Source of the DNA: Elusimicrobium minutum Pei191
GTDB taxonomy: Bacteria > Elusimicrobiota > Elusimicrobia > Elusimicrobiales > Elusimicrobiaceae
Reading direction: 5' to 3'
Assembly (NCBI RefSeq): GCF_000020145.1
Contig: NC_010644.1
Location: 496,001 to 560,000 of the forward strand
Length of the DNA: 64,000 bases
The notes beneath the pieces are model-generated. The model was not told the origin of the DNA and ran no database searches. It worked only from the letters and a program-made list of their open reading frames with translations. The position numbers and the translations under genes were made by a program. This document shows positions 1 through 64,000 of the stretch, piece by piece; position 1 is the first letter of the stretch, and each line of letters opens with the position of its first letter.

Positions 1-1
1 G

Positions 2-277
2 GAAAAGTTGAAATTTCCTGATTATTTTGGATATAACTGGGATGCATTAGACGAATGTTTAAAGGATTTAGATTGGTTAAATGCAACGGATATAATCATA
101 CATCATGAAAAGAATATAATCATAAATGAGATTGATTTTAAGATATATATAGAGATTTTAGCGGATGCGGTTTTATATTGGAACAATGACGGTGCATGTA
201 CGTTGATTGTTGGATTCCCAATAGAATACAAAGAAAAAATAGAAAAATATTTGCATAAAGAACCCGGGAAAATATAG
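2..277 (+). CDS. Barstar-family immunity protein, 5' end cut by window edge
   Basis: The frame is open to the left edge and ends at 277, so only the C-terminal ~91 residues are visible. The segment FPDYFGYNWDALDECL is the hallmark of the barstar fold (PF01337), in which an acidic helix plugs the active site of a barnase-type ribonuclease. The acidic residues D and E around WDALDECLKDLDWL fit that inhibitory helix. Barstar is usually about 90-110 residues, so perhaps 10-30 residues are missing. In polymorphic-toxin loci such a gene directly follows the toxin it neutralises, so a barnase-like toxin tip should lie just left of the window. The TTG at position 8 is an in-frame candidate start but would remove the first strand, so I think the true start is outside. 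Family assignment is strong; the toxin partner is inferred. Confidence 0.8.
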   Translation, partial: EKLKFPDYFGYNWDALDECLKDLDWLNATDIIIHHEKNIIINEIDFKIYIEILADAVLYWNNDGACTLIVGFPIEYKEKIEKYLHKEPGKI

Positions 278-362
278 TGCGCAAGAAGTAGCGCAAGCAG
301 AAGCCATAAGAGATAGTTATTATAAAACCTATGGTGTATCAGGCAAAGATTATAAAGCGGTT

Positions 363-1322
363 GTGTATGCCAAGTCAGAAGGAGAAACGTATATTATAAA
401 AGATGCGGGCGGCAATGAGGTAGAAGTATACCGACAAGGCGGCTACATAAAAGAAGCAGGCATAGGCGGAACTAACCTGATAGGAGCGGATGGCAATATA
501 ATAGACGGTAAAACCATGAAATCTGTTGGAGTAGAGGAAGGCTTTCATGGTTTGGGATTTAGTGACCCGTATGCGGGGCTCATGGGTGAATATGCGGCAG
601 ACAGGAACGGATTATTTACAATATTTGGCAGTGGTTTTGGCAGCAGTGATATAAGTGCGAATGATTGGTTAAAGGGGGGAAGCAACAACTATAGTGATAA
701 AAGCTTTATGGGAGGGTTGTATAGCGGGCCTTTGGGATATACTGGCGGTGCAGTAAGCAATGCAGATTATTTAGCAAATACAAACGGATTGTATACAACA
801 TACGGGCCGCAGGATACAGAGAATTCTGCCATAGTATTAACTCCTGCGGGAATGCTGGGCACGGCAGTATTGATAGGGGGTATGCTATACTTTGCAAAGA
901 AAGCGTCAGATGATTTGGCAAAAGGAATACAGCAATCATCTGGAAGCGGGTCAAAAAAGGGGGAGGGGAAACAGGAACAGAGTTCACCAGCAACCCCGCC
1001 GCCGCCTAAAATGCCGGAAGAGCCTAAAGGAGATAAGAAAGAAAAGAAACAAGGTGAAAGTTCTGAATATAAAGATAGTACAAATAAGGATTCTATAGAA
1101 AACAGATTAACTAACAGAACTCATAAAGAAATAAGTGATACCTTGCAAGAAAATGGATATGAGAAAAGTTTTTCAAAAGATGGAAAAGTGGAAATTTACA
1201 AAAAATCAGGAGAAAATATAAGTTATACATTTAGGAATTTTTCTACATCAGGCAACAAAGAGCCTACTTTAGAAGTTTTAAAGAATGGTAAAATTTTTAA
1301 AAAAATAAGGTTAATACAATGA
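363..1322 (+). CDS. Displaced C-terminal cassette of a polymorphic toxin (orphan tip)
   Basis: About 319 residues from the GTG at 363, but the frame is open back to 243 and runs straight out of the barstar 3' end without a recognisable start or ribosome site. The first ~150 residues are Gly/Asn/Tyr-rich and resemble the conserved pre-toxin part of a secreted RHS/CDI-like protein. A hydrophobic segment lies near residues 160-185 (LTPAGMLGTAVLIGGMLYF), then a Lys/Glu/Pro linker (195-240), then a distinct C-terminal domain (about 245-319) containing SFSKDGKVEIYKKSGE and ending KIFKKIRLIQ. That last domain has the size and charge of a small RNase-type toxin tip, but I do not recognise the family. 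The stop overlaps the next start (ATGA), typical of a toxin-immunity pair. Likely a silent or recombinational cassette; function inferred from layout only. Confidence 0.6.
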   Translation: MYAKSEGETYIIKDAGGNEVEVYRQGGYIKEAGIGGTNLIGADGNIIDGKTMKSVGVEEGFHGLGFSDPYAGLMGEYAADRNGLFTIFGSGFGSSDISANDWLKGGSNNYSDKSFMGGLYSGPLGYTGGAVSNADYLANTNGLYTTYGPQDTENSAIVLTPAGMLGTAVLIGGMLYFAKKASDDLAKGIQQSSGSGSKKGEGKQEQSSPATPPPPKMPEEPKGDKKEKKQGESSEYKDSTNKDSIENRLTNRTHKEISDTLQENGYEKSFSKDGKVEIYKKSGENISYTFRNFSTSGNKEPTLEVLKNGKIFKKIRLIQ

Positions 1323-1879
1323 AAAATAAAATAGAAGATATATTCGAATGTAAAGAAGTTGACTATGGGGATTCTAAAGGTAAATGGATTGTTTTTAAAG
1401 AAGATTTCTTGCAAGCTAAGAAAGATTTTATAGTTTTCGTTTTATTTCAAAAACCTAAGATTTTTCAGAAAATACTTTTTTCTTTATGTAAAGATAAATC
1501 AATTAAATGGATTGAAAATTTTAATAAAAACTTAGCATTTTCAGAATCGCGCAAGTTGGAAATAAATAACGAAGCTGAATTTAGTAAATTTTACAATGAA
1601 TTTAGATTGAATTATTATGAATATAATTTATTTTATTCGGAGGATGAAGAATTATATATATTGATGGATGATGATGATAATTTTCATGTTTTGTGTCACA
1701 AGGACACACTAAGGAAAGTCTTTGATCTTGAATTCATATTTGCAAATGATGCTATGTTATATGAAACATTTAATACTTTTAAAGGATATCATCAAATAGT
1801 CTTAAATCTATATAGTAAATATTTCTTTAGCAAGAGGATAACAATAGATGATTTTAGAATAATAGATAAAAGAGAATAA
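1319..1879 (+). CDS. Candidate immunity protein of the displaced toxin cassette
   Basis: A 186-residue soluble protein without signal peptide or membrane segment. It is rich in Phe, Lys, Asp and Glu, with a notably acidic stretch around residues 108-122 (YSEDEELYILMDDDDNFHV). I do not recognise a family. The start ATG overlaps the stop of the preceding toxin-tip gene by four bases, implying translational coupling, which is the usual arrangement for a cognate immunity protein. The acidic patch would suit binding to the Lys-rich C-terminal domain encoded upstream. The DNA is more AT-rich than the housekeeping genes further right, as is common for horizontally moving immunity genes. Confidence 0.55.
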   Translation: MKNKIEDIFECKEVDYGDSKGKWIVFKEDFLQAKKDFIVFVLFQKPKIFQKILFSLCKDKSIKWIENFNKNLAFSESRKLEINNEAEFSKFYNEFRLNYYEYNLFYSEDEELYILMDDDDNFHVLCHKDTLRKVFDLEFIFANDAMLYETFNTFKGYHQIVLNLYSKYFFSKRITIDDFRIIDKRE

Positions 1880-1961
1880 AGATATATCAACTATGTAATA
1901 AAAGCGAAAGGGAGGATATCTATTTCCTATATTAATTGTTGGTAAGTGAGGTTCAGCCTTA

Positions 1962-2243
1962 ATGCCCGGTGCGGCAGTGGCGGTATGTGACAGTGTTAAA
2001 TTTAAAGATGTTAATGATAAATATCAACCCAAAACAGATATTCCAATAGTAAAAGAATATTGGGATAACCAAAAGAAAATAATACAAGAGTCAAATAAAA
2101 AATATTTGAAATATCTTCGTTTGAATCCAAAACTAAATTCTGAGGAAAAAAGATTGAAAATGTATGAAATAAAATGGGAAACAGAGCTGAAATATTTGCC
2201 GGAAGAATATAAATTGATGTGTTGTACTAAGTTATCAGAATAA
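1962..2243 (+). CDS. Small hypothetical protein at end of toxin cassette array
   Basis: 93 residues from ATG 1962, ending just before a strong terminator. The N-terminus is hydrophobic (MPGAAVAVCDSV) and the remainder is Lys/Tyr-rich and predicted helical. There is no Shine-Dalgarno sequence near the ATG. The frame upstream is open only to 1950. I do not recognise a family. The hydrophobic start joined to an unrelated charged body is compatible with a second cassette junction, that is a fragment of the toxin core fused to another tip or immunity sequence. It could equally be a non-functional remnant. Confidence 0.35.
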   Translation: MPGAAVAVCDSVKFKDVNDKYQPKTDIPIVKEYWDNQKKIIQESNKKYLKYLRLNPKLNSEEKRLKMYEIKWETELKYLPEEYKLMCCTKLSE

Positions 2244-2276
2244 AATATGTAAAATTCTTAAGAAGTTTATATTAAG

Positions 2277-2308
2277 CCGCCGCTAAGAACTCAGCGGCGG
2301 TATTTTTT
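2277..2308 (+). terminator. Intrinsic terminator of the toxin cassette array
   Basis: Perfect 8-bp GC-rich stem (CCGCCGCT at 2277-2284 with AGCGGCGG at 2293-2300), 8-nt loop, followed by TATTTTTT. Confidence 0.85.
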
Positions 2309-2368
2309 GCAGCATACACAGGTTTGAAAAAAATTGCTTAGATATAAATATATATACAGGAGGGAAAA

Positions 2369-3241
2369 ATGAATAAATACTTTATTTATACAGCGATTTT
2401 TTTAACAGTGTTTTGCATTCAGGCTAAATCCGAGAATGTTGATAATATTGTAACAAAAGGGGGTAAAACTTTTATATCCTCTTACTATGATACGGAAGTT
2501 TTTAAAAGTATAGAAATTAAAGGAACTTCAATTGATGTGGAGATCCTGCCTGCCGAATCTTATAAAATCCATACAAAAGTTATGGATAAAAGAAATATAG
2601 ACTGGACTTTGGCTGACGGTAAGCTTGTTATAACGCAGTTACCGCAATATCATATGGACTGCAAAAGCAAAATGCGCGCCACCCACAGAAAATGTATTAA
2701 CGATGAAATTAAAATTTTTGTGCCGACTTCTTTTACATGCCAACAAATAACTTCAACTCTTACAAGCGGAGATATTGAAATAAAAGGAATTGCCTGTAAA
2801 GAATTTTACGCTAAAACAGAATCCGGCGACATTGATTTGGAAAGATTTTCCGCAGTCAGAGGGGATATCTTCTCAATAAATGGAGAAATATCAATAGAGG
2901 ATTCTTCTTTTGACATGCTTAAAGCGTTTTTATCTTCCGGAGATATAAAAGTTGAAAGAAGCGTTTTAAATGATGTCGACATTAATACCATAAGCGGTGG
3001 TATAAAAATTAAAGGCGAGGTAAAAGGAATTGCAAAAATAGAGACTAAAACAGGGAATATTGAATTAAGAACATCCTTAAAAGAAAGTGAATATAATAAA
3101 ATAATAACAGCTAAAAAAGGAGAAATTACTGTAAACAGCTTTGCTTTAAAATCATACAATGAATCTAAAAAACCAGATGTTGCCAATGAACTTAACATTC
3201 TTTCCGCAAACGGTAATATTAAACTAAGATTTGCTGAATAA
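2369..3241 (+). CDS. Exported DUF4097-like beta-helix protein
   Basis: 290 residues with a cleavable signal peptide (MNKYFIYTAIFLTVFCIQAKS). From about residue 130 onward the sequence has repeated short strands of the type LTSGDIEIKGI, TESGDIDLERF, ISGGIKIKGE and TGNIELRTSL. These are the hallmark of the DUF4097/DUF2807 putative-adhesin fold (PF13349), a right-handed beta-helix-like repeat found in secreted or envelope proteins such as LiaG. The start is supported by AGGAGG at about 2357-2363. It lies alone between a terminator and an inverted repeat. The protein presumably sits in the periplasm or on the surface; its partner is unknown. Confidence 0.7.
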   Translation: MNKYFIYTAIFLTVFCIQAKSENVDNIVTKGGKTFISSYYDTEVFKSIEIKGTSIDVEILPAESYKIHTKVMDKRNIDWTLADGKLVITQLPQYHMDCKSKMRATHRKCINDEIKIFVPTSFTCQQITSTLTSGDIEIKGIACKEFYAKTESGDIDLERFSAVRGDIFSINGEISIEDSSFDMLKAFLSSGDIKVERSVLNDVDINTISGGIKIKGEVKGIAKIETKTGNIELRTSLKESEYNKIITAKKGEITVNSFALKSYNESKKPDVANELNILSANGNIKLRFAE

Positions 3242-3269
3242 TTTTTATTTAAGTTTTTTTAACTTTTTT

Positions 3270-3300
3270 GCGGGCGCGGCTTTTCTAAGCCGGCGCCCGC
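3270..3300. repeat. GC-rich inverted repeat after the DUF4097 gene
   Basis: Arms 3270-3282 and 3287-3300 pair almost perfectly with one bulge. The T-run lies before the stem and the A-run after it, so the stem can extend into A:U pairs but there is no classical U-tail on either strand. It may act as an RNA 3'-end stabiliser or a weak terminator. Confidence 0.5.
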
Positions 3301-3363
3301 AAAACTGTAAAAACCCCGCGATAAAAAGAATATATAATATAGTAAGTTTGGAGGTTTGGGGTT

Positions 3364-3972
3364 ATGGAAATAAAGAATATAATATTTGATGTCGGTAATG
3401 TTTTAGTATGTTGGGATCCGTACGCTGTTTTTAAAAATTATTTTAAAAACAGGGCGGAAGTTGAATCGTTTTTAAAAGAAATTGATTTTGAAAATGTAAA
3501 CCTGGCCATGGACAAGGGACTTTCTTTTAAAGAAGCTATAGGCGGATTAGTAAAAAAGTTTCCTCAATATAAAGAAGCTATAGAAGCTTATGATAAAAAC
3601 TGGCTTTCTTCAATAACAGGTGAAGTGGAAGGCAGTTTAAACTTGATTAAAGAGCTAAAAAAAGCAAAATATAATATTTACGGCTTGACAAATTTTTCAA
3701 GGGAAAAATTTGATATCTGCACACAAAAATACCCCTTTGCCGACAGTTTTGACGGCCTTGTAGTTTCAGCCGATGTAAATGAAATTAAACCTTCGGAAAA
3801 AATATATAAAATACTTTTATCAAAATACAATTTAAAGCCGGAAGAAAGCGTTTTTATAGATGACAAAAAGGAGAATGTTGACGCGGCGCAACATCTTGGC
3901 GTTAACACAATTCTTTTTGAAAATACGTTGCAGGCGCGTGGAGCGCTTAAAAAAATGGGAGTAAAAATATAG
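3364..3972 (+). CDS. HAD-superfamily phosphatase (subfamily IA, YihX-like)
   Basis: 202 residues. Motif I is IIFDVGNVLVCWD near the N-terminus (nucleophile Asp9; Asn rather than Asp two places after the Gly, as in the YihX glucose-1-phosphatase branch). Motif II is GLTNFS (about 117-122), the motif III lysine lies in NEIKPSEKIY, and motif IV is VFIDDKKENVDAA. The helical cap sits between motifs I and II. Such enzymes hydrolyse phosphate esters in the cytoplasm, often alpha-D-glucose-1-phosphate or a related small metabolite; the substrate cannot be fixed from sequence. GGAGG at about 3350 supports the start. The alcohol dehydrogenase follows after 21 bp, so the two are probably co-transcribed. 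Confidence 0.85.
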   Translation: MEIKNIIFDVGNVLVCWDPYAVFKNYFKNRAEVESFLKEIDFENVNLAMDKGLSFKEAIGGLVKKFPQYKEAIEAYDKNWLSSITGEVEGSLNLIKELKKAKYNIYGLTNFSREKFDICTQKYPFADSFDGLVVSADVNEIKPSEKIYKILLSKYNLKPEESVFIDDKKENVDAAQHLGVNTILFENTLQARGALKKMGVKI

Positions 3973-3993
3973 CTAAATTAAAGGGGTATTAAT

Positions 3994-5157
3994 ATGAATA
4001 ATTTCAGGTTCTATAGTCCTACGGAAATAATTTTTGGCCGCGGTGTTCAAAAAGAAACGGGCAAAAATATTAAAAAGTATTCTTCAAAAATATTATTTCA
4101 CTATGGCGGCGGAAGTATTAAAAAAAGCGGTTTATATGAGGAAATAATAACATCATTAAAAGAAGCGGGCGTTGACTTTGTTGAGTTGGGAGGCGTGCAG
4201 CCTAACCCGCGCCTTTCTTTGGTGCGCGAAGGCATAAAACTTTGCAGAGAACATGATATCGGCTTTATTTTAGCCGCGGGCGGAGGCAGTGTTATAGACA
4301 GCGCCAAAGCAATTGCCATGGGCGTGGGATATGAGGGTGATGTTTGGGACTTTTTTATGAGAAAAACAACTCTTACAAAATCTTTACCTGTTGCCGCTGT
4401 TTTAACAATACCCGCGGCCGGCAGTGAAAGCAGCCAAGGCACGGTTATTACTAATGAAGAAACCCAAATGAAAATAGGTTTCAACTCTCCTTTATTAAGG
4501 CCCGTTTTTAGTATTTTAAACCCGGAACTTTGTTTTACTTTACCTCAAAATCAAATGGCTTACGGAGTTTGTGATATGATGGCCCATATTTTTGAACGAT
4601 ATTTTACAAATGTCAAAAATAACGATCTTACCGATAATCTTTGCGAAGCTACTTTAAAAGCTATTATCAAAAATGCGCCTAAACTTTTAAAAGATAATAA
4701 AGATTACAACGTCTGGGCCGAAATAATGTTTAGCGGCAATTTGGCGCATAACGGCTTGCTTGGAATGGGCAGAGAGGAGGATTGGGCATCCCACGCTATA
4801 GAACATTCTTTAAGTGCGGTTTATGACATCGCCCACGGCGCGGGGTTGGCAATAATTTTCCCGGCATGGATGAAGTATGTATATAAGCATAATACGGGTT
4901 TATTTGCGCAATTCGCCGTAAATGTTTGGGGTGAAAAACCTGAAGATACGGAAGAAACCCTTGCCGTTAAAGGAATAAAAAGGACTGAGGAATTTTTTAA
5001 GTCATTGGGGCTGCCTACAAGGATAAAAGATATTCTTAATCCCACAGAGCAGGATTTGCTGCTTATGTCGGGTAAGGCAACAGCTTTCGGATCGCTGGGC
5101 AACTTTATTAAACTTGACGCTAATGCTGTTTTGGATGTTTATAAACTGGCTTTATAG
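3994..5157 (+). CDS. Iron-containing alcohol dehydrogenase (YqhD/BdhA type)
   Basis: 387 residues, full length for group III metal-dependent alcohol dehydrogenases. The N-terminal dinucleotide domain carries GGGS motifs (AAGGGSVIDSAKAIA near residues 92-106). Metal ligands are visible as Asp and His in YGVCDMMAHIFERY and two His in HAIEHSLSAVYDIAHGAG. Similarity of layout is greatest to NADPH-dependent butanol dehydrogenase BdhA and aldehyde reductase YqhD, which reduce C2-C4 aldehydes to alcohols. In a fermenter this would reoxidise NAD(P)H and form ethanol. AAAGGGG precedes the ATG and the gene ends in a strong terminator. Confidence 0.88.
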   Translation: MNNFRFYSPTEIIFGRGVQKETGKNIKKYSSKILFHYGGGSIKKSGLYEEIITSLKEAGVDFVELGGVQPNPRLSLVREGIKLCREHDIGFILAAGGGSVIDSAKAIAMGVGYEGDVWDFFMRKTTLTKSLPVAAVLTIPAAGSESSQGTVITNEETQMKIGFNSPLLRPVFSILNPELCFTLPQNQMAYGVCDMMAHIFERYFTNVKNNDLTDNLCEATLKAIIKNAPKLLKDNKDYNVWAEIMFSGNLAHNGLLGMGREEDWASHAIEHSLSAVYDIAHGAGLAIIFPAWMKYVYKHNTGLFAQFAVNVWGEKPEDTEETLAVKGIKRTEEFFKSLGLPTRIKDILNPTEQDLLLMSGKATAFGSLGNFIKLDANAVLDVYKLAL

Positions 5158-5200
5158 TTTATTACTGTTAACTTTTAAAAATGTTTCTATTTAGCCGAAG

Positions 5201-5236
5201 GGCCTATAAAAAGACCTATCTTTTTATAGGCCTTTT
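5201..5236 (+). terminator. Intrinsic terminator of the HAD-ADH unit
   Basis: Perfect 13-bp stem (5201-5213 with 5220-5232) followed by TTTT. The loop region carries AAGACC, a word shared with three other intergenic inverted repeats in this window. Confidence 0.8.
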
Positions 5237-5264
5237 GACTCATGTGTTCTAAATATATAATTCC

Positions 5265-5270
5265 TAAAAT
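5265..5270 (+). promoter_or_regulatory. Candidate -10 box giving a leaderless mRNA
   Basis: TAAAAT ends six bases before the ATG at 5277. An alternative TATAAT lies at 5256-5261 with TTGACT at 5235-5240 but only a 15-bp spacer. No Shine-Dalgarno sequence is present. Confidence 0.35.
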
Positions 5271-5276
5271 TTATAT

Positions 5277-8200
5277 ATGTTAAACACTATTAAAAAATTT
5301 ATCTCTTTATTATTGATTATTATTTTAAACATGCAAACGACTTTGGTTTACGGTCAAAGCCGTGGCGCGGATAATTACCGTAAATTAACACAAGCTCCTC
5401 CTTTAGAAGACTTTGTAATTAAAAGAGATGCAATTAGAAGCCAAATGGAAACCGACAACCGCTATAAACAAATGCTTGACACTTATGCAAGGGATTTGCA
5501 CTTGGCGGAATTTATTTTAGATATTTCCATGAAAGAAATAGAAAAATCGGCCGAATCTGGCAATGAAGCCTTGTTTTGGGAACACGTAAACGCATTTAAC
5601 GGTATGTTAATATCTTATATTAATAAAGAAGGCAACGCCAATGTGCAGGCATTGGGCGCAATGACGCTCGTAAACCAGTTAAAAGAAAATCTTATTACGG
5701 CCGAAGACGCCGAGAGAGCTTACAAAAGATTTGAATATGTTTTAAAAACACAAAACAAATGTTCTGGCATATATTGTGAATTTCTTTCCGCCTCCGCAAT
5801 AGGGCTTTCCTACAGCAAAAACAAATATGTTGTTAATTTGGGGGAAGCTGTTAACAACACGCTTTCTGAAGTTCTTTACAGAGGGTCGCCTTTAGCGGTA
5901 AGAAAAGAAAGACTTTCTTTAATAAAAAATTTAGCCGGCAATGATTACGGCTCGGAAGAATCTAACGCTATTTTAACAAGAGGTCTAGTTATAGCTGTTT
6001 CTATTTTGGGTGGTATAAAAGAAGTTGAACAATTAACAGATAAAATAATGCACGGTAAAGAAGGGCTTTTTAATCAAAATAAAAACCACCGTTCCTATTT
6101 TTCACCAAATGCGCAAACTCAGATAGCGGCGTTGGACACCTTGTCGGAATTAGGTACACCGGTGCTCCCTTTGCTTAAAAAATACGCTTTTAATAAATAC
6201 AGTTTAGTTTCGCATATTCACGCTAATATCAATCTGGCTTACGTTAATGGGCTTTCGGAAACTGAAACAAGGATAAATAAAGACAATTTAAAAAGTTACT
6301 ATTGTAACTACGGCAGGTACCTTTCCGCGCAGGAAGATTTTGAATTAAAGAAAAAGCTTGCCTACGCTTACGGAAGGGGTTTAGCGCAGTCTTATCTTAC
6401 AAAAACAGGCAGTAATGAATGTCTTGTTATTGTACCGCTTGAACCTGATCCTCGTAAAGCAGCCAAAGATATTTCCGACGCTGTCGGCATGGAAATTGCT
6501 TTTATGGTAGCTTTTGCAGGTTTCGGTACGGCTTTTAACGTTGTAAAAAACGGCGCCAGAATATTAAGGCATATTAATAAAATTAAATATGTAGCTAACA
6601 AACGCAATATGAGTTTGGGTAAATTTTTCGCCTCAGGACAGCTTAGCACTTTACCTAAATTTAAAGCACCTTCCACAGTAACGGCAGGCGCGCGAAGCGC
6701 GCAAGCGGTGGCGCCTAAAGCCCAATTTGTTACTCCGCAAAAAAAAGTTAAAACCGATCTTTCTTCTTTGCATCCCGCTTCCGGGCAAGTGGTTAAACCG
6801 CAAAAAAATATTACTGTTTACGCGGAAAGAAGTTCCTCCGTTACGGAAAACGCGATAAAACCTTATGAACCGGGTTCCATATTAATGCAACAGAAAGTTA
6901 CGGTTAACCCGGTTTCTTTGCGTCCCGCTGTTCCTACAGCCCAATTTCAGCATGTTGCGCTAAAAAACCCTATTAACCGCAAATACCCTTCCGGCCTGCA
7001 CGATGAAGCCGGCATTATAAATAAATGGATGGATTATTACAGGAACGGTTATTTCCATCCGCGCAACCAAATAGAGGCTATTGAAGGCATGTCGCCTGCT
7101 AAAGTTAATAATTTGACGGAGTATTTTTTCCATATGTCAATGAAGGACGCCGAACAGGCAATTTTAAACCCTATCAAAACAAAGGGGAGGCTGCCTGATT
7201 TTATGTATGACAAAACTCTTATTCCCGGTACAAAGCGTCTTCCCGCGGCGTATTATAAGAAAAAGTTTAACGCCAATGTTGAAAAACTTGTAAATCTTGC
7301 CGACGGTGAAGGTACTCTTGTAACCAATAATGTGGAATTAGCTGAAATCATAACAAGCATGAAGGATTATACTTTTAAACAAGGCTTCAGCTATAAAAAT
7401 AATGAAGCGATGACGCACGGTCTTAAGAAAAATTGGACAAAAATGGTTGATGAAATTACAGAAAAAAGTTACAGAGCGAACCGTGAAAGAGTTAATGAAC
7501 TTTGGGTTAGAAAGATTGAAGCGGCCGACGGGCGTCAAGTTTCATTACGCGATTATTTTACTCAAAAAAGAATAAGTGTATATAAAGAAGTTGATAAAAC
7601 GCCAGAATTCTTTTTAAACAGTCCCAAATGGGTATCTTGGGAAAATGAAAGGCGCAACCTTGCGGCTAAAGAATATATAAAAAATACTATTACCCCTTCT
7701 AATCCTTTAGATAAAGTGCAGGATATGCTTGTTTTGGGCAATAGAAAAAACTATCTTTCTTTAGATGAATTTGGCGATATTATGATTACGCAATACCGCT
7801 CTATTCCTAAGTATGATAAAAGTTACCTTGCGTGGGAAGAAATGGTTAAAACTGATGCATTCCCCACAACAACAAGAATAAGGATTAACTGCCATGAAGG
7901 CCGCGCCTGCCAGGCTTCTTTCGGCGAAAGCGCAGGCGGCGCGGTTCCTAAAAATTACGACGGCACCCGCATGGTAAACCGTTTTGCTTTAGAATCCCAA
8001 AGCAATGTTAAAGCGATTGTTTTTGACGAGTCTTTCAAACCGCGCGTAGTTACTTTAAAAAATGTTCCTTATGTTAAAGATATTAAAGAGGTTGACATTG
8101 ACCTTGTAAGAGCAAGCAACATCGTTGCCGACGGGTTGGACGCCACGCGTGATTTGTTAACCGTACAAAAAGCTGAAATGGCTTTAAGAAAAGTGCCGGA

Positions 8201-8465
8201 TTTAAAGGCCACAATTTTACCGCAAAACCGTATTGTAGGCCAGCCTATTCCGGAGCATTTGGGTAAAGGCGCAAGCGGGTATTTATCTCTTTTTACAAGA
8301 GATTTTTACCCTGTAAAAACAGTGTACCGCGTACGTTTTAACGGTTTAAAACCTTATGTTAAAACAGAGTACTTTATACGCAAAGAAATTCCTTCTTTTG
8401 CCGGTATGGCGCACAGGGAAAGAATTACATTTTTAGACCAGGTTGCTGAAAGGGTTGTAAAATAA
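5277..8465 (+). CDS. Large exported protein of unknown function, helical N-terminal half
   Basis: 1062 residues. A signal peptide (MLNTIKKFISLLLIIILNM..., cleavage after VYGQ) is followed by an all-helical, HEAT/ARM-like region (about 40-390). A hydrophobic segment lies near residues 405-425 (MEIAFMVAFAGFGTAFNVV), then a low-complexity Ala/Pro/Val/Lys linker (460-560) with two related VxPxA-type stretches. A compact C-terminal half (575-1062) is rich in charged residues. I do not recognise any domain in it. The order (signal, helical repeats, single membrane segment, linker, C-terminal module) matches the 2741-residue protein at 29795, and the helical half resembles the 781-residue protein at 55265. 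I infer a lineage-specific secreted family with exchangeable C-termini. No ribosome site; see the -10 box at 5265. Confidence 0.6.
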   Translation: MLNTIKKFISLLLIIILNMQTTLVYGQSRGADNYRKLTQAPPLEDFVIKRDAIRSQMETDNRYKQMLDTYARDLHLAEFILDISMKEIEKSAESGNEALFWEHVNAFNGMLISYINKEGNANVQALGAMTLVNQLKENLITAEDAERAYKRFEYVLKTQNKCSGIYCEFLSASAIGLSYSKNKYVVNLGEAVNNTLSEVLYRGSPLAVRKERLSLIKNLAGNDYGSEESNAILTRGLVIAVSILGGIKEVEQLTDKIMHGKEGLFNQNKNHRSYFSPNAQTQIAALDTLSELGTPVLPLLKKYAFNKYSLVSHIHANINLAYVNGLSETETRINKDNLKSYYCNYGRYLSAQEDFELKKKLAYAYGRGLAQSYLTKTGSNECLVIVPLEPDPRKAAKDISDAVGMEIAFMVAFAGFGTAFNVVKNGARILRHINKIKYVANKRNMSLGKFFASGQLSTLPKFKAPSTVTAGARSAQAVAPKAQFVTPQKKVKTDLSSLHPASGQVVKPQKNITVYAERSSSVTENAIKPYEPGSILMQQKVTVNPVSLRPAVPTAQFQHVALKNPINRKYPSGLHDEAGIINKWMDYYRNGYFHPRNQIEAIEGMSPAKVNNLTEYFFHMSMKDAEQAILNPIKTKGRLPDFMYDKTLIPGTKRLPAAYYKKKFNANVEKLVNLADGEGTLVTNNVELAEIITSMKDYTFKQGFSYKNNEAMTHGLKKNWTKMVDEITEKSYRANRERVNELWVRKIEAADGRQVSLRDYFTQKRISVYKEVDKTPEFFLNSPKWVSWENERRNLAAKEYIKNTITPSNPLDKVQDMLVLGNRKNYLSLDEFGDIMITQYRSIPKYDKSYLAWEEMVKTDAFPTTTRIRINCHEGRACQASFGESAGGAVPKNYDGTRMVNRFALESQSNVKAIVFDESFKPRVVTLKNVPYVKDIKEVDIDLVRASNIVADGLDATRDLLTVQKAEMALRKVPDLKATILPQNRIVGQPIPEHLGKGASGYLSLFTRDFYPVKTVYRVRFNGLKPYVKTEYFIRKEIPSFAGMAHRERITFLDQVAERVVK

Positions 8466-8480
8466 TTCATTTTTACCATA

Positions 8481-8512
8481 AAAAACCCTCCGGCAATCAA
8501 GCGGGTTTTTTT
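8481..8512 (+). terminator. Intrinsic terminator after the 1062-aa protein gene
   Basis: AAAAACCC (8481-8488) pairs with GGGTTTTT (8503-8510), followed by T-rich sequence. Confidence 0.65.
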
Positions 8513-8523
8513 ATTATTTATTA

Positions 8524-8557
8524 ACAGAAAATCTCCTCCATAAAGCGGGGAGTTTTA
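8524..8557 (-). terminator. Candidate terminator of the Gp37/68-EFR1 pair
   Basis: Read on the minus strand, an imperfect stem with arms AAACTCC and GGAGATTT ends in a T-run just beyond the stop at 8559. Confidence 0.45.
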
Positions 8558-8558
8558 T

Positions 8559-9275
8559 TTATAAATTTATATTCGCTTTTTTTGCCTGTTTGTGCTGCAG
8601 TTTTTTATCTATTTTATAAAGTTTACCGTCTTTCAAAAACCTGGCGCCTGTTTGTTTAAAGATAAATGAAATACCGACTTTAGCGCATTGTTTTCTTATA
8701 TCAAGCACCCAGTTATAATCGCATATTCTGGTCTCTAACCCAGATTCACCGCCGGCTATAATCTGGCTTACCCACGTTCCTAAATGTTTTGAAAGGTTTA
8801 TTGGGCCTAAAAGAGGTTCACATATAATAATTCTTTCATTTTTTATCGGCGCGTTTTTGTATATAGGAATGCGATAATCGGCCATTTCTTGGTTTTCGGC
8901 AGTGCAGGCTATTGTAACATTGGAGTATCCTTCACCCCAATCCGGGGGGACAACGCTTTCAAGACGATGTATTCTTTTAGTAATAAAAAAGAAATTTAAA
9001 TCGCTTCTTATTTTCATCATTTCCCAAGCTTCTTTACGCCACTCGTCGGCTTCTTCAAGCAGGAAGTCTGAGGTAAAACAGGTAAAAACAGTTTGCCCGG
9101 AGGGTATTTTGTAACTGCGGCTGCGGTCGCGCCTTACGGGAAGGTTAAAGAGGGATGTTTTTTTTACTAAGGAAGCGTCCCTGCCGTGCATAGCGTCAAT
9201 ACGGTATACATAGCAATGTTTGCAGCCTTCGCTTATTTTACGGCAGCCGTGCCAGGGGTTCCAGGTTGTTTTCAT
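8559..9275 (-). CDS. DUF5131 / phage Gp37-Gp68 family protein
   Basis: 238 residues. The N-terminus TTWNPWHGCRKISEGCKHC carries the family signature (PF07505, phage Gp37/Gp68; radical-SAM-like Cys pattern C-x5-GC-x2-CY). A second family block is FFFITKRIHRLESVVPPDW, followed by ERIIICEPLLGPI and QIIAGGESG. Members are widespread in phages and bacterial genomes, and their substrate is not established. The three clustered cysteines would suit an Fe-S cluster. The start overlaps the stop of the upstream EFR1 gene by four bases, so the two are translationally coupled, suggesting that the ferredoxin-flavodoxin protein could supply electrons. That link is inference. Confidence 0.78.
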   Translation of the reverse strand: MKTTWNPWHGCRKISEGCKHCYVYRIDAMHGRDASLVKKTSLFNLPVRRDRSRSYKIPSGQTVFTCFTSDFLLEEADEWRKEAWEMMKIRSDLNFFFITKRIHRLESVVPPDWGEGYSNVTIACTAENQEMADYRIPIYKNAPIKNERIIICEPLLGPINLSKHLGTWVSQIIAGGESGLETRICDYNWVLDIRKQCAKVGISFIFKQTGARFLKDGKLYKIDKKLQHKQAKKANINL

Positions 9276-10045
9276 TTCTGTTTAGAAATTTCTGCCGCGC
9301 TTATAAGAGGGTGGCGGTATCTGTCTTGGTATTTTGAGAAAGCAAAACGTATTTGTATCACTTTTTCCGGACAATAATTTATGCAGGCCATGCATTGCAG
9401 GCATTTATGCCGCCATTCGGGGCCGTTATCATTAATTATAATGTTGTCCGCGGGGCATACGGCGGCGCATACGCCGCACTTTGTGCAGCCGGGGTTTACA
9501 AAAAATTTTTTATCTTTATTTGCTGTTTTGGCGTGTGAAAAATCAAAAACTTTTTTTGCCAGTTTATTTATTGTAAAAGGGCCGTTTGTAAAACCGTTTT
9601 TTACATTATCTATATAGGCGTCAATGTCTTTATCGGCTTTTTCTAGTTTTTTTGCCGATTTTTCGGCGCTTTTAACACTTATAAAAGGTATATAATTTGA
9701 AGGCATTTTGATGCCGACGGCATAATCTAAATTTTTGCCTTTTTCTTCAAGCAATTTTGCCGTTATGCCAAACACGGCCCCATAGCTACTTCCGGCGTTT
9801 GCGAGTACGGAAATGTAACGGGCGTTTGGCATTTGAAGTTTTTTAATAAATTCAAGCACCTTTACCGGAGGGCCCCAATAGTATACAGGGAACGAAAAAA
9901 CAACGCGTTCAGCATTACAAACAAAGCCGTCCGTTTTAAGCTCATGTGTTATAAATTTAACTTCGCTCAAAAGAGCTTTGGCTGTTTTAGCGGCCGCGTA
10001 AACACTGTTGCCTGTGCCTGAAAAACAATACACTATGGTTTTCAT
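9272..10045 (-). CDS. EFR1-type ferrodoxin: flavodoxin domain fused to 2[4Fe-4S]
   Basis: 257 residues. The N-terminal half is a flavodoxin-like FMN domain (IVYCFSGTGNSVYAAAKTA is the phosphate-binding loop; VFSFPVYYWGPPVKVLEF lines the flavin). The C-terminal third has two 4Fe-4S motifs, CTKCGVCAAVCP and CLQCMACINYCP, about residues 187-230. Such proteins shuttle electrons at low potential in the cytoplasm of anaerobes, often to radical or reductive enzymes encoded next door. It is the first gene of a two-gene minus-strand unit. The family assignment is firm; the electron donor and acceptor are not known. Confidence 0.85.
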   Translation of the reverse strand: MKTIVYCFSGTGNSVYAAAKTAKALLSEVKFITHELKTDGFVCNAERVVFSFPVYYWGPPVKVLEFIKKLQMPNARYISVLANAGSSYGAVFGITAKLLEEKGKNLDYAVGIKMPSNYIPFISVKSAEKSAKKLEKADKDIDAYIDNVKNGFTNGPFTINKLAKKVFDFSHAKTANKDKKFFVNPGCTKCGVCAAVCPADNIIINDNGPEWRHKCLQCMACINYCPEKVIQIRFAFSKYQDRYRHPLISAAEISKQK

Positions 10046-10186
10046 TTTTTTCCCTTATATCTTATATATTTATAATACTAAAAATATATGCATGAATCTT
10101 ATTTTCTGATAGAATATTAATTAGATTATGTTAATTATATTTTAAATAAACATATATCGTTAAACAAGTGGGAAAATAGTGATTTT

Positions 10187-10456
10187 ATGAAAAAAGCTAT
10201 AGTTTTATTTGTGTTTTTATCCGCCTGTGTTTTAGGCCGCGCAGACCAAGCTTTTACTGATTCTACCGGAAGGGCGGCGCATAACCAAACCCTTTCCTAA
10301 ACATGGCCAGTCAGTGGTTCGCTTTCTTATAAGCCAAGGCATAGATGAAAATAAAATCACTTTGAAGGTTTTGGCGCTGATAAGCCTGTGGCGGCAAATG
10401 ATACTAAAGAAGGAAGGGCTTTAAACAGAAGAATAAAACTTGAAGTAATACAATAA
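10187..10456 (+). pseudogene. Degenerate OmpA-family gene (signal peptide joined to OmpA C-terminal motif)
   Basis: ATG 10187 encodes a plausible signal peptide (MKKAIVLFVFLSACVLG) that runs into STGRAAHNQTLS and then a stop at about 10298. In other frames the sequence continues with VVRFLISQGIDENKIT and, after a further shift, EGFGADKPVAANDTKEGRA and LNRRIKLEVIQ, ending in TAA at 10454-10456. These pieces in order are the peptidoglycan-binding OmpA C-terminal domain (PF00691: GxxDxxGxxxxNxxLS...GADxPVAxNxTxEGRxxNRRI). The bulk of the protein is deleted and at least two frameshifts separate the parts, so the gene is dead. The remaining homology is still easy to read, so the decay is recent. 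Confidence 0.8.
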
Positions 10457-10567
10457 AAACAAAACACCGGATAAAAGCGGAGCTTTTGTTTATTTCTATT
10501 TAAAATGCTACGCTGTTCTATATGATTTTAATTAAATGATAGATTATCATTGTGTACGGGGGATTTT

Positions 10568-11158
10568 ATGCTAAAGAAAATGTTTGTAATTACCTTTGTT
10601 GTTTTAGGAGTAATTATGTTAGCTTCCTGCGCTGCTAACAGAAGCTACGACTCTTACACTAAGCTAACAAGTTATCCTTCGGTTAAAGAAAGTCAGGAAA
10701 TATCGGAACTTTATTTTAACCCTTCAGAAAATCCTGATGAAAACGCCACGGCTAAAAAAATTGTTTCCAGCGCGGAAAACGGCAACCCCGTTGCCCTGTA
10801 TTTGCTGGGGGACGCGTTTTACGAAGGGGAGGAATATAAAGAAGCGGCGAAAACATTAAGAAAATCAGCCGTGAAAGGCTTTTCGACCGCGCAATATAAA
10901 TATGCTTTGGCAAATATGAGAATTAAAGGTAAAAAAACGGAAACTTACGCATTTCTGTTGTTGTCTTGTAAAAGCGGAATAAAAGAAATACGCGTAGCGG
11001 CAACAAAACTTTTGGTGACAATTGAAATAAAAGAGAAGGATAAAGAAAAAGCGCAAACTCTTGCCGCCGCTATTGAAAACACTTACTTGCCCGAATTTAA
11101 AAAGCAGATTGATGAAACCGAGAAAAATTTTTATACCGCTAAAAGAAAGTATTTATAA
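10568..11158 (+). CDS. Lipoprotein with Sel1/TPR-like repeats
   Basis: About 196 residues from ATG 10568, which has GGGGGA just upstream; a TTG at 10550 would add six residues and is less likely. The lipobox is VIMLASC (Cys about residue 21), so the mature protein is probably tethered to the envelope. Residues about 70-135 contain Sel1/TPR-like helical hairpins (NPVALYLLGDAFYEGEEYKE and GFSTAQYKYALANMRIKGK). Such repeats mediate protein contacts. The Lys/Glu-rich C-terminal helix may be a coiled coil. It stands alone; the partner is unknown. Confidence 0.7.
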   Translation: MLKKMFVITFVVLGVIMLASCAANRSYDSYTKLTSYPSVKESQEISELYFNPSENPDENATAKKIVSSAENGNPVALYLLGDAFYEGEEYKEAAKTLRKSAVKGFSTAQYKYALANMRIKGKKTETYAFLLLSCKSGIKEIRVAATKLLVTIEIKEKDKEKAQTLAAAIENTYLPEFKKQIDETEKNFYTAKRKYL

Positions 11159-11231
11159 AGTTTGCAGCAGTATAAGAAGGTAAGCTGCGTTACTTAGTGA
11201 CCTTCCCGTTAATACAAATATCAGAAACAAT

Positions 11232-11264
11232 AAAACGCCCCCGCTGTAAAGCGGGGGCGTTTTA
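11232..11264. terminator. Bidirectional terminator between convergent genes
   Basis: Near-perfect stem AAAACGCCCCCGCT/AGCGGGGGCGTTTT with flanking A- and T-runs; serves the Sel1 lipoprotein (plus) and the prepilin (minus). Confidence 0.88.
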
Positions 11265-11275
11265 TTGTTACAAAA

Positions 11276-11791
11276 CTAGTTTAAGTCGTATCTTATCCAA
11301 CTCGGAAATGTGGGGCTGCCGGTTGTGCCGGTTTGAACTCCGCCCAGGGATTTGCATATGTTTTGGTGTCTTGAGCTTGAAGGATCAGCCCAGCATTCGC
11401 GGTTGCCTGGGCGTGTGGTTGATTTGTTAAGCCATACTACATAAGCTATTTTCCTATCAGCGTTTCTATTTATATAACCTATGATGTTTTTTGAGGAGGA
11501 ATCATATAAATCAATATCATATTTGGGGCTGGTAGCGTGGTGGGGGTTGCTTAAGTCAACAGTCCAGTCGCCCGGGATATCTATATCCAAATCACCCCAT
11601 GTCGGCGGATAAACACTTTCTGAAAGATAATATCTTTCGGCTGAATCAGCTATAGCCTTGCAAAGCGTAAAAAGCTGCGTATAACGGGCTTTTTCAACAG
11701 CCGTATTATATTGGGGCAACGCTATAGCGGCTAAAATGCCTATAATCAGAACTACCACTAAAAGCTCTATTAGTGTAAATCCTTGTTTCAT
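11276..11791 (-). CDS. Type IV prepilin-like (PulG/PilE type) protein
   Basis: 171 residues. The class III leader is MKQG followed by FTLIELLVVVLIIGILAA, the universal N-terminal helix of type IV pilins and type II secretion pseudopilins (cleavage after Gly4, then methylation of Phe). Glu5 of the mature protein is present. The helix continues ALPQYNTAVEKARY. The globular domain has a late Cys pair (ECWADPS... NICKS), like a D-region disulfide. No pilus motor, platform or peptidase genes lie nearby, so assembly must depend on genes elsewhere. It is one of four single prepilin genes in this window. Confidence 0.85.
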   Translation of the reverse strand: MKQGFTLIELLVVVLIIGILAAIALPQYNTAVEKARYTQLFTLCKAIADSAERYYLSESVYPPTWGDLDIDIPGDWTVDLSNPHHATSPKYDIDLYDSSSKNIIGYINRNADRKIAYVVWLNKSTTRPGNRECWADPSSSRHQNICKSLGGVQTGTTGSPTFPSWIRYDLN

Positions 11792-11885
11792 AAATAGTTC
11801 CTTTGGTATTTTTTGATTTAATAAAAAAATGGCGTATTTAAAATATATTTTAATTTTAAGATATTAAAAAAATATTTGAATCTTA

Positions 11886-13646
11886 TTATTTATATTTTTT
11901 AAATTCTCCGCCCATATCGGCTCTTTCCTGCTCCGGCGTTTTACCGCTGGCTGAAGCTTCTATAATTCTTAAAGCATGGTCAGCCATTCTTTCAAAACGG
12001 CTTAGAATATCGGAATAATGCGTTGAAGAAATAGGCGTTATGGAAGAGTCCTGTTTCATTCTTAAATTTCTTTCGTCTCTTAATCTGTGCCTTAAATCGT
12101 TAATTTCCATTTCCCGTTCAAAAGCTTTTCTTAAGGCTTCTTTTGATACGCTGCTCTTTACTGATTCGGTTCTTAACAAGCCTTCTCTCGCGTCTTTAAC
12201 AGCCTGTTTAACTTTAAGGGCTATTTCCTCAATATTATCTTTATCAGTTTGGGAAAATTCTTTATCTTTTCTAGTAATTTCAATAATTTTGGCTATTTTT
12301 TGCCCGCCGTCACCCATACGTTCAATAGTATTAATAATGTCTATTAAAGCCATAGTTTCATCTAAAACTTCAGTTGAAATCCTTTCATGCAAAAGTTTTA
12401 CTAAATATGTGTTGATTTTGTATTCAAGGATGTCGGTGCTTTCTTCTAAAGTATAAACGTCTTTAATAAGCTGCTCAAACATGGCGTCGTCATCAACTTT
12501 TAAAGCGTGTATAAGTTTGCTTATTATTTTGCTTACCGAGGCTGCCATTCTTTCAATTTCTTTGCGGGCAGCTTCAACGGCGAGTTCCGGCGCTACGGTA
12601 AAACGCGGGTCTATAAAAACAAGGCCGGCGGGCTTTTCCTCACGTTTTGAGTGGGGTATAATTATTGTTGTAAGCCTGCCCAGCGGTTTAATAAAAAACA
12701 GCATTATAACCGTGTTAAAAACGTTAAAAATGGTATGAAACGCGCTTATGTGAAAAGGAATATACAGCATTAAAGTTTTGTTGTCCGTTCCGTACGGGGA
12801 GCCAGGCATAACCCAGTTAACAAAATCCACAAAGTATTTAAATATACATATAACCCATACTACTCCTAAGAAGTTAAAAAGAAAATGCGCAAGCGCGGCT
12901 CTTTTCGCTGTGCGGGAAGAGCCTATGGCCGAAAGATTTGCCGTAATTGTTGTGCCGATATTTTCACCCAAAACAAGAGCGGCCGCTGTAGGAAAATCAA
13001 AAAAGCCTTTGGCTGCAAGGGTAATGGTAAGCGCTATTACAGCCGTAGAAGATTCCAAAACGGCGGTAAGAGCGGTGCCTATGGATATCAACAGTAAAAG
13101 GGAGCCTAGCGTATCGGGCCTGAGCTGGGCGAACCACTGCGCTACCTGCGGAGCCTGTGTGAAATCAGGTACGGTTATCTGTATTATATAAAGGCCCAAA
13201 AACATGAAACCGAAGCCTACCATAACTTCACCAAGACGATGAAGAGTTTTCCACTTAACCGCATAAAGTATAAAAAACCCTGCGGCTATGACAGGCAGTA
13301 AAAATAATGAAAGTTGTAATTTAAAACCGAAAAAGCTTATAATCCATACCGTAACAGTGGTGCCTATATTCGCGCCGAAAATTACGCCCATCGCCTGGGT
13401 AAGACTTAAAATCCCGGCGCTGCTAAAGCCGACTACCATAACAGTAGTTGCGCTTGAAGACTGTATTATTGAAGTTACTATTATACCGGTTAAAGTTGCT
13501 GTAACTCTGTTTTTGGGGGCTGTAGCGAGTAGTTTTCGCATTGAGTTGCCGGCTATTTTTTGCATGCCGTCGCTCATTAATTTCATACCGTATAAAAATA
13601 CGGCTAACCCGCCTAATATGTTTAAAATAATAAAAAAGGTTTTCAT
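11886..13646 (-). CDS. Na+/phosphate symporter with C-terminal PhoU domain (NptA/PNaS family)
   Basis: 586 residues. The membrane half (1-320) has the inverted repeat of PNaS transporters, with the signature IIQSSSATTVMVVGFSSAG near residue 60 and its partner AVLESSTAVIALTI near 195. About eight helices are visible. The cytoplasmic C-terminal part (about 350-560) has two three-helix PhoU-like units (AARKEIERMAASVSKI; ALRKAFEREMEINDLRHRL). The protein imports phosphate with sodium, and the PhoU domain probably gates or senses. It is monocistronic. The substrate could also be another oxyanion, but the family call is firm. Confidence 0.88.
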   Translation of the reverse strand: MKTFFIILNILGGLAVFLYGMKLMSDGMQKIAGNSMRKLLATAPKNRVTATLTGIIVTSIIQSSSATTVMVVGFSSAGILSLTQAMGVIFGANIGTTVTVWIISFFGFKLQLSLFLLPVIAAGFFILYAVKWKTLHRLGEVMVGFGFMFLGLYIIQITVPDFTQAPQVAQWFAQLRPDTLGSLLLLISIGTALTAVLESSTAVIALTITLAAKGFFDFPTAAALVLGENIGTTITANLSAIGSSRTAKRAALAHFLFNFLGVVWVICIFKYFVDFVNWVMPGSPYGTDNKTLMLYIPFHISAFHTIFNVFNTVIMLFFIKPLGRLTTIIIPHSKREEKPAGLVFIDPRFTVAPELAVEAARKEIERMAASVSKIISKLIHALKVDDDAMFEQLIKDVYTLEESTDILEYKINTYLVKLLHERISTEVLDETMALIDIINTIERMGDGGQKIAKIIEITRKDKEFSQTDKDNIEEIALKVKQAVKDAREGLLRTESVKSSVSKEALRKAFEREMEINDLRHRLRDERNLRMKQDSSITPISSTHYSDILSRFERMADHALRIIEASASGKTPEQERADMGGEFKKYK

Positions 13647-13723
13647 GTCCTATCCTTTAACTGGTATATTTTTTTAAGTCCCTATATTCTATATTTTGAT
13701 TAACATAAGGTCAATATACCCAT

Positions 13724-13752
13724 TTGAGGATATGTTCTTAAAAAGATATAAT
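13724..13752 (+). promoter_or_regulatory. Promoter of the [FeFe] hydrogenase gene, nearly leaderless
   Basis: TTGAGG (13724-13729), 17-bp spacer, TATAAT (13747-13752). The ATG at 13761 lies 8 bases after the -10 box, where transcription would start. Confidence 0.65.
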
Positions 13753-13760
13753 ATGACTGT

Positions 13761-15197
13761 ATGATAAAAAGAAAGATTAACAATTCGGAACACTTGAAAA
13801 GAGAAGTACTTGTAGAAATAGCAGCAATGTTTTTTCACGGTAACCTTGAAAAAGATATACACAAAATTCCTTATAACATAATACCAACAGGCTCGGAAGC
13901 GCAATTCAGATGCTGCGTTTATAAAGAACGCTCAATATTGAAATTCCGCGTTTTGGCCGCGTTGGGCTACTCCGTAAACGAAGTTGACGAAGCTGAACAT
14001 TTAAATAACTTTGTAGAGCAGAAAGATTTAAACAATAAAGAAGGTAAACTTTTAACCGTTTTAGATTCAGCCTGCAAAGCTTGTATGAGAAGTAATTATA
14101 TGGTGACGGAAGTCTGCCAGGGCTGCGTGGCCAGGCAGTGTATTTACGACTGTCCTTTTAACGCTATAAGCATGCAAAACGGACGTGCTTACATAGAGCC
14201 GGCAAAATGCAAAAACTGCGGTAAATGTAAGTCAGCCTGTCCTTACGGAGCTATTTTAAAATTAAACGTGCCTTGTGAGGAAGCTTGTCCCGTTAACGCT
14301 ATTAAAAAAGACCAAAAAGGCCGCGCTATAATTGACCACAGCATGTGTATAAGCTGCGGCAGATGTATGAAGGTTTGCCCTTTTGGCGCTATTATGGAGC
14401 GCAGCCAAATACTTAATGTTTTAAAAGCCTTTAACAGTGATAAAAAAGTTGTGGCAATGGTGGCCCCTGCTATAGCAGGCCAGTTTGACGCAAGTATGGG
14501 CGTGCTTACAACAGCTTTAAAAAAAATCGGGTTTGACTACGTCTATGAAGTCGCAAAAGGCGCGGAAGTTACCGCTTCTAACGAAGCCGCTGAGTTTAAA
14601 GAGCGCGTTATTGAAAAAAGGCAAAAGTTTATGACAAGCTCCTGCTGTTTCGCTTACACAAAGCTTGTGCAAAAGCATGTGCCGGAACTTCAGCAGTATA
14701 TTTCGCATACCAAAACGCCTATGCACTACACCGCTGAAATAGTAAGACGTGAACTGCCTGGCGCGGTTACGGTGTTTATAGGCCCTTGTTTATCAAAAAG
14801 AAAAGAAGGCCAGCAAAGCGGTTTGGTTGACTTTGTTCTTAATTTTGAAGAACTTTACGCCATTTTAACCGCCAAAGGTATAAATTTGCTTCAGTGCGAG
14901 GAAGAAAAGCTTGAAAACAGGCCCAGCGGCGCGGCAATGAGATTTCCTTTAGCGGGCGGCGTTACAAAGGCTGTAAGAGCCGCGTCTAAAGAAGATCTTG
15001 GCATTAAGGCGGAGCTTATTAACGGCTTAGACCAAAAAGTTATTTACAAACTTAAAGCTTACTGCAACGGCAACTGTCCGCATAACTTTTTAGAAGTTAT
15101 GACTTGTTTGGGCGGCTGCGTAGGCGGGCCCGACGCTATAAGAGATAAAATTAAAGCCGCTGTAGACGTTGAAAAATACTCGGCCCAAAACGATTAA
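13761..15197 (+). CDS. Monomeric [FeFe] hydrogenase (ferredoxin-domain, group B-like)
   Basis: 478 residues. The N-terminal ~95 residues contain FRCCVYKERSILKFRV, typical of the clostridial-type monomeric enzymes. Fe-S cysteines begin at residue 105 (CKACMRSNYMVTEVCQGC), followed by ferredoxin motifs CKNCGKCKSACP and CISCGRCMKVCP. The H-cluster domain shows L1 as TSSCCFAY (292-299), L2 as GPCLSKRKE (341-349) and L3 as CLGGCVGG (449-456). The enzyme reduces protons to H2 with reduced ferredoxin in the cytoplasm. L1 has Phe where most enzymes have Pro, and L2 has Gly where most have Met, so it belongs to a divergent branch or a sensory type. The maturases HydE/F/G are not in the window. Confidence 0.85.
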   Translation: MIKRKINNSEHLKREVLVEIAAMFFHGNLEKDIHKIPYNIIPTGSEAQFRCCVYKERSILKFRVLAALGYSVNEVDEAEHLNNFVEQKDLNNKEGKLLTVLDSACKACMRSNYMVTEVCQGCVARQCIYDCPFNAISMQNGRAYIEPAKCKNCGKCKSACPYGAILKLNVPCEEACPVNAIKKDQKGRAIIDHSMCISCGRCMKVCPFGAIMERSQILNVLKAFNSDKKVVAMVAPAIAGQFDASMGVLTTALKKIGFDYVYEVAKGAEVTASNEAAEFKERVIEKRQKFMTSSCCFAYTKLVQKHVPELQQYISHTKTPMHYTAEIVRRELPGAVTVFIGPCLSKRKEGQQSGLVDFVLNFEELYAILTAKGINLLQCEEEKLENRPSGAAMRFPLAGGVTKAVRAASKEDLGIKAELINGLDQKVIYKLKAYCNGNCPHNFLEVMTCLGGCVGGPDAIRDKIKAAVDVEKYSAQND

Positions 15198-15200
15198 AAT

Positions 15201-15234
15201 AAAAGCCCCGCCGTTTGGCGGGGCTTTTTATTTT
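15201..15234. terminator. Bidirectional terminator after the hydrogenase gene
   Basis: Stem GCCCCGCC/GGCGGGGC (15205-15212 with 15217-15224), flanked by A- and T-runs; also ends the minus-strand gene at 15243. Confidence 0.88.
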
Positions 15235-15242
15235 AAGATTTG

Positions 15243-16031
15243 TTAAAATCTTGCGTTAACAAGAGGGGAAACTATTAAAAATCCTTCCGGACTTACGTTT
15301 ATGGCGCCGATCTGCACGCCTTTTTCCATCCTGCCAGCGTAGTTAATAATACCAAGTTGTACGCCGTTTTTTAATAAATCTATTTTATTAATACAGCCTA
15401 TTTGCAGCCCGTTTATTTCATCTGCTCCGCTGTTAATAAGGCCCGCCTGCAAACCTTTTACGGCTTTATTGAAGTTTACCGCGCCTAATTGCAAGCCTTG
15501 TACTTTACCCCAGTTAAACGGAGCAGCCTGTAAACCGTAAATAGTGCATTCTTTGCCGCACATAGCCGCTAACGGCGATAATTGGAATCCTCTTCCGCCT
15601 TTTTCAGAGTAGGTAAGCGCTGATATCAAAATTCCGTTAAATTTTGTGTTAACGCTTATTAAACCGGAAACGCTTATTCCGTTTAAGTCCCTTGTAAGCG
15701 TAAACATGGGAGAAATCTGCACCCCGTTAAAATCGTTTCCAAACGCGTATACCGGTGCGGCATGAAGGCCGTAATGCTTTGTTTTTTCCAAAAGTTCAAA
15801 CGTGCCCGAACCGAGTAAACCTAAATCAAGTATATATATCGTGGTAGCGTCGGGCGGAACGGCCCAGCTGTTCCAGATTGAAAGCTTAAAGGGCGTGGTA
15901 TAGCCTTCCTGCTCAAATACGGGTTCGGCTTGAAACACCTGTTCCGTCTGCGCGAAAACGACTGGGGCTGACGCTGCCATCAATAAAAAAATAATAAGAA
16001 ATTTTAAATTTCGCATAATTTTATAATACAT
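15243..16031 (-). CDS. Exported LA_2272-like surface repeat protein
   Basis: 262 residues with a signal peptide (FLIIFLLMAASAPVVFAQ). From about residue 105 the protein is built of short repeats around the core GxQxGxxN / NGxQxxxI: FNGVQISPMF, LNGISVSGLI, YGLQAAPFN, VQGLQLGAVN, VKGLQAGLIN, INGLQIGCIN, KNGVQLGIIN, EKGVQIGAIN. This is the pattern of the LA_2272 surface-repeat family and probably folds as a beta-solenoid or barrel at the outer membrane. The Met at 16016 is an alternative start with a better-proportioned signal peptide. Function unknown. Confidence 0.65.
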   Translation of the reverse strand: MYYKIMRNLKFLIIFLLMAASAPVVFAQTEQVFQAEPVFEQEGYTTPFKLSIWNSWAVPPDATTIYILDLGLLGSGTFELLEKTKHYGLHAAPVYAFGNDFNGVQISPMFTLTRDLNGISVSGLISVNTKFNGILISALTYSEKGGRGFQLSPLAAMCGKECTIYGLQAAPFNWGKVQGLQLGAVNFNKAVKGLQAGLINSGADEINGLQIGCINKIDLLKNGVQLGIINYAGRMEKGVQIGAINVSPEGFLIVSPLVNARF

Positions 16032-16108
16032 TTTTTTTGAGGTAGAAAAACAATTTTTTTTAAGCTATACTGGGGTTACGGATATTAAAATAAATAAGGG
16101 GAGGCATT

Positions 16109-17185
16109 ATGACAGGGAAAATTAAAGTAGCGCAGTACGGCTGCGGTAAAATGGCAGTTTATACCATGAGATATATTTATGAGAAAGGCGGCGAAGTCAT
16201 TGCCGCGTTTGACGTTAACCCAAAAGTTATAGGCAAAGATATAGGGGAAATAATGGGGGGCGGCAAAAAAGGCGTTATTGTTAAGGACGCTAAGGAAGCA
16301 GACGCTGTTTTAGCCCAACTAAAACCAAACGCATGTATTATTGAAACGATGAGTTTGTTTAAAGATGTTTATGACGCTTTTTACGCCTGTGCCAAAAACG
16401 GCGTTAACGCTATATCAACTTGTGAGGAGGCTTTCTTTCCGCAAAACTCAAGCCCTAAAATGACGGCTGAACTTGACGCGTTGGCTAAAAAAACAAACTG
16501 TACTCTTTGCGGCAGCGGATACCAGGACGTATTTTGGGGCAATCTGATAACAACGCTTGCAGGGGCCACGCATTCGATTAAAAAAATTAAAGGCAAATCA
16601 AGTTATAACGTTGAAGATTACGGTATAGCTCTAGCCAAAGCGCACGGAGCAGGACTTGATTTAGATGCTTTTGCTAAGGAAGTTTCTTCGGCGGATAATA
16701 TTCCCGAAGAGGAAAGAAAAAGGCTTATAGACTCGGGCGAATTTTTGCCTTCTTATATGTGGAACGTAAACGGCTGGTTATGCTCAAGCCTTGGACTTAC
16801 GGTTGTAAGCCAAACGCAAAAAACAGTTCCCCAAACATATAAGAATGATTTGCAAAGCTCAACCTTAAACATGACAATCCCGGCGGGTCACGCCACGGGC
16901 ATGTCTGCGGTGGTTACAACAAAGACTAAAGAAGGTATTGTTTTGGAAACTGAGTGCATAGGAAAAGTTTACGCGCCCGAAGAGTTTGACCAAAACGACT
17001 GGATTATTGAAGGCGAACCCAAAACCCAGGTAACAATCAACAGGCCTAATACCGTTGAGCTTACCTGCGCTACAGTAGTTAACCGTTTACCTGATTTAAT
17101 AAGCGCGGAACCGGGTTATACAACTACGGAAAAAATGCCCGTAAATAAATACAGGGTAAAACCGCTTAATGAGTATTTGAAATAA
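16109..17185 (+). CDS. DapB-like NAD(P)-dependent amino-acid dehydrogenase (2,4-diaminopentanoate dehydrogenase-like)
   Basis: 358 residues. The N-terminal Rossmann domain starts IKVAQYGCGKMAVYTMRYI, and the central part includes CGSGYQDVFWGNLITTLAG. The overall length and order match dihydrodipicolinate-reductase-superfamily enzymes annotated as 2,4-diaminopentanoate dehydrogenase, which act in oxidative ornithine fermentation. True DapB is ~270 residues, so lysine biosynthesis is less likely. AAGGGGAGG upstream of the ATG is an optimal ribosome site. It is monocistronic with its own terminator. No ornithine aminomutase genes are visible nearby, so the substrate stays open. Confidence 0.6.
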   Translation: MTGKIKVAQYGCGKMAVYTMRYIYEKGGEVIAAFDVNPKVIGKDIGEIMGGGKKGVIVKDAKEADAVLAQLKPNACIIETMSLFKDVYDAFYACAKNGVNAISTCEEAFFPQNSSPKMTAELDALAKKTNCTLCGSGYQDVFWGNLITTLAGATHSIKKIKGKSSYNVEDYGIALAKAHGAGLDLDAFAKEVSSADNIPEEERKRLIDSGEFLPSYMWNVNGWLCSSLGLTVVSQTQKTVPQTYKNDLQSSTLNMTIPAGHATGMSAVVTTKTKEGIVLETECIGKVYAPEEFDQNDWIIEGEPKTQVTINRPNTVELTCATVVNRLPDLISAEPGYTTTEKMPVNKYRVKPLNEYLK

Positions 17186-17190
17186 AAAAA

Positions 17191-17216
17191 GCCCCGCTTT
17201 ACGGCGGGGCTTTTTT
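17191..17216. terminator. Bidirectional terminator between convergent genes
   Basis: Stem GCCCCGC/GCGGGGC (17191-17197 with 17204-17210), with A-run before and TTTTTT after. Confidence 0.85.
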
Positions 17217-17225
17217 AATGTTTAT

Positions 17226-17468
17226 TTAGCGAGGGTCTTCAATTCCTTTGCCTTCAAAGGTTTTGCCGCCTTTTTCAAAGATGCAGTTCTTTATAATAAA
17301 ATGGCTGCCTTCGGGCGTTTCAAGTTTAATTTCGGCTCCTTTATGGACGGCGGGGTCAATTTCTTTATCTGCGTTGCCTTTAAAATAAGTATCTACGCCT
17401 TTATCTATAGCTTCGACTTCATGTATGGCTATTTCCTCATTTCCAGCTTTTAATATTCCCTTATACAT
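17226..17468 (-). CDS. Small hypothetical cytoplasmic protein
   Basis: 80 residues, Lys/Glu/Gly-rich, no signal peptide or membrane segment. On the minus strand, GGGGG lies about 8 bases before the ATG and is a good ribosome site. The sequence alternates short predicted strands (EIAIHEVEAIDKGVDTYFKG; SHFIIKNCIFEKGGKTFEGK), which suggests a small beta protein. I do not recognise a family. The well-placed ribosome site and the shared terminator support that it is real. Confidence 0.6.
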   Translation of the reverse strand: MYKGILKAGNEEIAIHEVEAIDKGVDTYFKGNADKEIDPAVHKGAEIKLETPEGSHFIIKNCIFEKGGKTFEGKGIEDPR

Positions 17469-17594
17469 AATACAACCCCCGGAATTATAGAATTAAACAC
17501 ATTTGCATCTGCGTTTATGTTTTTATGGTAGCATAATAGTAATGTTTTGTAACTATGAAAACTTTTTAAATAAATGTATTAAAAAAGGTCTATT

Positions 17595-18137
17595 CTAAGG
17601 TTTTTTATTTTGTGAGTATACACAGCCGCAGTATTTTTGGGAATATAGATTTTCCTGTTTAATAAGCTCGCGTCTTCTTTCTTCAAGGCCGTTTTTGCGC
17701 CAGTTGGTATCGTCAAACAGTATGTCGAATTCTTTGCTCAAAAGAACGGAAATTTGATTAACATCCTCAAGCTTTTTATATTTTGACACTCCTAAAACGG
17801 AAGTAAAAGAATCAAAATTGTTTTCTTTAGCGTAAATAGCCGCTTTTTTTAGACGAAAAAGAAAGCATTTTTTGCATCTTTCTCCGCGTTCGGGTTCTCT
17901 CTCAAGGCCTTTTATAAATTCATGCCAGGCGGCGTTGTCGTAGTGCAATTCTATAAAATTAATATTATATTTCCGGCAAAGTTTTTTATTTTCTTCTTTC
18001 CTTTTTTCATACTCCTCAAAAGGGGCGATATTGGGGTTATAAAACAGGACGGAAAAAGCTTTCTTTTCCAAGGTCAGTTTTTCTATAACCGCGGCCGAAC
18101 ACGGCGCGCAGCAGGAAAGCAAAAGTGTTTTTTTCAT
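17595..18137 (-). CDS. queH: Epoxyqueuosine reductase QueH
   Basis: 180 residues, matching the QueH/DUF208 family in length. The Cys motifs are all present: LLLSCCAPCSAA at the N-terminus (Cys9, Cys10, Cys13), ERCKKCFLFRL near residue 85, and KYCGCVYSQ at the C-terminus. QueH reduces epoxyqueuosine in tRNA to queuosine, the last step of the pathway, and replaces the cobalamin-dependent QueG in many anaerobes. The cysteines hold a 4Fe-4S cluster and a mononuclear Fe. QueA and Tgt of the same pathway are encoded at 60492-62680. The gene stands alone on the minus strand. Confidence 0.9.
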   Translation of the reverse strand: MKKTLLLSCCAPCSAAVIEKLTLEKKAFSVLFYNPNIAPFEEYEKRKEENKKLCRKYNINFIELHYDNAAWHEFIKGLEREPERGERCKKCFLFRLKKAAIYAKENNFDSFTSVLGVSKYKKLEDVNQISVLLSKEFDILFDDTNWRKNGLEERRRELIKQENLYSQKYCGCVYSQNKKP

Positions 18138-18150
18138 ATTTACATTGTAT

Positions 18151-18186
18151 AAAAAGCGAACCCCGCTAAAAAACGCGGGGTTTTGC
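18151..18186 (-). terminator. Terminator of the prepilin gene at 18204
   Basis: On the minus strand AACCCCGC/GCGGGGTT (18175-18182 with 18159-18166) is followed by CGCTTTTT. Confidence 0.75.
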
Positions 18187-18203
18187 GAAAGCGTAAAATT
18201 TTG

Positions 18204-18710
18204 TTAACTCCAAATAAAAGCACCGCCGTTTGTAAATCCGCTAGATACCTCAATGGCTCCCGCTCCGGCAAGTGATTTGCAAACTTTTATAAATTCCGGC
18301 TTACTCCTGTGAATACAGGCGATTTGGTTGTGTTTTACTGGATATTTTGATGTTTCGGTACTGTACCGTTTTAAAAGAGTAAGCGTTTCTGTAGTGATAC
18401 CGCCTCTTAAATAAAAAGCTACAGCGTTACCGTCCACTTGCAATTCATATTTAAACTGTGAGGTTAAACAAATATTTTCGCTGCAGTTTGAGCCAATCGT
18501 AATGTCAAGCTCGTCAAAAGAAGCTGCAAAAGAGCCTGTAGCAAGGAAAAACCTTTCCTGCGCGTCAGCGAGCGCTCGTATATTTAAAAAAGCCTCCGCT
18601 GTTCTTGATTTTAAAACCGCGGCGTTATATTGCGGTAAAGCTATAGCCGCAAGTATTCCTATAATTAACACAACTACCAAAAGTTCTATAAGTGTAAATG
18701 CTTTTTTCAT
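18204..18710 (-). CDS. Type IV prepilin-like protein with Ala at the cleavage site
   Basis: 168 residues from the internal Met at 18710; an upstream Met at 18719 would place three extra residues before the leader. The leader is MKKA, then FTLIELLVVVLIIGILAA, then IALPQYNAAVLKSRTAEAF. Prepilin peptidases normally cut after Gly; here the -1 residue is Ala, which is tolerated but less common. Cys residues at CSENICL and later HRSK...VCKSL probably form disulfides in the globular head. No assembly genes are adjacent. It lies divergently from the pilin-TSR fusion gene that starts 270 bp to the right. Confidence 0.82.
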   Translation of the reverse strand: MKKAFTLIELLVVVLIIGILAAIALPQYNAAVLKSRTAEAFLNIRALADAQERFFLATGSFAASFDELDITIGSNCSENICLTSQFKYELQVDGNAVAFYLRGGITTETLTLLKRYSTETSKYPVKHNQIACIHRSKPEFIKVCKSLAGAGAIEVSSGFTNGGAFIWS

Positions 18711-18983
18711 ACATACCATATTATTTTAATATTTGAATGTAGTCAACATGTATATCAAAATACTATAATTGTTATTATGGTATAAAAATGTGTAATATTT
18801 ATGAATATTCTACATTGACAATCCTTAAAATGTATTTATATTATATTTATAACTTTTATTTTATACAAAATAATCATTTTTTTTCAAATAATCTGACCGT
18901 TTTTCAATGTTGTTTTATAGTTTATTGTACGCATAGATAATAATATTACATTTTTTAGGCATGTATCTTAAATGGAGGATAAA

Positions 18984-20753
18984 ATGAAGAAACGAGGATT
19001 CACCTTAATAGAAATAGCTGTAGTAGTTTTAGTAATAGCTATTTTAGCTGCGGCAGCTTTGCCGCAGTACAGAAAGTCGTTAGAACGCTCAAGAGCTGCC
19101 GAAGCTTTTGACATCCTTACAGAGATAAGGAATAAACAAGAAGCCAGGGATTTACTTGGCACGGGGACGGCCAAAGGCTATACTGTAAAGTTTAGCGATT
19201 TGGGGGAAGTAATAGCGGGTAAAAATTCCACAACAAACACATTAGACACAAGCCTGTTTACTTATACGCTTTCAAATAACCCATATCCGCAGGCATATGC
19301 CAAAAGGAAGGATATGGATTATTCGATAGTTCAGACAAAGGGGTATCAAGACAGTGCGTTATGTTGTTTGGGAAGGGATTGTAAAGTTGTAGACAGCGTT
19401 TTAAAAGGGTGTGAGAAGACAGCGTGCCTTACAACATGCGCAACGGGATATAAAAAAACGGGGTACTTTTTTTCGGAGGACGGGCCTTGCTGTGAAGCAA
19501 AAACGTCGTGTCCGACAACATGTCCTACGGGACAAAAGAGAAGTAGCGTGCAGTATACGGAAGACGGAGCGTGCTGCGTAGCCAAAACATCATGCCCGAC
19601 AACATGTCCTACAGGCCAGCAGAGGACAAGCGTACAATATAGTGAAGACGGAGCATGCTGCGTATCAAAAACGTCGTGTCCCGCAACATGTCCTGCAGGG
19701 CAAAAAAGAAGCAGCGTGCAGTATACGGAAGACGGAGCGTGCTGCGTAGCCAAAACATCATGCCCGACAACATGTCCCGCAGGTGAAGAAAGAACTTCTT
19801 CCCAGTATTATGAGGACGGAGCTTGTTGTAAAACAGCTACTGTATATACATGTTCGGGCGCAAGCAGCCAGGCTTGCGGCAACTGCGGAACGCAGACAAG
19901 AACATGTGATACTTCAACCGGCACATGGAGCGCGTGGAGTTCATGCTCGGGAGAAGGCGTTTGCAGCCCTGGTGCGACGCAAAGTTGTACAGGCGGCACG
20001 CAAACATGTTCAAGCACTTGCGCGTGGGGCAGTTGTGAAGTAGTATCAAAAAGTTGTTCGGGCGCGTCCACGCAAACTTGCGGTAAATGCGGCACGCAGA
20101 CAAGAACGTGTGATACCACAACAGGAGTATGGAGCGATTGGGGCAGTTGTTCGGGAGAAGGTGAATGTATACCCGGTGAAAAGAGAGATTACGGTTGCGG
20201 CTCTAAATCAGGAACAAACTGGGCTGTTTGCGGCTCAGACTGTAAAATGGGTGAGCCTGAAAACAAATGCTCAGCCTGTGAAGGAAAGAGCACCCAGTCT
20301 TGTACTTGCAACGGAATCCAAACACGTACATGCAATGAATCAACAGGAACATGGAGTGCGTGGGGAGCATGTGAAGGAGGACAAAACCCTTCCAATACGG
20401 CTTCCACAACAACAAAATGCTCGTTTAATAAAACTATCCGATACTCTTATGGTGATATGTACAGTAGCAGTACAGGGGTAGCTTATACTATTAATGGCAC
20501 TAAAACCAAAAGCTGGAATAAATATACTTGTCAGTGGCAGGAAAGTAAATGCAGCGGTATGATTTGGGTTTCTTTAGGCCAGCCTGCGGCCGTAGGCCAG
20601 GGCGCGCTTTGCCGAAGTACGCAGGCCTGTTCCGCTCCCGGAACGGGGTGGACTTACGTGGGCGGTTCGTGCAACGGAAGCAGTTTGTTAAGATGTTCGT
20701 CAAGCCCTAGTGATTCATGTTATTTGTATAATTGCCAAAATGTATCCCAATAA
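18984..20753 (+). CDS. Prepilin fused to Cys-rich 28-residue repeats and TSR-like domains
   Basis: About 589 residues from ATG 18984, chosen because GGAGG (about 18974-18978) sits at the right distance; the ATG at 18972 lies upstream of it. The N-terminus is MKKRG then FTLIEIAVVVLVIAILAA, a class III prepilin leader. A normal pilin head extends to about residue 140. Then come five 28-residue units (plus-strand 19413-19832), each with CP-x-TCP-x-G and YxEDGACC, that is four or five Cys per unit. Next are three thrombospondin-type-1-like segments with CGTQTRTCD...GTWSAWSSC (about 19850-20400), then a C-terminal Cys-containing domain. Disulfide-stiffened stalks on a pilin suggest a minor tip pilin or surface adhesin. 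The fusion is unusual; adhesin function is inferred. Confidence 0.82.
   Translation: MKKRGFTLIEIAVVVLVIAILAAAALPQYRKSLERSRAAEAFDILTEIRNKQEARDLLGTGTAKGYTVKFSDLGEVIAGKNSTTNTLDTSLFTYTLSNNPYPQAYAKRKDMDYSIVQTKGYQDSALCCLGRDCKVVDSVLKGCEKTACLTTCATGYKKTGYFFSEDGPCCEAKTSCPTTCPTGQKRSSVQYTEDGACCVAKTSCPTTCPTGQQRTSVQYSEDGACCVSKTSCPATCPAGQKRSSVQYTEDGACCVAKTSCPTTCPAGEERTSSQYYEDGACCKTATVYTCSGASSQACGNCGTQTRTCDTSTGTWSAWSSCSGEGVCSPGATQSCTGGTQTCSSTCAWGSCEVVSKSCSGASTQTCGKCGTQTRTCDTTTGVWSDWGSCSGEGECIPGEKRDYGCGSKSGTNWAVCGSDCKMGEPENKCSACEGKSTQSCTCNGIQTRTCNESTGTWSAWGACEGGQNPSNTASTTTKCSFNKTIRYSYGDMYSSSTGVAYTINGTKTKSWNKYTCQWQESKCSGMIWVSLGQPAAVGQGALCRSTQACSAPGTGWTYVGGSCNGSSLLRCSSSPSDSCYLYNCQNVSQ
19413..19832 (+). repeat. 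Five tandem 84-bp coding repeats (28 residues each)
   Basis: Units start at 19413, 19497, 19581, 19665 and 19749. The first is the most diverged; units starting at 19497 and 19665 are nearly identical at the DNA level, pointing to recent duplication of a two-unit block. Confidence 0.85.
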
Positions 20754-20765
20754 ATAAAACAAATA

Positions 20766-20796
20766 AAAACCCCCGCTTAAAAGGCGGGGGTTTTTT
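20766..20796 (+). terminator. Terminator of the pilin-TSR gene
   Basis: AAAACCCCCGC (20766-20776) pairs with GCGGGGGTTTT (20784-20794), then Ts. Confidence 0.88.
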
Positions 20797-21210
20797 GTTA
20801 TAAAAAAAGCTAAATGCAATAAATATCATATATTAAACGTTTAATTATAGTTAGGTGAAGTTTAAATAACAAAAACAATATTGTTCGCGGCGTTTGTTTT
20901 TTTATATCGAAATTTTTTTATTATTTTGTTATTTTATTTTTAAATTGCGCTAAAAGCGGCAGCAATATTAAAAAGGCGTTTATAATATGCTTTAAAAGGT
21001 ATAATATTTAGCATATAATAAACAGCTTAAGAATTGTTTGTATAAATAGAAATAAATGCAGTGGCTTTGTATTATGCGTGGAATATTCATTTTAGGGTTG
21101 CTTATAATATCGGTAAAATGAAACAGGCCTTGAATTTTAATGGAAAACTGCTATTCTAAACATAATTTACTTATAATTATTTATTGATTTTTTAAATAGG
21201 ACAATAATAT
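20797..21210. other. AT-rich intergenic region
   Basis: No gene is visible. It contains a perfect 14-bp palindrome ATTAAACGTTTAAT at 20832-20845, which could be an operator, and long A/T tracts before the exported-protein gene at 21211. No clear promoter pair could be chosen. Confidence 0.5.
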
Positions 21211-22869
21211 ATGAAAAATACCTTTGTTGTACTTGTATCGGCAGTGTTATTTTTGAGCGGCAACATTTGGGCGGCGGAATCCATGGAAATGGTTACCTAT
21301 TATCCCACGCCTTACGCGTCTTATTCCAATGTTCAGGTTAACGACGCTAAAGTCAATCCTGCGGATGCCGCAGGCGCTAAAGTTAAACTTAAAACAGCAG
21401 ATATAGGCGTTTTGCAAGTTAATGAAAATTTAACTTCGGATATTAAAAAAGTACAGGCCCAGGCTACAAAAACAGGTAAAAGCGCCGCAGCGACGGGTAC
21501 ATTGCAAGTTGAAGGCGAATACCTTAAAATAGCTTCGGGCGGTATACCGCAGGCGCAGGCTGTAAATATAACAAACTCAGCCACGGGCAATGCTTACGCG
21601 GCAAATACAATTATGTTAGGCACGGGAACAGGGGCTAAGGTATTTCCTTACGCTAAGGCTGCTGTACCGGGCGCTTCCAACATGGTATGGAGGAGTATTA
21701 CTTATTATATTGACCCTTCTGACCCTTCAAAAGGCAAAGACACCAAAACATTTTTAGTTATTGACCAGGGGGATGTTACCGGCGACTGTAAAGAAAGTTA
21801 CGGAAATTGGATAACAACAACATCTTCCACGGTAGATACATGTAACGGTAAAACTGCCGAACAATATACCTGTGCAGGTACGGCAAAGAGCAATTGCGTT
21901 GACGTTTTTTCTTCCATAGTTGATTCGACAACTGATTTCACATATTCCACGCCTGTTTTAAAAGGTTTACAAACGCTGGAAGTTGGACAGCCAAGCGATT
22001 CGGCTATATATTTTAATAACGCATGCACTGCTTTGCATTCCTCTATAACAAATGATGGAGACCCTGCCGGCTTAATGACAACGACTTTTCTTAAACTTTA
22101 CAAAATGCAAGGCGGCACATCTTATGACGATATAACCATTTCAACAAGCGAAGTTTGGAGTAAAATGAAGTCTAAAGGTGCGCAGGCGGCTTGTGAATTG
22201 ATAGCCGGAGGGAGTATGGCTATGGAAATTCCCACACCGTCTACGGCAAATTCCGTATGCGCCATTTTACAACACCGGGAAACATACATAGGCGGAACCA
22301 AAACATATTACGCGGACATTCTTTATTGCCACTACGAAACAAAAAAGACTTCTGTTAAAGAAACGATTTACAAAGCCCGTAACATTACCTGTTGCGCATC
22401 GGCTTCATGTTCAGCTCCTCAAGTGGACGTAAACGGAACTTGTAAAACGCCGTGCTCAAATTTTTGGACTACCACAACAGACTGGCGCGGTGTGGTAAAA
22501 ACAACGTGTAAGTTTGATTTGGATGCTACTCCCAACCTATCGTGCAAATACGAAGAGGACTGCGCGTGCTGTAATGCACCGGACATTTGTAATGCGGACA
22601 GAACTATAGTCAGCGCCTCTGCGGTATGTTCGAAATACGGTTCGGGCAGTGCGCAATGTATATGCGCAAACGGCAACCAAAAACAATGCGCAGGAATTAT
22701 TTATCCAAGCGGTGCGGATGAAACAAAATGCATACAAAGCGGCTATTACTCTCCTTACTGCAGTTGTTCTAATTTTAATGATTATTGGTCTCCTTCCAGG
22801 CCTAACTGGCAGGATATGGCTTGCATAGGCCTGCCGGCGAGGTGTACTTCTGAAGGAACAAATGGTTAG
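21211..22869 (+). CDS. Exported Cys-rich protein of unknown function
   Basis: 552 residues. The signal peptide MKNTFVVLVSAVLFLSGNIW ends at WAAE. The mature N-terminus is MEMVTYYPTPYASYSNVQV, a Tyr/Pro-rich block. Residues about 45-160 are Ala/Lys/Thr-rich and low in Cys; from about 190 onward Cys pairs are frequent (CNGKTAEQYTCAG; NITCCASASC; CKYEEDCACC), over 30 in total. No recognised domain. It lies downstream of the pilin-TSR gene, shares its Cys-rich style (DGACC / DCACC type motifs) and is separated from it by a terminator. A joint role at the cell surface is plausible but inferred. No Shine-Dalgarno sequence is evident. Confidence 0.65.
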   Translation: MKNTFVVLVSAVLFLSGNIWAAESMEMVTYYPTPYASYSNVQVNDAKVNPADAAGAKVKLKTADIGVLQVNENLTSDIKKVQAQATKTGKSAAATGTLQVEGEYLKIASGGIPQAQAVNITNSATGNAYAANTIMLGTGTGAKVFPYAKAAVPGASNMVWRSITYYIDPSDPSKGKDTKTFLVIDQGDVTGDCKESYGNWITTTSSTVDTCNGKTAEQYTCAGTAKSNCVDVFSSIVDSTTDFTYSTPVLKGLQTLEVGQPSDSAIYFNNACTALHSSITNDGDPAGLMTTTFLKLYKMQGGTSYDDITISTSEVWSKMKSKGAQAACELIAGGSMAMEIPTPSTANSVCAILQHRETYIGGTKTYYADILYCHYETKKTSVKETIYKARNITCCASASCSAPQVDVNGTCKTPCSNFWTTTTDWRGVVKTTCKFDLDATPNLSCKYEEDCACCNAPDICNADRTIVSASAVCSKYGSGSAQCICANGNQKQCAGIIYPSGADETKCIQSGYYSPYCSCSNFNDYWSPSRPNWQDMACIGLPARCTSEGTNG

Positions 22870-22891
22870 CGCGTTAAATTTGATATAAAAG

Positions 22892-22923
22892 TACCGCCGT
22901 TTTTATAACGGCGGTATTTTTTT
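22892..22923 (+). terminator. Terminator of the Cys-rich exported protein gene
   Basis: TACCGCCGTT (22892-22901) pairs with AACGGCGGTA (22908-22917), then Ts. Confidence 0.85.
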
Positions 22924-23227
22924 GCCAAGCCGTAGACTTACCCCCTGCGTATGACGGGTTAGTTTTGTTATTGTGATAAAAACTATTAACATTTTATTTT
23001 TTAGAATGAAGGTTTGTTAAAAATTTAATTTAATGCCTTAACGTTACATGGGCGCCGCGCTGCAATAATGGCATATGCCCTTTAGAGAATACGGTAGACG
23101 AAAATAATAATTGTAATAGATGTGCGGGCGGGCAGATATACAGTTTTAAAAAGAAAATATACCAATGTCTTGTTAATGCAATATGGAACAACACCTTAAA
23201 CAAATGCATGGCTTATTAAAGCTTTTG
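22924..23227. other. Non-coding stretch upstream of lon
   Basis: No ORF with coding character, RNA gene or repeat is seen here; the middle (about 23040-23130) is less AT-rich than usual intergenic DNA and may be a gene remnant that I cannot identify. Confidence 0.4.
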
Positions 23228-23278
23228 CCTTAATTAAAAACACCTTTGTTTTAAAAACAAAGGTGTTTTTAATTAAGG
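23228..23278. terminator. Long perfect hairpin, 21-bp arms
   Basis: Arms 23228-23248 and 23258-23278 are perfectly complementary, with a TTTTAAAAA centre, followed at once by a T-run on the plus strand (23281-23291). No gene lies immediately upstream, so it may insulate lon or end an unrecognised short RNA. Confidence 0.6.
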
Positions 23279-23308
23279 AGTGTTTTTTTTTGGCTAAAGT
23301 TAGCAGTC

Positions 23309-23338
23309 TTGTGTTTTATTTGCTAAATATGATACAAT
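23309..23338 (+). promoter_or_regulatory. Candidate lon promoter
   Basis: TTGTGT (23309-23314), 18-bp spacer, TACAAT (23333-23338). The -35 box is a weak match. No CIRCE heat-shock operator is visible. Confidence 0.35.
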
Positions 23339-23458
23339 TTATTAATCTTATAGATACTTTGGGGTGTGTGCCCGGGAGTGAAAGTAAGAAAATTTTAACA
23401 AATTTACACCTTAATTTTTTTGCCGCATAAAGCGGTAAAAAATATACAGGGGGAATAA

Positions 23459-25951
23459 ATGATAGCAGAAAATAAAGATTATGTAAAACCGGATGTTAAT
23501 ACGCTGCCTGCGGTTCTTCCGGCGGTTGCGATAAGGGACGTTGTTATGTTCCCCGGTATGTCGCTGCCATTATCCGTAAGCAGGTCCAAAAGCATAGCGG
23601 CTATAAACCTTGCGCTTGATTCAAATAAATATGTTGTTGCGGTAGCGCAAAAAGAAGCCGAAGTTGAAGACCCTAAGGCGGAAGATATTTACCGTTTCGG
23701 CGTGCTTAGCGAAATTACGCAAAGCCTTAAAATGCCCGACGGCAGCATAAAAGTTTTTTTACAAGGCATTGCCAGGGTTAAAATTGAGCACCTGGATTTT
23801 AACAATATCGCCAATTCATGGTTCGCGAGCGTTTTTTACCCCGCGGATGAAAAAGTATCCGGCCCTGAAGTTACCGCGCTTATGCGCCAGCTTCTTGATG
23901 AGTTTGAGGAATACGCAACAGTTTCACGCCGCATAGCGGTTGAAGGCGTTTCGTTTTTCAGACAAATTGAGGATCCTTCCCGCCTGGCTGATACCATAGC
24001 CAGCAATATTATAGTAAAAACATCCGACAGGCAGGACGTGCTTGAAGCAGTTAACCCTAAAGACAGGCTTGAACTGCTTATAAAAATTTTAGCTAATGAA
24101 GTGGAAATAATTTCTTTAGAGGAAAAAATCCATTCAAAAGTACGCGCTCAGATAGAAAAAAACCAAAAAGAATATTATCTTAACGAGCAAATGAAAGCAA
24201 TTCAAAAAGAGCTTAGCCAAAAAGATGATTTCCAAAAAGAAATTGACGAGCTTCGCTCTAAAATTAAGAAAAACGGTCTTCCCAAAAACGCTAAAGAGTC
24301 CGCCGAAAAAGAATTGGACAGGCTTGCCAAAATGGCGCCTTTTTCACCTGAGTCAACTGTTTCACGCACATATTTGGACTGGCTTGTTAACATGCCGTGG
24401 AATTCAAGCACCAATGATATTTTGGACCTTAAAAAGGCCAAAGAAGTCATGGACGCCGACCACTACGGTTTAGATAAACCAAAAGAACGTATTTTGGAAT
24501 ATTTGGCTGTAAGCAAACTTACAAACAGCCTTAAAGGCCCTATACTTTGTTTCGCGGGTCCTCCGGGCGTGGGTAAAACATCTTTAGCAAAATCCATAGC
24601 AAGCGCAGTGGGCCGCAAGTTTGTGCGCATGTCTTTAGGAGGCGTAAGGGACGAAAGTGAAATAAGAGGCCACCGTAGAACTTACATAGGTTCAATGCCG
24701 GGCCGCATTATCCAAGGCATCAGCAAAGCCAAAAGCAATAACCCCGTTTTCCTGCTTGACGAAATAGATAAAATGGGTTCTGACTGGAGGGGCGATCCCG
24801 CCGCCGCGCTTTTGGAACTTTTAGATCCCGAGCAAAACAAAGATTTTTCCGATCATTACCTTGACGTTCCATTTGACGTAAGCAAAGTAATGTTTATTAC
24901 TACGGCAAACTCTTTATCTTCAATACCTGTAACTTTGCGCGACAGGCTTGAGATTATAGACTTTTCGGGTTATACAGAATATGAAAAAGAAGCTATTGCC
25001 CAAAATCACCTTATACCCAGGCAGATGAAAGAGCACGGACTTAAAGAAGGTAGTCTTGAAATCGGGCTCCCCGCGGTTAAACTTATTATGCGTGATTATG
25101 TGAGGGAAGCCGGCGTAAGAAATTTTGAGCGTGAAATAAGCACAATTTGCCGTAAAGCTGCAAAGATGTATGTTGAAAACTGCGGAAAAACGGTAACCGT
25201 AACTAAAGATAATTTGCATGACTTCTTGGGCGTGCCGCGTTATACTAACTTTACCACGGAAGAAAACGGCGTCGGTATATCAACCGGGCTTGCCTGGACA
25301 AGCGTAGGAGGGGAAACCCTTTCTATAGAAGCAAGCGAAATATCCGATGGTAAAGGCAGAATTATGCTTACCGGCAAACTTGGCGACGTTATGAAAGAAT
25401 CCGTTCACGCGGCTTTAACTTACGCGAGGTCAAAAGGTTACGGGAAAGGTATTGATTTTAATAAAACTGACTTTCACATACACTTCCCCGAAGGGGCGGT
25501 TCCTAAAGACGGGCCCAGCGCAGGCACGGCGGTAACAACGGCTTTAATAAGCTTGCTTACCAAAAACCCCGTTAAAAAGAACCTTGCCATGACGGGTGAA
25601 GTTACAATTACCGGGCGTGTGCTTCCTATAGGCGGAGTTAAGGAAAAGTTTATGGCCGCTTACAGGGAAGGGGTTAAAACCATCCTTTATCCCCACACTA
25701 ACGAAAAAGACGTTTCGGAAGTGCCGGAGGTTATAAGAAAGCAATTAAAATTAATCCCTGTCAAGCATATGGATGAGATTGTAAAAATAGCTTTTGAAAA
25801 AGGGGAGCCTAAATCGTCTTTTAAAAAAAGCAAAACCGCGCCTAAAAAAGAGTCCGCTAAAAAAGCGGCTAAGTCGAAAAAGCCGGCGGTTAAGAAACCG
25901 GCTGTCAAAAAAACTAAACAGGTAAAAAAAACCGCTAAGAAAAAGAAATAA
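23459..25951 (+). CDS. lon: ATP-dependent protease Lon with lysine-rich C-terminal tail
   Basis: 830 residues. The N-terminal substrate-binding domain starts [19 protein letters not shown]. The AAA+ module has Walker [10 protein letters not shown] (about 367-375) and Walker [11 protein letters not shown]. The serine-lysine protease domain has PKDGPSAG with catalytic Ser687 and the partner Lys730 in GGVKEK. Lon degrades misfolded and regulatory proteins in the cytoplasm. A strong GGGGGA site precedes the ATG. Unusually, the last ~45 residues form a basic tail of [12 protein letters not shown]-like repeats, absent from most bacterial Lon proteins; it resembles histone-H1-like tails and may increase DNA binding. 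The gene is followed by its own terminator. Confidence 0.95.
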
Positions 25952-25955
25952 GTTT

Positions 25956-25984
25956 AAGCCCCCGCTAAAACGGGGGCTTTTTTA
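25956..25984 (+). terminator. lon terminator
   Basis: AAGCCCCCG (25956-25964) pairs with CGGGGGCTT (25971-25979), then Ts. Confidence 0.88.
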
Positions 25985-26036
25985 TTTTAATCGTATTTTT
26001 TTAATAAAAAAGACGTTTAAACCCCCATAAAATAAG

Positions 26037-26042
26037 TATAAT
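26037..26042 (+). promoter_or_regulatory. -10 box positioned for a leaderless SpoIID mRNA
   Basis: TATAAT ends six bases before ATG 26049. No good -35 hexamer and no Shine-Dalgarno sequence are present. Confidence 0.4.
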
Positions 26043-26048
26043 TTTTAT

Positions 26049-28193
26049 ATGAAAAAACATTTTATATTGGTAAATATTCTCTTATCTTTATCTTGCTTTG
26101 CGTCCGCCCAAATGGTTTCAACGGGATATACCCGCAAGCCGGAAATAAAACTTAATGAAACGCGTATAAGGAAATCCTCTTTTGAATACGTTAAATCCCC
26201 CAAAATTATAGAGGCCTCAAAATTATGCGCGCAAGGCAAATGGGACGAATGTATAAGCGGGCTTGCCAAAATTTCCTCCTCAGGTGAGGGAAACCTTATT
26301 TCCGCCGAGGCTGAAACTGAACTTGCTTTTGTACACCTTTCTTTGGGTAACTTGCAAAAAGCGCTTGAACATATTGACGCCGCCCAAATGTTTGATTCTG
26401 AAAATCCTTTTATATTTTTAGCTAAATCTTGGATTTTGGTAAGCATGGGCAAATATAAAGAAAGTAAAGAAGAGCTTGAAAGAATGCTGTATCTAACCGC
26501 CGATTTTGAATATGTTTACTCCGCCCGTTTGGCAAACGCTATAGCCGGTATGATTAGTAAAGACGGTAAATCCCAGGAACAGTTTGCTTATATTTACTCA
26601 ACAAACCCGTATCTTATAGGCTTATCGGCATACATGATAGCGCTTGAAAGTTTTAATAAAGGCGGTAAAAAAAATATCCAAACGGCCGAAATCTTTGCCG
26701 AGCAGGCTTTAACGCATGATTCTTCCAACTTTCCTGCGGCCAGGCTTTTGGCGGAAATTAAATATCAACAAAAAGATTATGACTCGGCATGGAAATACTA
26801 CGGCAGTGTTTACGGTAAAGACGTAACTGATAAAAAAGCCGCTAAAAGAATTAAAAAATTATCTAAAAAAGAAATAAAAAACAGGGATTTGTTTATAACT
26901 AAATTAGATAAACCTATAGTAAGAAGTTATGAGCAAACGCCTTCCTCCCAACAGCTTAGAATAGCGCTTTTTGCCGACAAAAAATTAAGCCCCGTTAAAC
27001 TGCAAAGTTTTGAAATTGTAAGCAGCGGCGGGCTTACAGTTTATGACGAAAAACTTGGAGAGGTTTTTAAAAGCGGCGCAGGAATTGTTGAAACAATTTC
27101 TTTTATTCCCCAAACCGGCGGACTTATAATTAAAGACAGTTATGGAAACACTAAATTCGCCACAAAAAGAAACATCTCCTTAGTGCCTGAAAAGGGCCGC
27201 ACAATACTTGTTAAAAATCCGAAAGGGAAAGACCTTTATGAGGCGGATTTCAGCGACAGGGAACTTAAAGGAGTTATAGAAGTTAACCCTTCTGAAGAAG
27301 GAATGTTAATAGTTAACACCGCCGTTTTAGAGGATGTGCTTCCCGCTCTTATGGCGCAGGGCGCGTCCTCAATGACGCGCAGGACAGAAGCAATGAAAGC
27401 GTTCGCCATTGTTTTACGCAGCCGCCTTGCTAACGCTATTTTTTCAAGAGCGGATGAGCACTATCATATTACCGATATGGAAGAAGGTATGCAGTTTTTA
27501 GGCGTTAACATGCAGTCCGATGAGGCCGTAAAAGCGGTTGAAGCCACAAGGCATGTTTATATAACAGATTCTTCGGTTGATTTTTATTCTTCCTGCTTTA
27601 TATTTAATGAGGAAGGAATTTCTAACAGTGCTTCCGCTAAAAAATTCGCGTATACGCCTTCTAATATCTTTAGATATATAATTTCCAACCCGCCTTTGGA
27701 TTTGCTGTCCGCGCCGCAGGATGCCACTGAATGGGCAGGAATAAAATGGGCTTATTATTATGACGTGGCCGATATACAAAGGCGCGCCAACTCCATTAAA
27801 AAAATAGGAAATATAACAGGCATTGAGGTTTCTTCGGTATCGGATAAAGGCCGTGTAAATCATTTAACAATAAAAGGTAAAAAGGATAATTTGGAAATTA
27901 AAGATTATGGTTTGATAACTTATGTTTTGGGCGCCGGTTCAACACGTTCAAACTCTTTTGTTGTAATTCCTTTTTATAAAGGCAAAAAATTTAAAAACAT
28001 CCTGCTTTTAGGCGTGGATACCGGCAAAGGCAGCGGGTTTTGTCTCGCGGGAGCGGAAGGCCTTGAAAAGAAAGGGGAAACATATTTAAACATTTTAAAA
28101 TATTATTATCCCGGCTCAGGTTTAGTGGCCGACACTGCGCCTGCGGAAAAAGTTTCCTCCCCAAACGGAAATAAAACTATTAATGAAGAATAG
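26049..28193 (+). CDS. Exported TPR protein with SpoIID/LytB domain
   Basis: 714 residues. The signal peptide is HFILVNILLSLSCFASAQ. Residues about 55-280 hold TPR-like helices (LAFVHLSLGNLQKALEHIDA). The C-terminal half matches the SpoIID/LytB fold (PF08486): NTAVLEDVLPALMAQGASS, RRTEAMKAFAIVLRSRLAN, and an end motif ILKYYYPGSGL. SpoIID proteins are peptidoglycan lytic transglycosylases, or amidase-stimulating proteins, that act in the periplasm. The catalytic Glu normally lies in the LPxEM region; here the corresponding segment reads LPALMAQ, so the Glu appears to be missing and activity is doubtful. The 3' end overlaps the glycosyltransferase gene by 11 bp, so the two are co-transcribed. 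Confidence 0.75.
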   Translation: MKKHFILVNILLSLSCFASAQMVSTGYTRKPEIKLNETRIRKSSFEYVKSPKIIEASKLCAQGKWDECISGLAKISSSGEGNLISAEAETELAFVHLSLGNLQKALEHIDAAQMFDSENPFIFLAKSWILVSMGKYKESKEELERMLYLTADFEYVYSARLANAIAGMISKDGKSQEQFAYIYSTNPYLIGLSAYMIALESFNKGGKKNIQTAEIFAEQALTHDSSNFPAARLLAEIKYQQKDYDSAWKYYGSVYGKDVTDKKAAKRIKKLSKKEIKNRDLFITKLDKPIVRSYEQTPSSQQLRIALFADKKLSPVKLQSFEIVSSGGLTVYDEKLGEVFKSGAGIVETISFIPQTGGLIIKDSYGNTKFATKRNISLVPEKGRTILVKNPKGKDLYEADFSDRELKGVIEVNPSEEGMLIVNTAVLEDVLPALMAQGASSMTRRTEAMKAFAIVLRSRLANAIFSRADEHYHITDMEEGMQFLGVNMQSDEAVKAVEATRHVYITDSSVDFYSSCFIFNEEGISNSASAKKFAYTPSNIFRYIISNPPLDLLSAPQDATEWAGIKWAYYYDVADIQRRANSIKKIGNITGIEVSSVSDKGRVNHLTIKGKKDNLEIKDYGLITYVLGAGSTRSNSFVVIPFYKGKKFKNILLLGVDTGKGSGFCLAGAEGLEKKGETYLNILKYYYPGSGLVADTAPAEKVSSPNGNKTINEE

Positions 28194-29367
28194 AGATAAC
28201 AGAGTAAAAATTTTATATATAATTACGCGTTTGGACGCCGGCGGCGCCCAAAAAAGCGTGTTGTATTCCGCCGCCAATCTGTCTAAAAATAAATTTAAAG
28301 TTTTCTTAGCGGCAGGACCGGGCGGAGTGCTGGATCCTTTCGCAAAAAAACTTCTTAAAAATAAATATTTTTATATCAATAGCCTTAGGCAGCGCGTTTG
28401 CTTTTATAACCTTTTTTATGATTTGGTATCTTTATTTCAAACGGCCTGGCTTATAATAAAAATCAGGCCGCATATAATTCATACAAACTGTCCTAAGGCG
28501 GGTGTAGTAGGGCGAGCGGCGGCTTTTTTAACCGCTCCTAAAACAAAGGTTATACACACTTATCATGGCTTAGGTTTTAGCGTCTATGGCGGTATAAAAA
28601 GATATTTATTTTATTCTAAAATTGAAAAATATTTTTCTTTTATAACGGACCAGTTGGTTTTTGTATCAAATTCAAATATGCAAGAAGCGCTTACGCTTGG
28701 CATAGGCAACGTAAAAAAAAATATTCTTATTTATCCCGGAGCTGAGTTTGAAAAGTTAAAACCATCTTTTGATTATAATGCCAAACTTGAATCGCTGCGT
28801 ATTCCTAAAGGGGCAAAGGTCATATTAAGCATAGGTAATTTTAAACCTTTAAAAAACGCCCGCGATTTTGTGCTTGTGGCTAAACATGTTTTAAAAAAAA
28901 TTCCCGGAGCATATTTTCTTTACGCTGGCTGTGGAGGGATGGAAGAACGCAAAGTAAAAACGCTTGCTAAAAAATCAGGACTTAAAAATCATTTGTTTTT
29001 TTTAGGAATGCGGCATGATACCCGTGAATTGTTGGCTGTAAGCGATTTGTATGTTTCAACTTCTCTGCGTGAAGGCATGCCTGTTGCTTTGCTTGAAGCT
29101 TTGGGCGCGGGCGTGCCGGCTGTTTGTTATGAGGCTGACGGCACCGCCGAGGTTTTGATAAACGGCAAAAACGGTTTTATTTTAGGCCAGCGAAACAAAG
29201 AAGGAATGTCAGATAAAATAATTGAGATTTTAAAAAACGATAAAATTTATTTCACTATCAAACAAGGCGTAAAAAGTTTTGATAAAAATCTTTTTAGCGC
29301 GGTTTCCACCGTCAGAAAGCAAGAAGAATTGTATAATAAAATACTGCTTAAAAACCCGGGTTCTTAA
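28183..29367 (+). CDS. GT4-family glycosyltransferase
   Basis: 394 residues, GT-B fold. The N-terminal acceptor domain starts ILYIITRLDAGGAQKSVL (glycine-rich loop). The C-terminal donor domain has GNFKPLKNARDFV, LFFLGMRHDTRELLAVSDL and the catalytic EX7E-type segment SLREGMPVALLEALGAG (Glu residues eight apart), typical of GT4 (PF00534). It probably transfers a sugar from a nucleotide donor during envelope or surface polysaccharide synthesis at the inner membrane. The start lies inside the end of the SpoIID gene, so translation is coupled. The exact sugar cannot be inferred. Confidence 0.85.
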   Translation: MKNRDNRVKILYIITRLDAGGAQKSVLYSAANLSKNKFKVFLAAGPGGVLDPFAKKLLKNKYFYINSLRQRVCFYNLFYDLVSLFQTAWLIIKIRPHIIHTNCPKAGVVGRAAAFLTAPKTKVIHTYHGLGFSVYGGIKRYLFYSKIEKYFSFITDQLVFVSNSNMQEALTLGIGNVKKNILIYPGAEFEKLKPSFDYNAKLESLRIPKGAKVILSIGNFKPLKNARDFVLVAKHVLKKIPGAYFLYAGCGGMEERKVKTLAKKSGLKNHLFFLGMRHDTRELLAVSDLYVSTSLREGMPVALLEALGAGVPAVCYEADGTAEVLINGKNGFILGQRNKEGMSDKIIEILKNDKIYFTIKQGVKSFDKNLFSAVSTVRKQEELYNKILLKNPGS

Positions 29368-29397
29368 AAAAACAATATCAACTTTTTATAAAAATAG

Positions 29398-29403
29398 TAT
29401 AAT
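29398..29403 (+). promoter_or_regulatory. -10 box upstream of a short ORF
   Basis: TATAAT, preceded by no convincing -35 box; lies 42 bases before ATG 29446. Confidence 0.3.
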
Positions 29404-29445
29404 ATTTATGTAGCTAACTTTTTTAGTTTTTAATTTAAAAAAAGT

Positions 29446-29556
29446 ATGATAAAAAATATTAACCTAAATATTATTCGTATTGCGAAAGAAGTTCGTTCAA
29501 TTATGAGCGCGCTTTTTTATGTTATGTTTAAACGCAATGCGGAGGCGATAGGTTAA
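29446..29556 (+). CDS. Candidate 36-residue small protein
   Basis: ATG 29446 to TAA 29554-29556 encodes an Ile/Lys/Arg-rich 36-residue peptide that begins MIKNINLNIIRIAKEVR and has a short hydrophobic middle (SALFYVMF). It would be amphipathic or weakly membrane-active. A perfect TATAAT lies upstream and an intrinsic terminator follows 33 bp later, so the region looks like a small transcription unit. No Shine-Dalgarno sequence is visible. It may instead be a non-coding RNA. Confidence 0.3.
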   Translation: MIKNINLNIIRIAKEVRSIMSALFYVMFKRNAEAIG

Positions 29557-29589
29557 TAAAAACAATTTTTTGTTGTTATAAAAACTATA

Positions 29590-29617
29590 AACCTCCGATA
29601 AAAAATCGGAGGTTTTT
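29590..29617 (+). terminator. Intrinsic terminator
   Basis: AACCTCCGAT (29590-29599) pairs with ATCGGAGGTT (29604-29613), followed by TTTT; ends the small unit starting near 29400. Confidence 0.85.
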
Positions 29618-29687
29618 TATTTTAACGGGCTATTTTTTGGCGGCGGTTTAACTCTTAGTAGACGCTGCCTTGTAAAAAAGACCCATT

Positions 29688-29715
29688 TTAAGACCTACCG
29701 TACGGTAGGTCTTAA
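29688..29715. repeat. Perfect 28-bp palindrome upstream of the giant gene
   Basis: TTAAGACCTACCGT followed by its exact reverse complement, flanked by further AAGACC words. Similar GGTCTT/AAGACC inverted repeats lie at 57660-57695 and less clearly at 5201-5236 and 62679-62735. No T-run follows, so it is not a classical terminator; an operator or RNA element is possible. Confidence 0.6.
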
Positions 29716-29794
29716 GACCCTGGCGACGGAACTACGAAGATACTAAAATTTTATTAATGTATTTTACGAGTGAATTTTAGCGAAACGAGAAAGA

Positions 29795-32700
29795 ATGAAA
29801 ATAACAGAAACTGTAACCAAAATAATAAGCGCTGTCTTAATAGCAAGCATACTTCAAAGTGTTGTGCCCGCTGAGGTTTATGCGCAGGTACGTGTTGAAA
29901 AAAAAGCTACGAACATAAGCACAAAAAATCCAATAATAAATTCCAAGAACATAAAGAACTCCGGCTACATGATAAAGAGCGAAAAAGGATTAATAGGTCG
30001 AGAGATAAGTGAGGAGTTGGGGAAGGTATGGGGGAAGAGTTTTGCTGTGGAGAGTGTGAGGGTTGAGAGGGTATATGAAGAAGAGCGTGTAAAGATAGCG
30101 ATTGAGAGCGGGAGTCGTGAGAGGAGGGTATATGAGGTAATGGGAGAGGATTATTATAAAGCGTTGGAGTATTTTGCCGAGCAGGGGGGTGTTAGGTTGG
30201 GATATGGGAACGATGTAGAAGGAGAGAGTGTAGAGGAGGGAGGTTTATTAAACAGTGCGGACAGGGTATACAGTGCGTATAAGAGGACGTTGCAGAACAG
30301 TGATTCGAGGAAGGTAGGGAAGGGAGTGATAGAGTTAAGGTATGATTTGATAAGAAAGGATAGCAGGAAGAAGTTGGAGATGGATATAGATGAAGCTACT
30401 GGAGCGATGTTAAAGGTATTGGTGGACATATTGTTGTATTCGAAGAGGGGAATACAGGAAAGGTACGCGCCGTTGGTGACGGAGGTATTGGTAGGGATGA
30501 GGCGATTAGATTTAGGGGGAAAGACAGCGGGCAGTATGAGGGCATATTATAAAGAGGTATTGGATGTAAAGAAGAGTAAGGGAGTTTGTGAGAGCAGGAT
30601 TACGGACGGGTATGTGAGGGGTTTGGGGGAGGCGCAGAAGAGTTGTATAGATATAACGAGTGCGATGACGGGGCTTGGGTTGATAGGAGGAGGGGAGGAG
30701 GAGATATACAAATTTGGGAAGGAGTATTGGAGTGAGGGGCGGGTATCGTCTGTAATAATGAGCAGGGCGGCGCACGGGTTGATATTAAGCGGAGAAAAGG
30801 GGATTGTATTGTTAGGAGAATTGATAAGGGAAACGGTAAGGAGCGGGTATCCTAGGAACGCGGTGAAGTGGGCGTGGGACAAATTTGGGGCTGTATTTAC
30901 GCCGTCGGAGTATGTTGACGGGTATTATAATCATGTGAGTAAAAAGGCGTTGTATTTGAATGAAGTGACGAGGCGGTTTGAGTATATAGATGAGGAGAAG
31001 GCAAGGGAGTGGGGTTTTAGTGTTAGAGATATAAAGATGTGTCAGGAGGTAGAGGTAAAGAGGGGAAGTGATGCGTGTTTAATGATGCCAATGAGGAATG
31101 TATTTACGGATATAGGGGAGGATTTGGCGTATTTAGGGGGAGCTGGAGGAAAGCGTGAGATAAGGAAATTATTAAGAGAAGAGCGGAATTTGCATTGGCC
31201 GTTTATAGTTGGAGTATTGGGTAGTGGGGCGTATGAAGGGGATGGAGGGGCTAACGAGATAAGGAAGGTGATAGCGGGTACGACGTATATGGATGTGACG
31301 TCTGGAACGGACAGGAAGATAAAGGAAGCGGTGGGATTGAAGATAGGAGGGTTTAACGCTGACCAGTTAAAGAGGGCGAGGGAGTATTATAATGAGAAGA
31401 GATTAGCGTATGTATTAGATATAGTTGTGATGATAGCGTTGATAGGAAACCTGGCGAAGAGTATGAGCACGTTTAGGGTACCTAGGAGCGTAGAGAACTG
31501 TTGGAGGAGTTTGAGGGGGGCAGGGAATGCTGGGAAGGAAGTTTCGGTAAGAGGGGTAAGGAGTGTAAAGGTAGCGGAGCAGGCGGCGGCGATGGAGCGT
31601 GTAAATGCGGTAAAGAAGGTTAGCGGTGGGGTAAAGGGGGGAGTGATAGAATTTGGTTTAGAGGGTGTGGGAGGAGAGTTAAAGGTAGTGAAGGGTCGGA
31701 TAGGAGGGAAGTTAAAGATAAGTCCGGTGTTAGAGGGAACGTTGAAGGTAGAGACGAAGGTAAAGGATTTGGGCTTAAGCGTAGGCGGGTCTGGAGGGGG
31801 AGGCACGTTTAGCGCGAGGCCTGTTGTGGGGAAAGGAATAATAGAGGGAGGGAAGGGAATAAGTTTGGAGAGTAAAGTTACCGGTGCGTTTAGAGTTATG
31901 GAGGGGAATAAAGTAGCGGGTGGAGTGGTGGAGGGTGAAAAGGTTATTGTTGCTGCGAGAGGAACGGGAAGTGGGGTTGGCAGGATTGGCAGAGTGATGG
32001 GTAGGGCGAAGAATAGTTTTGTACATGCGAAGAACAAGGCTGTGGTATACAGTATGATGGTAATGTTGCCAATGGGGAGCATGACGGAGGCTGGAAGCGC
32101 GGTAAAGAATATAAGTAATGTAGGGAAGCAGATAAGCGTGATGGCGGAAGCAGGGGGGGTAGGAGTAAGGACGATAGAGGGTGGAAAGTTAATAAGGGGA
32201 GTAATCGCGGCTGGCGAGGTAAGCAAAGCAATGAGGAGCGCGGAGGTTGTATCGGGAGTAAGTAAGGGATTGGATAGAGCGGGGAGAATAGGTAAGGCGT
32301 CGAAGTTGGGAGGGATTGGAGCAAAGCGAGTAGGTGATACGGCAAAGTTATTTGGGATAGGAAGTATAATAGGAAGGCCGGCAGAGGCGGAGGGAGGCAG
32401 CGGGCCGTCGTCTGGAACATTGGAGCGGGTATACGCGCAGTTGGTGGGGGTAAGAGCGCCAGTAAGTAAAGAGGTAAGCACGAAGGAGTTTATCAAGCAA
32501 GAGTTGATAAACATGAGCGGGATAGGTTTTGTAGCGATGCTTGCGGAAGAGTTAAAGATAGGAAGGGAGATAAGAAGGGAGTATGGGAAAGAAGGGATAA
32601 CGGCGGAGAGCATGAAGAAGCAGTGGGCTGCTGTGGAGATGACGAGGGCAGAGGCGGTGTTGGATAGAGCGGTGGAAGAAGGGAGAGAGCTGACGGATTT

Positions 32701-35700
32701 AGAGAACAGCGCGGTAGCCGGGTATATAAGTAATATACATGTAAACAACCAGGGTTATGTAGAAGGCGAAAAAGGGGAATGGAGTTTGTCAAATACGCCG
32801 ATAGCGAAGGCTGCGGATGATTATATAAAAAATAAATATGGGTATGAATATAAGCAAGACGTTGAGAGCTATAAGAGGGTAAACGGGGAAGGAAAAGAAG
32901 AGACGGTAAGCAGGATAATAAACAAAAGAGTAGAAAAAATAACCCCCGCGCAAGAAGCCTTAGAAGGAACAGCGGCGCATCATGTAACCGGGCAGGTATA
33001 CTCCTCAGCAAGACCTGTGGTAACAGGAGTCTTAGAACATACCTTAGGATCAGCAAGCGAGGCAGCGGTAAACGCTAAAGCAAGCGCGGCGGAATTTGGG
33101 ATGCAGGTAAGGCCTATAGTGAAAAACCAGTCTGTTAGTACGATAGCTGCCAGCTTTTTTGGGGTATTGCCCGAGAAATTAAAAGCCGTATTAACCAACA
33201 CTTTAACATCTGATGAAGCCGAATCATTACAGAACGCGTTAGACTCCGCTTACAATAAAGCCATTTTGGAATTTATTGTAAAACATGGGGACAGCGCCGC
33301 CGCGAAAGTCGGTGATAAAACGGTAAGAACTTACCCCGCGTTTCAAATTATATTAGAAAATAATATAAATAACGCTTTTAAAACAGTTAATATAAACAGG
33401 ACTTCGCTTGAGGCTATAAGGGCGGAGCTTGGGTCTGTTATATTTATAAACGATGCTGAGTTAGCGGCATTAGATAAAGCAGACGTTTTTGACTCTGAAC
33501 AAAGAAAAATAAACACGCAAGCCGCGCAAAAAGCTTTTGAGCAAAAACAGGCGGATGGCAGCGTTGTAAATATTACGGAAGACGGTTTTGAAATATTAAA
33601 TCCTGCCACAGATAAAGTGGAATATACAAAAGGGTTTTTAGGAATCGGCAAAAAGCCTAAGATTTCTGTTAACAGTTCAACTAAAGATAATCAACCTTTA
33701 AGCATAGAAAATAAAATAGAACAAAAATACCAGGTAAACGCGGCTATAGAAAAACCTGACGGCAGTATTAAAATTTCGGAGCTGCATAGTATTAAGATAA
33801 AAGTTATCGCGTCGGTAAAAGATATTATTAAATTTAAGCAGCATATTTACGGAAATTATGTTCCTTTTATTAATAATGAAGGTAACCTGATTTTTTTAAA
33901 TACCAAAACAGGTAAAAAAGACAGTTCTATTTCTGTTCACGCTACAAACGGAGTTTCTTTTCAATCCATTGCCGAGAAAATAGAAAACGGCGTGGCGTCA
34001 ACCTCTTTACCTGTGGTGGAAACTTCCATGAGGCATTCCAACTCCTGGACGCTGGCTCTTTATTTAACCTCTATAATTAATGGTTTTATAATTTTGTTCA
34101 GCGGTTCAAACGTTATACAGTTTGCCGATAAAATGGATTTATCTAATACGCAGCAGGCTCTTTTTAGCAGCGTTACGTTTATACTTGCCATACCGGTGCC
34201 TTATTTAGCTACAATCGCTAAAGCAAAATTAGGCAAAGCAAAAACATTAAAATTAGGCGTTTCGGCCGTCTTACTTGGCGGCGTTATGAGCGCGGCTTTC
34301 GGGCTTGGGCATTTTAGCGTTTGGGAAAATGTGGGTTTGCAATACGCGGGGCTTCTTGCTTCGGCTTTCATTACAGGTATAGGAGTGTTTACAACAACGG
34401 TAACTACTTCGCCGATAATGTCTAACATAACAGGCGATCCTGATTTGAGAATGAAAAAAACAGCCAGACTGCAAATGCTTATGTCTTTAGGGGTTATGTT
34501 GGCTACTACATCCGCATGGATGCTTAGCAAAGCGGGCATTGACCCTACTTCGGCTATACCGTTGCTTGCTATCGGTATGTCAGGCGCTACTCTTGCGGCT
34601 TTACATAAGACAAATATTCCCAACTTTAAATATAATGGTTTTACTAAAAACGCCGAAGAAACGGTTGTTAAAGAAAAAGTATCTTTCTCGGAAAAGAAGA
34701 TTAAAGCCGCCACCGCTTTTAAAAATTTTGTAAACGCTCATAAAACAGCTTTAGGTAATTTTACGCATGGTAATTTTAAACAAGGCGCAGACTCTTTAAA
34801 ATACGGTTGGAATATTATCTTTAACGATGGTGAAGCGTGGAAGCTTATTCCCAGTGCGTTTTTATTAAACGGCGCGGAAGTTGGATTTATGGTAAGTATG
34901 CCTATTATGATTTTAGCTATAATGCCCGGCGCTAATGAACTTGTAAGCGGACTTGCGTTTTTATATTCCTCTGCTCCTTTTATATTGGGAAGACTTACTG
35001 CCAAAACCTTAATTAATAAATTTGGCATGTTTGGCAGTAAAATGCTTGCCACAGGCTTAACTGTTGTTGGCGTTACGTCCGCAATAGGAATGGGAATGAG
35101 CGCCGGCGTAGTGCCGCTTGTCGCGGCTATAGGTGTTGGGGAATACGGCATATCAAGCTTTTTTGCTTTATTTAATATAGGCCTTGCCGCTACCCCTAAA
35201 AGAGAGGCTAAACTTGTTCATTGGATATCAATTTCAACTTTAGGCTGCGCTATTTTCCCGGCTATGTTTGCCGCTATGGCTGACACCGCTAAAATAAGGT
35301 ATATGGCACAAGGGTTAAGCGAACAACTTGCCAATGTTGAAGCTACCACAACCTTTTATCTTATGGCTCCTTTAGCGTTAATAGGCGTGTCGTTTGCTCT
35401 TATGGCGGCCCAAAAAGGCGCGGCAAAAGAATTGATAAACGGTTTTGTGAAAATAGCCAAAAATTTACATGCAGCCCTTTTTGCCACTACGCCCAAAGCA
35501 TTTGCCAGTGAGAAAGAAAGAACGCAACATGAATCATCAAGAGTAAAATTTTTCTCAAAAAATAAAAAAGACGATACAAGCAAAGGTTCCGGTACTCTTA
35601 ATTTCGGCGTTAACCCCACGGAACTTGCTAAAGGAATTAAAAAAATATTTACGGTTAATTCCCAGGTTGTGGAAGGAAACGGAAAAGTTATAATACAAGA

Positions 35701-38020
35701 AAGAAATTTTACACTTGACCTGCCTATACAAGAGGGGGAAGAATTCAGCTATAAAAATTACCAGGAAAGGGTTGCCGTACCTTTTACAATATCACACGCT
35801 AATGAAAGCGATGTTATTAATTTTTATAAATTTCTCATGAATCATAAAGCGTATGTAACTAAAGACGGTGAAATAGCTTATGAAAACAGAGTTTCAAAAA
35901 CACTTAAATCCCATTATGTATTAAATAGCGGAAAACCTTTAAACATAATGCAAAAAATACAAGATATTAAAGAAGGCAAAAATATTACTCCTATAAATAT
36001 TGATAAAATAAATCCTTCTTCCCAATTCTTAAGTCCTTTATATTTAACATCCGCGCTTATGGCTATGGAGTTTGCGGTTTCGCCTTTGATTACCAACATA
36101 CAGGAAACCTTAGGATACAGCGATGGTAAAATAACTGTTTTAGTAGCCACTACAACGTTGGCCGCTATTTTCTTGCCCTTCTTTTCTTCTCCGTTCGCGG
36201 GTAAATTTGGCAGGAAGACAGCTCTTAACGTGGGGCTTTCCGGTATTTTGATAGGGTCTTTAGCGTCATACCTTTTTGGTTTTGGGAATATAGCTACGCC
36301 TTCGGTATTCGGCCCCGCTTTACAGTTTGCGGGCATTCTTCTTTCAATTTTTGCTATAGGCGTTGGTAAGGATTTTATTAATAATTCGGCCGCGCCCATG
36401 ATGTCTTCCATTACCACGGAAGAAAGAGTAAGGACAAGAAAAAGTATTAATATACAGAAAAGCATGGGGGTAGGTATTACCGTAATGTACGCGGCTCCTA
36501 TACTTTTTGCACAATATTTTGGCGACGCGACAGGCTCAATACCTTTTATAGGAGTGCCGGCGGCTTTGGCTGGATTAATTTGGCTTAACCTTTCCGGTAT
36601 ACCTAACACGAAAAGTCAGCTTGATACGGAGAAAAAAGTTTCTTTAAAGCAGGAACTTGCGGCAAAATGGAATTATTTTAAAAACGATATCGCTTCAAGA
36701 AAAATAGTAGGCGGGCTTACTCTTTTAAACATGGTTGAGGCAGGCTCGGCTATAGTAGGTCCTCTTATATTCGGCCGATTGTATTCCGAAACTACCGCTC
36801 AAATGTTTGCTGTGCTTACATATCCGTTGCCATTTTTAGCGGGCAGATTTTTGGCCGACAAAATAATAAACCGCTTTGGCGTTGCCGGGGCAACCGGTTT
36901 TGGTTTGGTATCCATTACGGCGGGAAGCGTAGCCAGCATTGCCGTAACCCACGCGGCGCCTTTACTGCTTGTAGCCAGTTTTGCGGTAGTTGAATTTGGT
37001 ATATCTTTGGTTTTTACCGTAACTTACGGCGCTTTATCAAAAAACAGAGAACGGGAAATAATGACGCTGCCTTTTGTAATAGTTTCCGTGGCGGGTTTTA
37101 GCGTAGGCTCTATTTTATGGGGCGGCGTTTCAGACTTTACAAAATACGCGGCGGAAAGTATTTTCGCTTTATCCCCGACGGATGCTTTAAATTTAGGTTC
37201 TTTTGTTGGATTTATACTTTTGCCGCCGGTATTAATGTTACCTGTTTTTAAACTTTTTAACCGAAAAGGGATGTTTAAGAAAAATGAGAAATCCGTCCCT
37301 ATACAAGCCGCGGCATCTTTGCCCGAGGTAGAACAAAAAGCGGCACCATCGCTTTCCTTTTTTGGCAAAATTTTTGCCGCAATAAAGAAATTCTTTTCAC
37401 CTAAAGACATTATTGATAACAGTTCTTTTTCAATAGGTTTAACAAACAACAAAAAAGAACTTTTAGAAGAACTTAAAAGCTTTTACAATGTTAAGGAAGA
37501 GGAAGATGTTTGGCAAAATATAAATAATGATTTCTTTATCCAGTTTCCCCAATATAATTCGGACAAATATATTTTTAGAGGGCTATTTTTTGAAGACAAA
37601 AAATATTTTTCCGAAATTAAGGAAAATGGTATGGATATCAATTATGTGCGCCCTAAAACATACCCTGTTTCTGTAGATATGATGCATATGCATCGAGGAG
37701 AAGAAACTTCCGGCATGTGTTTCGGTGAAGAACCTTCCGGCGCGGCGTCTTACGCTTTTGGCGCTAATATGTGGAAACGCGGCGGCAAGGGGTATGTGGC
37801 GATGATAGTTGTTAAAAAACCCCAAGATATAGTAAATTCCGGCGGAACGCTGCTTTCAAGAAGAAGTATCGGAGCCGAGGAAATTGAAGAAGTTTTAATT
37901 TTTGATATTAAAAATAAAAAATGGGTTCCAGTCGAATCGTTAACCGAAATCGGAGAGCCGCTTTCTTTTGCGCGCCAAGAAAATATTTTCGGTTTTGCTT
38001 TAGAATATTTGACAGTTTAA
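29795..38020 (+). CDS. Giant exported protein with duplicated soluble-MFS units
   Basis: 2741 residues. A signal peptide (IISAVLIASILQSVVPAEVYAQ) is followed by a helical region (about 70-540), a hydrophobic segment (LAYVLDIVVMIALIGNLAKS, about 535-555) and a Gly/Val/Lys-rich low-complexity region (580-880). A helical stretch to about 1055 and a soluble domain (1100-1400) come next. A 12-helix MFS transporter domain follows (about 1414-1885), then a second soluble domain (1920-2060) resembling the first, a second MFS domain (about 2074-2490, with FAGKFGRKTALNVG at the conserved loop) and a C-terminal globular domain (2545-2741). The C-terminal domain has Arg2595 in YIFRGLFFED and a late GAEEIEEVLIFD, which loosely recalls the R-S-E pattern of ADP-ribosyltransferases; I hold that weakly. 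Residues 68-1049 use strongly purine-biased codons unlike the rest. I know of no characterised homologue with this order. Confidence 0.75.
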   Translation: MKITETVTKIISAVLIASILQSVVPAEVYAQVRVEKKATNISTKNPIINSKNIKNSGYMIKSEKGLIGREISEELGKVWGKSFAVESVRVERVYEEERVKIAIESGSRERRVYEVMGEDYYKALEYFAEQGGVRLGYGNDVEGESVEEGGLLNSADRVYSAYKRTLQNSDSRKVGKGVIELRYDLIRKDSRKKLEMDIDEATGAMLKVLVDILLYSKRGIQERYAPLVTEVLVGMRRLDLGGKTAGSMRAYYKEVLDVKKSKGVCESRITDGYVRGLGEAQKSCIDITSAMTGLGLIGGGEEEIYKFGKEYWSEGRVSSVIMSRAAHGLILSGEKGIVLLGELIRETVRSGYPRNAVKWAWDKFGAVFTPSEYVDGYYNHVSKKALYLNEVTRRFEYIDEEKAREWGFSVRDIKMCQEVEVKRGSDACLMMPMRNVFTDIGEDLAYLGGAGGKREIRKLLREERNLHWPFIVGVLGSGAYEGDGGANEIRKVIAGTTYMDVTSGTDRKIKEAVGLKIGGFNADQLKRAREYYNEKRLAYVLDIVVMIALIGNLAKSMSTFRVPRSVENCWRSLRGAGNAGKEVSVRGVRSVKVAEQAAAMERVNAVKKVSGGVKGGVIEFGLEGVGGELKVVKGRIGGKLKISPVLEGTLKVETKVKDLGLSVGGSGGGGTFSARPVVGKGIIEGGKGISLESKVTGAFRVMEGNKVAGGVVEGEKVIVAARGTGSGVGRIGRVMGRAKNSFVHAKNKAVVYSMMVMLPMGSMTEAGSAVKNISNVGKQISVMAEAGGVGVRTIEGGKLIRGVIAAGEVSKAMRSAEVVSGVSKGLDRAGRIGKASKLGGIGAKRVGDTAKLFGIGSIIGRPAEAEGGSGPSSGTLERVYAQLVGVRAPVSKEVSTKEFIKQELINMSGIGFVAMLAEELKIGREIRREYGKEGITAESMKKQWAAVEMTRAEAVLDRAVEEGRELTDLENSAVAGYISNIHVNNQGYVEGEKGEWSLSNTPIAKAADDYIKNKYGYEYKQDVESYKRVNGEGKEETVSRIINKRVEKITPAQEALEGTAAHHVTGQVYSSARPVVTGVLEHTLGSASEAAVNAKASAAEFGMQVRPIVKNQSVSTIAASFFGVLPEKLKAVLTNTLTSDEAESLQNALDSAYNKAILEFIVKHGDSAAAKVGDKTVRTYPAFQIILENNINNAFKTVNINRTSLEAIRAELGSVIFINDAELAALDKADVFDSEQRKINTQAAQKAFEQKQADGSVVNITEDGFEILNPATDKVEYTKGFLGIGKKPKISVNSSTKDNQPLSIENKIEQKYQVNAAIEKPDGSIKISELHSIKIKVIASVKDIIKFKQHIYGNYVPFINNEGNLIFLNTKTGKKDSSISVHATNGVSFQSIAEKIENGVASTSLPVVETSMRHSNSWTLALYLTSIINGFIILFSGSNVIQFADKMDLSNTQQALFSSVTFILAIPVPYLATIAKAKLGKAKTLKLGVSAVLLGGVMSAAFGLGHFSVWENVGLQYAGLLASAFITGIGVFTTTVTTSPIMSNITGDPDLRMKKTARLQMLMSLGVMLATTSAWMLSKAGIDPTSAIPLLAIGMSGATLAALHKTNIPNFKYNGFTKNAEETVVKEKVSFSEKKIKAATAFKNFVNAHKTALGNFTHGNFKQGADSLKYGWNIIFNDGEAWKLIPSAFLLNGAEVGFMVSMPIMILAIMPGANELVSGLAFLYSSAPFILGRLTAKTLINKFGMFGSKMLATGLTVVGVTSAIGMGMSAGVVPLVAAIGVGEYGISSFFALFNIGLAATPKREAKLVHWISISTLGCAIFPAMFAAMADTAKIRYMAQGLSEQLANVEATTTFYLMAPLALIGVSFALMAAQKGAAKELINGFVKIAKNLHAALFATTPKAFASEKERTQHESSRVKFFSKNKKDDTSKGSGTLNFGVNPTELAKGIKKIFTVNSQVVEGNGKVIIQERNFTLDLPIQEGEEFSYKNYQERVAVPFTISHANESDVINFYKFLMNHKAYVTKDGEIAYENRVSKTLKSHYVLNSGKPLNIMQKIQDIKEGKNITPINIDKINPSSQFLSPLYLTSALMAMEFAVSPLITNIQETLGYSDGKITVLVATTTLAAIFLPFFSSPFAGKFGRKTALNVGLSGILIGSLASYLFGFGNIATPSVFGPALQFAGILLSIFAIGVGKDFINNSAAPMMSSITTEERVRTRKSINIQKSMGVGITVMYAAPILFAQYFGDATGSIPFIGVPAALAGLIWLNLSGIPNTKSQLDTEKKVSLKQELAAKWNYFKNDIASRKIVGGLTLLNMVEAGSAIVGPLIFGRLYSETTAQMFAVLTYPLPFLAGRFLADKIINRFGVAGATGFGLVSITAGSVASIAVTHAAPLLLVASFAVVEFGISLVFTVTYGALSKNREREIMTLPFVIVSVAGFSVGSILWGGVSDFTKYAAESIFALSPTDALNLGSFVGFILLPPVLMLPVFKLFNRKGMFKKNEKSVPIQAAASLPEVEQKAAPSLSFFGKIFAAIKKFFSPKDIIDNSSFSIGLTNNKKELLEELKSFYNVKEEEDVWQNINNDFFIQFPQYNSDKYIFRGLFFEDKKYFSEIKENGMDINYVRPKTYPVSVDMMHMHRGEETSGMCFGEEPSGAASYAFGANMWKRGGKGYVAMIVVKKPQDIVNSGGTLLSRRSIGAEEIEEVLIFDIKNKKWVPVESLTEIGEPLSFARQENIFGFALEYLTV
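29996..32940 (+). other. Purine-rich segment of atypical codon use inside the giant gene
   Basis: On the plus strand this stretch is dominated by G and A, with very few C residues. Arginine is written mostly AGG/AGA, glycine GGG/GGA, valine GTA/GTG and leucine TTG/TTA. Before 29996 and after about 32940 the gene returns to the usage of its neighbours. The reverse strand therefore lacks stops over long distances and shows long but false open frames. Confidence 0.75.
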
Positions 38021-38040
38021 AATAAATAATTTTTAAATAA

Positions 38041-38070
38041 AAAAGTCCTCTTTTTTAAGAGGACTTTTTT
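38041..38070 (+). terminator. Terminator of the giant gene
   Basis: AAAAGTCCTCTT (38041-38052) pairs with AAGAGGACTTTT (38057-38068), then Ts. Confidence 0.88.
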
Positions 38071-38155
38071 GTTATTATCTAATATAAATTTAATATAATA
38101 AACTAAGTCTGTTTTAATTTGCGCATATTTAAGAAAAATGTTTAAAGGGTTGGTT

Positions 38156-40882
38156 ATGAAAAAAGAAAACATACAAGACATGGAAAAATGGTATTCGGAA
38201 GACGTAGGGGAAATTCTTTCAAAATTACAGGTAACACCGGAAGAAGGGCTTTTTGAGGAAGACGCTAAAATACGCCTTTCGGAATTTGGCGCTAATGTTT
38301 TGCCACAGGCAAAAAGGAAAAGCGCATTAGTACGTTTTATTTCCCACTTTAATGATATTTTAGTTTATGTTCTTATTGTGGCGGCTATAGTAACCGCCGT
38401 TTTCGGATATTATATTGATACAGCGGTAATACTGCTTGTAGCGTTCGTCAACGCAAGCATAGGCTTTTTTCAGGAAAGTAAGGCCGAACGCGCCATAGAA
38501 AACATTAAAAAGATGCTCTCCCCCAAGGCTCAGGTTATCCGCGAGGGCGTAAGATTGGAAATTGACGCTTCAACTCTTACAATAGGGGATATTGTTATTT
38601 TAAGCCCAGGCGATAAAGTACCTGCTGATTTAAGGCTTATCAGGGCTGAAAATTTGAAAATAGAAGAATCCGCCTTGACCGGGGAATCTTTACCTACAAA
38701 TAAGAAACCCGATATGCTTTCCACAGACACTATGTTGGGCGACAGAAAAAACATGGCGTTTTCCAGCACGAGCGTACGTTCGGGTAAAGGGCTTGGCGTG
38801 GTTGTAGCCGTAGGGCAAGATACAGAAATAGGTAAAATTAACCAATTACTTTCCGAGGTGGAAAAAGCAACCACTCCGTTAATAAGACAGACGGCCCAGT
38901 TTGGTAAATTTGTTTCAACCGTCATAATTGTTGTATCTGTTTTTATTTTCGCGTTCGGCTACTTTTTTAGAGATTATGAAAAAGCGGATCTTTTGCTTTC
39001 CGTTATAGGTTTAGCCATAGCCGCGATACCTGAAGGTTTAACGGCTATCTTATCAATTATTCTCGCCATAGGCGTGCAAACCATGGCTAAAAAGAACGCC
39101 ATTGTGCGCAGTCTTCCTTCTGTGGAAACATTAGGTTCCGTTTCAGTAATTTGTTCTGATAAAACGGGCACTCTTACAAAAAATGAAATGACTGTGCAGA
39201 CGGTGCAAACGCGCGAACAGGTTTTTGAGGTAACGGGCACGGGCTATTCCCCCGAAGGTGCAATAACTATTGACGGCAAGACGCCTGTTAATTTTAGAGA
39301 AAATGTTGTAATGGACACTCTTATTAATTGTTTTAACGTTTGTAATGATTCCGCCTTAGGCAAAGATAAAGACAGGCATTGGAATGTTAAAGGTGACCCT
39401 ACCGAAGGCGCTCTTATTACGCTTTACCAAAAAGCAGTATTAATAGAGCATAAGAATTTTCCCCGTATTTCCACGGTGCCTTTTGATTCCGAATACAAAT
39501 ATATGGCCACTCTTATAGAATGGGAAAATGATAAAAATATTATTCTTATTAAAGGCGCTCCCGACAGGCTTATGTCCATTGCGGACAAGGAACTTACCCA
39601 AAAAGGGGAACAGCCTTTTGATAAACAATTTTGGGAAGATAAAATCAATGAACTTGCTAACAAGGGCCAGCGTATTATAGGCGCGGCCTACAAATTAGTG
39701 CCCAGGACAGTAAAGGAAATCCACCACGAGGATATTTATAATGAAGCCAATTCGGAGGGGATAGTGTTTCTCGGCCTTGCCGGTATGATAGACCCGCCCA
39801 GGGAAGAAGCTATTGAAGCTATCGAGGTATGCGCAAAAGCGGGTATTACCGTAAAAATGATTACGGGCGACCATGTTGAAACCGCTAAAACAATCGGCAG
39901 GCAAATGGGTATAGAGAACAGTGACAAAGCCCTTCAAGGTAAAGATTTAGATCATATGACCGAGGAGGAGTTTGTTTCCGCGGCAAATGAATATAATATT
40001 TTTGCAAGAACCAGCCCCGAACATAAACTTAGAATTGTGCACGCGCTGCAGTCTAAAGGTAAAATATGCGCCATGACGGGCGACGGCGTTAACGACGCTC
40101 CAGCTTTAAAACAGGCGGACGTGGGCGTTGCTATGGGCATAAAAGGAACGGACGTAACCAAAGACGCCGCGGAAATTGTTTTGGCGGACGATAACTTTGC
40201 CACAATAGTATCAGCCGTTAAAGAAGGCCGCAGAGTGTATGATAACCTTAAAAAGAGTATTTTGTTTATCTTGCCGACAAATGGCGCGGAAAGTTTTTTA
40301 ATTATGGCCAGTATTATCTTTTCAACCGTAAAGCCTTTAACACCGGTGCAGATACTTTGGGTTAACATGATAACCTCTGTCACTATATCTTTGGCTTTAG
40401 CTTTTGAAAAAGCCGAGCCGGGTGTTATGAACCGTCCGCCCCGTTCGCCCAAAACACCTTTGTTAGACGCTTATTTTATTTGGAGGATATGTTTCCTTTC
40501 CGTATTTATAGGCGGCGGCAGTTTGTTTATGAACGTTGTTCTTTTGGGTTACGGCGTAAGCGAGCAGCTTGTAAGAACTGTTACTCTGCAGACAATTGTT
40601 TTGGCGCAAGCTTTCCATTTGTTTAACAGCCGCAATATAAGAGGATTTGCTTTTAATAAGGATTTCTTTGGCAACAAATATGTGTTTATAGTTTGTTTTG
40701 TTATGATGTTTCTTCAATTAAGCGTAACTTATATACCTTTTATGAACTCCACGTTCGGCACGGTGCCGCTTGCATTGGGGGATTGGAAGTATCCCTTCAT
40801 ATTCGGTATCATAGTGTTTATTGTTGTTGAAATAGAAAAAGCCGTAATGCGCCAGATTGATAAAATTAAAGCAGCTAAATAA
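38156..40882 (+). CDS. P2-type cation-transporting ATPase
   Basis: About 908 residues from ATG 38156, which has AAAGGG 10 bases upstream; ATG 38138 would add six residues. Signatures are the actuator-domain LTGESLPTNKK, phosphorylation site CSDKTGTLTKNEM, nucleotide-binding KGAPDR, and hinge MTGDGVNDAPALKQADVGVAMG. The fourth transmembrane helix has IAAIPEGLTAIL (PEGL as in Ca2+ pumps), and TM5 keeps Glu in PTNGAESFLIM. TM6, however, reads ILWVNMITSVTISLAL and lacks the Asp that coordinates Ca2+ in SERCA and PMR1. The protein exports or imports a cation across the inner membrane at the cost of ATP; the ion is uncertain for this reason. Monocistronic. Confidence 0.88.
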   Translation: MKKENIQDMEKWYSEDVGEILSKLQVTPEEGLFEEDAKIRLSEFGANVLPQAKRKSALVRFISHFNDILVYVLIVAAIVTAVFGYYIDTAVILLVAFVNASIGFFQESKAERAIENIKKMLSPKAQVIREGVRLEIDASTLTIGDIVILSPGDKVPADLRLIRAENLKIEESALTGESLPTNKKPDMLSTDTMLGDRKNMAFSSTSVRSGKGLGVVVAVGQDTEIGKINQLLSEVEKATTPLIRQTAQFGKFVSTVIIVVSVFIFAFGYFFRDYEKADLLLSVIGLAIAAIPEGLTAILSIILAIGVQTMAKKNAIVRSLPSVETLGSVSVICSDKTGTLTKNEMTVQTVQTREQVFEVTGTGYSPEGAITIDGKTPVNFRENVVMDTLINCFNVCNDSALGKDKDRHWNVKGDPTEGALITLYQKAVLIEHKNFPRISTVPFDSEYKYMATLIEWENDKNIILIKGAPDRLMSIADKELTQKGEQPFDKQFWEDKINELANKGQRIIGAAYKLVPRTVKEIHHEDIYNEANSEGIVFLGLAGMIDPPREEAIEAIEVCAKAGITVKMITGDHVETAKTIGRQMGIENSDKALQGKDLDHMTEEEFVSAANEYNIFARTSPEHKLRIVHALQSKGKICAMTGDGVNDAPALKQADVGVAMGIKGTDVTKDAAEIVLADDNFATIVSAVKEGRRVYDNLKKSILFILPTNGAESFLIMASIIFSTVKPLTPVQILWVNMITSVTISLALAFEKAEPGVMNRPPRSPKTPLLDAYFIWRICFLSVFIGGGSLFMNVVLLGYGVSEQLVRTVTLQTIVLAQAFHLFNSRNIRGFAFNKDFFGNKYVFIVCFVMMFLQLSVTYIPFMNSTFGTVPLALGDWKYPFIFGIIVFIVVEIEKAVMRQIDKIKAAK

Positions 40883-40883
40883 A

Positions 40884-40915
40884 AATAAGCCCGCCATATG
40901 GCGGGCTTATTTTTG
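40884..40915 (+). terminator. Terminator of the P-type ATPase gene
   Basis: AATAAGCCCGCC pairs with GGCGGGCTTATT across an ATAT loop, then TTT. Confidence 0.85.
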
Positions 40916-41037
40916 TCCCTACGGTAATAAGATTGTTTTTGGCGCGGCGGGTTAGTAAAATGTACTTTTAAACAATAAATATACGTCTGTAAAAGACAAT
41001 TCCTTTTATACCCAAATTATATTAGAATATATGATAT

Positions 41038-43071
41038 ATGAAATTTAAAAATTCTTTTTTAAAGCTTTTTGTTCTTATCCTACTTGCTTTTTTTATAGGC
41101 TGCCACCAGGTTTTTAAAAAGCAGGAAGTTATAAGCATGATTGACCAAAGCCAGGACCCTAAAGAGGTTTTTGTCTATAATAATGATCTTTACATTTCCT
41201 ATTATTACAGCGGCGTATATTTCTTTTTATCGGGGCATTTGCCAAAAGAAGGCAAAACCAATAAAAAATACAAATATTTAGACGTCGAAGTAGTAAAAAA
41301 GCTTGAAACTGAAATACCCGCCTCCCAAAAGCGGGAAGTTGTTTTGGTAAAAGGCGTGCTGGAACGCGTTGTTAAAGAAGTTTCAAACGAACTCGCGCCT
41401 CGAAAAGCGGGCAACGGCTATTTGCTTTTAACGGACTACAAGGACGTTGTTGTATACCGTGATTTTAACGGTAAAATTGTTATCGCCGCTCCCGGTGATA
41501 TTCCTAAAGAAATAGAAATGGTTAAAAAAGTAAAAAATACCGTTATAAGGGAATTGGCGCAAAAACACTTTCTTTCTATTTTAAAAGCTGAGTATCCTAA
41601 TAAGAGAAGGTTACTTGTGGAAGTATCCCAAATTCCGCAGGTGCCCTATTTGTTTTTAGATATGAAAACAGGCTATATGGCCGCTGTAAGAATACCGGAC
41701 TTATATGAGTTGCAAAAAGATGTATCGCCCGTGGGAATCTCTGTCGGTATGGTGTATTCCTTTTTTATTAAAAGTAATTTTATAGGCATTATAAAAGCGC
41801 CGGTTACAAGCGCGCATATTGTTCTTGCCGGCAGCGACGCCTTTATAAAAAATATTTTCTCCCCAAAGGTGCGTAACCTAAAAACTGATTTTGTGCCTTT
41901 ATATGAAGGCGACGAAATGATGGACCTTGAATCTTTTAATAAGTTTTTAGATAGAAACACACGTAAGGAGATTTATAAAGCCAGAACGACCCTTCTTATA
42001 GGAGGGGAGGAATTTTTTGCCCATTTTATAAAAGCGGCGGGCAACGCGCGAAGTTCCATAGACATAAGGCTTTATATTTTTAAAGTTGACCCATACAGCC
42101 TAAGCCTTGCTGATATTTTAAAAAACAAATCTAACGAAGGCGTTGAAACAAGGGTGCTGGTTGATGAAATTAACACTGTAATTAATTTAATGAAAGCGCC
42201 TAAAATGCCGCATGAGCCTGATTATGTGATGCCAAAAATTAAAAAATATATGACGGAAGATTCTTCGGTTAAATTCCGTACGCATCCTAACATACTTGGC
42301 ATAGTGGACCATACCAAAGTTATTATTATAGACGATAAACTGGCCTATACCGGCGGTATGAACTTTGGTGAGGAATACCGCTATAAATGGCATGACCTTA
42401 TGATAGCTTTAGAGGGACCTATAGTACAAAAACTTAAAAATAATTTTAACCATTCGTGGACGTTCTCCGGCCTCGGAGGTGATTTGGGCACCGGCGCTGT
42501 TATTGCGAACGAAGAATGTGACGAATGTTTTAAAAATAATTACGACACGGATATGATTGACGTGCGCCCCTTATACACTAAGCCAAGCAGGCCTGATATT
42601 TTAAAGGCTCAGTTGGAAGCTATTAAACGCTCTAAAAAAAGGATTTATATACAAAACGCCTATTTTTCGGATAATAGGATAGTAAAAGAACTTATTATGG
42701 CAAGAAGGCGCGGCGTTGACGTGCGCGTAATACTTCCTTCTGAAAATGACATTGGTTTAATGCATTCAAATAATAAAGTAAAAGCCAATATTATGTTAAG
42801 AAATAATATAAGGGTTTACTTTTATCCGACAATGTCGCATATAAAGGCGGCTATTTATGATAATTGGGCTTGTATCGGGTCGGCCAATTTTGATAAGCTG
42901 AGTCTGTTTGTAAACGGTGAAATGAACTTCGGTATAGATGACGCCGCTTTTGTGCAGGAACTTAATGAACGTTTGTTTGAAAAAGATTTTGCCGATTCCG
43001 AAGAAATAATCGAGCCTTTTGAACTTACCACGGCGGACTATATTTTGGCGGCGCTTTCTTTGCAGGCTTAA
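41038..43071 (+). CDS. Phospholipase D-family lipoprotein (cardiolipin synthase-like)
   Basis: 677 residues. The N-terminus is a lipoprotein signal (LFVLILLAFFIGC, Cys about 22). Two HKD motifs lie in the C-terminal half: HTKVIIIDDKLAYTGGMNF (about 425-443) and HIKAAIYDNWACIGSANFD (about 600-618). The PLD catalytic pattern HxK(x)4D is intact in both. The N-terminal ~300 residues have no recognised domain. Cardiolipin synthases and other PLD enzymes move phosphatidyl groups between lipids. This one, being a lipoprotein, probably acts on the periplasmic side. A TAGAAT box 9 bases before the ATG and the lack of a ribosome site hint at a very short leader. Confidence 0.82.
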   Translation: MKFKNSFLKLFVLILLAFFIGCHQVFKKQEVISMIDQSQDPKEVFVYNNDLYISYYYSGVYFFLSGHLPKEGKTNKKYKYLDVEVVKKLETEIPASQKREVVLVKGVLERVVKEVSNELAPRKAGNGYLLLTDYKDVVVYRDFNGKIVIAAPGDIPKEIEMVKKVKNTVIRELAQKHFLSILKAEYPNKRRLLVEVSQIPQVPYLFLDMKTGYMAAVRIPDLYELQKDVSPVGISVGMVYSFFIKSNFIGIIKAPVTSAHIVLAGSDAFIKNIFSPKVRNLKTDFVPLYEGDEMMDLESFNKFLDRNTRKEIYKARTTLLIGGEEFFAHFIKAAGNARSSIDIRLYIFKVDPYSLSLADILKNKSNEGVETRVLVDEINTVINLMKAPKMPHEPDYVMPKIKKYMTEDSSVKFRTHPNILGIVDHTKVIIIDDKLAYTGGMNFGEEYRYKWHDLMIALEGPIVQKLKNNFNHSWTFSGLGGDLGTGAVIANEECDECFKNNYDTDMIDVRPLYTKPSRPDILKAQLEAIKRSKKRIYIQNAYFSDNRIVKELIMARRRGVDVRVILPSENDIGLMHSNNKVKANIMLRNNIRVYFYPTMSHIKAAIYDNWACIGSANFDKLSLFVNGEMNFGIDDAAFVQELNERLFEKDFADSEEIIEPFELTTADYILAALSLQA

Positions 43072-43113
43072 AAGCGGTTTAAATATCTTTTTTAGTAGAA
43101 TATTTTCGGTTAA

Positions 43114-44349
43114 ATGTTAATGAACACAGAAAATAAAGTTTATGATACAGCTGTAATAGGCGCGGGGGCATCAGGGCTTGCCGCGGCTGTTGTTTTGGCG
43201 CGCGGGGGTAAAAGTGTTTTGGTATTGGAAGCGGGCAAAACAGCCGCGCGTAAAATTTTGGTAAGCGGCAACGGCAGGTGCAACGTTACAAATAAAAATA
43301 TGTCTGAGAATTGTTATTTTGGCGAAAAGGATTTTATTAAAAACGTGCTTAAAAGCTTTTCTTTTAAAGAAAGTGTTGAATTTTTTAAATCTATTGGCGT
43401 TTTATTAAAAGAAGAAGATGACGGGCGCTATTTCCCTGTAACTGATAAGGCAACAGCCGTGGCCGGCGCTTTAACGCTTGCTTTAGAGGAAAACGACGGC
43501 GTTTTATTAACAGAGCATAAAATAAAAGAGATTTCCCGAAATTCCGTTTTTATCGTTACCGCCGAAAACGGCAAAATATTTAAAGCGAAAAAATTAATGC
43601 TTGCCTGCGGTTCAAAAGCGTACCCGCAATGCGGCGGTACGGACAGCGGTTATACTTTGGCCCAAGGCTTTGGTCATAGCGTAGTTGAAACAGCGCCTGC
43701 TTTAAGCCCCGTTGTTTTAGAGCAAAACCCGCTTGCCAAATTACAAGGCGTAAGGATAGATGCGGAAGTTTCTGTTATTTTGGAAAAGAAAACATTAATA
43801 AGTTCAAAGGGCGAAGTTATGTTTACTAAAAACGGGCTCAACGGCATACCTGTTATGAATGTAAGCAGGGTTTTGGCCCGTAACCCCGGCGCAAAAATAA
43901 GTTTAAATTTACTGCCTTTTGTTAACCGGGCTGATTTTAAAATTTATATGGAGCAAAGGCGGGCCGAATACAAGAACCGCAAAATAAAAGATTTTTTTAC
44001 AGGCATACTGCATGAAACCATTGCTGAGCAATTAATTTTACTTTCAGGTATAGAAAAAACTGTTTTGGCCGGCAGAATGAAGGACGATGTTTTCTGTAAT
44101 CTGGCGGACGTTTTACAAAACTGGGTTTTTGCACCGGGCCGGCCTGCTAAGTGGGAGGATTCCTACGCCGCGGCGGGAGGTGTTGACGTTAAAGAAATAA
44201 ACCCGAACACCCTGGAATCAAAAAAATGTGCTAATGTATATATTTTAGGGGAAATGTTAGATGTTGACGGTAAAAGCGGCGGTTTTAATTTACATTTTGC
44301 TTTTGGCTGCGGCTATAAAGCCGCAAAAGCTGTTTTGGAGGATTTATGA
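43114..44349 (+). CDS. BaiN/HI0933-family FAD-dependent oxidoreductase
   Basis: 411 residues. The N-terminal dinucleotide fold has TAVIGAGASGLAAAVVLARG, followed by the family signature KILVSGNGRCNVTN. Further blocks are MLACGSKAYPQCGGTDSGYTL and GGFNLHFAFGCGYKAA at the C-terminus. The family (HI0933, YhiN, BaiN; PF03486) binds FAD and includes flavoenzymes acting on steroid or unknown ring substrates. Its physiological role in this organism is not known. ATG 43120 is an alternative start two codons downstream. The stop overlaps the start of the MORN-like gene (ATGA), so both are co-translated. Confidence 0.85.
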   Translation: MLMNTENKVYDTAVIGAGASGLAAAVVLARGGKSVLVLEAGKTAARKILVSGNGRCNVTNKNMSENCYFGEKDFIKNVLKSFSFKESVEFFKSIGVLLKEEDDGRYFPVTDKATAVAGALTLALEENDGVLLTEHKIKEISRNSVFIVTAENGKIFKAKKLMLACGSKAYPQCGGTDSGYTLAQGFGHSVVETAPALSPVVLEQNPLAKLQGVRIDAEVSVILEKKTLISSKGEVMFTKNGLNGIPVMNVSRVLARNPGAKISLNLLPFVNRADFKIYMEQRRAEYKNRKIKDFFTGILHETIAEQLILLSGIEKTVLAGRMKDDVFCNLADVLQNWVFAPGRPAKWEDSYAAAGGVDVKEINPNTLESKKCANVYILGEMLDVDGKSGGFNLHFAFGCGYKAAKAVLEDL

Positions 44350-45026
44350 GCGTTGAAGAAAAGGTTATTGTGAGAAAGCTTGCTCCTTTAGGCTCGGGTA
44401 AAAAGGGGTACTTGCGCAAATATTATTTAGATAATAAAAAAATAGCTACCGAAACTTTAAACGAAAGTATGGATACCGTCAGCATGGACGGTACTATCCC
44501 CGATGGTATGGTTAAAGAATTTTATAACAGCGGCAGGATTTACTTTGAATGCCCTTTTGTTAATGGGGTAAGAAACGGCGTAAGCCGCACCTATCTTGAA
44601 AGCGGCGTGGTTAACCTTGAAAAAACTTATAAAGACGGCCTTTTAAACGGCGTTGTGCGCGTATACCAGCCCAGCGGATCTTTACAGAAAGAAATTTTTT
44701 ATGAGCATGACGTTCAGCACGGCAAGCAAATAAAATATTACGCCAGCGGAAGGCTTTTGGAAGTAGCTACTTTTAAAAACGGCTTTTTAGACGGCGAGGT
44801 TGTAACATACAGCGAAAGTGGTTTTGTGCACGCTGAATGCACATATAAAAAGGATAAACTTGTGGGCGATAAAATAATTTATCATGACAACGGCGCTATA
44901 GCGTTGGTTTCTTCTTATAAAGACGGCAAAGCGCACGGTATAACAAAAAAGTATTCGGCTGACGGAGTGTTAACTGAGGAGTGGCACTTCGAGAACGGCG
45001 CTTTACAGTTTAAAAAAATGTTTTAG
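44346..45026 (+). CDS. MORN-variant repeat protein (YwqK-like)
   Basis: 226 residues. From about residue 58 the sequence is a tandem array of 20-24-residue units with the pattern YxSGxxxxExxYKxGxxxGxxxxY: EFYNSGRIYFECPFVNGV, TYLESGVVNLEKTYKDGL, YYASGRLLEVATFKNGF, KYSADGVLTEEWHFENGA. This is the MORN_2 repeat (PF07661), often annotated as a YwqK-family antitoxin, although an antitoxin role is established for few. The repeats probably form an elongated beta-hairpin stack for protein or membrane contact. It is coupled to the BaiN-like gene. A paralogue lies at 52684. Confidence 0.8.
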   Translation: MSVEEKVIVRKLAPLGSGKKGYLRKYYLDNKKIATETLNESMDTVSMDGTIPDGMVKEFYNSGRIYFECPFVNGVRNGVSRTYLESGVVNLEKTYKDGLLNGVVRVYQPSGSLQKEIFYEHDVQHGKQIKYYASGRLLEVATFKNGFLDGEVVTYSESGFVHAECTYKKDKLVGDKIIYHDNGAIALVSSYKDGKAHGITKKYSADGVLTEEWHFENGALQFKKMF

Positions 45027-45059
45027 GAAACCTAAGTCTTTAAAAACTTAAAAAAATTG

Positions 45060-45087
45060 TTGCAAAAATAAATTTTTATGCTACAAT
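45060..45087 (+). promoter_or_regulatory. Promoter of the cold-shock protein gene
   Basis: TTGCAA (45060-45065), 16-bp spacer, TACAAT (45082-45087). This leaves a 5' leader of about 50 bases. Confidence 0.55.
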
Positions 45088-45142
45088 AATTATAAGGTTT
45101 GAAATAATAACCTTAATCACATTAGTAAGGAAGTAAATGTAA

Positions 45143-45343
45143 ATGGCAAAAGGAAAAGTAAAATGGTTTAACGACCAAAAAGGTTACGGCTTCGTAACCC
45201 CCGAAGATGGCTCAAAAGACCTCTTTGTACACTATCAGGAAATCAAAGGGGAAGGTTTTAAAACCCTCTCTGAAGGTCAAGAAGTTGAGTTCGACATTGT
45301 GGAATCTGATAAAGGTCCCAAAGCCGTCAACGTTAGAAAATAA
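45143..45343 (+). CDS. Cold-shock protein, CspA family
   Basis: 66 residues, exactly the family length. It has RNP1 KGYGFVTP and RNP2 DLFVHYQ in the OB-fold, with the leading [15 protein letters not shown]. It binds single-stranded nucleic acid and melts RNA secondary structure in the cytoplasm. AAGGAAG lies before the ATG. The gene has its own promoter at 45060 and terminator, so it is an independent unit. The short leader gives little room for the long thermosensor seen in E. coli cspA. Confidence 0.95.
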
Positions 45344-45360
45344 TTTGACTTTTATTCTGA

Positions 45361-45404
45361 AAAGCAATCCCAAGCCTCTAACAGGGCGGGGGATTGCTTT
45401 TTTT
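45361..45404 (+). terminator. Terminator of the cold-shock gene
   Basis: AAAGCAATCCC (45361-45371) pairs with GGGATTGCTTT (45390-45400), then Ts. Confidence 0.85.
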
Positions 45405-45418
45405 AAAGGGAAAAATAA

Positions 45419-46786
45419 GTGGGAAACGCAAAAAAATCTAAATCTTTAATAAAGGAAATTTGGCTTGTAGCTTATCCTTTAATTATTACAAACGCCTCTA
45501 TAGTTACAATGCAGTTTGTTGACAGGATTTTTTTGTCCCGCTATTCGCCGGACGCTTTGGCGGCCTGCGTACCCGGCGGATCTTTGGCTTTTACTTTTGT
45601 AGCTTTGTTTATGGGTATAGCCGCCTATACGGGCGTTTTTGTGGCGCAGTATGATGGGCAGAAAAAAAGGGCCAATATATCCGTTTCTTTATGGCAGGGG
45701 ATAATAATATCCTTATTTTCAGGTATAATTATAGCGTTGCTTACGCCCGTCGGTTTTTGGGTTATTGACCTTTTTGACCATGCCCCCGAAGTTGTTGTTT
45801 TGGAAAAACAATATTTCGGCATTCTTAACCTTTTCGGCGGGGTAATTATTTTAACTAACGCCCTTTCCGCTTTTTTTATAGGCCGCGGCAAAACCACGGT
45901 TCCGATGTCCGTTACAATTATAGGTAATATAATAAACATGTTTTTCGCCTACGCTATGATTTTTGGACATTTCGGTTTTCCCGAAATGGGGATAAAGGGC
46001 GCGGGGGTTGCTTATATCATTGGTAACGCGGGCATGGTTTTTTGCTATATATTATTTATTTTTAACCATAAAAATGAAAGGAAATACAGGATTGCCAAAC
46101 TTGCCGGTTTTAATAAGCTGGCGTTTATGCGTCTTGTAAGGTACGGCGTGCCAAACGGCTTCGGCTTTTTTACGGATATTCTTTCCTTTACCATATTTAC
46201 TTTTTTTGTAGGCCATTTGGATATGTTTTCTTTAGCTGCGCATAATATAGCTATAAGCATGCAAACATTATCTTTTATGCCGATACTTGGTTTGGGGCTT
46301 GGCGTTCAAATAGTTGTAGGCCGATATATGGGTATGAAAAAGCCCGATAAAGTTGTGGAAGTTGTAAAAAACGCCTGCAAAATGGGTTTGGCGTACGCGG
46401 GCACTTTAGCGGCTTTATTTATACTTGTTCCTAATATTTTTATAGGTTTGTTTTTACAGACAGGGGCCGAAGGTACGGCAGAGATAACCAAATTAGCGCT
46501 GCCTCTTATAAAAATAGTTTCTTTTTTCGTATTTGCGGACTGTATATATTTAATTTTTGGCGATACTTTGCGCGGCGCGGGTGATACAAAATTTCATATG
46601 GTAGCTATGCTTGCCAGCGGCTGGCTTATTTTGGTGCCAGGCACATATATTTTTGTTTATATACTTAAAAAAGACGTTTTGTTTATATGGGGCTGGCTTA
46701 CATTTTACGCGGTAGTAACAGCCGTTCTTATGACTGTAAGATTCTTTATGGGCAGATGGCGTACAATTGATATAACCGCCAAATAG
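45419..46786 (+). CDS. MATE-family efflux transporter
   Basis: 455 residues, GTG start with AAAGGG 8 bases upstream. Twelve hydrophobic helices in two bundles are seen; the N-terminal helix YPLIITNASIVTMQFVDRIFLSRYS is typical of MATE proteins (PF01554), and the second bundle begins RLVRYGVPNGFGFFTDI. MATE proteins export drugs or metabolites in exchange for H+ or Na+. The substrate cannot be assigned. It ends four bases before the convergent prepilin gene, with no terminator between them. Confidence 0.88.
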   Translation: MGNAKKSKSLIKEIWLVAYPLIITNASIVTMQFVDRIFLSRYSPDALAACVPGGSLAFTFVALFMGIAAYTGVFVAQYDGQKKRANISVSLWQGIIISLFSGIIIALLTPVGFWVIDLFDHAPEVVVLEKQYFGILNLFGGVIILTNALSAFFIGRGKTTVPMSVTIIGNIINMFFAYAMIFGHFGFPEMGIKGAGVAYIIGNAGMVFCYILFIFNHKNERKYRIAKLAGFNKLAFMRLVRYGVPNGFGFFTDILSFTIFTFFVGHLDMFSLAAHNIAISMQTLSFMPILGLGLGVQIVVGRYMGMKKPDKVVEVVKNACKMGLAYAGTLAALFILVPNIFIGLFLQTGAEGTAEITKLALPLIKIVSFFVFADCIYLIFGDTLRGAGDTKFHMVAMLASGWLILVPGTYIFVYILKKDVLFIWGWLTFYAVVTAVLMTVRFFMGRWRTIDITAK

Positions 46787-46790
46787 CGCT

Positions 46791-47309
46791 TTATTTTATA
46801 AAACAGGCTTTAGTTGGAGTGCCTGCGACTTCATTGGAAAGAGAACTGCAAAAACTTTTGCAGACATTTTGCCCTGCGAGATCGAATGAGTTTTGTGTGT
46901 CATACGCCCAACAGGACAAAGTGCCCGGCCTGTGAGATTGTATTGTTGTGTTGGGATTTTCAGACAGTCCTTTTGATATTGTAAATCTTACCGAGGCGGT
47001 ATTATAATTAATACCGAAATACGAGTGCGGATAATAAAAAATTGCTGTGTTTTTTGGCAAAGATATTTCAATGTCAAGGTATTCGTTAATTTCCGCCGCC
47101 GATGGAAAATTGCTCATTGTAGACGGGTATTGGCCCGTTGCCAGTTTGTATCTTTCCAAAGCGCCGTAAATAGCGTTTACTATAATCATAGATTCGGTAG
47201 CGCGGCTTTTTAAAACCGCTTTATTATATTGCGGCACCGCTATAGCGGCCAAAATTCCTATTATTAAAACAACCACTAAAAGTTCAATCAATGTAAACGC
47301 TTTTTTCAT
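46791..47309 (-). CDS. Type IV prepilin-like protein with Ala at the cleavage site
   Basis: 172 residues from the Met at 47309, supported by GAGGGA upstream on the minus strand; a Met at 47354 would place 15 residues before the leader, too many. The leader is MKKA then FTLIELLVVVLIIGILAA, then IAVPQYNKAVLKSRATES. The head domain has Cys in SCWAYDT and NVCKSFCSSL. It shares the A/F cleavage junction with the prepilin at 18204. It is the fourth single prepilin gene in the window and again has no assembly genes next to it. Confidence 0.82.
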   Translation of the reverse strand: MKKAFTLIELLVVVLIIGILAAIAVPQYNKAVLKSRATESMIIVNAIYGALERYKLATGQYPSTMSNFPSAAEINEYLDIEISLPKNTAIFYYPHSYFGINYNTASVRFTISKGLSENPNTTIQSHRPGTLSCWAYDTQNSFDLAGQNVCKSFCSSLSNEVAGTPTKACFIK

Positions 47310-47409
47310 TTGGCAGTTCCCTCTTTTTTTCAGTATATAAAATTTTAATCTCAATTGACATAATAAATAAAGTCTGGTATTCTTTTATATAAGAGACGGG
47401 AGGAATGGT

Positions 47410-47730
47410 ATGAGTGAAATTATTTTAACAGATGACAATTTTAAAACTGAAATAGAGAATTCTAAAGGCGTGGCTTTGGTTGATTTTTGGGCAACATGGT
47501 GCGGCCCTTGCAAAATGTTCGCCCCCATTTTTGAAGAAACGGCCAAAGAATATGAAGGAAAAGCGAAATTCGGCAAAGTTAATACGGACGACGCCCCCGG
47601 CGTAAGTTCAAATTACAGGATTTCGTCTATTCCTACCGTAATAGTTTTTAAAGACGGTAAACCCGCGCAGGTTCTTATAGGTTTGCAAAGCAAGGAATCA
47701 CTTAAAAAAACTATTGACGCACTAATTTAA
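47410..47730 (+). CDS. trxA: Thioredoxin
   Basis: 106 residues. The active site is FWATWCGPCKMF (Cys about 33 and 36), followed by the cis-Pro loop YRISSIPTVIVFKDGK and the end LKKTIDALI. It reduces protein disulfides in the cytoplasm with electrons from thioredoxin reductase, which is not in the window. GGGAGG before the ATG is a strong ribosome site. The gene name follows the family; other thioredoxin paralogues may exist elsewhere. Confidence 0.93.
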   Translation: MSEIILTDDNFKTEIENSKGVALVDFWATWCGPCKMFAPIFEETAKEYEGKAKFGKVNTDDAPGVSSNYRISSIPTVIVFKDGKPAQVLIGLQSKESLKKTIDALI

Positions 47731-47756
47731 TTCTACTATCATATATTTGTTCTAAG

Positions 47757-47790
47757 TTTTATCCGCCCGTTTTAAAACGGGCGGATAAAA
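47757..47790. repeat. Perfect 34-bp palindrome between trxA and polA
   Basis: TTTTATCCGCCCGTTTT followed directly by its reverse complement, with no unpaired centre. The A-run after it gives no U-tail on the plus strand. It can still form a strong hairpin in the trxA transcript; a terminator with a U-tail inside the stem or an operator are options. Confidence 0.65.
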
Positions 47791-47830
47791 AATCTAAAAT
47801 ACTTACCAAAATAAAATCAACTTTAAATTT

Positions 47831-50419
47831 ATGTCAGCTGACAAAAAAACTATTTATATAGCAGACGCGCACAACTTCCTGCACAGGAATTACCACGCTT
47901 TGCCTAAACTTTCAACCTCACAAGGATTGGAAGTGGGCGCGCTTTACGGTTTTGTCAGGTGGCTGGTTAAATTAGTGGAAGAAAAAAAACCCCACTACGT
48001 TGCCGTATGTTTTGACAGCAGGGGCGGCAGTACAAAAAGGAAGAAAATGTTTTCCGACTACAAAGCCCACCGCAAACCTGTTGATGAAGCCCTTTTAACA
48101 CAATTGCAGCTTGCCAGGGAAGTTGTGTCCGGAATGGGACTTAAAGTTTTTGCCGTTCAGGGGATTGAGGCCGACGATATTATAGGTTTTATAGCTAAAA
48201 AAAGCGTTGCCGAAGGCGCGGACGCTGTCTTAGCTACTTCCGATAAAGACGCTTTACAACTACTTAACGAACATATTAAACTTTGGCCCGCAGGCGCGGC
48301 TAAAGAATCTTTAAAAGGCCCGGATTACGTAAAAGAAAAATTTAATATAGCCCAAAAATATTTAACCGATTACCTTGCCATTGTGGGGGATTCTTCCGAC
48401 AATGTGCCCGGGGTGGCCGGGCTGGGGCCCAAAACCGCCGCCGAACTTATTAATAATTTCGGATATCTTGAAGATATTATAAAAGAGGCCAAAGCCGGCA
48501 ACCCGAAAATAAAAAAGGGCGCCGCGCAAAAAATTATAGATAACGAAGCTGTTGCTATACTTTCAAAACAGCTTGTTACTTTAGATGAAAATATTCCTAT
48601 GGATTTTACTTTAGAAGATGCTGTTTTTTCACCGCCTGCGCCGGCTAAACTGTCTGAATTATTTGCAAAGTACGAATTTAAAAATCTTCTAAGCGCTTTT
48701 GATAGCGCGCGTCCAAAAAACACCCCGGAGGGGGAACTGTTTTCACAAGATACTGAAATTAAACAGGGGATATCCTTTAATGAAGTCGTAAATAAAATAA
48801 AAGATAAGATGTTTATACAGACCGATGAAAACTTTGTTTTAATATCCGCTGATTCGCAAACCTGCTGCCTTGAAGAATTAGATAACCTGACCCAAGAAGA
48901 ACTTTTAAAAATAGAAGAGCTTGCTAACAATAAACAAATTTTAAAAATAAGTTATGACGTGAAATTTACTTTAAGGGCTTTAGATGTAACTCCTAAAGAA
49001 ATTATTAACTGTTTTGACGTGCGTCTTGCGGCATATTCTTTAAATCCGGGGGCTGATATCGGGTTTAAAGCTCTTGCAGCGCAGTATTTGGACGTTATTA
49101 TAGAACCTAAAGACGAAAAAGAATTTTTAACTCTCCAAAACCAATATATATGGTCTTTAAAAGAAGTCCTGGAGCGTGATCTTAAGGAAAAAGACCAATT
49201 TAAAATTTTTAATGAGCTTGAGCTTCCTTTAATAACCGTGCTTTTGGCTATGGAAGAGATAGGCGTTTTGGTTGATAAAGCCTGGCTTGAAAACTTTTCA
49301 AAAACATTAGAAGGTGAAATCGCGGCCATACAAAATGATATTAATAAAGACGCGCAGAGGGAAATTAACGTTAATTCCCCCAAACAGCTTGGCGCGCTTC
49401 TTTTTGACCAACTTAAACTGCCTTCAGTTAAAAAAACAAAAACGGGTTATTCCACTGATGAAGAAGTTTTGCAGCAGTTGGTTAACCTTCACCCTATAGT
49501 AAAAAAAATTCTGGAATACCGCTCTAACGCCAAACTTAAGTCAACTTATGTTGACAATCTTATTATGCTGGCGGACGGCAATTCCCGCGTGCACACTTAT
49601 TTAGACCAAACGGGCACGGTGACAGGCAGGCTTTCAAGTTCAAGCCCAAATTTACAAAATATTCCGATACGCACTCCTAAAGGGCGCATGTTAAGGCGCG
49701 CTTTTGTGGCGGAAGGCGGCAAAACATTGTTAAGCGTGGACTATTCGCAAATAGATTTAAGACTGCTCGCGCATGAATCGCAAGATTCTGTTTTGGTAAA
49801 CGCTTTTAAAGAAGGAGGGGATATTCACACCAAAACTGCGGCCGAAGTTTTCGGCGTTATGCGTGAAATGGTGTCTGACGAAATGCGCTCCTCGGCCAAG
49901 GCTATTAACTTTGGCATTATTTACGGGCAGGGGCCGATGGGCCTTTCCCAAAATTTAAACATTTCCGTGCGTGAAGCCAAGGAATATATTGATAATTATT
50001 TTGCCGTTTACAAAGGCGTGCGTGAGTGGATTGATAAAAATATTGCCCTAGCCAGGGAAAGAGGATACGTTAAAACGCTTTTGGGGCATATACGCTATTT
50101 GCCGGAATTTAAAATGGGCAGCGGACATATGGCTTCTTTCGCGCAAAGGGCGGCTATTAACACTATTGTTCAAGGCGGCAGCGCGGACGTTATCAAAAAA
50201 GCCATGGCTGATATTTTTAATCATTATAAAGGGACGGAAGTAAAAATGCTTTTACAGGTGCATGACGAACTTATTTTTGAACTGCCCGAAAAGAACCTGC
50301 TTAAAGAAGCTGCCGTTATTAAAAATAAAATGGAACACACTATAGAACTTAAAGTTCCGTTGCTTGCGGAAGCCAAAACCGGTGTAAACTGGTATGAGAT
50401 GGAGAAGCTAAAGCTATGA
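47831..50419 (+). CDS. polA: DNA polymerase I
   Basis: 862 residues. The N-terminal 5'-3' exonuclease domain (1-290) starts TIYIADAHNFLHRNYHALP and includes GIEADDIIGF, LATSDKDALQLL and GDSSDNVPGVAGLGPKTA. The polymerase domain has motif A LLSVDYSQIDLRLLAHE, motif B RSSAKAINFGIIYGQG and motif C LQVHDELIFELP. The middle 3'-5' exonuclease domain has lost the DTE metal motif: the corresponding segment reads FVLISADSQTCCLEE, so proofreading is probably absent, as in Taq polymerase. The enzyme fills repair gaps and removes primers. It overlaps coaE by four bases (ATGA), so the two are translationally coupled. Confidence 0.95.
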   Translation: MSADKKTIYIADAHNFLHRNYHALPKLSTSQGLEVGALYGFVRWLVKLVEEKKPHYVAVCFDSRGGSTKRKKMFSDYKAHRKPVDEALLTQLQLAREVVSGMGLKVFAVQGIEADDIIGFIAKKSVAEGADAVLATSDKDALQLLNEHIKLWPAGAAKESLKGPDYVKEKFNIAQKYLTDYLAIVGDSSDNVPGVAGLGPKTAAELINNFGYLEDIIKEAKAGNPKIKKGAAQKIIDNEAVAILSKQLVTLDENIPMDFTLEDAVFSPPAPAKLSELFAKYEFKNLLSAFDSARPKNTPEGELFSQDTEIKQGISFNEVVNKIKDKMFIQTDENFVLISADSQTCCLEELDNLTQEELLKIEELANNKQILKISYDVKFTLRALDVTPKEIINCFDVRLAAYSLNPGADIGFKALAAQYLDVIIEPKDEKEFLTLQNQYIWSLKEVLERDLKEKDQFKIFNELELPLITVLLAMEEIGVLVDKAWLENFSKTLEGEIAAIQNDINKDAQREINVNSPKQLGALLFDQLKLPSVKKTKTGYSTDEEVLQQLVNLHPIVKKILEYRSNAKLKSTYVDNLIMLADGNSRVHTYLDQTGTVTGRLSSSSPNLQNIPIRTPKGRMLRRAFVAEGGKTLLSVDYSQIDLRLLAHESQDSVLVNAFKEGGDIHTKTAAEVFGVMREMVSDEMRSSAKAINFGIIYGQGPMGLSQNLNISVREAKEYIDNYFAVYKGVREWIDKNIALARERGYVKTLLGHIRYLPEFKMGSGHMASFAQRAAINTIVQGGSADVIKKAMADIFNHYKGTEVKMLLQVHDELIFELPEKNLLKEAAVIKNKMEHTIELKVPLLAEAKTGVNWYEMEKLKL

Positions 50420-50979
50420 GTAATTGTCAAGTTAAAATAGGACTTACAGGCACCATATTAAGCGGCAAAAGCGCTGCTTTGGATATATTTAAAAAATTTG
50501 GCGCTTTTACCATAAGTTCAGACGAAATAGTGCGCGAACTGCAGCAGCGTGAAAATATAAAAAAAGAAATATTTAAAATTTTTAAAACTACAGATAAAGA
50601 AGTCCTTGCCAAACAAATTTTTACAAATTCCGCAAAAAGAAAACAGCTTGAACGTATTTTACATCCCAGAGTTATGAGAGAAGCTTTTGCGAGAGTTAAA
50701 AAAACAAAAAATAAAATTATAGTTTTTGAGGTGCCTCTTCTTTTTGAAGCAGGCTTTGAAAAATATTTTGACTTAACTTTATGCGTAACTTCCTCAAACA
50801 AAGCTTTAGCGGAGCGTGTTAAAAAAAGAGGCATAAGCGCTAATGATTTTAAGCTGCGCGCAAAAGCGCAAATGAGTGGGGAAGAAAAAGCAAAAAGGGC
50901 GGATATGGTTATTTTAAATGACGGTTCATTAAAAGAATTAGAAGTGAAAATAAAAAAAATATATAAAGCAATAAAATAA
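50416..50979 (+). CDS. coaE: Dephospho-CoA kinase
   Basis: 187 residues. It has the P-loop [14 protein letters not shown], the family motif [11 protein letters not shown] (lid Asp), and [17 protein letters not shown]. It phosphorylates dephospho-CoA at the 3' hydroxyl to give CoA, the final step of CoA synthesis, in the cytoplasm. The P-loop Gly that usually precedes the variable residues is partly changed (TGTILSGKS), but the GKS is intact. It is coupled to polA; rho follows 35 bp later without a clear terminator, so the three may be one operon. Confidence 0.9.
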
Positions 50980-51014
50980 AAAAGGCCTTTTTAACGGCCC
51001 TTAATCGGAGTGTT

Positions 51015-52508
51015 ATGACAGAAAAAAGTCTTGAAGAAAATAAAGAAAAAGTTACGACTAAAGAAGTCTCCAAAGAAGTTAAAGAAATAAAAGATGTAAA
51101 GGAAAGCAAAGAGGCTAAAGAAGTCAAAGAACCTAAGGAAACAAAAGAGGTTAAAGACGCTTCCGCGTCCAAAACACAGCAGCGTCCTTTTACTCGCAAC
51201 GGCAACGGTTACCAGCAACAACAGGTGCGCACGCCTAACGGCGCAAAAGTTATGGACGCGCGTGAATTAGGCAAATTAAGCGTGGCTGAACTTACTAAAC
51301 TTGCGGTCAACTTAAATATTGAAGAAACTTCAGGCTTAAAAAAACAGGCTTTAATAGGCAAAATTATAGCAGTGCAAGCTAAACAAAACGGTTCTATTTA
51401 CGGCGGCGGCGTTTTGGAAATTTTGCCCGACGGTTTCGGCTTTCTCCGCTCCGAGGATAATAATTACTTAGCCGGGCCGGAAGATATTTATGTTTCGCCT
51501 TCGCAAATTAAACGTTTTGGTTTAAGAAAGGGCGATACTATTGAAGGCCTTATCCGCCCGCCAAAAGACGGTGAAAGATTTTTTGCCATGTTGCAGGTGC
51601 AAAAAGTTAATGACATAGAGGTTGAAAAAATTTATAACAGGCCTTTGTTTGACAACTTAACGCCGCTGCATCCTAATAAACGCTTTACTCTTGAATTAGA
51701 TAAAAACGATATAACCCAGCGTATTATTGACCTTATGGCCCCCATAGGCCGCGGGCAGAGGGCTCTTATAGTGGCGCCTCCAAAAACCGGTAAAACTATG
51801 ATGATGCAAAGCATAGCAAACTCAATAACAAACAATTATAAAGAAGTAAAACTTATAGTTTTGTTAATTGACGAAAGGCCCGAAGAAGTTACCGACATGA
51901 GCCGCAGCGTTAAGGGCGAGGTTATTGCCAGCACTTTTGACGAAGCCCCGGACAGACACGTACAAGTGGCCGAAATGGCTTTGGAAAGAGCAAAAAGACT
52001 TGTTGAGCAAGGCACAGACGTTGTGATTTTGCTTGACTCTATTACACGTCTTGCTCGCGCTTACAACACGGTTACGCCTTCAAGCGGACGTGTTCTTACC
52101 GGCGGTTTGGAAGCGACCTCCTTACAGCGCCCTAAAAGATTTTTAGGCGCGGCAAGAAATATGGAAGAGGGCGGTTCTCTTACAATTATAGCTACGGCTC
52201 TTGTTGAAACGGGCAGCAGAATGGACGAAGTTATTTTCGAAGAATTTAAAGGCACGGGCAACAGTGAAATATGTTTGGACAGAAAACTTTCCGACAGACG
52301 TCTTTTCCCCGCTATTGATTTAAACAGAAGTTCAACCAGAAAGGAGGATTTGCTTCTTTCCGAAGATGAACTTAACAAAGTGTGGATTATACGCAAAGTT
52401 CTTGCTCCTTTAACCTCAGTTGACGCCATGACGCTTCTTAGAGATAAAATTGTGGCCAGTAAGTCTAATAAGGACTTTTTAAAACAAATGGAAGTTTCAA
52501 GCTTATAA
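51015..52508 (+). CDS. rho: Transcription termination factor Rho
   Basis: 497 residues, longer than the ~420 typical because of a Lys/Glu-Val repeat-rich N-terminal extension (residues 5-50, KEVKE-like units). The N-terminal helix bundle ([16 protein letters not shown]) is followed by the RNA-binding cold-shock domain with [15 protein letters not shown] and the ATPase core with Walker A PPKTGKTM, Walker [17 protein letters not shown], and the Q/R-loop segment. The hexamer moves along RNA to release RNA polymerase. The start has GGAG 6 bases upstream. The extension is unusual in repetition and charge, and may be disordered. Confidence 0.95.
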
Positions 52509-52510
52509 TA

Positions 52511-52540
52511 AAAAATCCCGCCGGCAGGCGGGATTTTTAT
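52511..52540 (+). terminator. rho terminator
   Basis: AAAAATCCCGCC (52511-52522) pairs with GGCGGGATTTTT (52527-52538). Confidence 0.88.
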
Positions 52541-52550
52541 AAATACACTG

Positions 52551-52583
52551 CACCACATCACCGCCGTAAGGATGTGGTGTTTT
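52551..52583 (+). terminator. Second hairpin after rho
   Basis: CACCACATC (52551-52559) pairs with GATGTGGTG (52571-52579), then TTTT. It is the second of three successive stem-loops in this spacer. Confidence 0.55.
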
Positions 52584-52620
52584 GTGACCTGGCGGTTAAC
52601 ATTAAAAGCACATATTTTTA

Positions 52621-52669
52621 AGGCGCAAAAAAGCAGCTTTTATAAAGCAGTCTTTTTAGCGCCTTTTTT
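52621..52669 (+). terminator. Third hairpin between rho and the MORN-like gene
   Basis: AGGCGCAAAAAAG (52621-52633) pairs with CTTTTTAGCGCCT (52652-52664) with one A-A mismatch, followed by TTTTT. Confidence 0.6.
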
Positions 52670-52671
52670 AT

Positions 52672-52677
52672 TATAAT
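52672..52677 (+). promoter_or_regulatory. -10 box positioned for a leaderless mRNA
   Basis: TATAAT ends six bases before ATG 52684; no ribosome site follows and no good -35 box precedes. Confidence 0.4.
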
Positions 52678-52683
52678 AAATGT

Positions 52684-53748
52684 ATGGAAGAAGAAATAAT
52701 ATCAATAGGCATAGGCAAAAAAAAGCTTTATTATAAAGCTGTTCTCGTCGCGCAGGAACTTTTGGACGAAAACGGCTATGTCATTCGTAAAAACGGCAAA
52801 ATACCCGACGGTAAGGTAACGGAATACCTTTCTAATATGCAAACTGTAAAGAATTACAAAAGGGGCATATTGGAAGGCAAACTTGAGGTTATTGACATTA
52901 TTACGGGCAAAGTAACAATGACGGAAGAGTATAAAGACGGTGAGCTTAAAAATATTATAGATACCGCTACAATAGCGCCTATATCTCCCAAAAATAAAAA
53001 TAAAGAAGAAGATTTTCCTGTTGCCAAACCCGGCGACAAAGGGCTTTGTTGTGAAAAAGTAAAAGATAATATCGTTTTTTATGAGAACGGCAGTGAAATA
53101 GCCAAATGTTCTGTTATTGACGGTGCGTTAGTTTCGGGTAATATAAAGAACGGTGTTTACAAAGAATATTATGAAACCGGTGAAATTAAATCTGAAGCCT
53201 GTTACCAAAACGGAGTGCTTGAAGGGCCGTTTGTTAAATATGACGAGTTATCGCGTATTATTTTAAAAGAAGTTTATTCCAATGGCAGGCTTGAAGGGCC
53301 TGCGGCTTATTATATTTACCGCGGTGAAGAAAGAATAACCGAGCAGGCTTTTTATAAGGATGCCAAACTTCACGGAACGCGGCTTACAGTTTTTCCTAAC
53401 GGACGCCCCGCCATAAGTGAAAATTATGATGAGAACAAACTTGACGGCAAGCGTGAAGTTTATTTTGAAAACGGTATTTTAAGCATTGAAGAGAATTATA
53501 AAAAAGGCCGTCTTAACGGCCCCAGGATTTTTTATTATTACAACGGCGCGGTTTGGTATAAAGAAATGTACGTAAACGCTCAGTTGGAGGGGGAGAGAAT
53601 AGCCTATTTCCCTTCCGGCGAACTTTATTTAAAAGAACATTACAAACATGGTTTACTGGAAGGGGAAAGAGTTGTGTATGATAAGAATGGCACAATATTA
53701 TTCTCCGAAATGTACAGCTACGGCCTGCCTGTTAAGAAAAAGAGATAA
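52684..53748 (+). CDS. MORN-variant repeat protein (YwqK-like)
   Basis: 354 residues. From about residue 150 there are at least nine units of the MORN_2 pattern: EYYETGEIKSEACYQNGVLE, VFPNGRPAISENYDENKL, YFENGILSIEENYKKGRLN, YYNGAVWYKEMYVNAQLE, YFPSGELYLKEHYKHGLLE. The first ~80 residues contain one more degenerate unit. It is paralogous to the 226-residue protein at 44346. No signal peptide is seen, so a cytoplasmic protein is likely. The next gene, ispE, starts three bases after its stop, so they are co-transcribed, although a functional link with isoprenoid synthesis is not obvious. Confidence 0.8.
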   Translation: MEEEIISIGIGKKKLYYKAVLVAQELLDENGYVIRKNGKIPDGKVTEYLSNMQTVKNYKRGILEGKLEVIDIITGKVTMTEEYKDGELKNIIDTATIAPISPKNKNKEEDFPVAKPGDKGLCCEKVKDNIVFYENGSEIAKCSVIDGALVSGNIKNGVYKEYYETGEIKSEACYQNGVLEGPFVKYDELSRIILKEVYSNGRLEGPAAYYIYRGEERITEQAFYKDAKLHGTRLTVFPNGRPAISENYDENKLDGKREVYFENGILSIEENYKKGRLNGPRIFYYYNGAVWYKEMYVNAQLEGERIAYFPSGELYLKEHYKHGLLEGERVVYDKNGTILFSEMYSYGLPVKKKR

Positions 53749-53750
53749 AC

Positions 53751-54656
53751 ATGAACGAAGCTTCCTTAAAGATATTCTGTCCCGCTAAAATAAATTTATT
53801 TTTAGAGATAGTTTCCAAACTGCCTAACGGTTACCATGAACTGCAAACAATTTTTGCAAAGTTAGATTTTGGGGATAATATTTTACTAACCCTTTCTCCG
53901 TCAGATAAGACGGAAATCAACCTTAAAATAACAGGCCCCTACGGGCATGCCATAACGGCCGACGCGGATAACCTTGTTTATAAGGCGGCTCAGCGTTTTT
54001 TTGAATTTACAGGCATAAGCGCCAAATGCGATATATCGCTTGAAAAAAATATTCCGACAGGCGCGGGGTTGGGGGGCGGCTCTTCGGATGCAGGATGCCT
54101 CCTTCGCACTTTTTGCAACCATTATAAGACAGATTTTACAATGCTTGTTCCTTTGGCTGCTAAACTCGGCGCGGACGTAGCGTTGTTTCTATATGACGAA
54201 CCTGTTTTAAAAGGAGAAGGCATAGGTGAAAAACTTACGCCTTTAAAAATTAAAGACGCACTGCCTTATGTGGTGTTGTCTTACCCAGATACGCACATAT
54301 CTACTAAAGATGTTTTTGATAGGCTGAAGGTTGGAAGTAAAGAAGAAATATTGACAAACTTGGCTAAGCTTGATAAAATTATAGCTGGTCTTACAGAAGG
54401 AAGTGCGTGGGAAAAATACATATATAACAGATTAGAAGATTATGTATTACCTTTCAGTAAGCCTGTTTTGGAGTTAAAGAAGTTAATGCAAACCCTAGGA
54501 GCCAAAAATATTATGATGTCCGGTTCCGGTTCAACAGTTTTTAGTTTATTTGATAGTTCCAGTGATGCCTGTGCATTTGCTGAAAAATTAATAAATCGGG
54601 GTTGTGTTGCAGTAAAAACGCAACTTTGGAGGGGTTTGTATAATGAAAATTACTGA
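53751..54656 (+). CDS. ispE: 4-diphosphocytidyl-2-C-methyl-D-erythritol kinase
   Basis: 301 residues. The GHMP-kinase motifs are IFCPAKINLFLEI (motif 1), EKNIPTGAGLGGGSSDAG (ATP loop) and KNIMMSGSGSTVFSLF (motif 3). The product phosphorylates CDP-methylerythritol, the fourth step of the MEP isoprenoid pathway, in the cytoplasm. GAGATAAAC before the ATG gives a weak ribosome site, so translation may depend on coupling with the MORN-like gene. The 3' end overlaps the spoVG gene by 14 bp, and spoVG's ribosome site (GGAGGGG) lies inside ispE. Confidence 0.93.
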   Translation: MNEASLKIFCPAKINLFLEIVSKLPNGYHELQTIFAKLDFGDNILLTLSPSDKTEINLKITGPYGHAITADADNLVYKAAQRFFEFTGISAKCDISLEKNIPTGAGLGGGSSDAGCLLRTFCNHYKTDFTMLVPLAAKLGADVALFLYDEPVLKGEGIGEKLTPLKIKDALPYVVLSYPDTHISTKDVFDRLKVGSKEEILTNLAKLDKIIAGLTEGSAWEKYIYNRLEDYVLPFSKPVLELKKLMQTLGAKNIMMSGSGSTVFSLFDSSSDACAFAEKLINRGCVAVKTQLWRGLYNENY

Positions 54657-54939
54657 AATAAGAATTCACCTAATGGGTGAAGAGCGTTTAAAGGCGTTTG
54701 CGAGCGTTACATTTGATGACTCTTTTGTAGTCAGAAACATGAAGGTTGTTGAAGGCACAAAAGGTGTTTTCTTATGTATGCCGTCAAGAAAGCTTCCTGA
54801 TGGTTCCCATAAAGATATGGTTCATCCTATCAACCAGGAATTTAGGGAGTATCTTGAAACTAACGTTTTAAAAGCTTATACGGAAGAGCTTGCTAAAAAC
54901 CCTGACGGCGCTAAAAAAACATCGCACGAAGAAGAATAG
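54643..54939 (+). CDS. spoVG: SpoVG-family RNA/DNA-binding regulator
   Basis: 98 residues. The sequence MKITEIRIHLMGEERLKAFA, then SVTFDDSFVVRNMKVVEG and the core MPSRKLPDGSHKDMVHPIN are diagnostic for SpoVG (PF04026). The protein binds RNA or DNA and regulates gene expression post-transcriptionally in Gram-positives and spirochaetes; here, in a non-sporulating lineage, it must serve a general role. It starts inside the end of ispE with GGAGGGG upstream, so the two genes are tightly linked. ispE-spoVG adjacency is also known from Firmicutes. Confidence 0.92.
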   Translation: MKITEIRIHLMGEERLKAFASVTFDDSFVVRNMKVVEGTKGVFLCMPSRKLPDGSHKDMVHPINQEFREYLETNVLKAYTEELAKNPDGAKKTSHEEE

Positions 54940-54955
54940 AACATATTAAATTTTA

Positions 54956-55029
54956 TTCCGGATGGTGAAATGGTATCACTAGCGGTTTTGGTCCGCTCAT
55001 TCTAGGTTCGAATCCTAGTCCGGAAACCA
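54956..55029 (+). tRNA. tRNA-Gln (anticodon TTG)
   Basis: The cloverleaf can be drawn in full: acceptor TTCCGGA/TCCGGAA, D stem GTGA/TCAC, anticodon stem AGCGG/CCGCT with loop TTTTGGT (anticodon TTG), T stem CTAGG/CCTAG with TTCGAAT, discriminator A and an encoded CCA. It decodes CAA and, by wobble, CAG. It lies directly downstream of spoVG. Confidence 0.95.
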
Positions 55030-55035
55030 TTTAAT

Positions 55036-55074
55036 AAAACCCCTGTGTATAATATATTTGTACACAGGGGTTTT
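55036..55074 (+). terminator. Terminator after tRNA-Gln
   Basis: AAAACCCCTGTGTA (55036-55049) pairs with TACACAGGGGTTTT (55061-55074). Confidence 0.85.
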
Positions 55075-55214
55075 ATGTTATAGCGGCCTCGCAAAAGCTC
55101 GTTTTTAATTGTTTTTATAAAGAAATTTAAGCTTGTTTCCGTATCCGATAATTGTTAGAAAATTATTTTAACCGCGAATTTTAATATTAAAAATATGTGG
55201 CGGGTTATTAATAA

Positions 55215-55266
55215 AAATTTATCGTAAAAACCCCCGCGTTTTCGCGGGGGTTTTTACGATAAATTT
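55215..55266 (-). terminator. 24-bp perfect hairpin ending the 781-aa gene
   Basis: Arms 55215-55238 and 55243-55266 are perfectly complementary around a TTTT/AAAA loop. The right arm overlaps the stop codon of the minus-strand gene. A T-run follows the GC core on either strand. Confidence 0.8.
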
Positions 55267-57610
55267 ATTTTTTTTGTTGCGTTTGCGGCTGGCTAAAGTT
55301 AAAGGTGTTTTGAAGTTTAACATTATTTAAAATATTATTATATTTGTAAAGTTCAAAAGAATTTTGCGCGGGTGCTGTATAATTTCTGTTTTCTCTTGCC
55401 GGCATGTCCGGGTATCTGTTAAACGACGGGTCAGGTTCTGACTCAAGGAGCGAGTTAATATTTTTTTTCGCTTCTTTATACATGTTGCCGCCGTTGCCTT
55501 GCATAACATTTGCGATAATAGCTGAAATACTTACAATAAAATCAAAAGCGAAAAGGAAACTTTCATTTGTAACATCCTCAATACTTGTAGATGTTTTATA
55601 AAGATTTTCAGCAGCGTTATATCTGTAATGATATTGGTGCCCGAAATCGGTTATCATAGTGTCTTGCGAAGGTTTTTCTCTTTGGGGTAATTTCTTTTTA
55701 CCTAATTTAGAAGGCTCAATACCTATCACACCGGCTGTGTTACCTGTCAGTTGTGACATAACGGCGTGTATTTGCTGTTTTGCTTTAGCTACCTGCTTTT
55801 GGTTGCCCTCAACATTTACGTACATAGTGTAAAGCCTGAAATACAAATCGTTAAGAAGCTGGTGAAGTCGTTTTGCTTCCACTTCGGGCAAACCTTTTAT
55901 TCTTAAGATCATGGGTGAATTAGTGTCTTTATCGGTGGTTATATAATATCTTGACATTTTATACTCGTAGTCAGGATATTCTTTTCTTAAGTTTTGCGCG
56001 TATATTGAAGCGTAATTTACCAAAGCTGCCGTTTTAGCGCTGGGGTGAAATTTTTCACTGTATTTAAAAGTCGTTTTGTCCTTAGGGAAATCGGCGTTCA
56101 TATATTTCCTAAGCACTATCATGGCGGAATTTTGGTCTCTGCCGCTTAAATTATTTACTAAGTTAAACGCTCGGTTTATAAGAACATATCCTTCTCCTAA
56201 AGAGCTATATCTGTCCGTTTCTAAAAAACCGTCCCAGGAACTTCTTCCTAAATTATATTTTTTAATTAAAACTCTTATGGCTTCATCGAGGTTTTGGATA
56301 GCCTTTCTTGCCTGCATTAAAGTAATGTTTTCAACAGTCTTGCCTTGGGTTGTTGTGGACACTATTGCCTGCAACGTAAAAAACCCTCTTATTGTATTGG
56401 CGTGGTCATTACCGTATTCATCGCCGAGTTCACGGTAAAGCTGCAAAAGATCCTTTTCTCCCGCTAAGGCCAAAGTGTACGATGCAAGGCCCGAGCCCAT
56501 GCATAAAACCCCAGGTGAACCTATAGTTCCTTCCAAATTATAACCGTCTAATAATGAAAAGACTTGTTGTTTATCCCCCCAGGCACTTGCTTCAGGGTCA
56601 AAAGTGTTTTGCATAAAAGCAAAAACTTCGTCAATATATTCGCGAGTGGAGGTACCCCTTCTTTCCATAATAGCGTAACTGTTGCTAAATGTAGGCCGGC
56701 GCATTGCCATTGCTATATATCTTGTTGAGTTTTTTTGCTCAACGCCTTTTTGCTTTGCTACAAAACTATGGTCACATTTTGTTATGGCGCTTATTTTTTT
56801 TAATTCGTAAATAATTGCCGCTCTTTTAGCCTGCGTAAGAAAAGGCGTTATAAACATGCCCGCTGGGTTTTCCGTATCGGGGTTTAAAATATAATCATAC
56901 AAAAAACTCATTATATATATTTTATCTTCCATAGTTCCGTACTTAAGCGCGTTTATGGCGGTATCAATAAATTCGTTAGCGGCGGTTTTTAAAAGTTTTG
57001 TATGGTTGGCGTTGTTTTCCGTGTTGATAAGAATGTTTATAAAATTTTCAAGCTCCGCCTTCCATTGAACTGGAAAAGGCGCGGAATCATGGTTAAAAGC
57101 CAAAGCGTAAAAAACGGGGTTTAATATTTTTGTCGGGCCGCCTTCCATAGGGGATATTACTGTAAGCTGCCCTTCTACGTAGATGCTGCCGTTTTCATCG
57201 TATTGAACGGCGATATTTCTGTATTTGCCGTAATAAAACACATGGTCGGGCTCATATTTTTGGTTAAACGCTTTAAGAAATTCTTTTTGTTTTTCTTTGC
57301 TTGCGTTTGTGAAAGACTTTGCTAACTTGGCGTTTTGCAATTCAATATCATTTTGAGATAAGGCAAGATTCTCTAAAATGTTAACGGAATTTTGTATAGG
57401 AGCGTCCGTTTTCGGTTTTTTGGGCGGCTGTGTGCGGGTTTCATTTATAAGTTCTATAGGAACATGCTTTACCACTCTTAAATTATCAATTTTATTTACA
57501 GACTGTCTGTTTTTGCGTTCTAAAGCGTAGGGGGCAACCGGCAAGTGCTGTGCGAAAGCGGTTGAAGTTAAACTAAGTACAAGTAAAGCTGATATAAATT
57601 TTTTAATCAT
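55265..57610 (-). CDS. Large exported helical protein of unknown function
   Basis: 781 residues. The signal peptide is MIKKFISALLVLSLTSTAFAQ. The mature protein is mostly predicted helical from about residue 80 to 690, with HEAT/ARM-like character but no clear repeat consensus. Cys are few (KCDHSF, VLCMGS). A hydrophobic segment near residue 705 (FAFDFIVSISAIIANVMQG) is followed by a Pro/Asn-rich tail. The build is shared with the N-terminal halves of the exported proteins at 5277 and 29795. I recognise no family. A GGTCTT/AAGACC inverted repeat lies upstream. On the minus strand GAGGG lies about 10 bases before the ATG. Confidence 0.62.
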   Translation of the reverse strand: MIKKFISALLVLSLTSTAFAQHLPVAPYALERKNRQSVNKIDNLRVVKHVPIELINETRTQPPKKPKTDAPIQNSVNILENLALSQNDIELQNAKLAKSFTNASKEKQKEFLKAFNQKYEPDHVFYYGKYRNIAVQYDENGSIYVEGQLTVISPMEGGPTKILNPVFYALAFNHDSAPFPVQWKAELENFINILINTENNANHTKLLKTAANEFIDTAINALKYGTMEDKIYIMSFLYDYILNPDTENPAGMFITPFLTQAKRAAIIYELKKISAITKCDHSFVAKQKGVEQKNSTRYIAMAMRRPTFSNSYAIMERRGTSTREYIDEVFAFMQNTFDPEASAWGDKQQVFSLLDGYNLEGTIGSPGVLCMGSGLASYTLALAGEKDLLQLYRELGDEYGNDHANTIRGFFTLQAIVSTTTQGKTVENITLMQARKAIQNLDEAIRVLIKKYNLGRSSWDGFLETDRYSSLGEGYVLINRAFNLVNNLSGRDQNSAMIVLRKYMNADFPKDKTTFKYSEKFHPSAKTAALVNYASIYAQNLRKEYPDYEYKMSRYYITTDKDTNSPMILRIKGLPEVEAKRLHQLLNDLYFRLYTMYVNVEGNQKQVAKAKQQIHAVMSQLTGNTAGVIGIEPSKLGKKKLPQREKPSQDTMITDFGHQYHYRYNAAENLYKTSTSIEDVTNESFLFAFDFIVSISAIIANVMQGNGGNMYKEAKKNINSLLESEPDPSFNRYPDMPARENRNYTAPAQNSFELYKYNNILNNVKLQNTFNFSQPQTQQKK

Positions 57611-57659
57611 AATTAAACCCTCTGTAATTATAATAAAAATATTACTTCTGTTTGCCCAG

Positions 57660-57695
57660 GGTCTTTGGGCCTATTCTTGCATAGGCCCTAAGACC
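57660..57695. repeat. GGTCTT/AAGACC inverted repeat between divergent genes
   Basis: Arms 57660-57673 and 57682-57695 match at 13 of 14 positions. It lies between the 781-aa exported protein gene (minus) and ruvA (plus), and resembles the palindrome at 29688. Confidence 0.6.
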
Positions 57696-57721
57696 TATAT
57701 GAATTAAACATAATAAAAATG

Positions 57722-57727
57722 TAAAAT
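57722..57727 (+). promoter_or_regulatory. -10 box positioned for a leaderless ruvA mRNA
   Basis: TAAAAT ends six bases before ATG 57734; no ribosome site is present. Confidence 0.35.
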
Positions 57728-57733
57728 GAATAT

Positions 57734-58342
57734 ATGATAGGTTACTTAAAGGGGCAAATTTTATCTTTATCGGAAGACAGCGTTCTGATACTAGTAAACG
57801 GGGTGGGCTATGAAGTTAATTGCGCGCCCGTGGCAGTATCGGCCTTAGAAGAGGGGCAGGAAACCGCCCTTTATATAGCCGAGTCAATTTCTCCCTATGA
57901 CGGAACCGTGCTATACGGTTTTTTAACTAAAGAAGACAAACAGCTTTGGGCCATTTTTAAAACATCTATTCCCAATACAGGCGCTAAAAAGGCGCTTGAA
58001 TATTTAAATAAAGCGCTTAGAAGCGTGGCAGATTTTCATAACGCTATAGTAAAAAAAGATCCTAAAATTTTAACGGGTATTTTCGGTTTTACGGCTAAAA
58101 CGGCTGAAAAACTTATCCATTCTTTAGACGGCAAGATGGATGCCGTTACAATAGCCGGCGTTCCTAAAATAAAAATAGAGGGTGAAGCGCCTTTTATGTC
58201 AGAAGTTATGATGGCGTTAACCGCTTTGGGCTACAGCCCTATGGAAGCCAGGAAAGCTATTGACCAACTTTACAAAACAGGTCTTGCCAATGACAGCGTT
58301 GAAAATATTATCAGGGCGGCATTAAGGATATTAAAGAAATGA
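57734..58342 (+). CDS. ruvA: Holliday-junction DNA-binding subunit RuvA
   Basis: 202 residues. The N-terminal OB domain begins [20 protein letters not shown] with GVGYEVNC; a central helix-hairpin-helix region follows, although the motif is diverged from the usual VxGVGxKxAxRI ([17 protein letters not shown]). The C-terminal domain III is [22 protein letters not shown]. RuvA holds the four-way junction so that RuvB can drive branch migration. It overlaps ruvB by four bases (ATGA). RuvC is not in the window. Confidence 0.93.
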
Positions 58343-59361
58343 GCAGCTATAACGAAGTGCTGGACTTAAACCCCAGCAGTGAAGAAAAGAACGGGCTTGA
58401 CGCGGCTTTAAGGCCGTCGTCTTTGCGTGAGTTTGTGGGCCAGGCCAGTTTAAAGGAAAACCTGCATGTTTTTTTAACAGCCGCTAAAAAACGCGGCGAA
58501 GCGCTTGACCATACTCTTTTTTACTCTCCTCCCGGCTTAGGTAAAACTACTCTTGCCAATATTTTAGCTAAAGAAATGGGCGTAAATATTAAAACAACTT
58601 CAGGCCCTGTGCTTTCACGACCCGGCGATTTGGCGGCCATGCTTACTACCGAAATTTCCGAAGGGGATATTTTGTTTGTGGATGAAATTCACCGCCTTAA
58701 CCCGGCGGTTGAGGAAGCGCTTTACCCAGCTATGGAAGATTTTAACTTTTTTATTAATACGGGCAAAGGGGCGGGATCAACAACTTTAAAACTTTCGGTT
58801 CCCAAATTTACTTTAGTAGGCGCCACAACACGCTCAGGCCTTTTAACGGGGCCTTTGCGCGACAGGTTTGGCATTGTTTTTAATCTTAACTTTTATGAAA
58901 TAACCGAAATCGCTGATATTTTGGAACGTTCGGCCAAGCTTTTAAATATTGAAGCCGACAGGCGTGGTTTGGAAGCGCTGGCCGCCCGTTCACGAGGCAC
59001 GCCCCGTATAGCTAACAGACTTTTAAGAAGAGCGCGCGATTTCGCGCAGGTAAAAGGCGACGGCGTAATAACTTGCGATATAGCGGACATTGCCATGCAA
59101 TCCTTAGATATTGACGCCGAAGGCTTGGACACTATGGATAAACGCATACTTGAGGCGCTTATTGAAAAATTCGGCGGCGGCCCAGTAGGCGTTGAGAACC
59201 TTGCCATAGCGGTAAGCGAAAGCATTGACACTTTAACCGACGTTATAGAACCGTACCTTATTAAAGCAGGTTTTATAGCCAGAACTCCGCGCGGAAGAGT
59301 GGCTACTAAAAAAGCCTATGACCACCTTGGCAGAAAATCACCGGAAGGAATGCTTTTTTAA
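58339..59361 (+). CDS. ruvB: Holliday-junction branch-migration ATPase RuvB
   Basis: 340 residues. It has the AAA+ motifs [14 protein letters not shown] (Walker A), [16 protein letters not shown] (Walker B), [19 protein letters not shown] (sensor 1 and arginine finger region) and the C-terminal winged helix [20 protein letters not shown]. RuvB forms hexameric rings that pull DNA through the RuvA-bound junction. Its stop TAA shares one base with the ATG of the SpoIID-like gene, so the ruvAB unit continues at least to tgt. Confidence 0.96.
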
Positions 59362-60461
59362 TGAAGAAAATAATTTTAACTTTAACCGTTTTGTTGTTTG
59401 GCGTAAACAGCTTTGCGCTTAAGGTTTTAATTGTGCAAAATTCCTCTAAACAAGATATCACGGCAAGCGGCGCTTTTACTATTACAGACAAGGCTTCCAA
59501 CAAAAAATACAAACTTAAAACAGGAGGCACGTTTAAAGTAACAATAAGTAACGGTACTTTAAAAGTGGGGTCTGTTTCCACAAGCGGCGAAGTTTTAATA
59601 ACGCCTTTAAAGAACACAATTTTTACAATAGGCGGTAACGGTTATACCGGTAAAATAATAATTTCGCCTGAGAAAAATGTTTTTAATATTATTGAGGAAA
59701 CCGATATTGAAAATTATTTGTACGGTGTTTTACCTTATGAGATGAGTTACTCCTGGCATATAGAGGCGCTTAAAGCCCAAGCGGTGGCCGCGCGCACATA
59801 TACGGCTAAAACCTTAGAATCACCGGTAAACAAAAAATTTGATTTATATTCAGACGTAAGAAGCCAAATGTACAAAGGCTCGGCAAAGGTTTACCCGTCT
59901 GTAAAAGAAGCGGTTGATGATACTAAAAATGAAGTTTTAAAATATGACGGCAAACTTTTTTACACTTACTACCACGCCAATTGCGGCGGGCATACGGACC
60001 CGCTTCCGTGGGGCGGGGCGGAAAACAAAATTAAACCCTTAAGCGGCGCTAAATGCGCGGCCTGCGGGCACAGCAAAAACGCCACGTGGAGTAATGTTAT
60101 AGCGCAAAACTCTATTGATAAATTTGCCGAAAAGAAAGATTTAAAAGGCGGTGTAACCGCCATAAGCATAGTTAAAAAAACTTCCAATGGAAGGGCGGTT
60201 CAATTACAGCTTAAAACAAAAAACGGCAAGAAAAATGTTTCCTGCAACGATTTTAGAATAGCCGTGGGATCAACAAAATTTAAAAGCTGTCATTTAACGG
60301 ATATTAAAAAAGTTTCTTCCGGCTTTAGTTTTGCCGGGCGCGGCTACGGCCACGGTACCGGCCTTTGCCAGGACGGCGCGCACGGTATGGCAAAAAAGGG
60401 GGAGAAATATAAAGAAATTCTGCAAAACTTCTACCCTGGTTCAAAACTTTCCAAAATTTAA
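59361..60461 (+). CDS. SpoIID/LytB-domain protein, probable periplasmic glycan enzyme
   Basis: 366 residues with a signal peptide (ILTLTVLLFGVNSFA). The SpoIID domain contains IENYLYGVLPYEMSYSWHIE with the catalytic-type Glu in LPYEM, AQAVAARTYTAKTL, the zinc-site segment YYHANCGGHTDPLPWGG and GRGYGHGTGLCQDGAHGMA. In SpoIID this fold degrades denuded peptidoglycan as a lytic transglycosylase. All key blocks are intact, in contrast to the 714-residue paralogue at 26049. It is embedded between ruvB and queA in one operon, an arrangement known from other bacteria where ruvAB, spoIID-like, queA and tgt genes cluster. Confidence 0.88.
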   Translation: MKKIILTLTVLLFGVNSFALKVLIVQNSSKQDITASGAFTITDKASNKKYKLKTGGTFKVTISNGTLKVGSVSTSGEVLITPLKNTIFTIGGNGYTGKIIISPEKNVFNIIEETDIENYLYGVLPYEMSYSWHIEALKAQAVAARTYTAKTLESPVNKKFDLYSDVRSQMYKGSAKVYPSVKEAVDDTKNEVLKYDGKLFYTYYHANCGGHTDPLPWGGAENKIKPLSGAKCAACGHSKNATWSNVIAQNSIDKFAEKKDLKGGVTAISIVKKTSNGRAVQLQLKTKNGKKNVSCNDFRIAVGSTKFKSCHLTDIKKVSSGFSFAGRGYGHGTGLCQDGAHGMAKKGEKYKEILQNFYPGSKLSKI

Positions 60462-60491
60462 TAACCTAAAATTTATTTGCAAGAGAAAATA

Positions 60492-61517
60492 ATGTTTGAA
60501 AGATTTCATAATTTAAAAATTAATATCGCCCGCACTCCAGCTACTCCAAGAGACAGCGCTAAACTTATGGTTCTTAACCGTGACGGACAGAAAATAGAAC
60601 ATAGGATATTTAGAGATATTTCCCAGTATTTTACCCCCGGCGACTGTCTTGTAATTAATGACACGAAAGTATTTCCCGCTAAATTATTCGCTAAAAAGCC
60701 CACGGGCGGCAAAGTGGAAGTTTTGCTCGTGCGCCCGTTAGAAAAACCTAATGAATGGACGGCCTTAATGCGTGATTATAAAGAAGGCATTGAACTTTCT
60801 TTTTCTGAGGATTTAAAAGCGGTAATGGATTTTCGCAATGAAAACGGTGAGGTTATTTTAAAATTTAATAATGATGATGTGCTTGGTTACGCTTGTGAAA
60901 ACGGGCTTATGCCTTTGCCGCAGTATATTGAAAAAGCAAGAAAGCATGACGGCCTTAGCGCCAGTATTGAAACTGATAAAGAGCGTTATCAAACGGTTTA
61001 TGCCCAATTTCAAGGTTCTATAGCGGCGCCTACTGCGGGCTTTCATTTTACGCCAGAACTTCTGAAAAAAATTGAGGATAAGGGCGTTAAAATAGCGCGG
61101 GTGACTTTACATATCGGCTGGGGCACGTTTAAGCCTTTAAAGACTGACCCTAAAGAACATAAAATGCTTGCCGAATACGGCACTGTAAGTGAGGAAGCCT
61201 CAAAAAAAATTAATGAAGCCAGAGCTTCGGGCGGCAGAATATTTTCCGTGGGTACAACCAGCACAAGAACTTTGGAAAGTTTTACCGAAAACGGCATAAC
61301 AAAAAGCGGGGGGAGATGGACAGATTTATTTATTTACCCGGGATACAAATTTAAAGCTATAGATTGCCTTATAACAAACTTCCACTTTCCCGATTCCACG
61401 CCCTTATGTATGGCAAGCGCGTTCGCGTCTGAAGATTTTATTTTTAAAGCGTATAACGAGGCGGTTGAAAATAATTATCGTTTCTATTCTTTTGGAGATT
61501 CAATGTTAATATTATGA
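60492..61517 (+). CDS. queA: S-adenosylmethionine:tRNA ribosyltransferase-isomerase QueA
   Basis: About 341 residues from ATG 60492, which has AAGAGAA upstream; a TTG at 60477 would add five residues. The family blocks are ATPRDSAKLMVLNR, GDCLVINDTKVFPAKL, YAQFQGSIAAPTAGFHFT, HIGWGTFKPL and CLITNFHFPDSTPLCMASAF. QueA transfers the ribosyl part of SAM to preQ1 in tRNA, giving epoxyqueuosine. Its stop overlaps the tgt start (ATGA). QueH at 17595 completes the pathway. Confidence 0.95.
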   Translation: MFERFHNLKINIARTPATPRDSAKLMVLNRDGQKIEHRIFRDISQYFTPGDCLVINDTKVFPAKLFAKKPTGGKVEVLLVRPLEKPNEWTALMRDYKEGIELSFSEDLKAVMDFRNENGEVILKFNNDDVLGYACENGLMPLPQYIEKARKHDGLSASIETDKERYQTVYAQFQGSIAAPTAGFHFTPELLKKIEDKGVKIARVTLHIGWGTFKPLKTDPKEHKMLAEYGTVSEEASKKINEARASGGRIFSVGTTSTRTLESFTENGITKSGGRWTDLFIYPGYKFKAIDCLITNFHFPDSTPLCMASAFASEDFIFKAYNEAVENNYRFYSFGDSMLIL

Positions 61518-62680
61518 CAAAACTTATAAGTCCTTTTAAAATTTTAGCTAGAGATGAAAATTCAAAAGCCCGCACGGGTATTCTATATACCAAACACGGT
61601 ATGGTTCGTACGCCTGTTTTTATGCCTGTGGCCACACAGGCCTGCGTTAAAGCGCTTACTGAAGAGGATTTAAATTATGTGGGCGCTGAATGCCTGCTTT
61701 CTAATACTTACCATTTATATCTGCGTCCAGGTACCGAGGCTTTAAAAAAACTTGGCGGACTGCATAATTTTATGCGCTGGAATAAAAGTATTTTAACTGA
61801 TTCGGGCGGGTTTCAAGTGCACAGCCTTTCGCATTTAAGGAAAATTACCGAAGACGGCATTTGGTTTAAATCGCATCATGACGGCAGTAAGCATTTTTTC
61901 TCGCCTGAAAGTGTAATAGAGTCTGAGGCGGCCATAGGTTCGGACATATGGACTTGTTTAGACGTTCTTATGCCTAACTCCGCGCATAAAGCGGATTTAA
62001 GGCGCGCGCTTGCTACTACAAAACTTTGGGCGGAACGCGCCGCTGCTCATTATAAAAAAATAGTGCCGGAGCAAAACATACAGCAAAATGAAGACGGTAG
62101 TTTTAGCGTCGGACACAGTATTTTATTTGGTATTATACAAGGTTCAATTTACCCCGATTTGCGTGAAGAAGCCGCCAAGCATATGGCCCGGCAAGACGTG
62201 CACGGTTTTTGTATCGGCGGTTTAAGCGTGGGCGAAACTTTGCAGGAAATGAATACCGCCGTTGAAGCCACCATACCGCATTTACCTGAAGGAAAACCGC
62301 GCTACTTAATGGGGTTGGGCACGCCGATAGAAATTCTTGAATGTATTGAACGCGGCGTTGATATGTTTGACTGTGTTTGGCCTACAAGAGTTGCGCGCAA
62401 CGGACAGGCCATGACCAGTGAAGGAAAGGTTAATATTAAAAATAACGCGCACAGACTTTCAGAGGAACCTTTGGATAAAAATTGCGATTGCTGGGTTTGC
62501 AAACGTTATACAAGGGCGTATCTTTCGCACTTGTATAGAGCGGGCGAGCTTACCAGCCACAGGCTTATATCAATACATAATATAAGGTTCTTAATAAAGA
62601 CTATGGAACGTGTAAGAGCGGCCATTTTAGACGGTACATTCAGACAGCTTAAAAAAGAAATTATTGAAAAATACAAATAG
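61514..62680 (+). CDS. tgt: Queuine/preQ1 tRNA-guanine transglycosylase
   Basis: 388 residues. The conserved blocks are VFMPVATQACVKAL, SNTYHLYLRPG, ILTDSGGFQVHSLS (base-recognition Asp), GFCIGGLSVGE, and GVDMFDCVWPTRVARNGQA with the nucleophilic Asp. The zinc site is CDCWVCKRY...H in the segment ending SHRLISIHN. The enzyme swaps the wobble guanine for preQ1 in tRNAs with GUN anticodons. It is the last gene of the ruvAB-queA-tgt unit. Confidence 0.96.
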   Translation: MTKLISPFKILARDENSKARTGILYTKHGMVRTPVFMPVATQACVKALTEEDLNYVGAECLLSNTYHLYLRPGTEALKKLGGLHNFMRWNKSILTDSGGFQVHSLSHLRKITEDGIWFKSHHDGSKHFFSPESVIESEAAIGSDIWTCLDVLMPNSAHKADLRRALATTKLWAERAAAHYKKIVPEQNIQQNEDGSFSVGHSILFGIIQGSIYPDLREEAAKHMARQDVHGFCIGGLSVGETLQEMNTAVEATIPHLPEGKPRYLMGLGTPIEILECIERGVDMFDCVWPTRVARNGQAMTSEGKVNIKNNAHRLSEEPLDKNCDCWVCKRYTRAYLSHLYRAGELTSHRLISIHNIRFLIKTMERVRAAILDGTFRQLKKEIIEKYK

Positions 62681-62735
62681 GTCTTTTGGGTACTTTTTAC
62701 TTAGGCCTAAATTACCATTGGCTGGGTCTTGATAA
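62679..62735. repeat. Imperfect GGTCTT-type element after tgt
   Basis: Contains AGGTCTTTTGGG, TTAGGCCTAA and GGGTCTT in sequence, reminiscent of the inverted repeat at 57660-57695 but poorly paired. It lies between tgt and an exported-protein gene. Confidence 0.3.
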
Positions 62736-62826
62736 TTGTAATTTTTATTTATATCCTAATAGTATACAGATATAAGCGGTTTATATAGGCGGTTTATATA
62801 AAATCCGTAAGATATGGAGAATGTTT

Positions 62827-63474
62827 ATGAAAAAAATAGCAGGTTTATTACTTGTCTTTTTACTTCCTATGGTTGTTTTTGCTCAGCTAACAGATGAGCA
62901 AAAGTTTTATAATGCTAAACTCCCTTATGACAAGAAATTTGAAGATTATATTAAAAAGTACCATATAGATGAATATTTGGAAACGGTTCTTTTAGACCAC
63001 AATGATCTTTTAGCTGTTGCTAAAAGAGAAGGGTATAAACAATATTTTTTTGAATTGTTTAAAATAGATTCCTATAGTATAATTGAGAAAAAAGATATAA
63101 AAAGGTATAAAGTTAATAACGAATATGTTGATACTCCTTATAAGTACGCGGATTTTGAAAGAAAATATTTTAACATTACTCTTGATAAAACAGGAGGACT
63201 ACCCAGGCATTATAAGGATCAAATAGGATACGCAGTAATGCATTGGGCTTATAAGGAAATGTACGAAATATCTAGAAACTATGATACCACGGCAGACAGG
63301 ACGGCAGAGTACGCGGCTTATCATATGGCTATCTTTTATATGCTGCAAACAACCTATGAATATGAGGATTTTTTAAAAGAGAATAACTATCCCATTCCTA
63401 CATTTACCAAAGCGGAGCAAGATGTTATAGAGTTTTTCTTATTGGAAAAAAATGATATAGAAGAAGATTATTAG
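62827..63474 (+). CDS. Small exported protein of unknown function
   Basis: 215 residues from ATG 62827, preferred over ATG 62821 because GGAGA (62816-62820) is then six bases away. The signal peptide is KIAGLLLVFLLPMVVFAQ. The mature protein is Tyr/Lys/Asp-rich and helical (KFEDYIKKYHIDEYLETVLL; YDTTADRTAEYAAYHMAIFY) with acidic termini and no Cys. No recognised domain. It stands alone between the GGTCTT-type element and a terminator. Confidence 0.65.
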   Translation: MKKIAGLLLVFLLPMVVFAQLTDEQKFYNAKLPYDKKFEDYIKKYHIDEYLETVLLDHNDLLAVAKREGYKQYFFELFKIDSYSIIEKKDIKRYKVNNEYVDTPYKYADFERKYFNITLDKTGGLPRHYKDQIGYAVMHWAYKEMYEISRNYDTTADRTAEYAAYHMAIFYMLQTTYEYEDFLKENNYPIPTFTKAEQDVIEFFLLEKNDIEEDY

Positions 63475-63489
63475 TAAAAGTTTACAGTA

Positions 63490-63523
63490 AAAAATCCGCC
63501 GGTTTTACCGGCGGATTTTTTTG
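63490..63523. terminator. Bidirectional terminator between the exported protein gene and rnpB
   Basis: AAAATCCGCCGGT (63491-63503) pairs with ACCGGCGGATTTT (63507-63519), A- and T-runs on both sides; ends the minus-strand rnpB transcript as well. Confidence 0.85.
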
Positions 63524-63864
63524 TTTGGCAATAATACCCCGAATTCTGTTTCCTCGGCGAACCTCGGATAAAGACCATTTCTCTAAGCGGCCTACTCTGT
63601 GTCTGATGCGGGCAGCATATGCACAAATTTGGCCTTGCTCCCTGCGGGGTTTGCATAGCCATCAGCGTTGCCGCTGATGCGGTGCGCTCTTACCACACCC
63701 TTTCACCCTTACCGTAAGCAAGCTTGCGGCGGTATACTTTCTGTTGCACTTTCCGTGGTTTGGATTTTAGCCCAAACCCCCGCCCTTTCAAGCGGCGCGG
63801 TGCCCTGTGGAGTTCGGAAGTTCCTCTATAATATTAACATTACAGCGGCCTTTTAATTGCCAAA
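63524..63864 (-). ncRNA. rnpB: RNase P RNA (bacterial class A-like)
   Basis: Read on the minus strand, the universally conserved blocks occur in order: GAGGAACTTCCGAACTCC ACAGGGCA (CR-I), ACAGAAAGTATACCGCC (CR-II), GGTAAGGGTGAAAGGGTG then GGTAAGAGCGCACCGC (CR-III), GGGAGCAAGGCCAAAT (CR-IV) and ACAGAATTCGGGGTA (CR-V). The ends pair as helix P1: TTTGGCAAT (plus-strand 63856-63864, complement) with ATTGCCAAA (plus-strand 63524-63532, complement), giving a molecule of about 341 nt. This RNA trims the 5' ends of tRNA precursors. The central P4 helix differs in sequence from the usual GAAAGTCCG, but both strands appear changed together so that the pairing and bulged U remain. Short open frames over this region are not genes. 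Confidence 0.93.
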
Positions 63865-63867
63865 TAT

Positions 63868-63873
63868 ATTGTA
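63868..63873 (-). promoter_or_regulatory. Candidate rnpB -10 box
   Basis: TACAAT on the minus strand, a few bases upstream of the predicted RNA 5' end; no clear -35 box. The rest of the window to 64000 is AT-rich and shows no gene. Confidence 0.4.
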
Positions 63874-64000
63874 TAAAATTTAACGCTTTTTACGTATTTT
63901 AAATATGTTTATAATAAGCGGTAACAAGTTTTTGTTTTAGAAAAAGTAAAGCTTGCTCATTTGATTATAAAGCTTCAGTTTGTTTTAAAGGCAGTTCTAT

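What the first reader, a model, noticed from the sequence alone, without database searches (positions are those of the whole stretch)
13761..15197. [FeFe] hydrogenase with altered H-cluster motifs
L1 reads TSSCCFAY rather than TSCCP and L2 reads GPCLSK rather than MPCxxK. The cluster cysteines remain. The Met and Pro positions affect the H-cluster environment, so activity, bias or sensing may differ.
Basis: partly seen in the sequence, partly recalled or inferred. Interest (0 to 1): 0.5.

Follow-up and report, generated by a model that had tools for sequence, protein, structure and literature searches.

The report
Group B [FeFe] hydrogenase, Pro-less L1
This gene encodes an ordinary type (group B) of hydrogen-making iron enzyme; one of the two "altered" motifs is normal for that type, and the other is a single proline-to-phenylalanine swap at a position that many relatives have also changed.

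Summary
The ORF 13761-15197 (+) is real and encodes a monomeric group B [FeFe] hydrogenase (TIGR04105, 570 bits, cut-off 450). The finding is half ordinary. L2 with GPC is the rule in group B: in 362 unique homologues the Met position is Gly 272, Ser 83, Ala 5, Val 1, Asp 1, Met 0, and CpIII has the same Phe/Gly pair (PMC12138974, passages). L1, read in register, is T-S-S-C-C-F against T-T-S-C-C-P: the one unusual change is Pro to Phe after the cubane-ligand Cys. That Pro is missing in 185 of 362 sequences (Ala 137, Ser 26, His 19, Phe 2, Tyr 1), all in one half of the family, with at least 8 changes on a tree; the two Phe do not form one clade. The sample is not random. Cluster ligands and proton-transfer residues are kept. 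In one relative a Pro-less enzyme is the only [FeFe] hydrogenase found and lies in an AdhE-Rex-hydrogenase-HydG run. I read it as a working ferredoxin-linked fermentative hydrogenase. Whether loss of Pro tunes the cluster is untested; sensing is not supported.

The parts
13761..15197 (+). Group B [FeFe] hydrogenase, 478 aa
   Evidence: TIGR04105 569.9 bits, cut-off 450; Pfam Fe_hyd_lg_C 191 bits plus 4Fe-4S domains; AlphaFold2 model mean pLDDT 93.3; top 16 rows of VIA-align, all DdH, CbA5H or CpI chains, Z 37.1-39.8
14073..14153 (+). N-terminal cysteine stretch (C105, C108, C119, C122, C127, C131)
   Evidence: invariant in the 52 aligned group B proteins
14208..14378 (+). Ferredoxin-like [4Fe-4S] motifs (C150 to C160, C172, C176, C196 to C206)
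   Evidence: Pfam Fer4 family matches; these cysteines invariant in the 52
14634..14657 (+). L1 loop T292-S-S-C295-C296-F297-A-Y299; C295 = proton-transfer Cys (CpI C299), C296 = cubane ligand (CpI C300), F297 = CpI P301
   Evidence: codons; alignment to CpI; tally; the roles of the CpI residues are established knowledge (recalled)
14775..14801 (+). L2 loop F339-I-G341-P-C343-L-S345-K346-R347
   Evidence: F339/G341 correspond to CpI T351/M353, which the paper pairs with CpIII F266/G268; C343 and K346 invariant in 362 of 362
15093..15128 (+). L3 loop E445-V-M447-T-C449-L-G-G-C453-V-G-G456
   Evidence: C449 and C453 present in 360 of 362, gaps in the other 2
15201..15228 (.). Terminator-like hairpin of 12 pairs, read on both strands, just after the stop codon
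   Evidence: 3 terminator-like rows found, two of them this hairpin, against 2.7 expected in shuffles; the count by itself is no evidence

Best explanation
A catalytic, cytoplasmic, monomeric group B [FeFe] hydrogenase that passes electrons from reduced ferredoxin through its N-terminal [4Fe-4S] clusters to an H-cluster and makes H2 during fermentation (or exchanges H2 with the genome's HydABC-like enzyme in a hydrogen cycle). L2 Gly is the group B norm. The Phe after the cubane-ligand Cys is one outcome at a site where the usual Pro has been lost repeatedly in one half of group B. Shown: family, fold, ligands, proton-path residues, maturases in the genome, spread of Pro loss. Inferred: that it is active, its electron donor and its direction.
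For: Family score. C296, C343, C449, C453 align with CpI C300, C355, C499, C503, and C295, E275, E278, S315, R282 with C299, E279, E282, S319, R286 (that these CpI residues are the ligands and proton path is recalled). HydE 356 and HydG 511 bits and HydF 425 bits, all over cut-off, in the same genome. G302 (99% complete): one PF02906 match, a Pro-less group B enzyme (L1 MTTSCCSGYH), in the order AdhE-Rex-hydrogenase-HydG on one strand, with HydF elsewhere. G008: AdhE-Rex-hydrogenase, L1 MTTSCCHAYT. C295, C296, P342, C343, K346 invariant in 362 of 362. Group B enzymes of gut bacteria are reported active and to reoxidise ferredoxin (PMC12578642, abstract passage); HfsD, called group B in PMC8924675 (passage), is proposed to act by hydrogen cycling with HydA or HydAB (PMC11837493, PMC12288451, abstracts).
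Against: No activity data. G282 (95% complete) has a Pro-less group B enzyme as its only PF02906 match but no HydG or HydF over cut-off; this is weak, because G347, G355 and G356, which carry Pro-bearing enzymes, also gave no HydG match. Maturase genes next door are rarer with Pro-less enzymes: same-strand HydG downstream in 1 of 119 (that of G302) against 5 of 132 Pro-bearing, HydE 0 against 5 (duplicates not removed). The window gene stands alone, without the AdhE-Rex or phosphatase-sensor neighbours seen elsewhere, and no Rex-like match lies upstream of it. A second, Pro-bearing group B gene in the genome (L031:7360-8808) could carry the main flux.
Confidence: 0.8

Rival explanations
1. The Pro-to-Phe change is a functional adaptation: losing Pro frees a backbone NH beside the cubane ligand and Phe adds an aromatic shield, shifting the [4Fe-4S]H potential, catalytic bias or gas sensitivity relative to CpIII-like enzymes.
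For: The site directly follows the ligand Cys. Aromatics stand there in three places on the tree: Phe in the window, Phe in L105 whose sister L075 has Pro (support 95), Tyr in L347 (placed with support of only 17); one clade of the two Phe rows is rejected, p-AU 0.0024. Ser at the CpI S357 position (S345) is found in 15 of 49 Pro-less representatives against 0 of 50 Pro-bearing ones of the same half; a passage of PMC11926857 names S357 as a bias residue near the cubane.
Against: Ala (34 of 49 representatives) is the commonest replacement, with Ser 8, His 4, Phe 2, Tyr 1: that looks like relaxed constraint. The S345 link may be mere descent: 7 of 46 in the always-Pro half also have Ser. No measurement exists.
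Confidence: 0.25
2. It is a sensory or regulatory hydrogenase rather than a catalytic one.
For: F/G or F/S near the bridging CO also occurs in TmHydS and TamHydS, which have low H2 evolution (PMC12138974 passage). SpoIIE-type phosphatase genes lie upstream of some Pro-less relatives (39 of 110 unique sequences with 1.2 kb upstream).
Against: The proton-transfer Cys is kept; no PAS match in Pfam; the genome already has a sensory-type paralogue whose L1 is ISSSCHSV. The phosphatase neighbour is at least as common with Pro-bearing enzymes of the same L3 type (31 of 60). The window gene has no such neighbour.
Confidence: 0.07
3. It is a decaying, inactive paralogue that lost constraint at L1.
For: A second, Pro-bearing group B gene exists in the genome; Phe is rare (2 of 362); G282 shows no HydG or HydF over cut-off.
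Against: 478-residue open frame, ligands and proton-path residues kept, high-confidence fold. In the window's family the other genomes listed with a match have one each, except G114 with two pieces; those read are Pro-less. In G302 a Pro-less enzyme is the sole PF02906 match.
Confidence: 0.06

Closest known systems
CpIII, group B [FeFe] hydrogenase of Clostridium pasteurianum (PMC12138974, passages)
   Same: Group B; Phe/Gly pair near the bridging CO (F339/G341 here, F266/G268 there); Ala at the CpI S232 position (A237 here, A162 there)
   Different: CpIII L1 is TSCCCP: an extra Cys where the window has S294, and Pro where it has F297. CpIII itself was not aligned here; the match rests on residue numbers in the paper and on my alignment to CpI
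HfsD of Thermoanaerobacterium (called group B in PMC8924675, passage; PMC11837493 and PMC12288451, abstracts)
   Same: Fermentative enzyme proposed to work with HydA/HydAB in ethanol formation; the window genome also has a HydABC-like set, AdhE and group B enzymes
   Different: The phosphatase-sensor set in this genome carries the other, Pro-bearing group B paralogue (L031:7360-8808), not the window gene. HfsD's sequence was not compared
Pro-less group B relatives in the window's family and phylum (G008, G017, G302 and others)
   Same: 46-60% identity in the ten rows aligned; same kind of L2; Pro absent
   Different: His, Ala or Ser instead of Phe; some lie beside AdhE, Rex or HydG
Group B gut hydrogenases of Bacteroides and Firmicutes (PMC12578642, passages)
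   Same: Group B, reported to reoxidise ferredoxin
   Different: Their L1 letters are not in the main text (TSCC: 0 occurrences). In the tree the clade holding the labelled Bacteroidota rows has Pro in 27 of 28

Membership tests
Group B [FeFe] hydrogenase (TIGR04105) | Score over the curated cut-off | tested here: met
   569.9 bits, cut-off 450
Group B [FeFe] hydrogenase (TIGR04105) | H-cluster cysteines in L1, L2, L3 | tested here: met
   C296, C343, C449, C453 aligned with CpI; kept across the family
Group B [FeFe] hydrogenase (TIGR04105) | Phe, and Gly or Ser, at the positions of CpI T351 and M353 | tested here: met
   F339, G341; family counts F 355 of 362 and G or S 355 of 362
Group B [FeFe] hydrogenase (TIGR04105) | Pro after the two L1 cysteines | tested here: not met
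   Phe here; but Pro is absent in 185 of the 362 members sampled, so it does not define the group
Group B [FeFe] hydrogenase (TIGR04105) | N-terminal cysteine-rich ferredoxin-like region | tested here: met
   C105 to C131 and the 4Fe-4S motifs, invariant in the 52 aligned
Group B [FeFe] hydrogenase (TIGR04105) | Ferredoxin-dependent H2 evolution | not testable with these tools
   needs purified enzyme
Group A [FeFe] hydrogenase | Score over group A cut-offs; MPC or TPC in L2 | tested here: not met
   TIGR02512 153.9 bits against 405.95; GPC in L2
Group C/D sensory [FeFe] hydrogenase | Proton-transfer Cys replaced; PAS domain | tested here: not met
   C295 kept; no PAS among the 12 Pfam matches

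The most novel reading that the evidence does not exclude
One half of the group B family has dispensed with the L1 proline and uses the residue after the cubane-ligand Cys as a tuning site; aromatic residues (Phe twice, Tyr once) are convergent settings that change the [4Fe-4S]H potential and so the bias of fermentative, often AdhE- or Rex-linked hydrogenases in several gut phyla.
Probability: 0.2. Interest if true: 0.5.

Novelty: new variant of a known kind. Interest (0 to 1): 0.28.

Why it matters
L1 is written as TSCCPxW in passages of PMC5506873 and PMC11926857; a motif filter built on it would miss 185 of the 362 group B sequences sampled here (a sample that leans to the window's relatives). 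A natural series of Pro, Ala, Ser, His, Phe and Tyr at one second-sphere site, in enzymes that otherwise keep their ligands, is a ready set for testing how that site acts on the H-cluster. I did not find the Pro-less forms in print: TSCCA with FeFe and hydrogenase gave 0 papers, and a search on FeFe, L1 motif, H-cluster, proline and group B listed 5 papers, none on this by title and abstract start. TSCCS, TSCCH and TSCCF were not searched, and I did not read the clostridial motif catalogues that PMC5506873 cites, which could list such forms.

Tried and rejected
Insertion in L1: rejected by alignment. Unusual L2: rejected. Sensory enzyme: see rivals. Single origin of Pro loss: one clade of all 49 Pro-less representatives is rejected, p-AU 1.25e-92 (the group was named after the tree was seen, so the p is indicative; the same holds for the two Phe rows). 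A Rex-like site upstream: 20 matches in the window against 17.4 expected, none between 11870 and 21955, so none at the gene (consensus recalled). Promoter-like site 13724-13752: 7 found in the scanned stretch against 4.0 expected, and it ends 8 bases before the ATG, so I do not rely on it. Papers: the listings gave nothing on this gene; PMC11257099 (passages) treats Endomicrobiaceae hydrogenases and has no occurrence of 'group B' in its main text; PMC3787301 (passages) reports altered L1 letters in other, trimeric hydrogenases; (CpI, P301) gave 0 papers. The H-cluster pocket was not measured: no model file is readable by script.

Limits of the tally. The 362 sequences are not a random sample. 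39 of 441 HMM hits were under 380 bits and dropped; 402 became 362 after removing identical ones. For the trees 145 representatives were taken at 72% identity among rows with the same residue at 297, with seven loci forced in; trees are quick searches.

Full report
What is there. The ORF at 13761-15197 on the + strand codes for 478 residues. It matches TIGR04105, monomeric [FeFe] hydrogenase of group B, with 570 bits against a cut-off of 450, and falls far below the group A cut-offs. The genome holding the window has 1,643,562 bases in one contig; from memory this is the size of Elusimicrobium minutum Pei191, which I did not verify.

The motifs. Aligned with CpI (numbering fits the variant names C299A, E279A, R286A, S319A, G302S and S357T), the window protein has C295 and C296 at C299 and C300, F297 at P301, F339 and G341 at T351 and M353, C343 at C355, S345 at S357, K346 at K358, C449 and C453 at C499 and C503, and E275, E278, S315, R282 at E279, E282, S319, R286. 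So the cluster ligands and the proton path, as known for CpI, are complete. L1 differs from TSCCP by Pro to Phe, and by Ser for Thr at 293. L2 with Gly in place of Met matches CpIII, whose F266/G268 pair is described in PMC12138974 (passages).

How common. I gathered 402 group B open frames, 362 unique. The Met position is Gly 272, Ser 83, Ala 5, Val 1, Asp 1 and never Met. The Pro position is Pro 177, Ala 137, Ser 26, His 19, Phe 2, Tyr 1. Both L1 cysteines are invariant. In the window's family the residue is Phe here, His in the g2 genomes read and Ala or Ser in the g6 genomes read. The sample leans towards the window's relatives and is not random.

History. Trees of 145 representatives without the L1 columns need at least 8 changes between Pro and not-Pro. 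One half (46 representatives, SH-aLRT 99) always has Pro; assigning all 362 sequences by nearest representative gives 0 Pro-less of 91 in that half and 185 of 271 in the other. The window, as the only Phe row there, lies in a clade of 46 representatives (97), 43 of them Pro-less, within a group of 10 (88); the six of these ten that the output labels are from its family or phylum. The other Phe, in L105, pairs with the Pro-bearing L075 (95), and one clade of the two Phe rows is rejected (p-AU 0.0024). Several inner branches are weak (9, 17, 37).

Is it functional? The genome has HydE, HydG and HydF; a HydABC-like set (HydA matches group A6, 807 bits, cut-off 765; the NuoF- and NuoE-like partners fall under their own cut-offs); a Pro-bearing group B paralogue beside a SpoIIE-like protein (50 bits, under cut-off) and a sensory-type hydrogenase with a weak PAS-kinase match; and AdhE and Rex in the same stretch. 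The best evidence that Pro-less enzymes work is G302, 99% complete: one PF02906 match, Pro-less, in a run AdhE-Rex-hydrogenase-HydG. HydE was not sought in G302. In G008 the run is AdhE-Rex-hydrogenase. Of 110 unique Pro-less sequences with at least 1.2 kb upstream, same-strand upstream neighbours were SpoIIE-type phosphatase 39, AdhE 13, sensory-type hydrogenase 11, Rex 6; of 60 Pro-bearing ones that also lack Gly at 446 in L3: 31, 0, 9, 2; of 67 with Gly there, all Pro-bearing: 16, 1, 5, 0 (the upstream reach of many loci is only about 1.5 kb, so AdhE behind Rex may be undercounted).

Against it. Same-strand HydG downstream is seen with 1 of 119 Pro-less and 5 of 132 Pro-bearing places, HydE with 0 and 5 (duplicates not removed). 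HydG passed its cut-off in 36 of 41 genomes searched; among the five misses is G282, 95% complete, whose only PF02906 match is Pro-less and which also lacks HydF over cut-off (7 of 8 genomes had it). Three other misses (G347, G355, G356) carry Pro-bearing enzymes and gave no HydG match at all, so absence in this search says little.

Structure. AlphaFold2 with 52 aligned sequences gives mean pLDDT 93.3, pTM 0.90. The top 16 VIA-align rows are Desulfovibrio, CbA5H and CpI chains at Z 37.1-39.8 and rmsd 2.2-2.6. Cofactors are not modelled and the pocket was not measured.

Mechanism. Most likely a ferredoxin-linked fermentative hydrogenase, as reported for group B enzymes of gut bacteria (PMC12578642, passages); a hydrogen cycle with HydABC, as proposed for HfsD and HydA/HydAB in Thermoanaerobacterium (abstracts), is possible here but inferred. 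Loss of Pro after the ligand Cys could free a backbone NH near the cubane and move its potential; that is a guess from general iron-sulfur chemistry. The spread of Ala, Ser and His suggests relaxed constraint at least as much as tuning.

Verdict. An ordinary group B hydrogenase with a rare residue at a site that is variable in its half of the family.

Noticed in passing
L031:9984-11663 (-), same genome: Sensory-type hydrogenase (559 aa) whose L1 reads ISSSCHSV: the proton-transfer Cys seems replaced by Ser and the Pro by His; a SpoIIE-like gene and a Pro-bearing group B gene follow it, and AdhE and Rex genes lie upstream.
   Followed up: partly
window 18972-20753 (+); L216:5811-7736 and 8144-9745 (+): Prepilin-like proteins (GFTLIE start) that continue into long cysteine-rich repeats; three seen in the stretches of the genome that I read.
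   Followed up: no
window 15243-16031 (-): 262-residue protein, secreted-looking by eye, with repeats of the type NGVQLGIIN / GLQAGLIN and no Pfam match at E 0.001.
   Followed up: no
G282 (L292), a 95% complete genome of the phylum: A Pro-less group B hydrogenase is its only PF02906 match, with AdhE just upstream, yet no HydG or HydF passes the cut-off.
   Followed up: partly
L347 and L105: Tyr (L347) and Phe (L105) at the L1 Pro position, outside the window's own group in the tree.
   Followed up: partly
window 9272-10045 (-): Flavodoxin-like N-terminus (by eye) before ferredoxin-type 4Fe-4S motifs, next to a DUF5131 protein at 8559-9275.
   Followed up: no

What the first reader, a model, noticed from the sequence alone, without database searches (positions are those of the whole stretch)
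29795..38020. One ORF encoding two [soluble domain + MFS transporter] units behind a signal peptide
Seen: two 12-helix MFS-like regions (about residues 1414-1885 and 2074-2490), each preceded by a soluble domain with similar segments (IKVIASVKDIIKFKQHIY versus VAVPFTISHANESDVINFY), so the unit was probably duplicated inside the gene. MFS proteins of normal type are ~400 residues with no such N-terminal 1000-residue exported part. I know of no described protein with this build; it could be a transporter-coupled surface machine or sensor.
Basis: partly seen in the sequence, partly recalled or inferred. Interest (0 to 1): 0.85.

Follow-up and report, generated by a model that had tools for sequence, protein, structure and literature searches.

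The report
Giant transporter genes sharing identical core

Summary
The ORF at 29795-38020 is one open frame of 2741 aa with a signal peptide and two 12-helix MFS regions. Both are duplicated [soluble + MFS] units (24% identity, hhalign E 1.6e-39). Single units exist in a sister genus and the tandem in a congener.

Codons ~64-1060 (window 29983-32976, 2,994 bp) occur three times in this 1.64-Mb genome, with no mismatch, always in frame. They sit in three giant genes (2741, 2530 and 3965 aa) whose signal peptides and C-terminal tails differ: MFS pairs, or MFS plus trypsin-like domains. The core is strongly purine-loaded: C is 4% at fourfold sites, against 25% in 31 window genes.

Homologous cores occur in 39 of 90 family genomes. 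In four other genomes from three genera, contig ends or near-identical flanks indicate that the core is again shared by several genes or alleles with different tails or starts. Those genomes also have purine-biased cores.

Best reading: a polymorphic family of envelope proteins whose shared core is homogenised by intragenomic recombination and carries diverse tails. It works like an Rhs core/tip system but is not Rhs. The core's function, and the cause of its purine-loading, are inference.

The parts
29795..38020 (+). giant ORF A, 2741 aa: signal peptide, shared core, linker, two MFS units, tail
   Evidence: single open frame; MFS_1 8.5e-21
29795..29887 (+). signal peptide region (MKITETVTKIISAVLIASILQSVVPAEVYAQ), private to gene A
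   Evidence: sequence inspection; hydropathy peak at residue 10; DNA identity with copies B and C starts only downstream
29927..33021 (+). 3,095-bp stretch identical between genes A and B, ending at the codons for SSARPVV
   Evidence: blastn 100.000%, 0 mismatches, 0 gaps
29983..32976 (+). 2,994-bp core (998 codons) identical in genes A, B and C, in frame in all; purine-loaded coding strand (A 0.31, C 0.086, G 0.395, T 0.209)
   Evidence: fourfold C 0.04 against 0.25 (sd 0.046) in 31 window genes
31403..31459 (+). hydrophobic segment (residues ~537-555), the only strong one in the core; conserved in position in homologues; likely membrane anchor
   Evidence: hydropathy scans of the family; conserved hydrophobic block in alignments
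33662..35446 (+). unit 1: soluble segment plus MFS1 (12 hydrophobic peaks, residues 1419-1872)
   Evidence: congener homologue 40% over residues 1313-1621
35480..37291 (+). unit 2: soluble segment plus MFS2 (12 peaks, residues 2084-2485); best Pfam MFS_1 stretch 2087-2440
   Evidence: relatives in many g6 genomes
37292..38017 (+). C-terminal tail, ~240 aa, no family match; ADP-ribosyltransferase-like motif pattern suspected by eye only
   Evidence: no Pfam match, no significant PDB match; model too poor, pLDDT 44

Best explanation
Gene A belongs to a family of giant envelope proteins of Elusimicrobiaceae. Each has a signal peptide, a helical core of ~500-1000 residues, and one of several unrelated C-terminal tails (single or tandem MFS, trypsin-like domains, a receiver-like domain, TPR/ankyrin repeats). 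In this genome and apparently at least four relatives the core DNA is kept identical or nearly so across several loci, most likely by RecA-type gene conversion between the copies, while tails stay different or are exchanged. Shown: the triple identity, the in-frame joins, the different tails, and the recurrence of shared core ends in relatives. Inferred: gene conversion as the mechanism; topology (core N-part in the periplasm, one membrane pass near residue 537, then cytoplasmic linker and MFS with both ends inside); and the role, namely that the core is a common anchor or docking part for one shared envelope partner while the tail does the specific work (transport or sensing for MFS tails, proteolysis for trypsin tails). 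The purine-loading is most likely a codon-level trait of the homogenised cores. It makes the mRNA less structured, but its cause is open.
For: Three in-frame copies, 100.000% over 2,994 bp, with different flanks. A/B identity is longer (3,095 bp) than with C (2,994 bp), as expected of separate conversion tracts. The core is a native family domain: homologues in 39/90 family genomes, and the only three hits in this genome are the three copies. None in viral contigs, phages or plasmids, so nothing points to an imported mobile element; no reverse transcriptase in the genome. G001: contig C9 start and C6 end begin at the same base and share 123 bp, then diverge into unrelated tails at two loci; C9's other end stops inside a third gene not far behind its signal peptide. 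G127: a core runs into a 55-bp node that continues in the same frame into two different MFS-like tails. G030: two loci with ~97% identical starts join one core through the same 141 bp. G002: two genes share 107 bp near the start (93%) and the last 201 bp (97.5%) of the sequenced core stretch, with a dissimilar interior. The tail of A sits at the rimP-nusA locus in G001, where this genome has gene C. Direct repeats B and C flank rpsB and tsf, so deletion by crossover would be costly and conversion without crossover is what would survive.
Against: Identity could also reflect very recent duplication rather than repeated conversion. The four other cases rest on contig ends of metagenome assemblies; branching there can also come from strain variants, and the repeated cores themselves are not seen as separate full copies. 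Several genomes with many paralogues (G015, G118) show diverged, unhomogenised cores, so homogenisation is not universal. No experiment or confident structure supports a docking role: the core model has pLDDT 41.
Confidence: 0.62

Rival explanations
1. Recent segmental duplication: one core spread once or twice to other loci, with no ongoing homogenisation.
For: 100% identity over 3 kb needs only one recent event per copy.
Against: The signal peptides of A and C are clearly homologous but diverged, so the genes are older paralogues. Shared cores recur in four other genomes of three genera, and the cores of those genomes that can be read are only distantly similar in protein to this one. That is what recurring homogenisation gives.
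Confidence: 0.2
2. Assembly or finishing artefact: three slightly different cores were given one consensus.
For: The organism appears to be a finished genome of the Sanger era (own knowledge); 3-kb repeats are hard to finish.
Against: A/B identity runs 101 bp beyond the part shared with C and stops abruptly. Independent assemblies of relatives break at the same kind of core.
Confidence: 0.07
3. In-frame mobile element (intein-like or transposon-like) inserted into three genes.
For: Sharp in-frame borders and a composition unlike the flanks.
Against: Relatives carry homologous cores at the same place in the gene, many as normal, unbiased sequence. No core relative in viral, phage or plasmid sets. 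No reverse transcriptase, no Pfam intein or transposase match in the proteins.
Confidence: 0.05
4. An ordinary fusion of transporters with a large N-terminal domain, the repeat being incidental.
For: Tandem and fused MFS proteins exist (own knowledge: the NarK1-NarK2 fusion, LplT-Aas); single units exist here.
Against: The same core is joined to coiled-coil-like, MFS and trypsin tails.
Confidence: 0.06

Closest known systems
Rhs proteins of Enterobacteriaceae (core plus variable C-terminal tip; PMC2935791)
   Same: Large genes with a conserved core of distinct composition, nearly identical between some loci of one genome, joined to non-homologous C-terminal tips of more ordinary composition; core and tip evolve separately.
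   Different: No RHS/YD repeats or any significant Pfam match in the core. Here the composition differs mainly in strand asymmetry (purine loading), less in G+C content. Tails are up to ~2900 aa and are transporters or proteases, not small tips. The N-terminus is a signal peptide. No downstream array of dissociated tips was demonstrated.
MFS transporters, including tandem fusions (NarK1-NarK2 type, own knowledge)
   Same: Two 12-helix MFS regions in one chain.
   Different: A ~1400-residue N-terminal part with signal peptide and core, and a soluble domain before each MFS.
Giant extracellular proteins of Apilactobacillus (PMC12863079) and huge proteins enriched in Elusimicrobiota (PMC11573180)
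   Same: Very large proteins in small host-associated genomes; the phylum is noted as rich in proteins over 5000 aa, poorly characterised.
   Different: In what was read here (abstract and passages), no core identical between loci and no MFS tails are described.

Membership tests
Major facilitator superfamily | MFS_1 profile match above the gathering score | tested here: met
   74.7 bits against cut-off 33.4
Major facilitator superfamily | 12 transmembrane helices per unit | tested here: met
   12 + 12 hydropathy peaks; hydropathy only, no trained topology predictor
Major facilitator superfamily | transport of a substrate | not testable with these tools
   needs an assay
Rhs / polymorphic toxin | YD/RHS repeats in the core | tested here: not met
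   no Pfam RHS match in P0001-P0003 or the core alone
Rhs / polymorphic toxin | near-identical core at several loci with non-homologous tips | tested here: met
Rhs / polymorphic toxin | toxin tip with neighbouring immunity gene | tested here: inconclusive
   tails are MFS or trypsin-like; A tail unassigned; no immunity gene sought
Intein or other in-frame mobile element | element absent from homologues at the same place | tested here: not met
   homologous core present at the same place in relatives
Diversity-generating retroelement | reverse transcriptase in the genome | tested here: not met
   RVT_1 absent, controls positive

The most novel reading that the evidence does not exclude
A lineage-wide interchangeable-part system in which purine-loading of the core's coding strand is tied to its homogenisation: cores that are shared between loci become C-depleted at synonymous sites (4-13% C, against 20-52% in the other cores measured, L102 excepted). 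The process that copies the core, or selection on its mRNA, would then be writing a DNA-level signature that recurs in three genera. The set of proteins in one cell would share one species-specific face with many functions behind it.
Probability: 0.25. Interest if true: 0.85.

Novelty: new variant of a known kind. Interest (0 to 1): 0.7.

Why it matters
Core/tip architecture with near-identical cores inside one genome is known mainly from Rhs-type proteins. Here it appears in an unrelated protein family of a poorly known phylum, with transporters and proteases as the tails, and it may explain part of why this phylum is rich in huge proteins of unknown role. The purine-loading, visible as 41 out of 41 fourfold C codons differing between two orthologues, gives a directly testable case of strong local codon-level bias inside one gene.

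Tried and rejected
Retroelement-driven copying: no reverse transcriptase. Phage or plasmid origin of the core: no match in viral contigs, phages or plasmids. Simple C-to-T deamination as cause of the skew: at two-fold pyrimidine sites the C share is only slightly lower or unchanged (0.28 vs 0.34; L102 0.50 vs 0.52), whereas fourfold C is nearly gone, so the shift is pyrimidine to purine. Selection for G-quadruplexes: no G4 motif, and GGGG runs are fewer than in own-codon shuffles (49 against 63, sd 5). C-free 60-mers as a genome-wide detector: not specific. Defence-system membership: no PADLOC match. Structure of core and tail: models too poor to use, so no fold search was run. The genome paper (10.1128/AEM.02698-08) is not held, so it could not be checked whether the repeat was reported there.

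Full report
Where it is. The window lies at 496001-560000 of a single-contig genome of 1,643,562 bases.

Check of the observation. The ORF 29795-38020 is one open frame of 2741 aa. It has a signal peptide ending ...VPAEVYAQ. Pfam finds MFS_1 at 8.5e-21. The internal duplication is therefore real. It predates the species: the congener G001 has the same tandem. Genus g6 has single units of ~870-950 aa with a signal peptide; in most g6 loci examined they lie near a MacA/MacB-like cluster (that naming is by eye).

A search of the genome with the protein gave two more giant ORFs sharing the first ~1100 residues. At DNA level 2,994 bp (window 29983-32976) are identical in all three without one mismatch or gap, and 3,095 bp (29927-33021) between A and B. 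All three are on the + strand and in frame: A (2741 aa), B (2530 aa, G000:C1:699379-706971) and C (3965 aa, 727765-739662). The 5' parts are different signal peptides, those of A and C being clearly related. Downstream parts are unrelated or only remotely related: A has two MFS units, B a coiled-coil-like stretch and a weak MFS match, C weak MFS-like regions and Trypsin_2 domains (2.5e-15). B and C lie ~21 kb apart, with rpsB and tsf between them.

Composition. The core has A 0.31, C 0.086, G 0.395, T 0.209; GC skew reaches +0.73. At fourfold sites C is 0.04, against 0.21 in the rest of the gene and 0.251 (sd 0.046, minimum 0.152) in 31 other window genes; no such gene exceeds a skew of 0.31. 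AAG/AAA is 64/19 in the core and 16/112 in the rest. Two-fold pyrimidine codons show little change, so the bias is pyrimidine to purine where the amino acid allows it. The predicted folding energy of the mRNA is -16.7 kcal/mol per 120 nt, against -27.5 for the same protein with background codons; no G-quadruplex motif is present.

Family. The first ~550 residues of the core align with proteins of other genera: LNE..RF.YIDEE, MP.GN..ED.G, DLNEGTQRR and a hydrophobic segment near the end. A profile finds relatives in 39 of 90 family genomes, often several per genome, mostly in ORFs of ~700 to 5,500 aa. Tails include MFS, trypsin-like, a weak receiver match, TPR and ankyrin repeats. A model of the core is all-helical but of low confidence.

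Recurrence of shared cores. G001 has only 10 contigs. The start of C9 and the end of C6 begin at the same base, share 123 bp, then split into two unrelated tails: the tandem MFS tail next to rimP-nusA, and a tail orthologous to B (39.5%) at the B locus. The far end of C9 stops inside a third gene about 95 residues after its start. G127, in another genus: the core gene runs to a contig end whose last 55 bp are the start of C33 and the end of C35, and both continue the frame into different MFS-like tails. G030, in a third genus: two loci with 96.9% identical starts join one core contig through the same 141 bp. G002: genes at two loci share 107 bp near the start at 93% and the last 201 bp at 97.5% of the sequenced core stretch, while the interior is dissimilar. 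The 55- and 141-bp overlaps look like assembler k-mers, so they mark places where the assembly graph branches. All these genomes have purine-biased cores (fourfold C 0.04-0.13). G015 and G118, whose several cores are diverged, are unbiased. The link is suggestive, not proven: L102 in G001 is biased but not itself broken, and strain mixtures can also branch a graph.

Direction of the bias. L101 (G002) and L102 (G001) are orthologues, 57% identical in the core region. Among codons for conserved residues in L102 90-700, of 41 fourfold C in L101 the L102 counterpart is G in 25, A in 9 and T in 7, and C in none; downstream parts show no such shift.

Tails move. In this genome rimP-nusA follows gene C; in G001 the same genes follow an A-type tail, while a trypsin block related to C's lies in a separate 4868-aa ORF behind the L102 gene at the ankyrin locus.

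Mechanism. The simplest account is an old paralogous family whose cores are homogenised by gene conversion within a genome, while tails are kept or exchanged. Recent duplication would explain one genome, but not the recurrence with different core sequences. An imported mobile element is disfavoured. Function is inferred: a core placed by a signal peptide in the periplasm and anchored near residue 537 would bring different tails to one common partner. The layout is that of Rhs proteins (PMC2935791), but the defining Rhs repeats are absent, so it is not filed as Rhs.

Noticed in passing
window 363-1322 and 18972-20753: Two other window genes are A-rich at fourfold sites (A 0.41 and 0.38, C 0.15 and 0.17) with skew 0.31 and 0.15, among the strongest departures of the ordinary genes.
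   Followed up: no
L045-L055: In genus g6 the single [signal peptide + soluble + MFS] gene lies, in most loci examined, near a MacA/MacB/outer-membrane-channel-like cluster, which hints at a role with an export pump.
   Followed up: no
L043:1111-6980: Two adjacent secreted-type ORFs in G057: one with a caspase-like look at its C-terminus (by eye), one with core plus a weak response-regulator receiver match (6.2e-4).
   Followed up: partly
L104 (G030:C16): A core gene whose open frame exceeds 5,000 aa and runs off the fetched stretch.
   Followed up: no
window 37292-38017: The tail of gene A shows by eye an R / S-T-S / E-x-E-like pattern of ADP-ribosyltransferases; no family or structure match supports it.
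   Followed up: partly
L117:1-14604: A 4868-aa ORF without its own core or signal peptide behind the L102 gene: a receiver-like start (by eye), five Trypsin_2 stretches and a PMBR match; possibly a detached tail.
   Followed up: partly
window 31387-32748 (-): A 453-codon open frame opposite the core, also present opposite copies B and C; most likely a shadow of the composition, not a gene.
   Followed up: partly

What the first reader, a model, noticed from the sequence alone, without database searches (positions are those of the whole stretch)
29996..32940. Purine-rich 2.9-kb segment with foreign codon use inside the giant gene
The coding strand switches abruptly to G/A-dominated sequence with AGG/AGA Arg, GGG/GGA Gly and very little C, then returns to normal near 32940 in the middle of the same frame. 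Explanations: recent acquisition of the 5' part from another genome, gene conversion, or selection on the RNA or DNA strand itself (for example R-loop or G-rich structure).
Basis: seen in the sequence. Interest (0 to 1): 0.7.

Follow-up and report, generated by a model that had tools for sequence, protein, structure and literature searches.

The report
Identical G-rich front module, giant genes
A 3-kilobase, guanine-rich stretch at the front of a giant gene in a gut bacterium is one of three letter-for-letter identical copies in three different giant genes, apparently kept identical by gene conversion, and its odd composition resembles that of the recombining vls cassettes of the Lyme disease spirochete.

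Summary
In detail: GC skew is 0.65-0.69 in 1-kb windows, against a mean of 0.08 and a maximum of 0.33 in 479 kb of the same genome. It is not a foreign insert in one gene. The block 29983-32976 (2994 bp) occurs three times in the genome at 100% identity, in frame, near the 5' end of three giant ORFs (2741, 2533 and 3968 aa). Their signal peptides and C-terminal parts differ. The best-fit composition tract (29969-32914) coincides with the identical block. It encodes a conserved N-terminal region, probably an alpha-solenoid, found in 50 of 90 genomes of the same family. Single-copy or diverged homologues mostly have ordinary composition. Multi-copy versions are skewed, and in nine other genomes pairs of contigs end one assembler k-mer into a shared sequence after the signal peptide. 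Orthologous genes in two congeners differ in skew (0.5-0.8 vs 0.2-0.35) through pyrimidine-to-purine changes, so the composition arises in place and is not a deamination scar. Best explanation: concerted evolution by gene conversion between paralogous 5' modules, with a recombination-associated coding-strand G bias like Borrelia vls. That the bias helps recombination (R-loop) is inferred. G-quadruplexes are not supported.

The parts
29795..38020 (+). Giant gene, 2741 aa: signal peptide, G-rich N-terminal module, variable region, Major Facilitator (MFS_1) domains in the C-terminal half
   Evidence: ORF; translation; Pfam MFS_1 E 8.5e-21, best stretch aa 2087-2440, three stretches
29795..29887 (+). 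Signal peptide (about 31 aa, MKITETVTKIISAVLIASILQSVVPAEVYAQ), gene-specific and not part of the identical block
   Evidence: Read from the sequence; alignment of the three copies; the same kind of leader in family members
29983..32976 (+). Core block, 2994 bp, 100% identical in three places of the genome (G000:C1 525983, 699579, 727983), all + strand and in frame
29927..33021 (+). Longer block, 3095 bp, 100% identical between copies 1 and 2 only (nested conversion borders)
29969..32914 (+). Maximum-likelihood extent of the G-rich/C-poor composition (3-lnL ranges 29945-30008 and 32902-32944)
30509..31657 (+). Most conserved part of the N-terminal domain (motifs YLN..RFEYIDEE, RNVFTDIG, DVTSGTDRK), shared with giant proteins of relatives; predicted alpha-solenoid in a homologue
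29680..29730 (+). Leader palindromes (AAGACCTACCGTACGGTAGGTCTT and GGTCTTAAGACC), the local version of a hairpin element upstream of most family members
   Evidence: Sequence; comparison of leaders

Best explanation
The tract is the 5' module of a small family of giant secreted or envelope proteins, kept identical among paralogues by gene conversion (concerted evolution). Shown: three letter-identical copies with nested sharp borders, unlike flanks, the same architecture in relatives, and a composition border that coincides with the identity border. Inferred: the strong G-over-C bias of the coding strand belongs to the recombining state, as in Borrelia vls cassettes. Either it promotes pairing or strand invasion (for example a transcription-dependent R-loop leaving the G-rich coding strand unpaired), or it is a by-product of repeated conversion. 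The module would serve as a shared N-terminal part whose sequence is spread between genes whose C-terminal parts differ.
For: Three copies, 0 differences in 2994 bp; copies 1 and 2 share 3095 bp with borders 56 and 45 bp further out. Just downstream, genes 1 and 2 are only 29% identical in protein. Composition tract 29969-32914 against identity block 29983-32976. Family-wide: 50 of 90 genomes of the family have the module, and none of the other family's genomes in the order. In nine genomes two contigs run off inside an identical tail of 77, 99, 127 or 141 nt, most of them assembler k-mer sizes, right at or just after the signal peptide, while the upstream 120 nt are 26-88% identical. G030: two different 5' contigs run into one tract contig, skew .3-.6. 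G002: two genes share 93-97.5% identical patches around a different, also skewed, middle. Internal, diverged homologues (G008, G018, G003, G010, three in G015, three in G118, G041:C9) have skew -.04 to .16 over 900 nt and G015/G118 paralogues are only 30-58% identical in protein. Sequence after the signal peptide has median skew .26 at repeat or contig-end loci and -.09 at internal loci (Mann-Whitney p 3e-7, pairs not independent). Orthologues in G001 and G002: third-position C>G 45:4, T>G 33:6, C>A 20:3 inside the tract, 31:24, 21:24 and 22:24 outside. The vls precedent: coding-strand GC skew about .52, absent from the non-recombining paralogue vlsH (PMC11499132).
Against: Recombination itself was not observed: one finished genome plus draft genomes. 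G001 has a strongly skewed tract but only one copy was found (draft, 66% complete). The copy number of the skewed tracts in G127, G034 and G104 is undetermined. G027 has a shared tail without skew (.02). No G4 enrichment and no shared Chi-like word. Low mRNA structure would explain the skew without recombination (mean MFE -31.9 per 200 nt against -51.1 for the same protein in host codons).
Confidence: 0.62

Rival explanations
1. Selection on the mRNA: the 5' part of a very long message is kept C-poor so that it stays unstructured or is translated evenly. The copies are identical only because of recent duplication.
For: The tract RNA folds much less (mean MFE -31.9 per 200 nt) than the same protein in host codons (-51.1) or the rest of the gene (-44.2). 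Skew lies at the 5' end in all skewed members.
Against: Ordinary 5' modules of equally giant genes in relatives (1334-2340 aa) show no skew. The composition ends where the identity block ends, not at a translational landmark. Weak folding is an automatic result of lacking C.
Confidence: 0.2
2. Mutational by-product: repeated conversion or constant transcription exposes one strand, and an asymmetric mutation or repair process replaces pyrimidines by purines; no function.
For: The bias affects all three codon positions and the amino-acid make-up. It is directional between orthologues.
Against: The spectrum is mainly transversions to G and A (C>G 45:4, T>G 33:6), not the C>T and A>G expected from deamination of exposed DNA (C>T 24:14). 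I know of no common mutator that does this.
Confidence: 0.25
3. Recent horizontal acquisition of a module from an organism with other codon usage, then spread to three genes.
For: Codon use differs sharply from host genes; perfect identity of copies.
Against: The same domain occupies the same position in relatives with ordinary composition. No match in phages or plasmids. Orthologous genes in congeners differ in skew at 52-67% protein identity. A non-homologous middle in G002:C50 is skewed too.
Confidence: 0.05
4. An intein, transposon or other self-moving in-frame element.
For: In-frame 998-codon block in three host genes.
Against: Homologues hold the region as the normal N-terminal domain rather than as an insertion. 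No Pfam hit for the tract and no PHROG hit for the tract or its antisense ORF. Borders are nested and differ between copies.
Confidence: 0.03

Closest known systems
vls antigenic variation cassettes of Lyme Borrelia (vlsE and silent cassettes)
   Same: Gene-converting segments with raised G+C and strong coding-strand GC skew (.52 there.64 here); related non-recombining sequences lack the skew (vlsH there, single-copy modules here) (PMC11499132)
   Different: No silent array and no single expression site were seen here; all three copies are in intact chromosomal giant genes; the copies are identical rather than diverse; unrelated protein, unrelated phylum
pilE G-quadruplex-driven antigenic variation of Neisseria (as summarised in PMC11499132)
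   Same: G-rich element tied to gene conversion
   Different: There a short G4 near the gene; here a 3-kb bias without canonical G4 (0 against 1.7 expected)
Immunoglobulin switch regions (from own knowledge, not tested)
   Same: Kilobase-long G-rich non-template strand linked to R-loops and recombination
   Different: Non-coding, eukaryotic, deletional and deaminase-driven; here coding and copy-preserving
Giant proteins of Elusimicrobiota (PMC11573180)
   Same: The phylum is already known to be rich in huge proteins
   Different: That paper, as far as searched here, describes no shared 5' module, identical copies or composition switch

Membership tests
vls-type gene-conversion system | Strong GC skew of the coding strand in the recombining segment | tested here: met
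   Skew .64, host |skew| .08; vls average .52
vls-type gene-conversion system | Raised G+C in the segment compared with the genome | tested here: met
   48% in the tract against 39.6% in the rest of the gene; about 49% against 28.6% in Borrelia
vls-type gene-conversion system | Non-recombining relatives lack the skew | tested here: met
   Diverged single-copy homologues have skew -.06 to .25 over 900 nt; exceptions of unknown copy status: G001, G034, G127, G104
vls-type gene-conversion system | One expression site and a contiguous array of silent cassettes | tested here: not met
   Only three copies in the genome, each in a full-length ORF
vls-type gene-conversion system | Sequence diversity among cassettes (about 90% identity) | tested here: not met
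   100% identity among the three copies; G002 carries different cassettes between shared ends
vls-type gene-conversion system | Observed segmental recombination at the locus | not testable with these tools
   No population or passage data
G-quadruplex-driven gene conversion (pilE type) | G4-forming motif at or near the converted gene | tested here: not met
   0 canonical motifs in the tract, expected 1.7; runs of 5 or more G 10 against 16.6 expected in synonymous shuffles. The wider upstream region was not scanned
Intein | Hint splicing domain in the insert | tested here: not met
   No Pfam family hit in the 997-aa translation at E 0.01
HEAT/ARM-type alpha-solenoid domain | Superhelix of helical hairpins | tested here: inconclusive
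   Model of homologue L110 (pLDDT 62, pTM .63) is helical; best rows are HEAT/ARM proteins at Z 8-9.7, below the level that is telling for helical repeats
Recently acquired foreign gene segment | Closest relatives outside the host lineage | tested here: not met
   All relatives found are in the host's family; no match in phages or plasmids

The most novel reading that the evidence does not exclude
Elusimicrobiaceae run a chromosomal, vls-like cassette system that keeps, spreads and swaps the 5' modules of giant surface or secreted proteins, and recombining modules independently acquire extreme coding-strand G bias. This would be a second, unrelated bacterial case showing that transcription-oriented GC skew is a general mark of gene-conversion cassettes.
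Probability: 0.4. Interest if true: 0.8.

Novelty: new variant of a known kind. Interest (0 to 1): 0.66.

Why it matters
Why vls cassettes are GC-skewed is unsettled because the comparison rests on one lineage. Here a different phylum offers many species with recombining (skewed) and non-recombining (unskewed) versions of the same protein domain, so cause and effect of GC skew in gene conversion can be tested by comparison and by recoding. It also shows that the giant genes of gut elusimicrobia exchange 5' modules, and it explains why their draft genomes break just after the signal peptide of these genes.

Tried and rejected
C-free 66-mer scan for other tracts: only the three copies, plus stretches that read as AT-rich. 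G4 motifs: not enriched. Shared over-represented words (Chi-like): none stands out. Deamination as the source: spectrum does not fit. Mobile origin: no phage, plasmid or PHROG match. Intein: no Pfam hit. Rfam on 29300-33100: one sub-threshold Phe_leader match at 29557-29621 (28.8 bits, gathering score 55), treated as chance. The antisense ORF 31387-32748 (453 aa) repeats in all copies because they are identical and has no PHROG match; regarded as a by-product of the composition. Structure of the tract protein itself: unusable (pLDDT 43); a homologue gave a moderate helical model without a telling fold match. The E. minutum genome paper is not held, so whether its authors noted the repeat could not be checked. 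Literature searches found no description of it.

Full report
Setting. The window is bases 496001-560000 of a single-contig genome of 1,643,562 bp. That size matches, from memory, Elusimicrobium minutum Pei191, and the named relatives found are Elusimicrobium or Elusimicrobiales MAGs. The tract lies in one ORF, 29795-38020, 2741 aa: a signal peptide, the tract, and a C-terminal half with Major Facilitator domains.

Observation. The composition switch is real and sharp. The tract has C .086 and G .395; the rest of the gene has .184 and .212. Codon choice changes for nearly every amino acid. A two-change-point fit gives 29969-32914 with a gain of 243 lnL. In 479 kb of the genome no other 1-kb window exceeds a skew of .33. 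About half of the skew is already in the amino-acid composition: the same protein written in host codons would have skew .30.

What it is. The genome holds the tract three times. The core block, 29983-32976, is identical in all three copies (2994 bp, no difference). Copies 1 and 2 share 3095 bp (29927-33021). All copies lie on the + strand, in frame, just after different signal peptides, in ORFs of 2741, 2533 and 3968 aa. Downstream, genes 1 and 2 are only 29% identical in protein and gene 3 has no match, so the identity is recent and local. The composition tract starts within the error of the identity block, and its fitted end lies 62 bp before the end of the block.

Relatives. The encoded region is a conserved N-terminal domain, seen in 50 of 90 genomes of the family and in no genome of the other family in the order. 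It usually follows a signal peptide at the start of ORFs of about 1000-5600 aa. Most full-length homologues are compositionally ordinary. Skewed ones occur in three genera: the window genome (g1, three copies), G002 and G001 (g1), G030 and G034 (g2), G127 and G104 (g6). A better fold model, from a homologue, is an all-helical arrangement resembling HEAT/ARM solenoids without a decisive match.

Multi-copy status. In many draft genomes contigs end just after the signal peptide. In nine genomes two such ends share exactly 77, 99, 127 or 141 identical bases, mostly typical assembler k-mers, while the sequence before is unlike (26-88% identical). This is what a sequence repeated in two or more genes does to a short-read assembly. 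In G030 two 5' contigs run into the same skewed contig. In G002 two genes share a 107-nt patch (93%) and a terminal 201-nt patch (97.5%) around unrelated middles, both of them skewed, which looks like cassette exchange. Skew just after the signal peptide is higher at these loci (median .26) than at internal loci (median -.09), p 3e-7, with the caveat that paired ends are not independent.

Source of the bias. Two orthologous genes in the congeners G001 and G002 (53% protein identity) have skews of about .5-.8 and .2-.35 in the tract and alike values further downstream. The third-position differences run from pyrimidine in G002 to purine in G001 (C>G 45:4, T>G 33:6, C>A 20:3), while C>T is near balance (24:14), and outside the tract all are balanced. 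At four-fold sites with conserved amino acids C>G is 23:2 inside and 14:17 outside (Fisher p 2e-4). The direction of change is inferred from the host average, since no outgroup was used. This speaks against foreign origin and against cytosine deamination. It leaves selection for purines/G on the coding strand, or an unknown asymmetric process.

Mechanism. Shown: recent homogenisation among paralogues and its family-wide architecture. Inferred: RecA-type gene conversion. Speculative: that G bias helps, for instance by R-loops during transcription. Canonical G4 motifs are absent and long G-runs are rarer than in synonymous shuffles, so a quadruplex model is not favoured. Low RNA structure is a real property, but unskewed homologues at the same place in equally giant genes argue against it as the driver.

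Comparison. The nearest known case is the Borrelia vls locus, where converting cassettes have raised G+C and coding-strand GC skew and the static paralogue vlsH does not (PMC11499132). The present system shares these marks but has no silent array or single expression site and shows uniformity instead of diversity. It is therefore not a member of that system; it may work in part like it.

Limits. The evidence rests on one finished genome and on drafts. Conversion was not observed directly. G001 is an exception (skewed, one copy found in a 66% complete draft), and G027 has a shared tail without skew. The original genome paper could not be read.

Noticed in passing
window 29680-29730 and the leaders of relatives: A hairpin element, AGGNCNTTTGGNCC, often as an inverted pair GGGCCAAAAGTCC..GGACTTTTGGCCC with a T-run, lies about 40-120 nt upstream of nearly all family members. 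It has 6-19 exact copies per genome against 0-1 for the reversed control. It may be an attenuator or an operator of a regulon.
   Followed up: partly
window 1-2000: The second-highest GC skew of the sampled genome (.31-.33), over ORFs 363-1322 and 1319-1879. ORF 363-1322 has no Pfam match above cut-off.
   Followed up: no
window 31387-32748 (-): Long antisense ORF (453 aa) inside the tract, repeated in all copies; probably a by-product of the composition.
   Followed up: partly
L025/L026 (G030:C16): Giant ORF of at least 5570 aa whose translation shows repeated units that look like receiver, kinase-like and possibly ADP-ribosyltransferase-like domains; not confirmed with domain libraries.
   Followed up: no
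L006 (3968-aa gene) and L027, L112: Trypsin_2 domains near the C-terminus of giant genes with this N-terminal module, so C-terminal parts vary among members (MFS, protease, unknown).
   Followed up: partly
G000:C1 699579 and 727983: Two copies lie in direct orientation 28 kb apart; crossing-over between them would delete or duplicate the 28 kb between.
   Followed up: no
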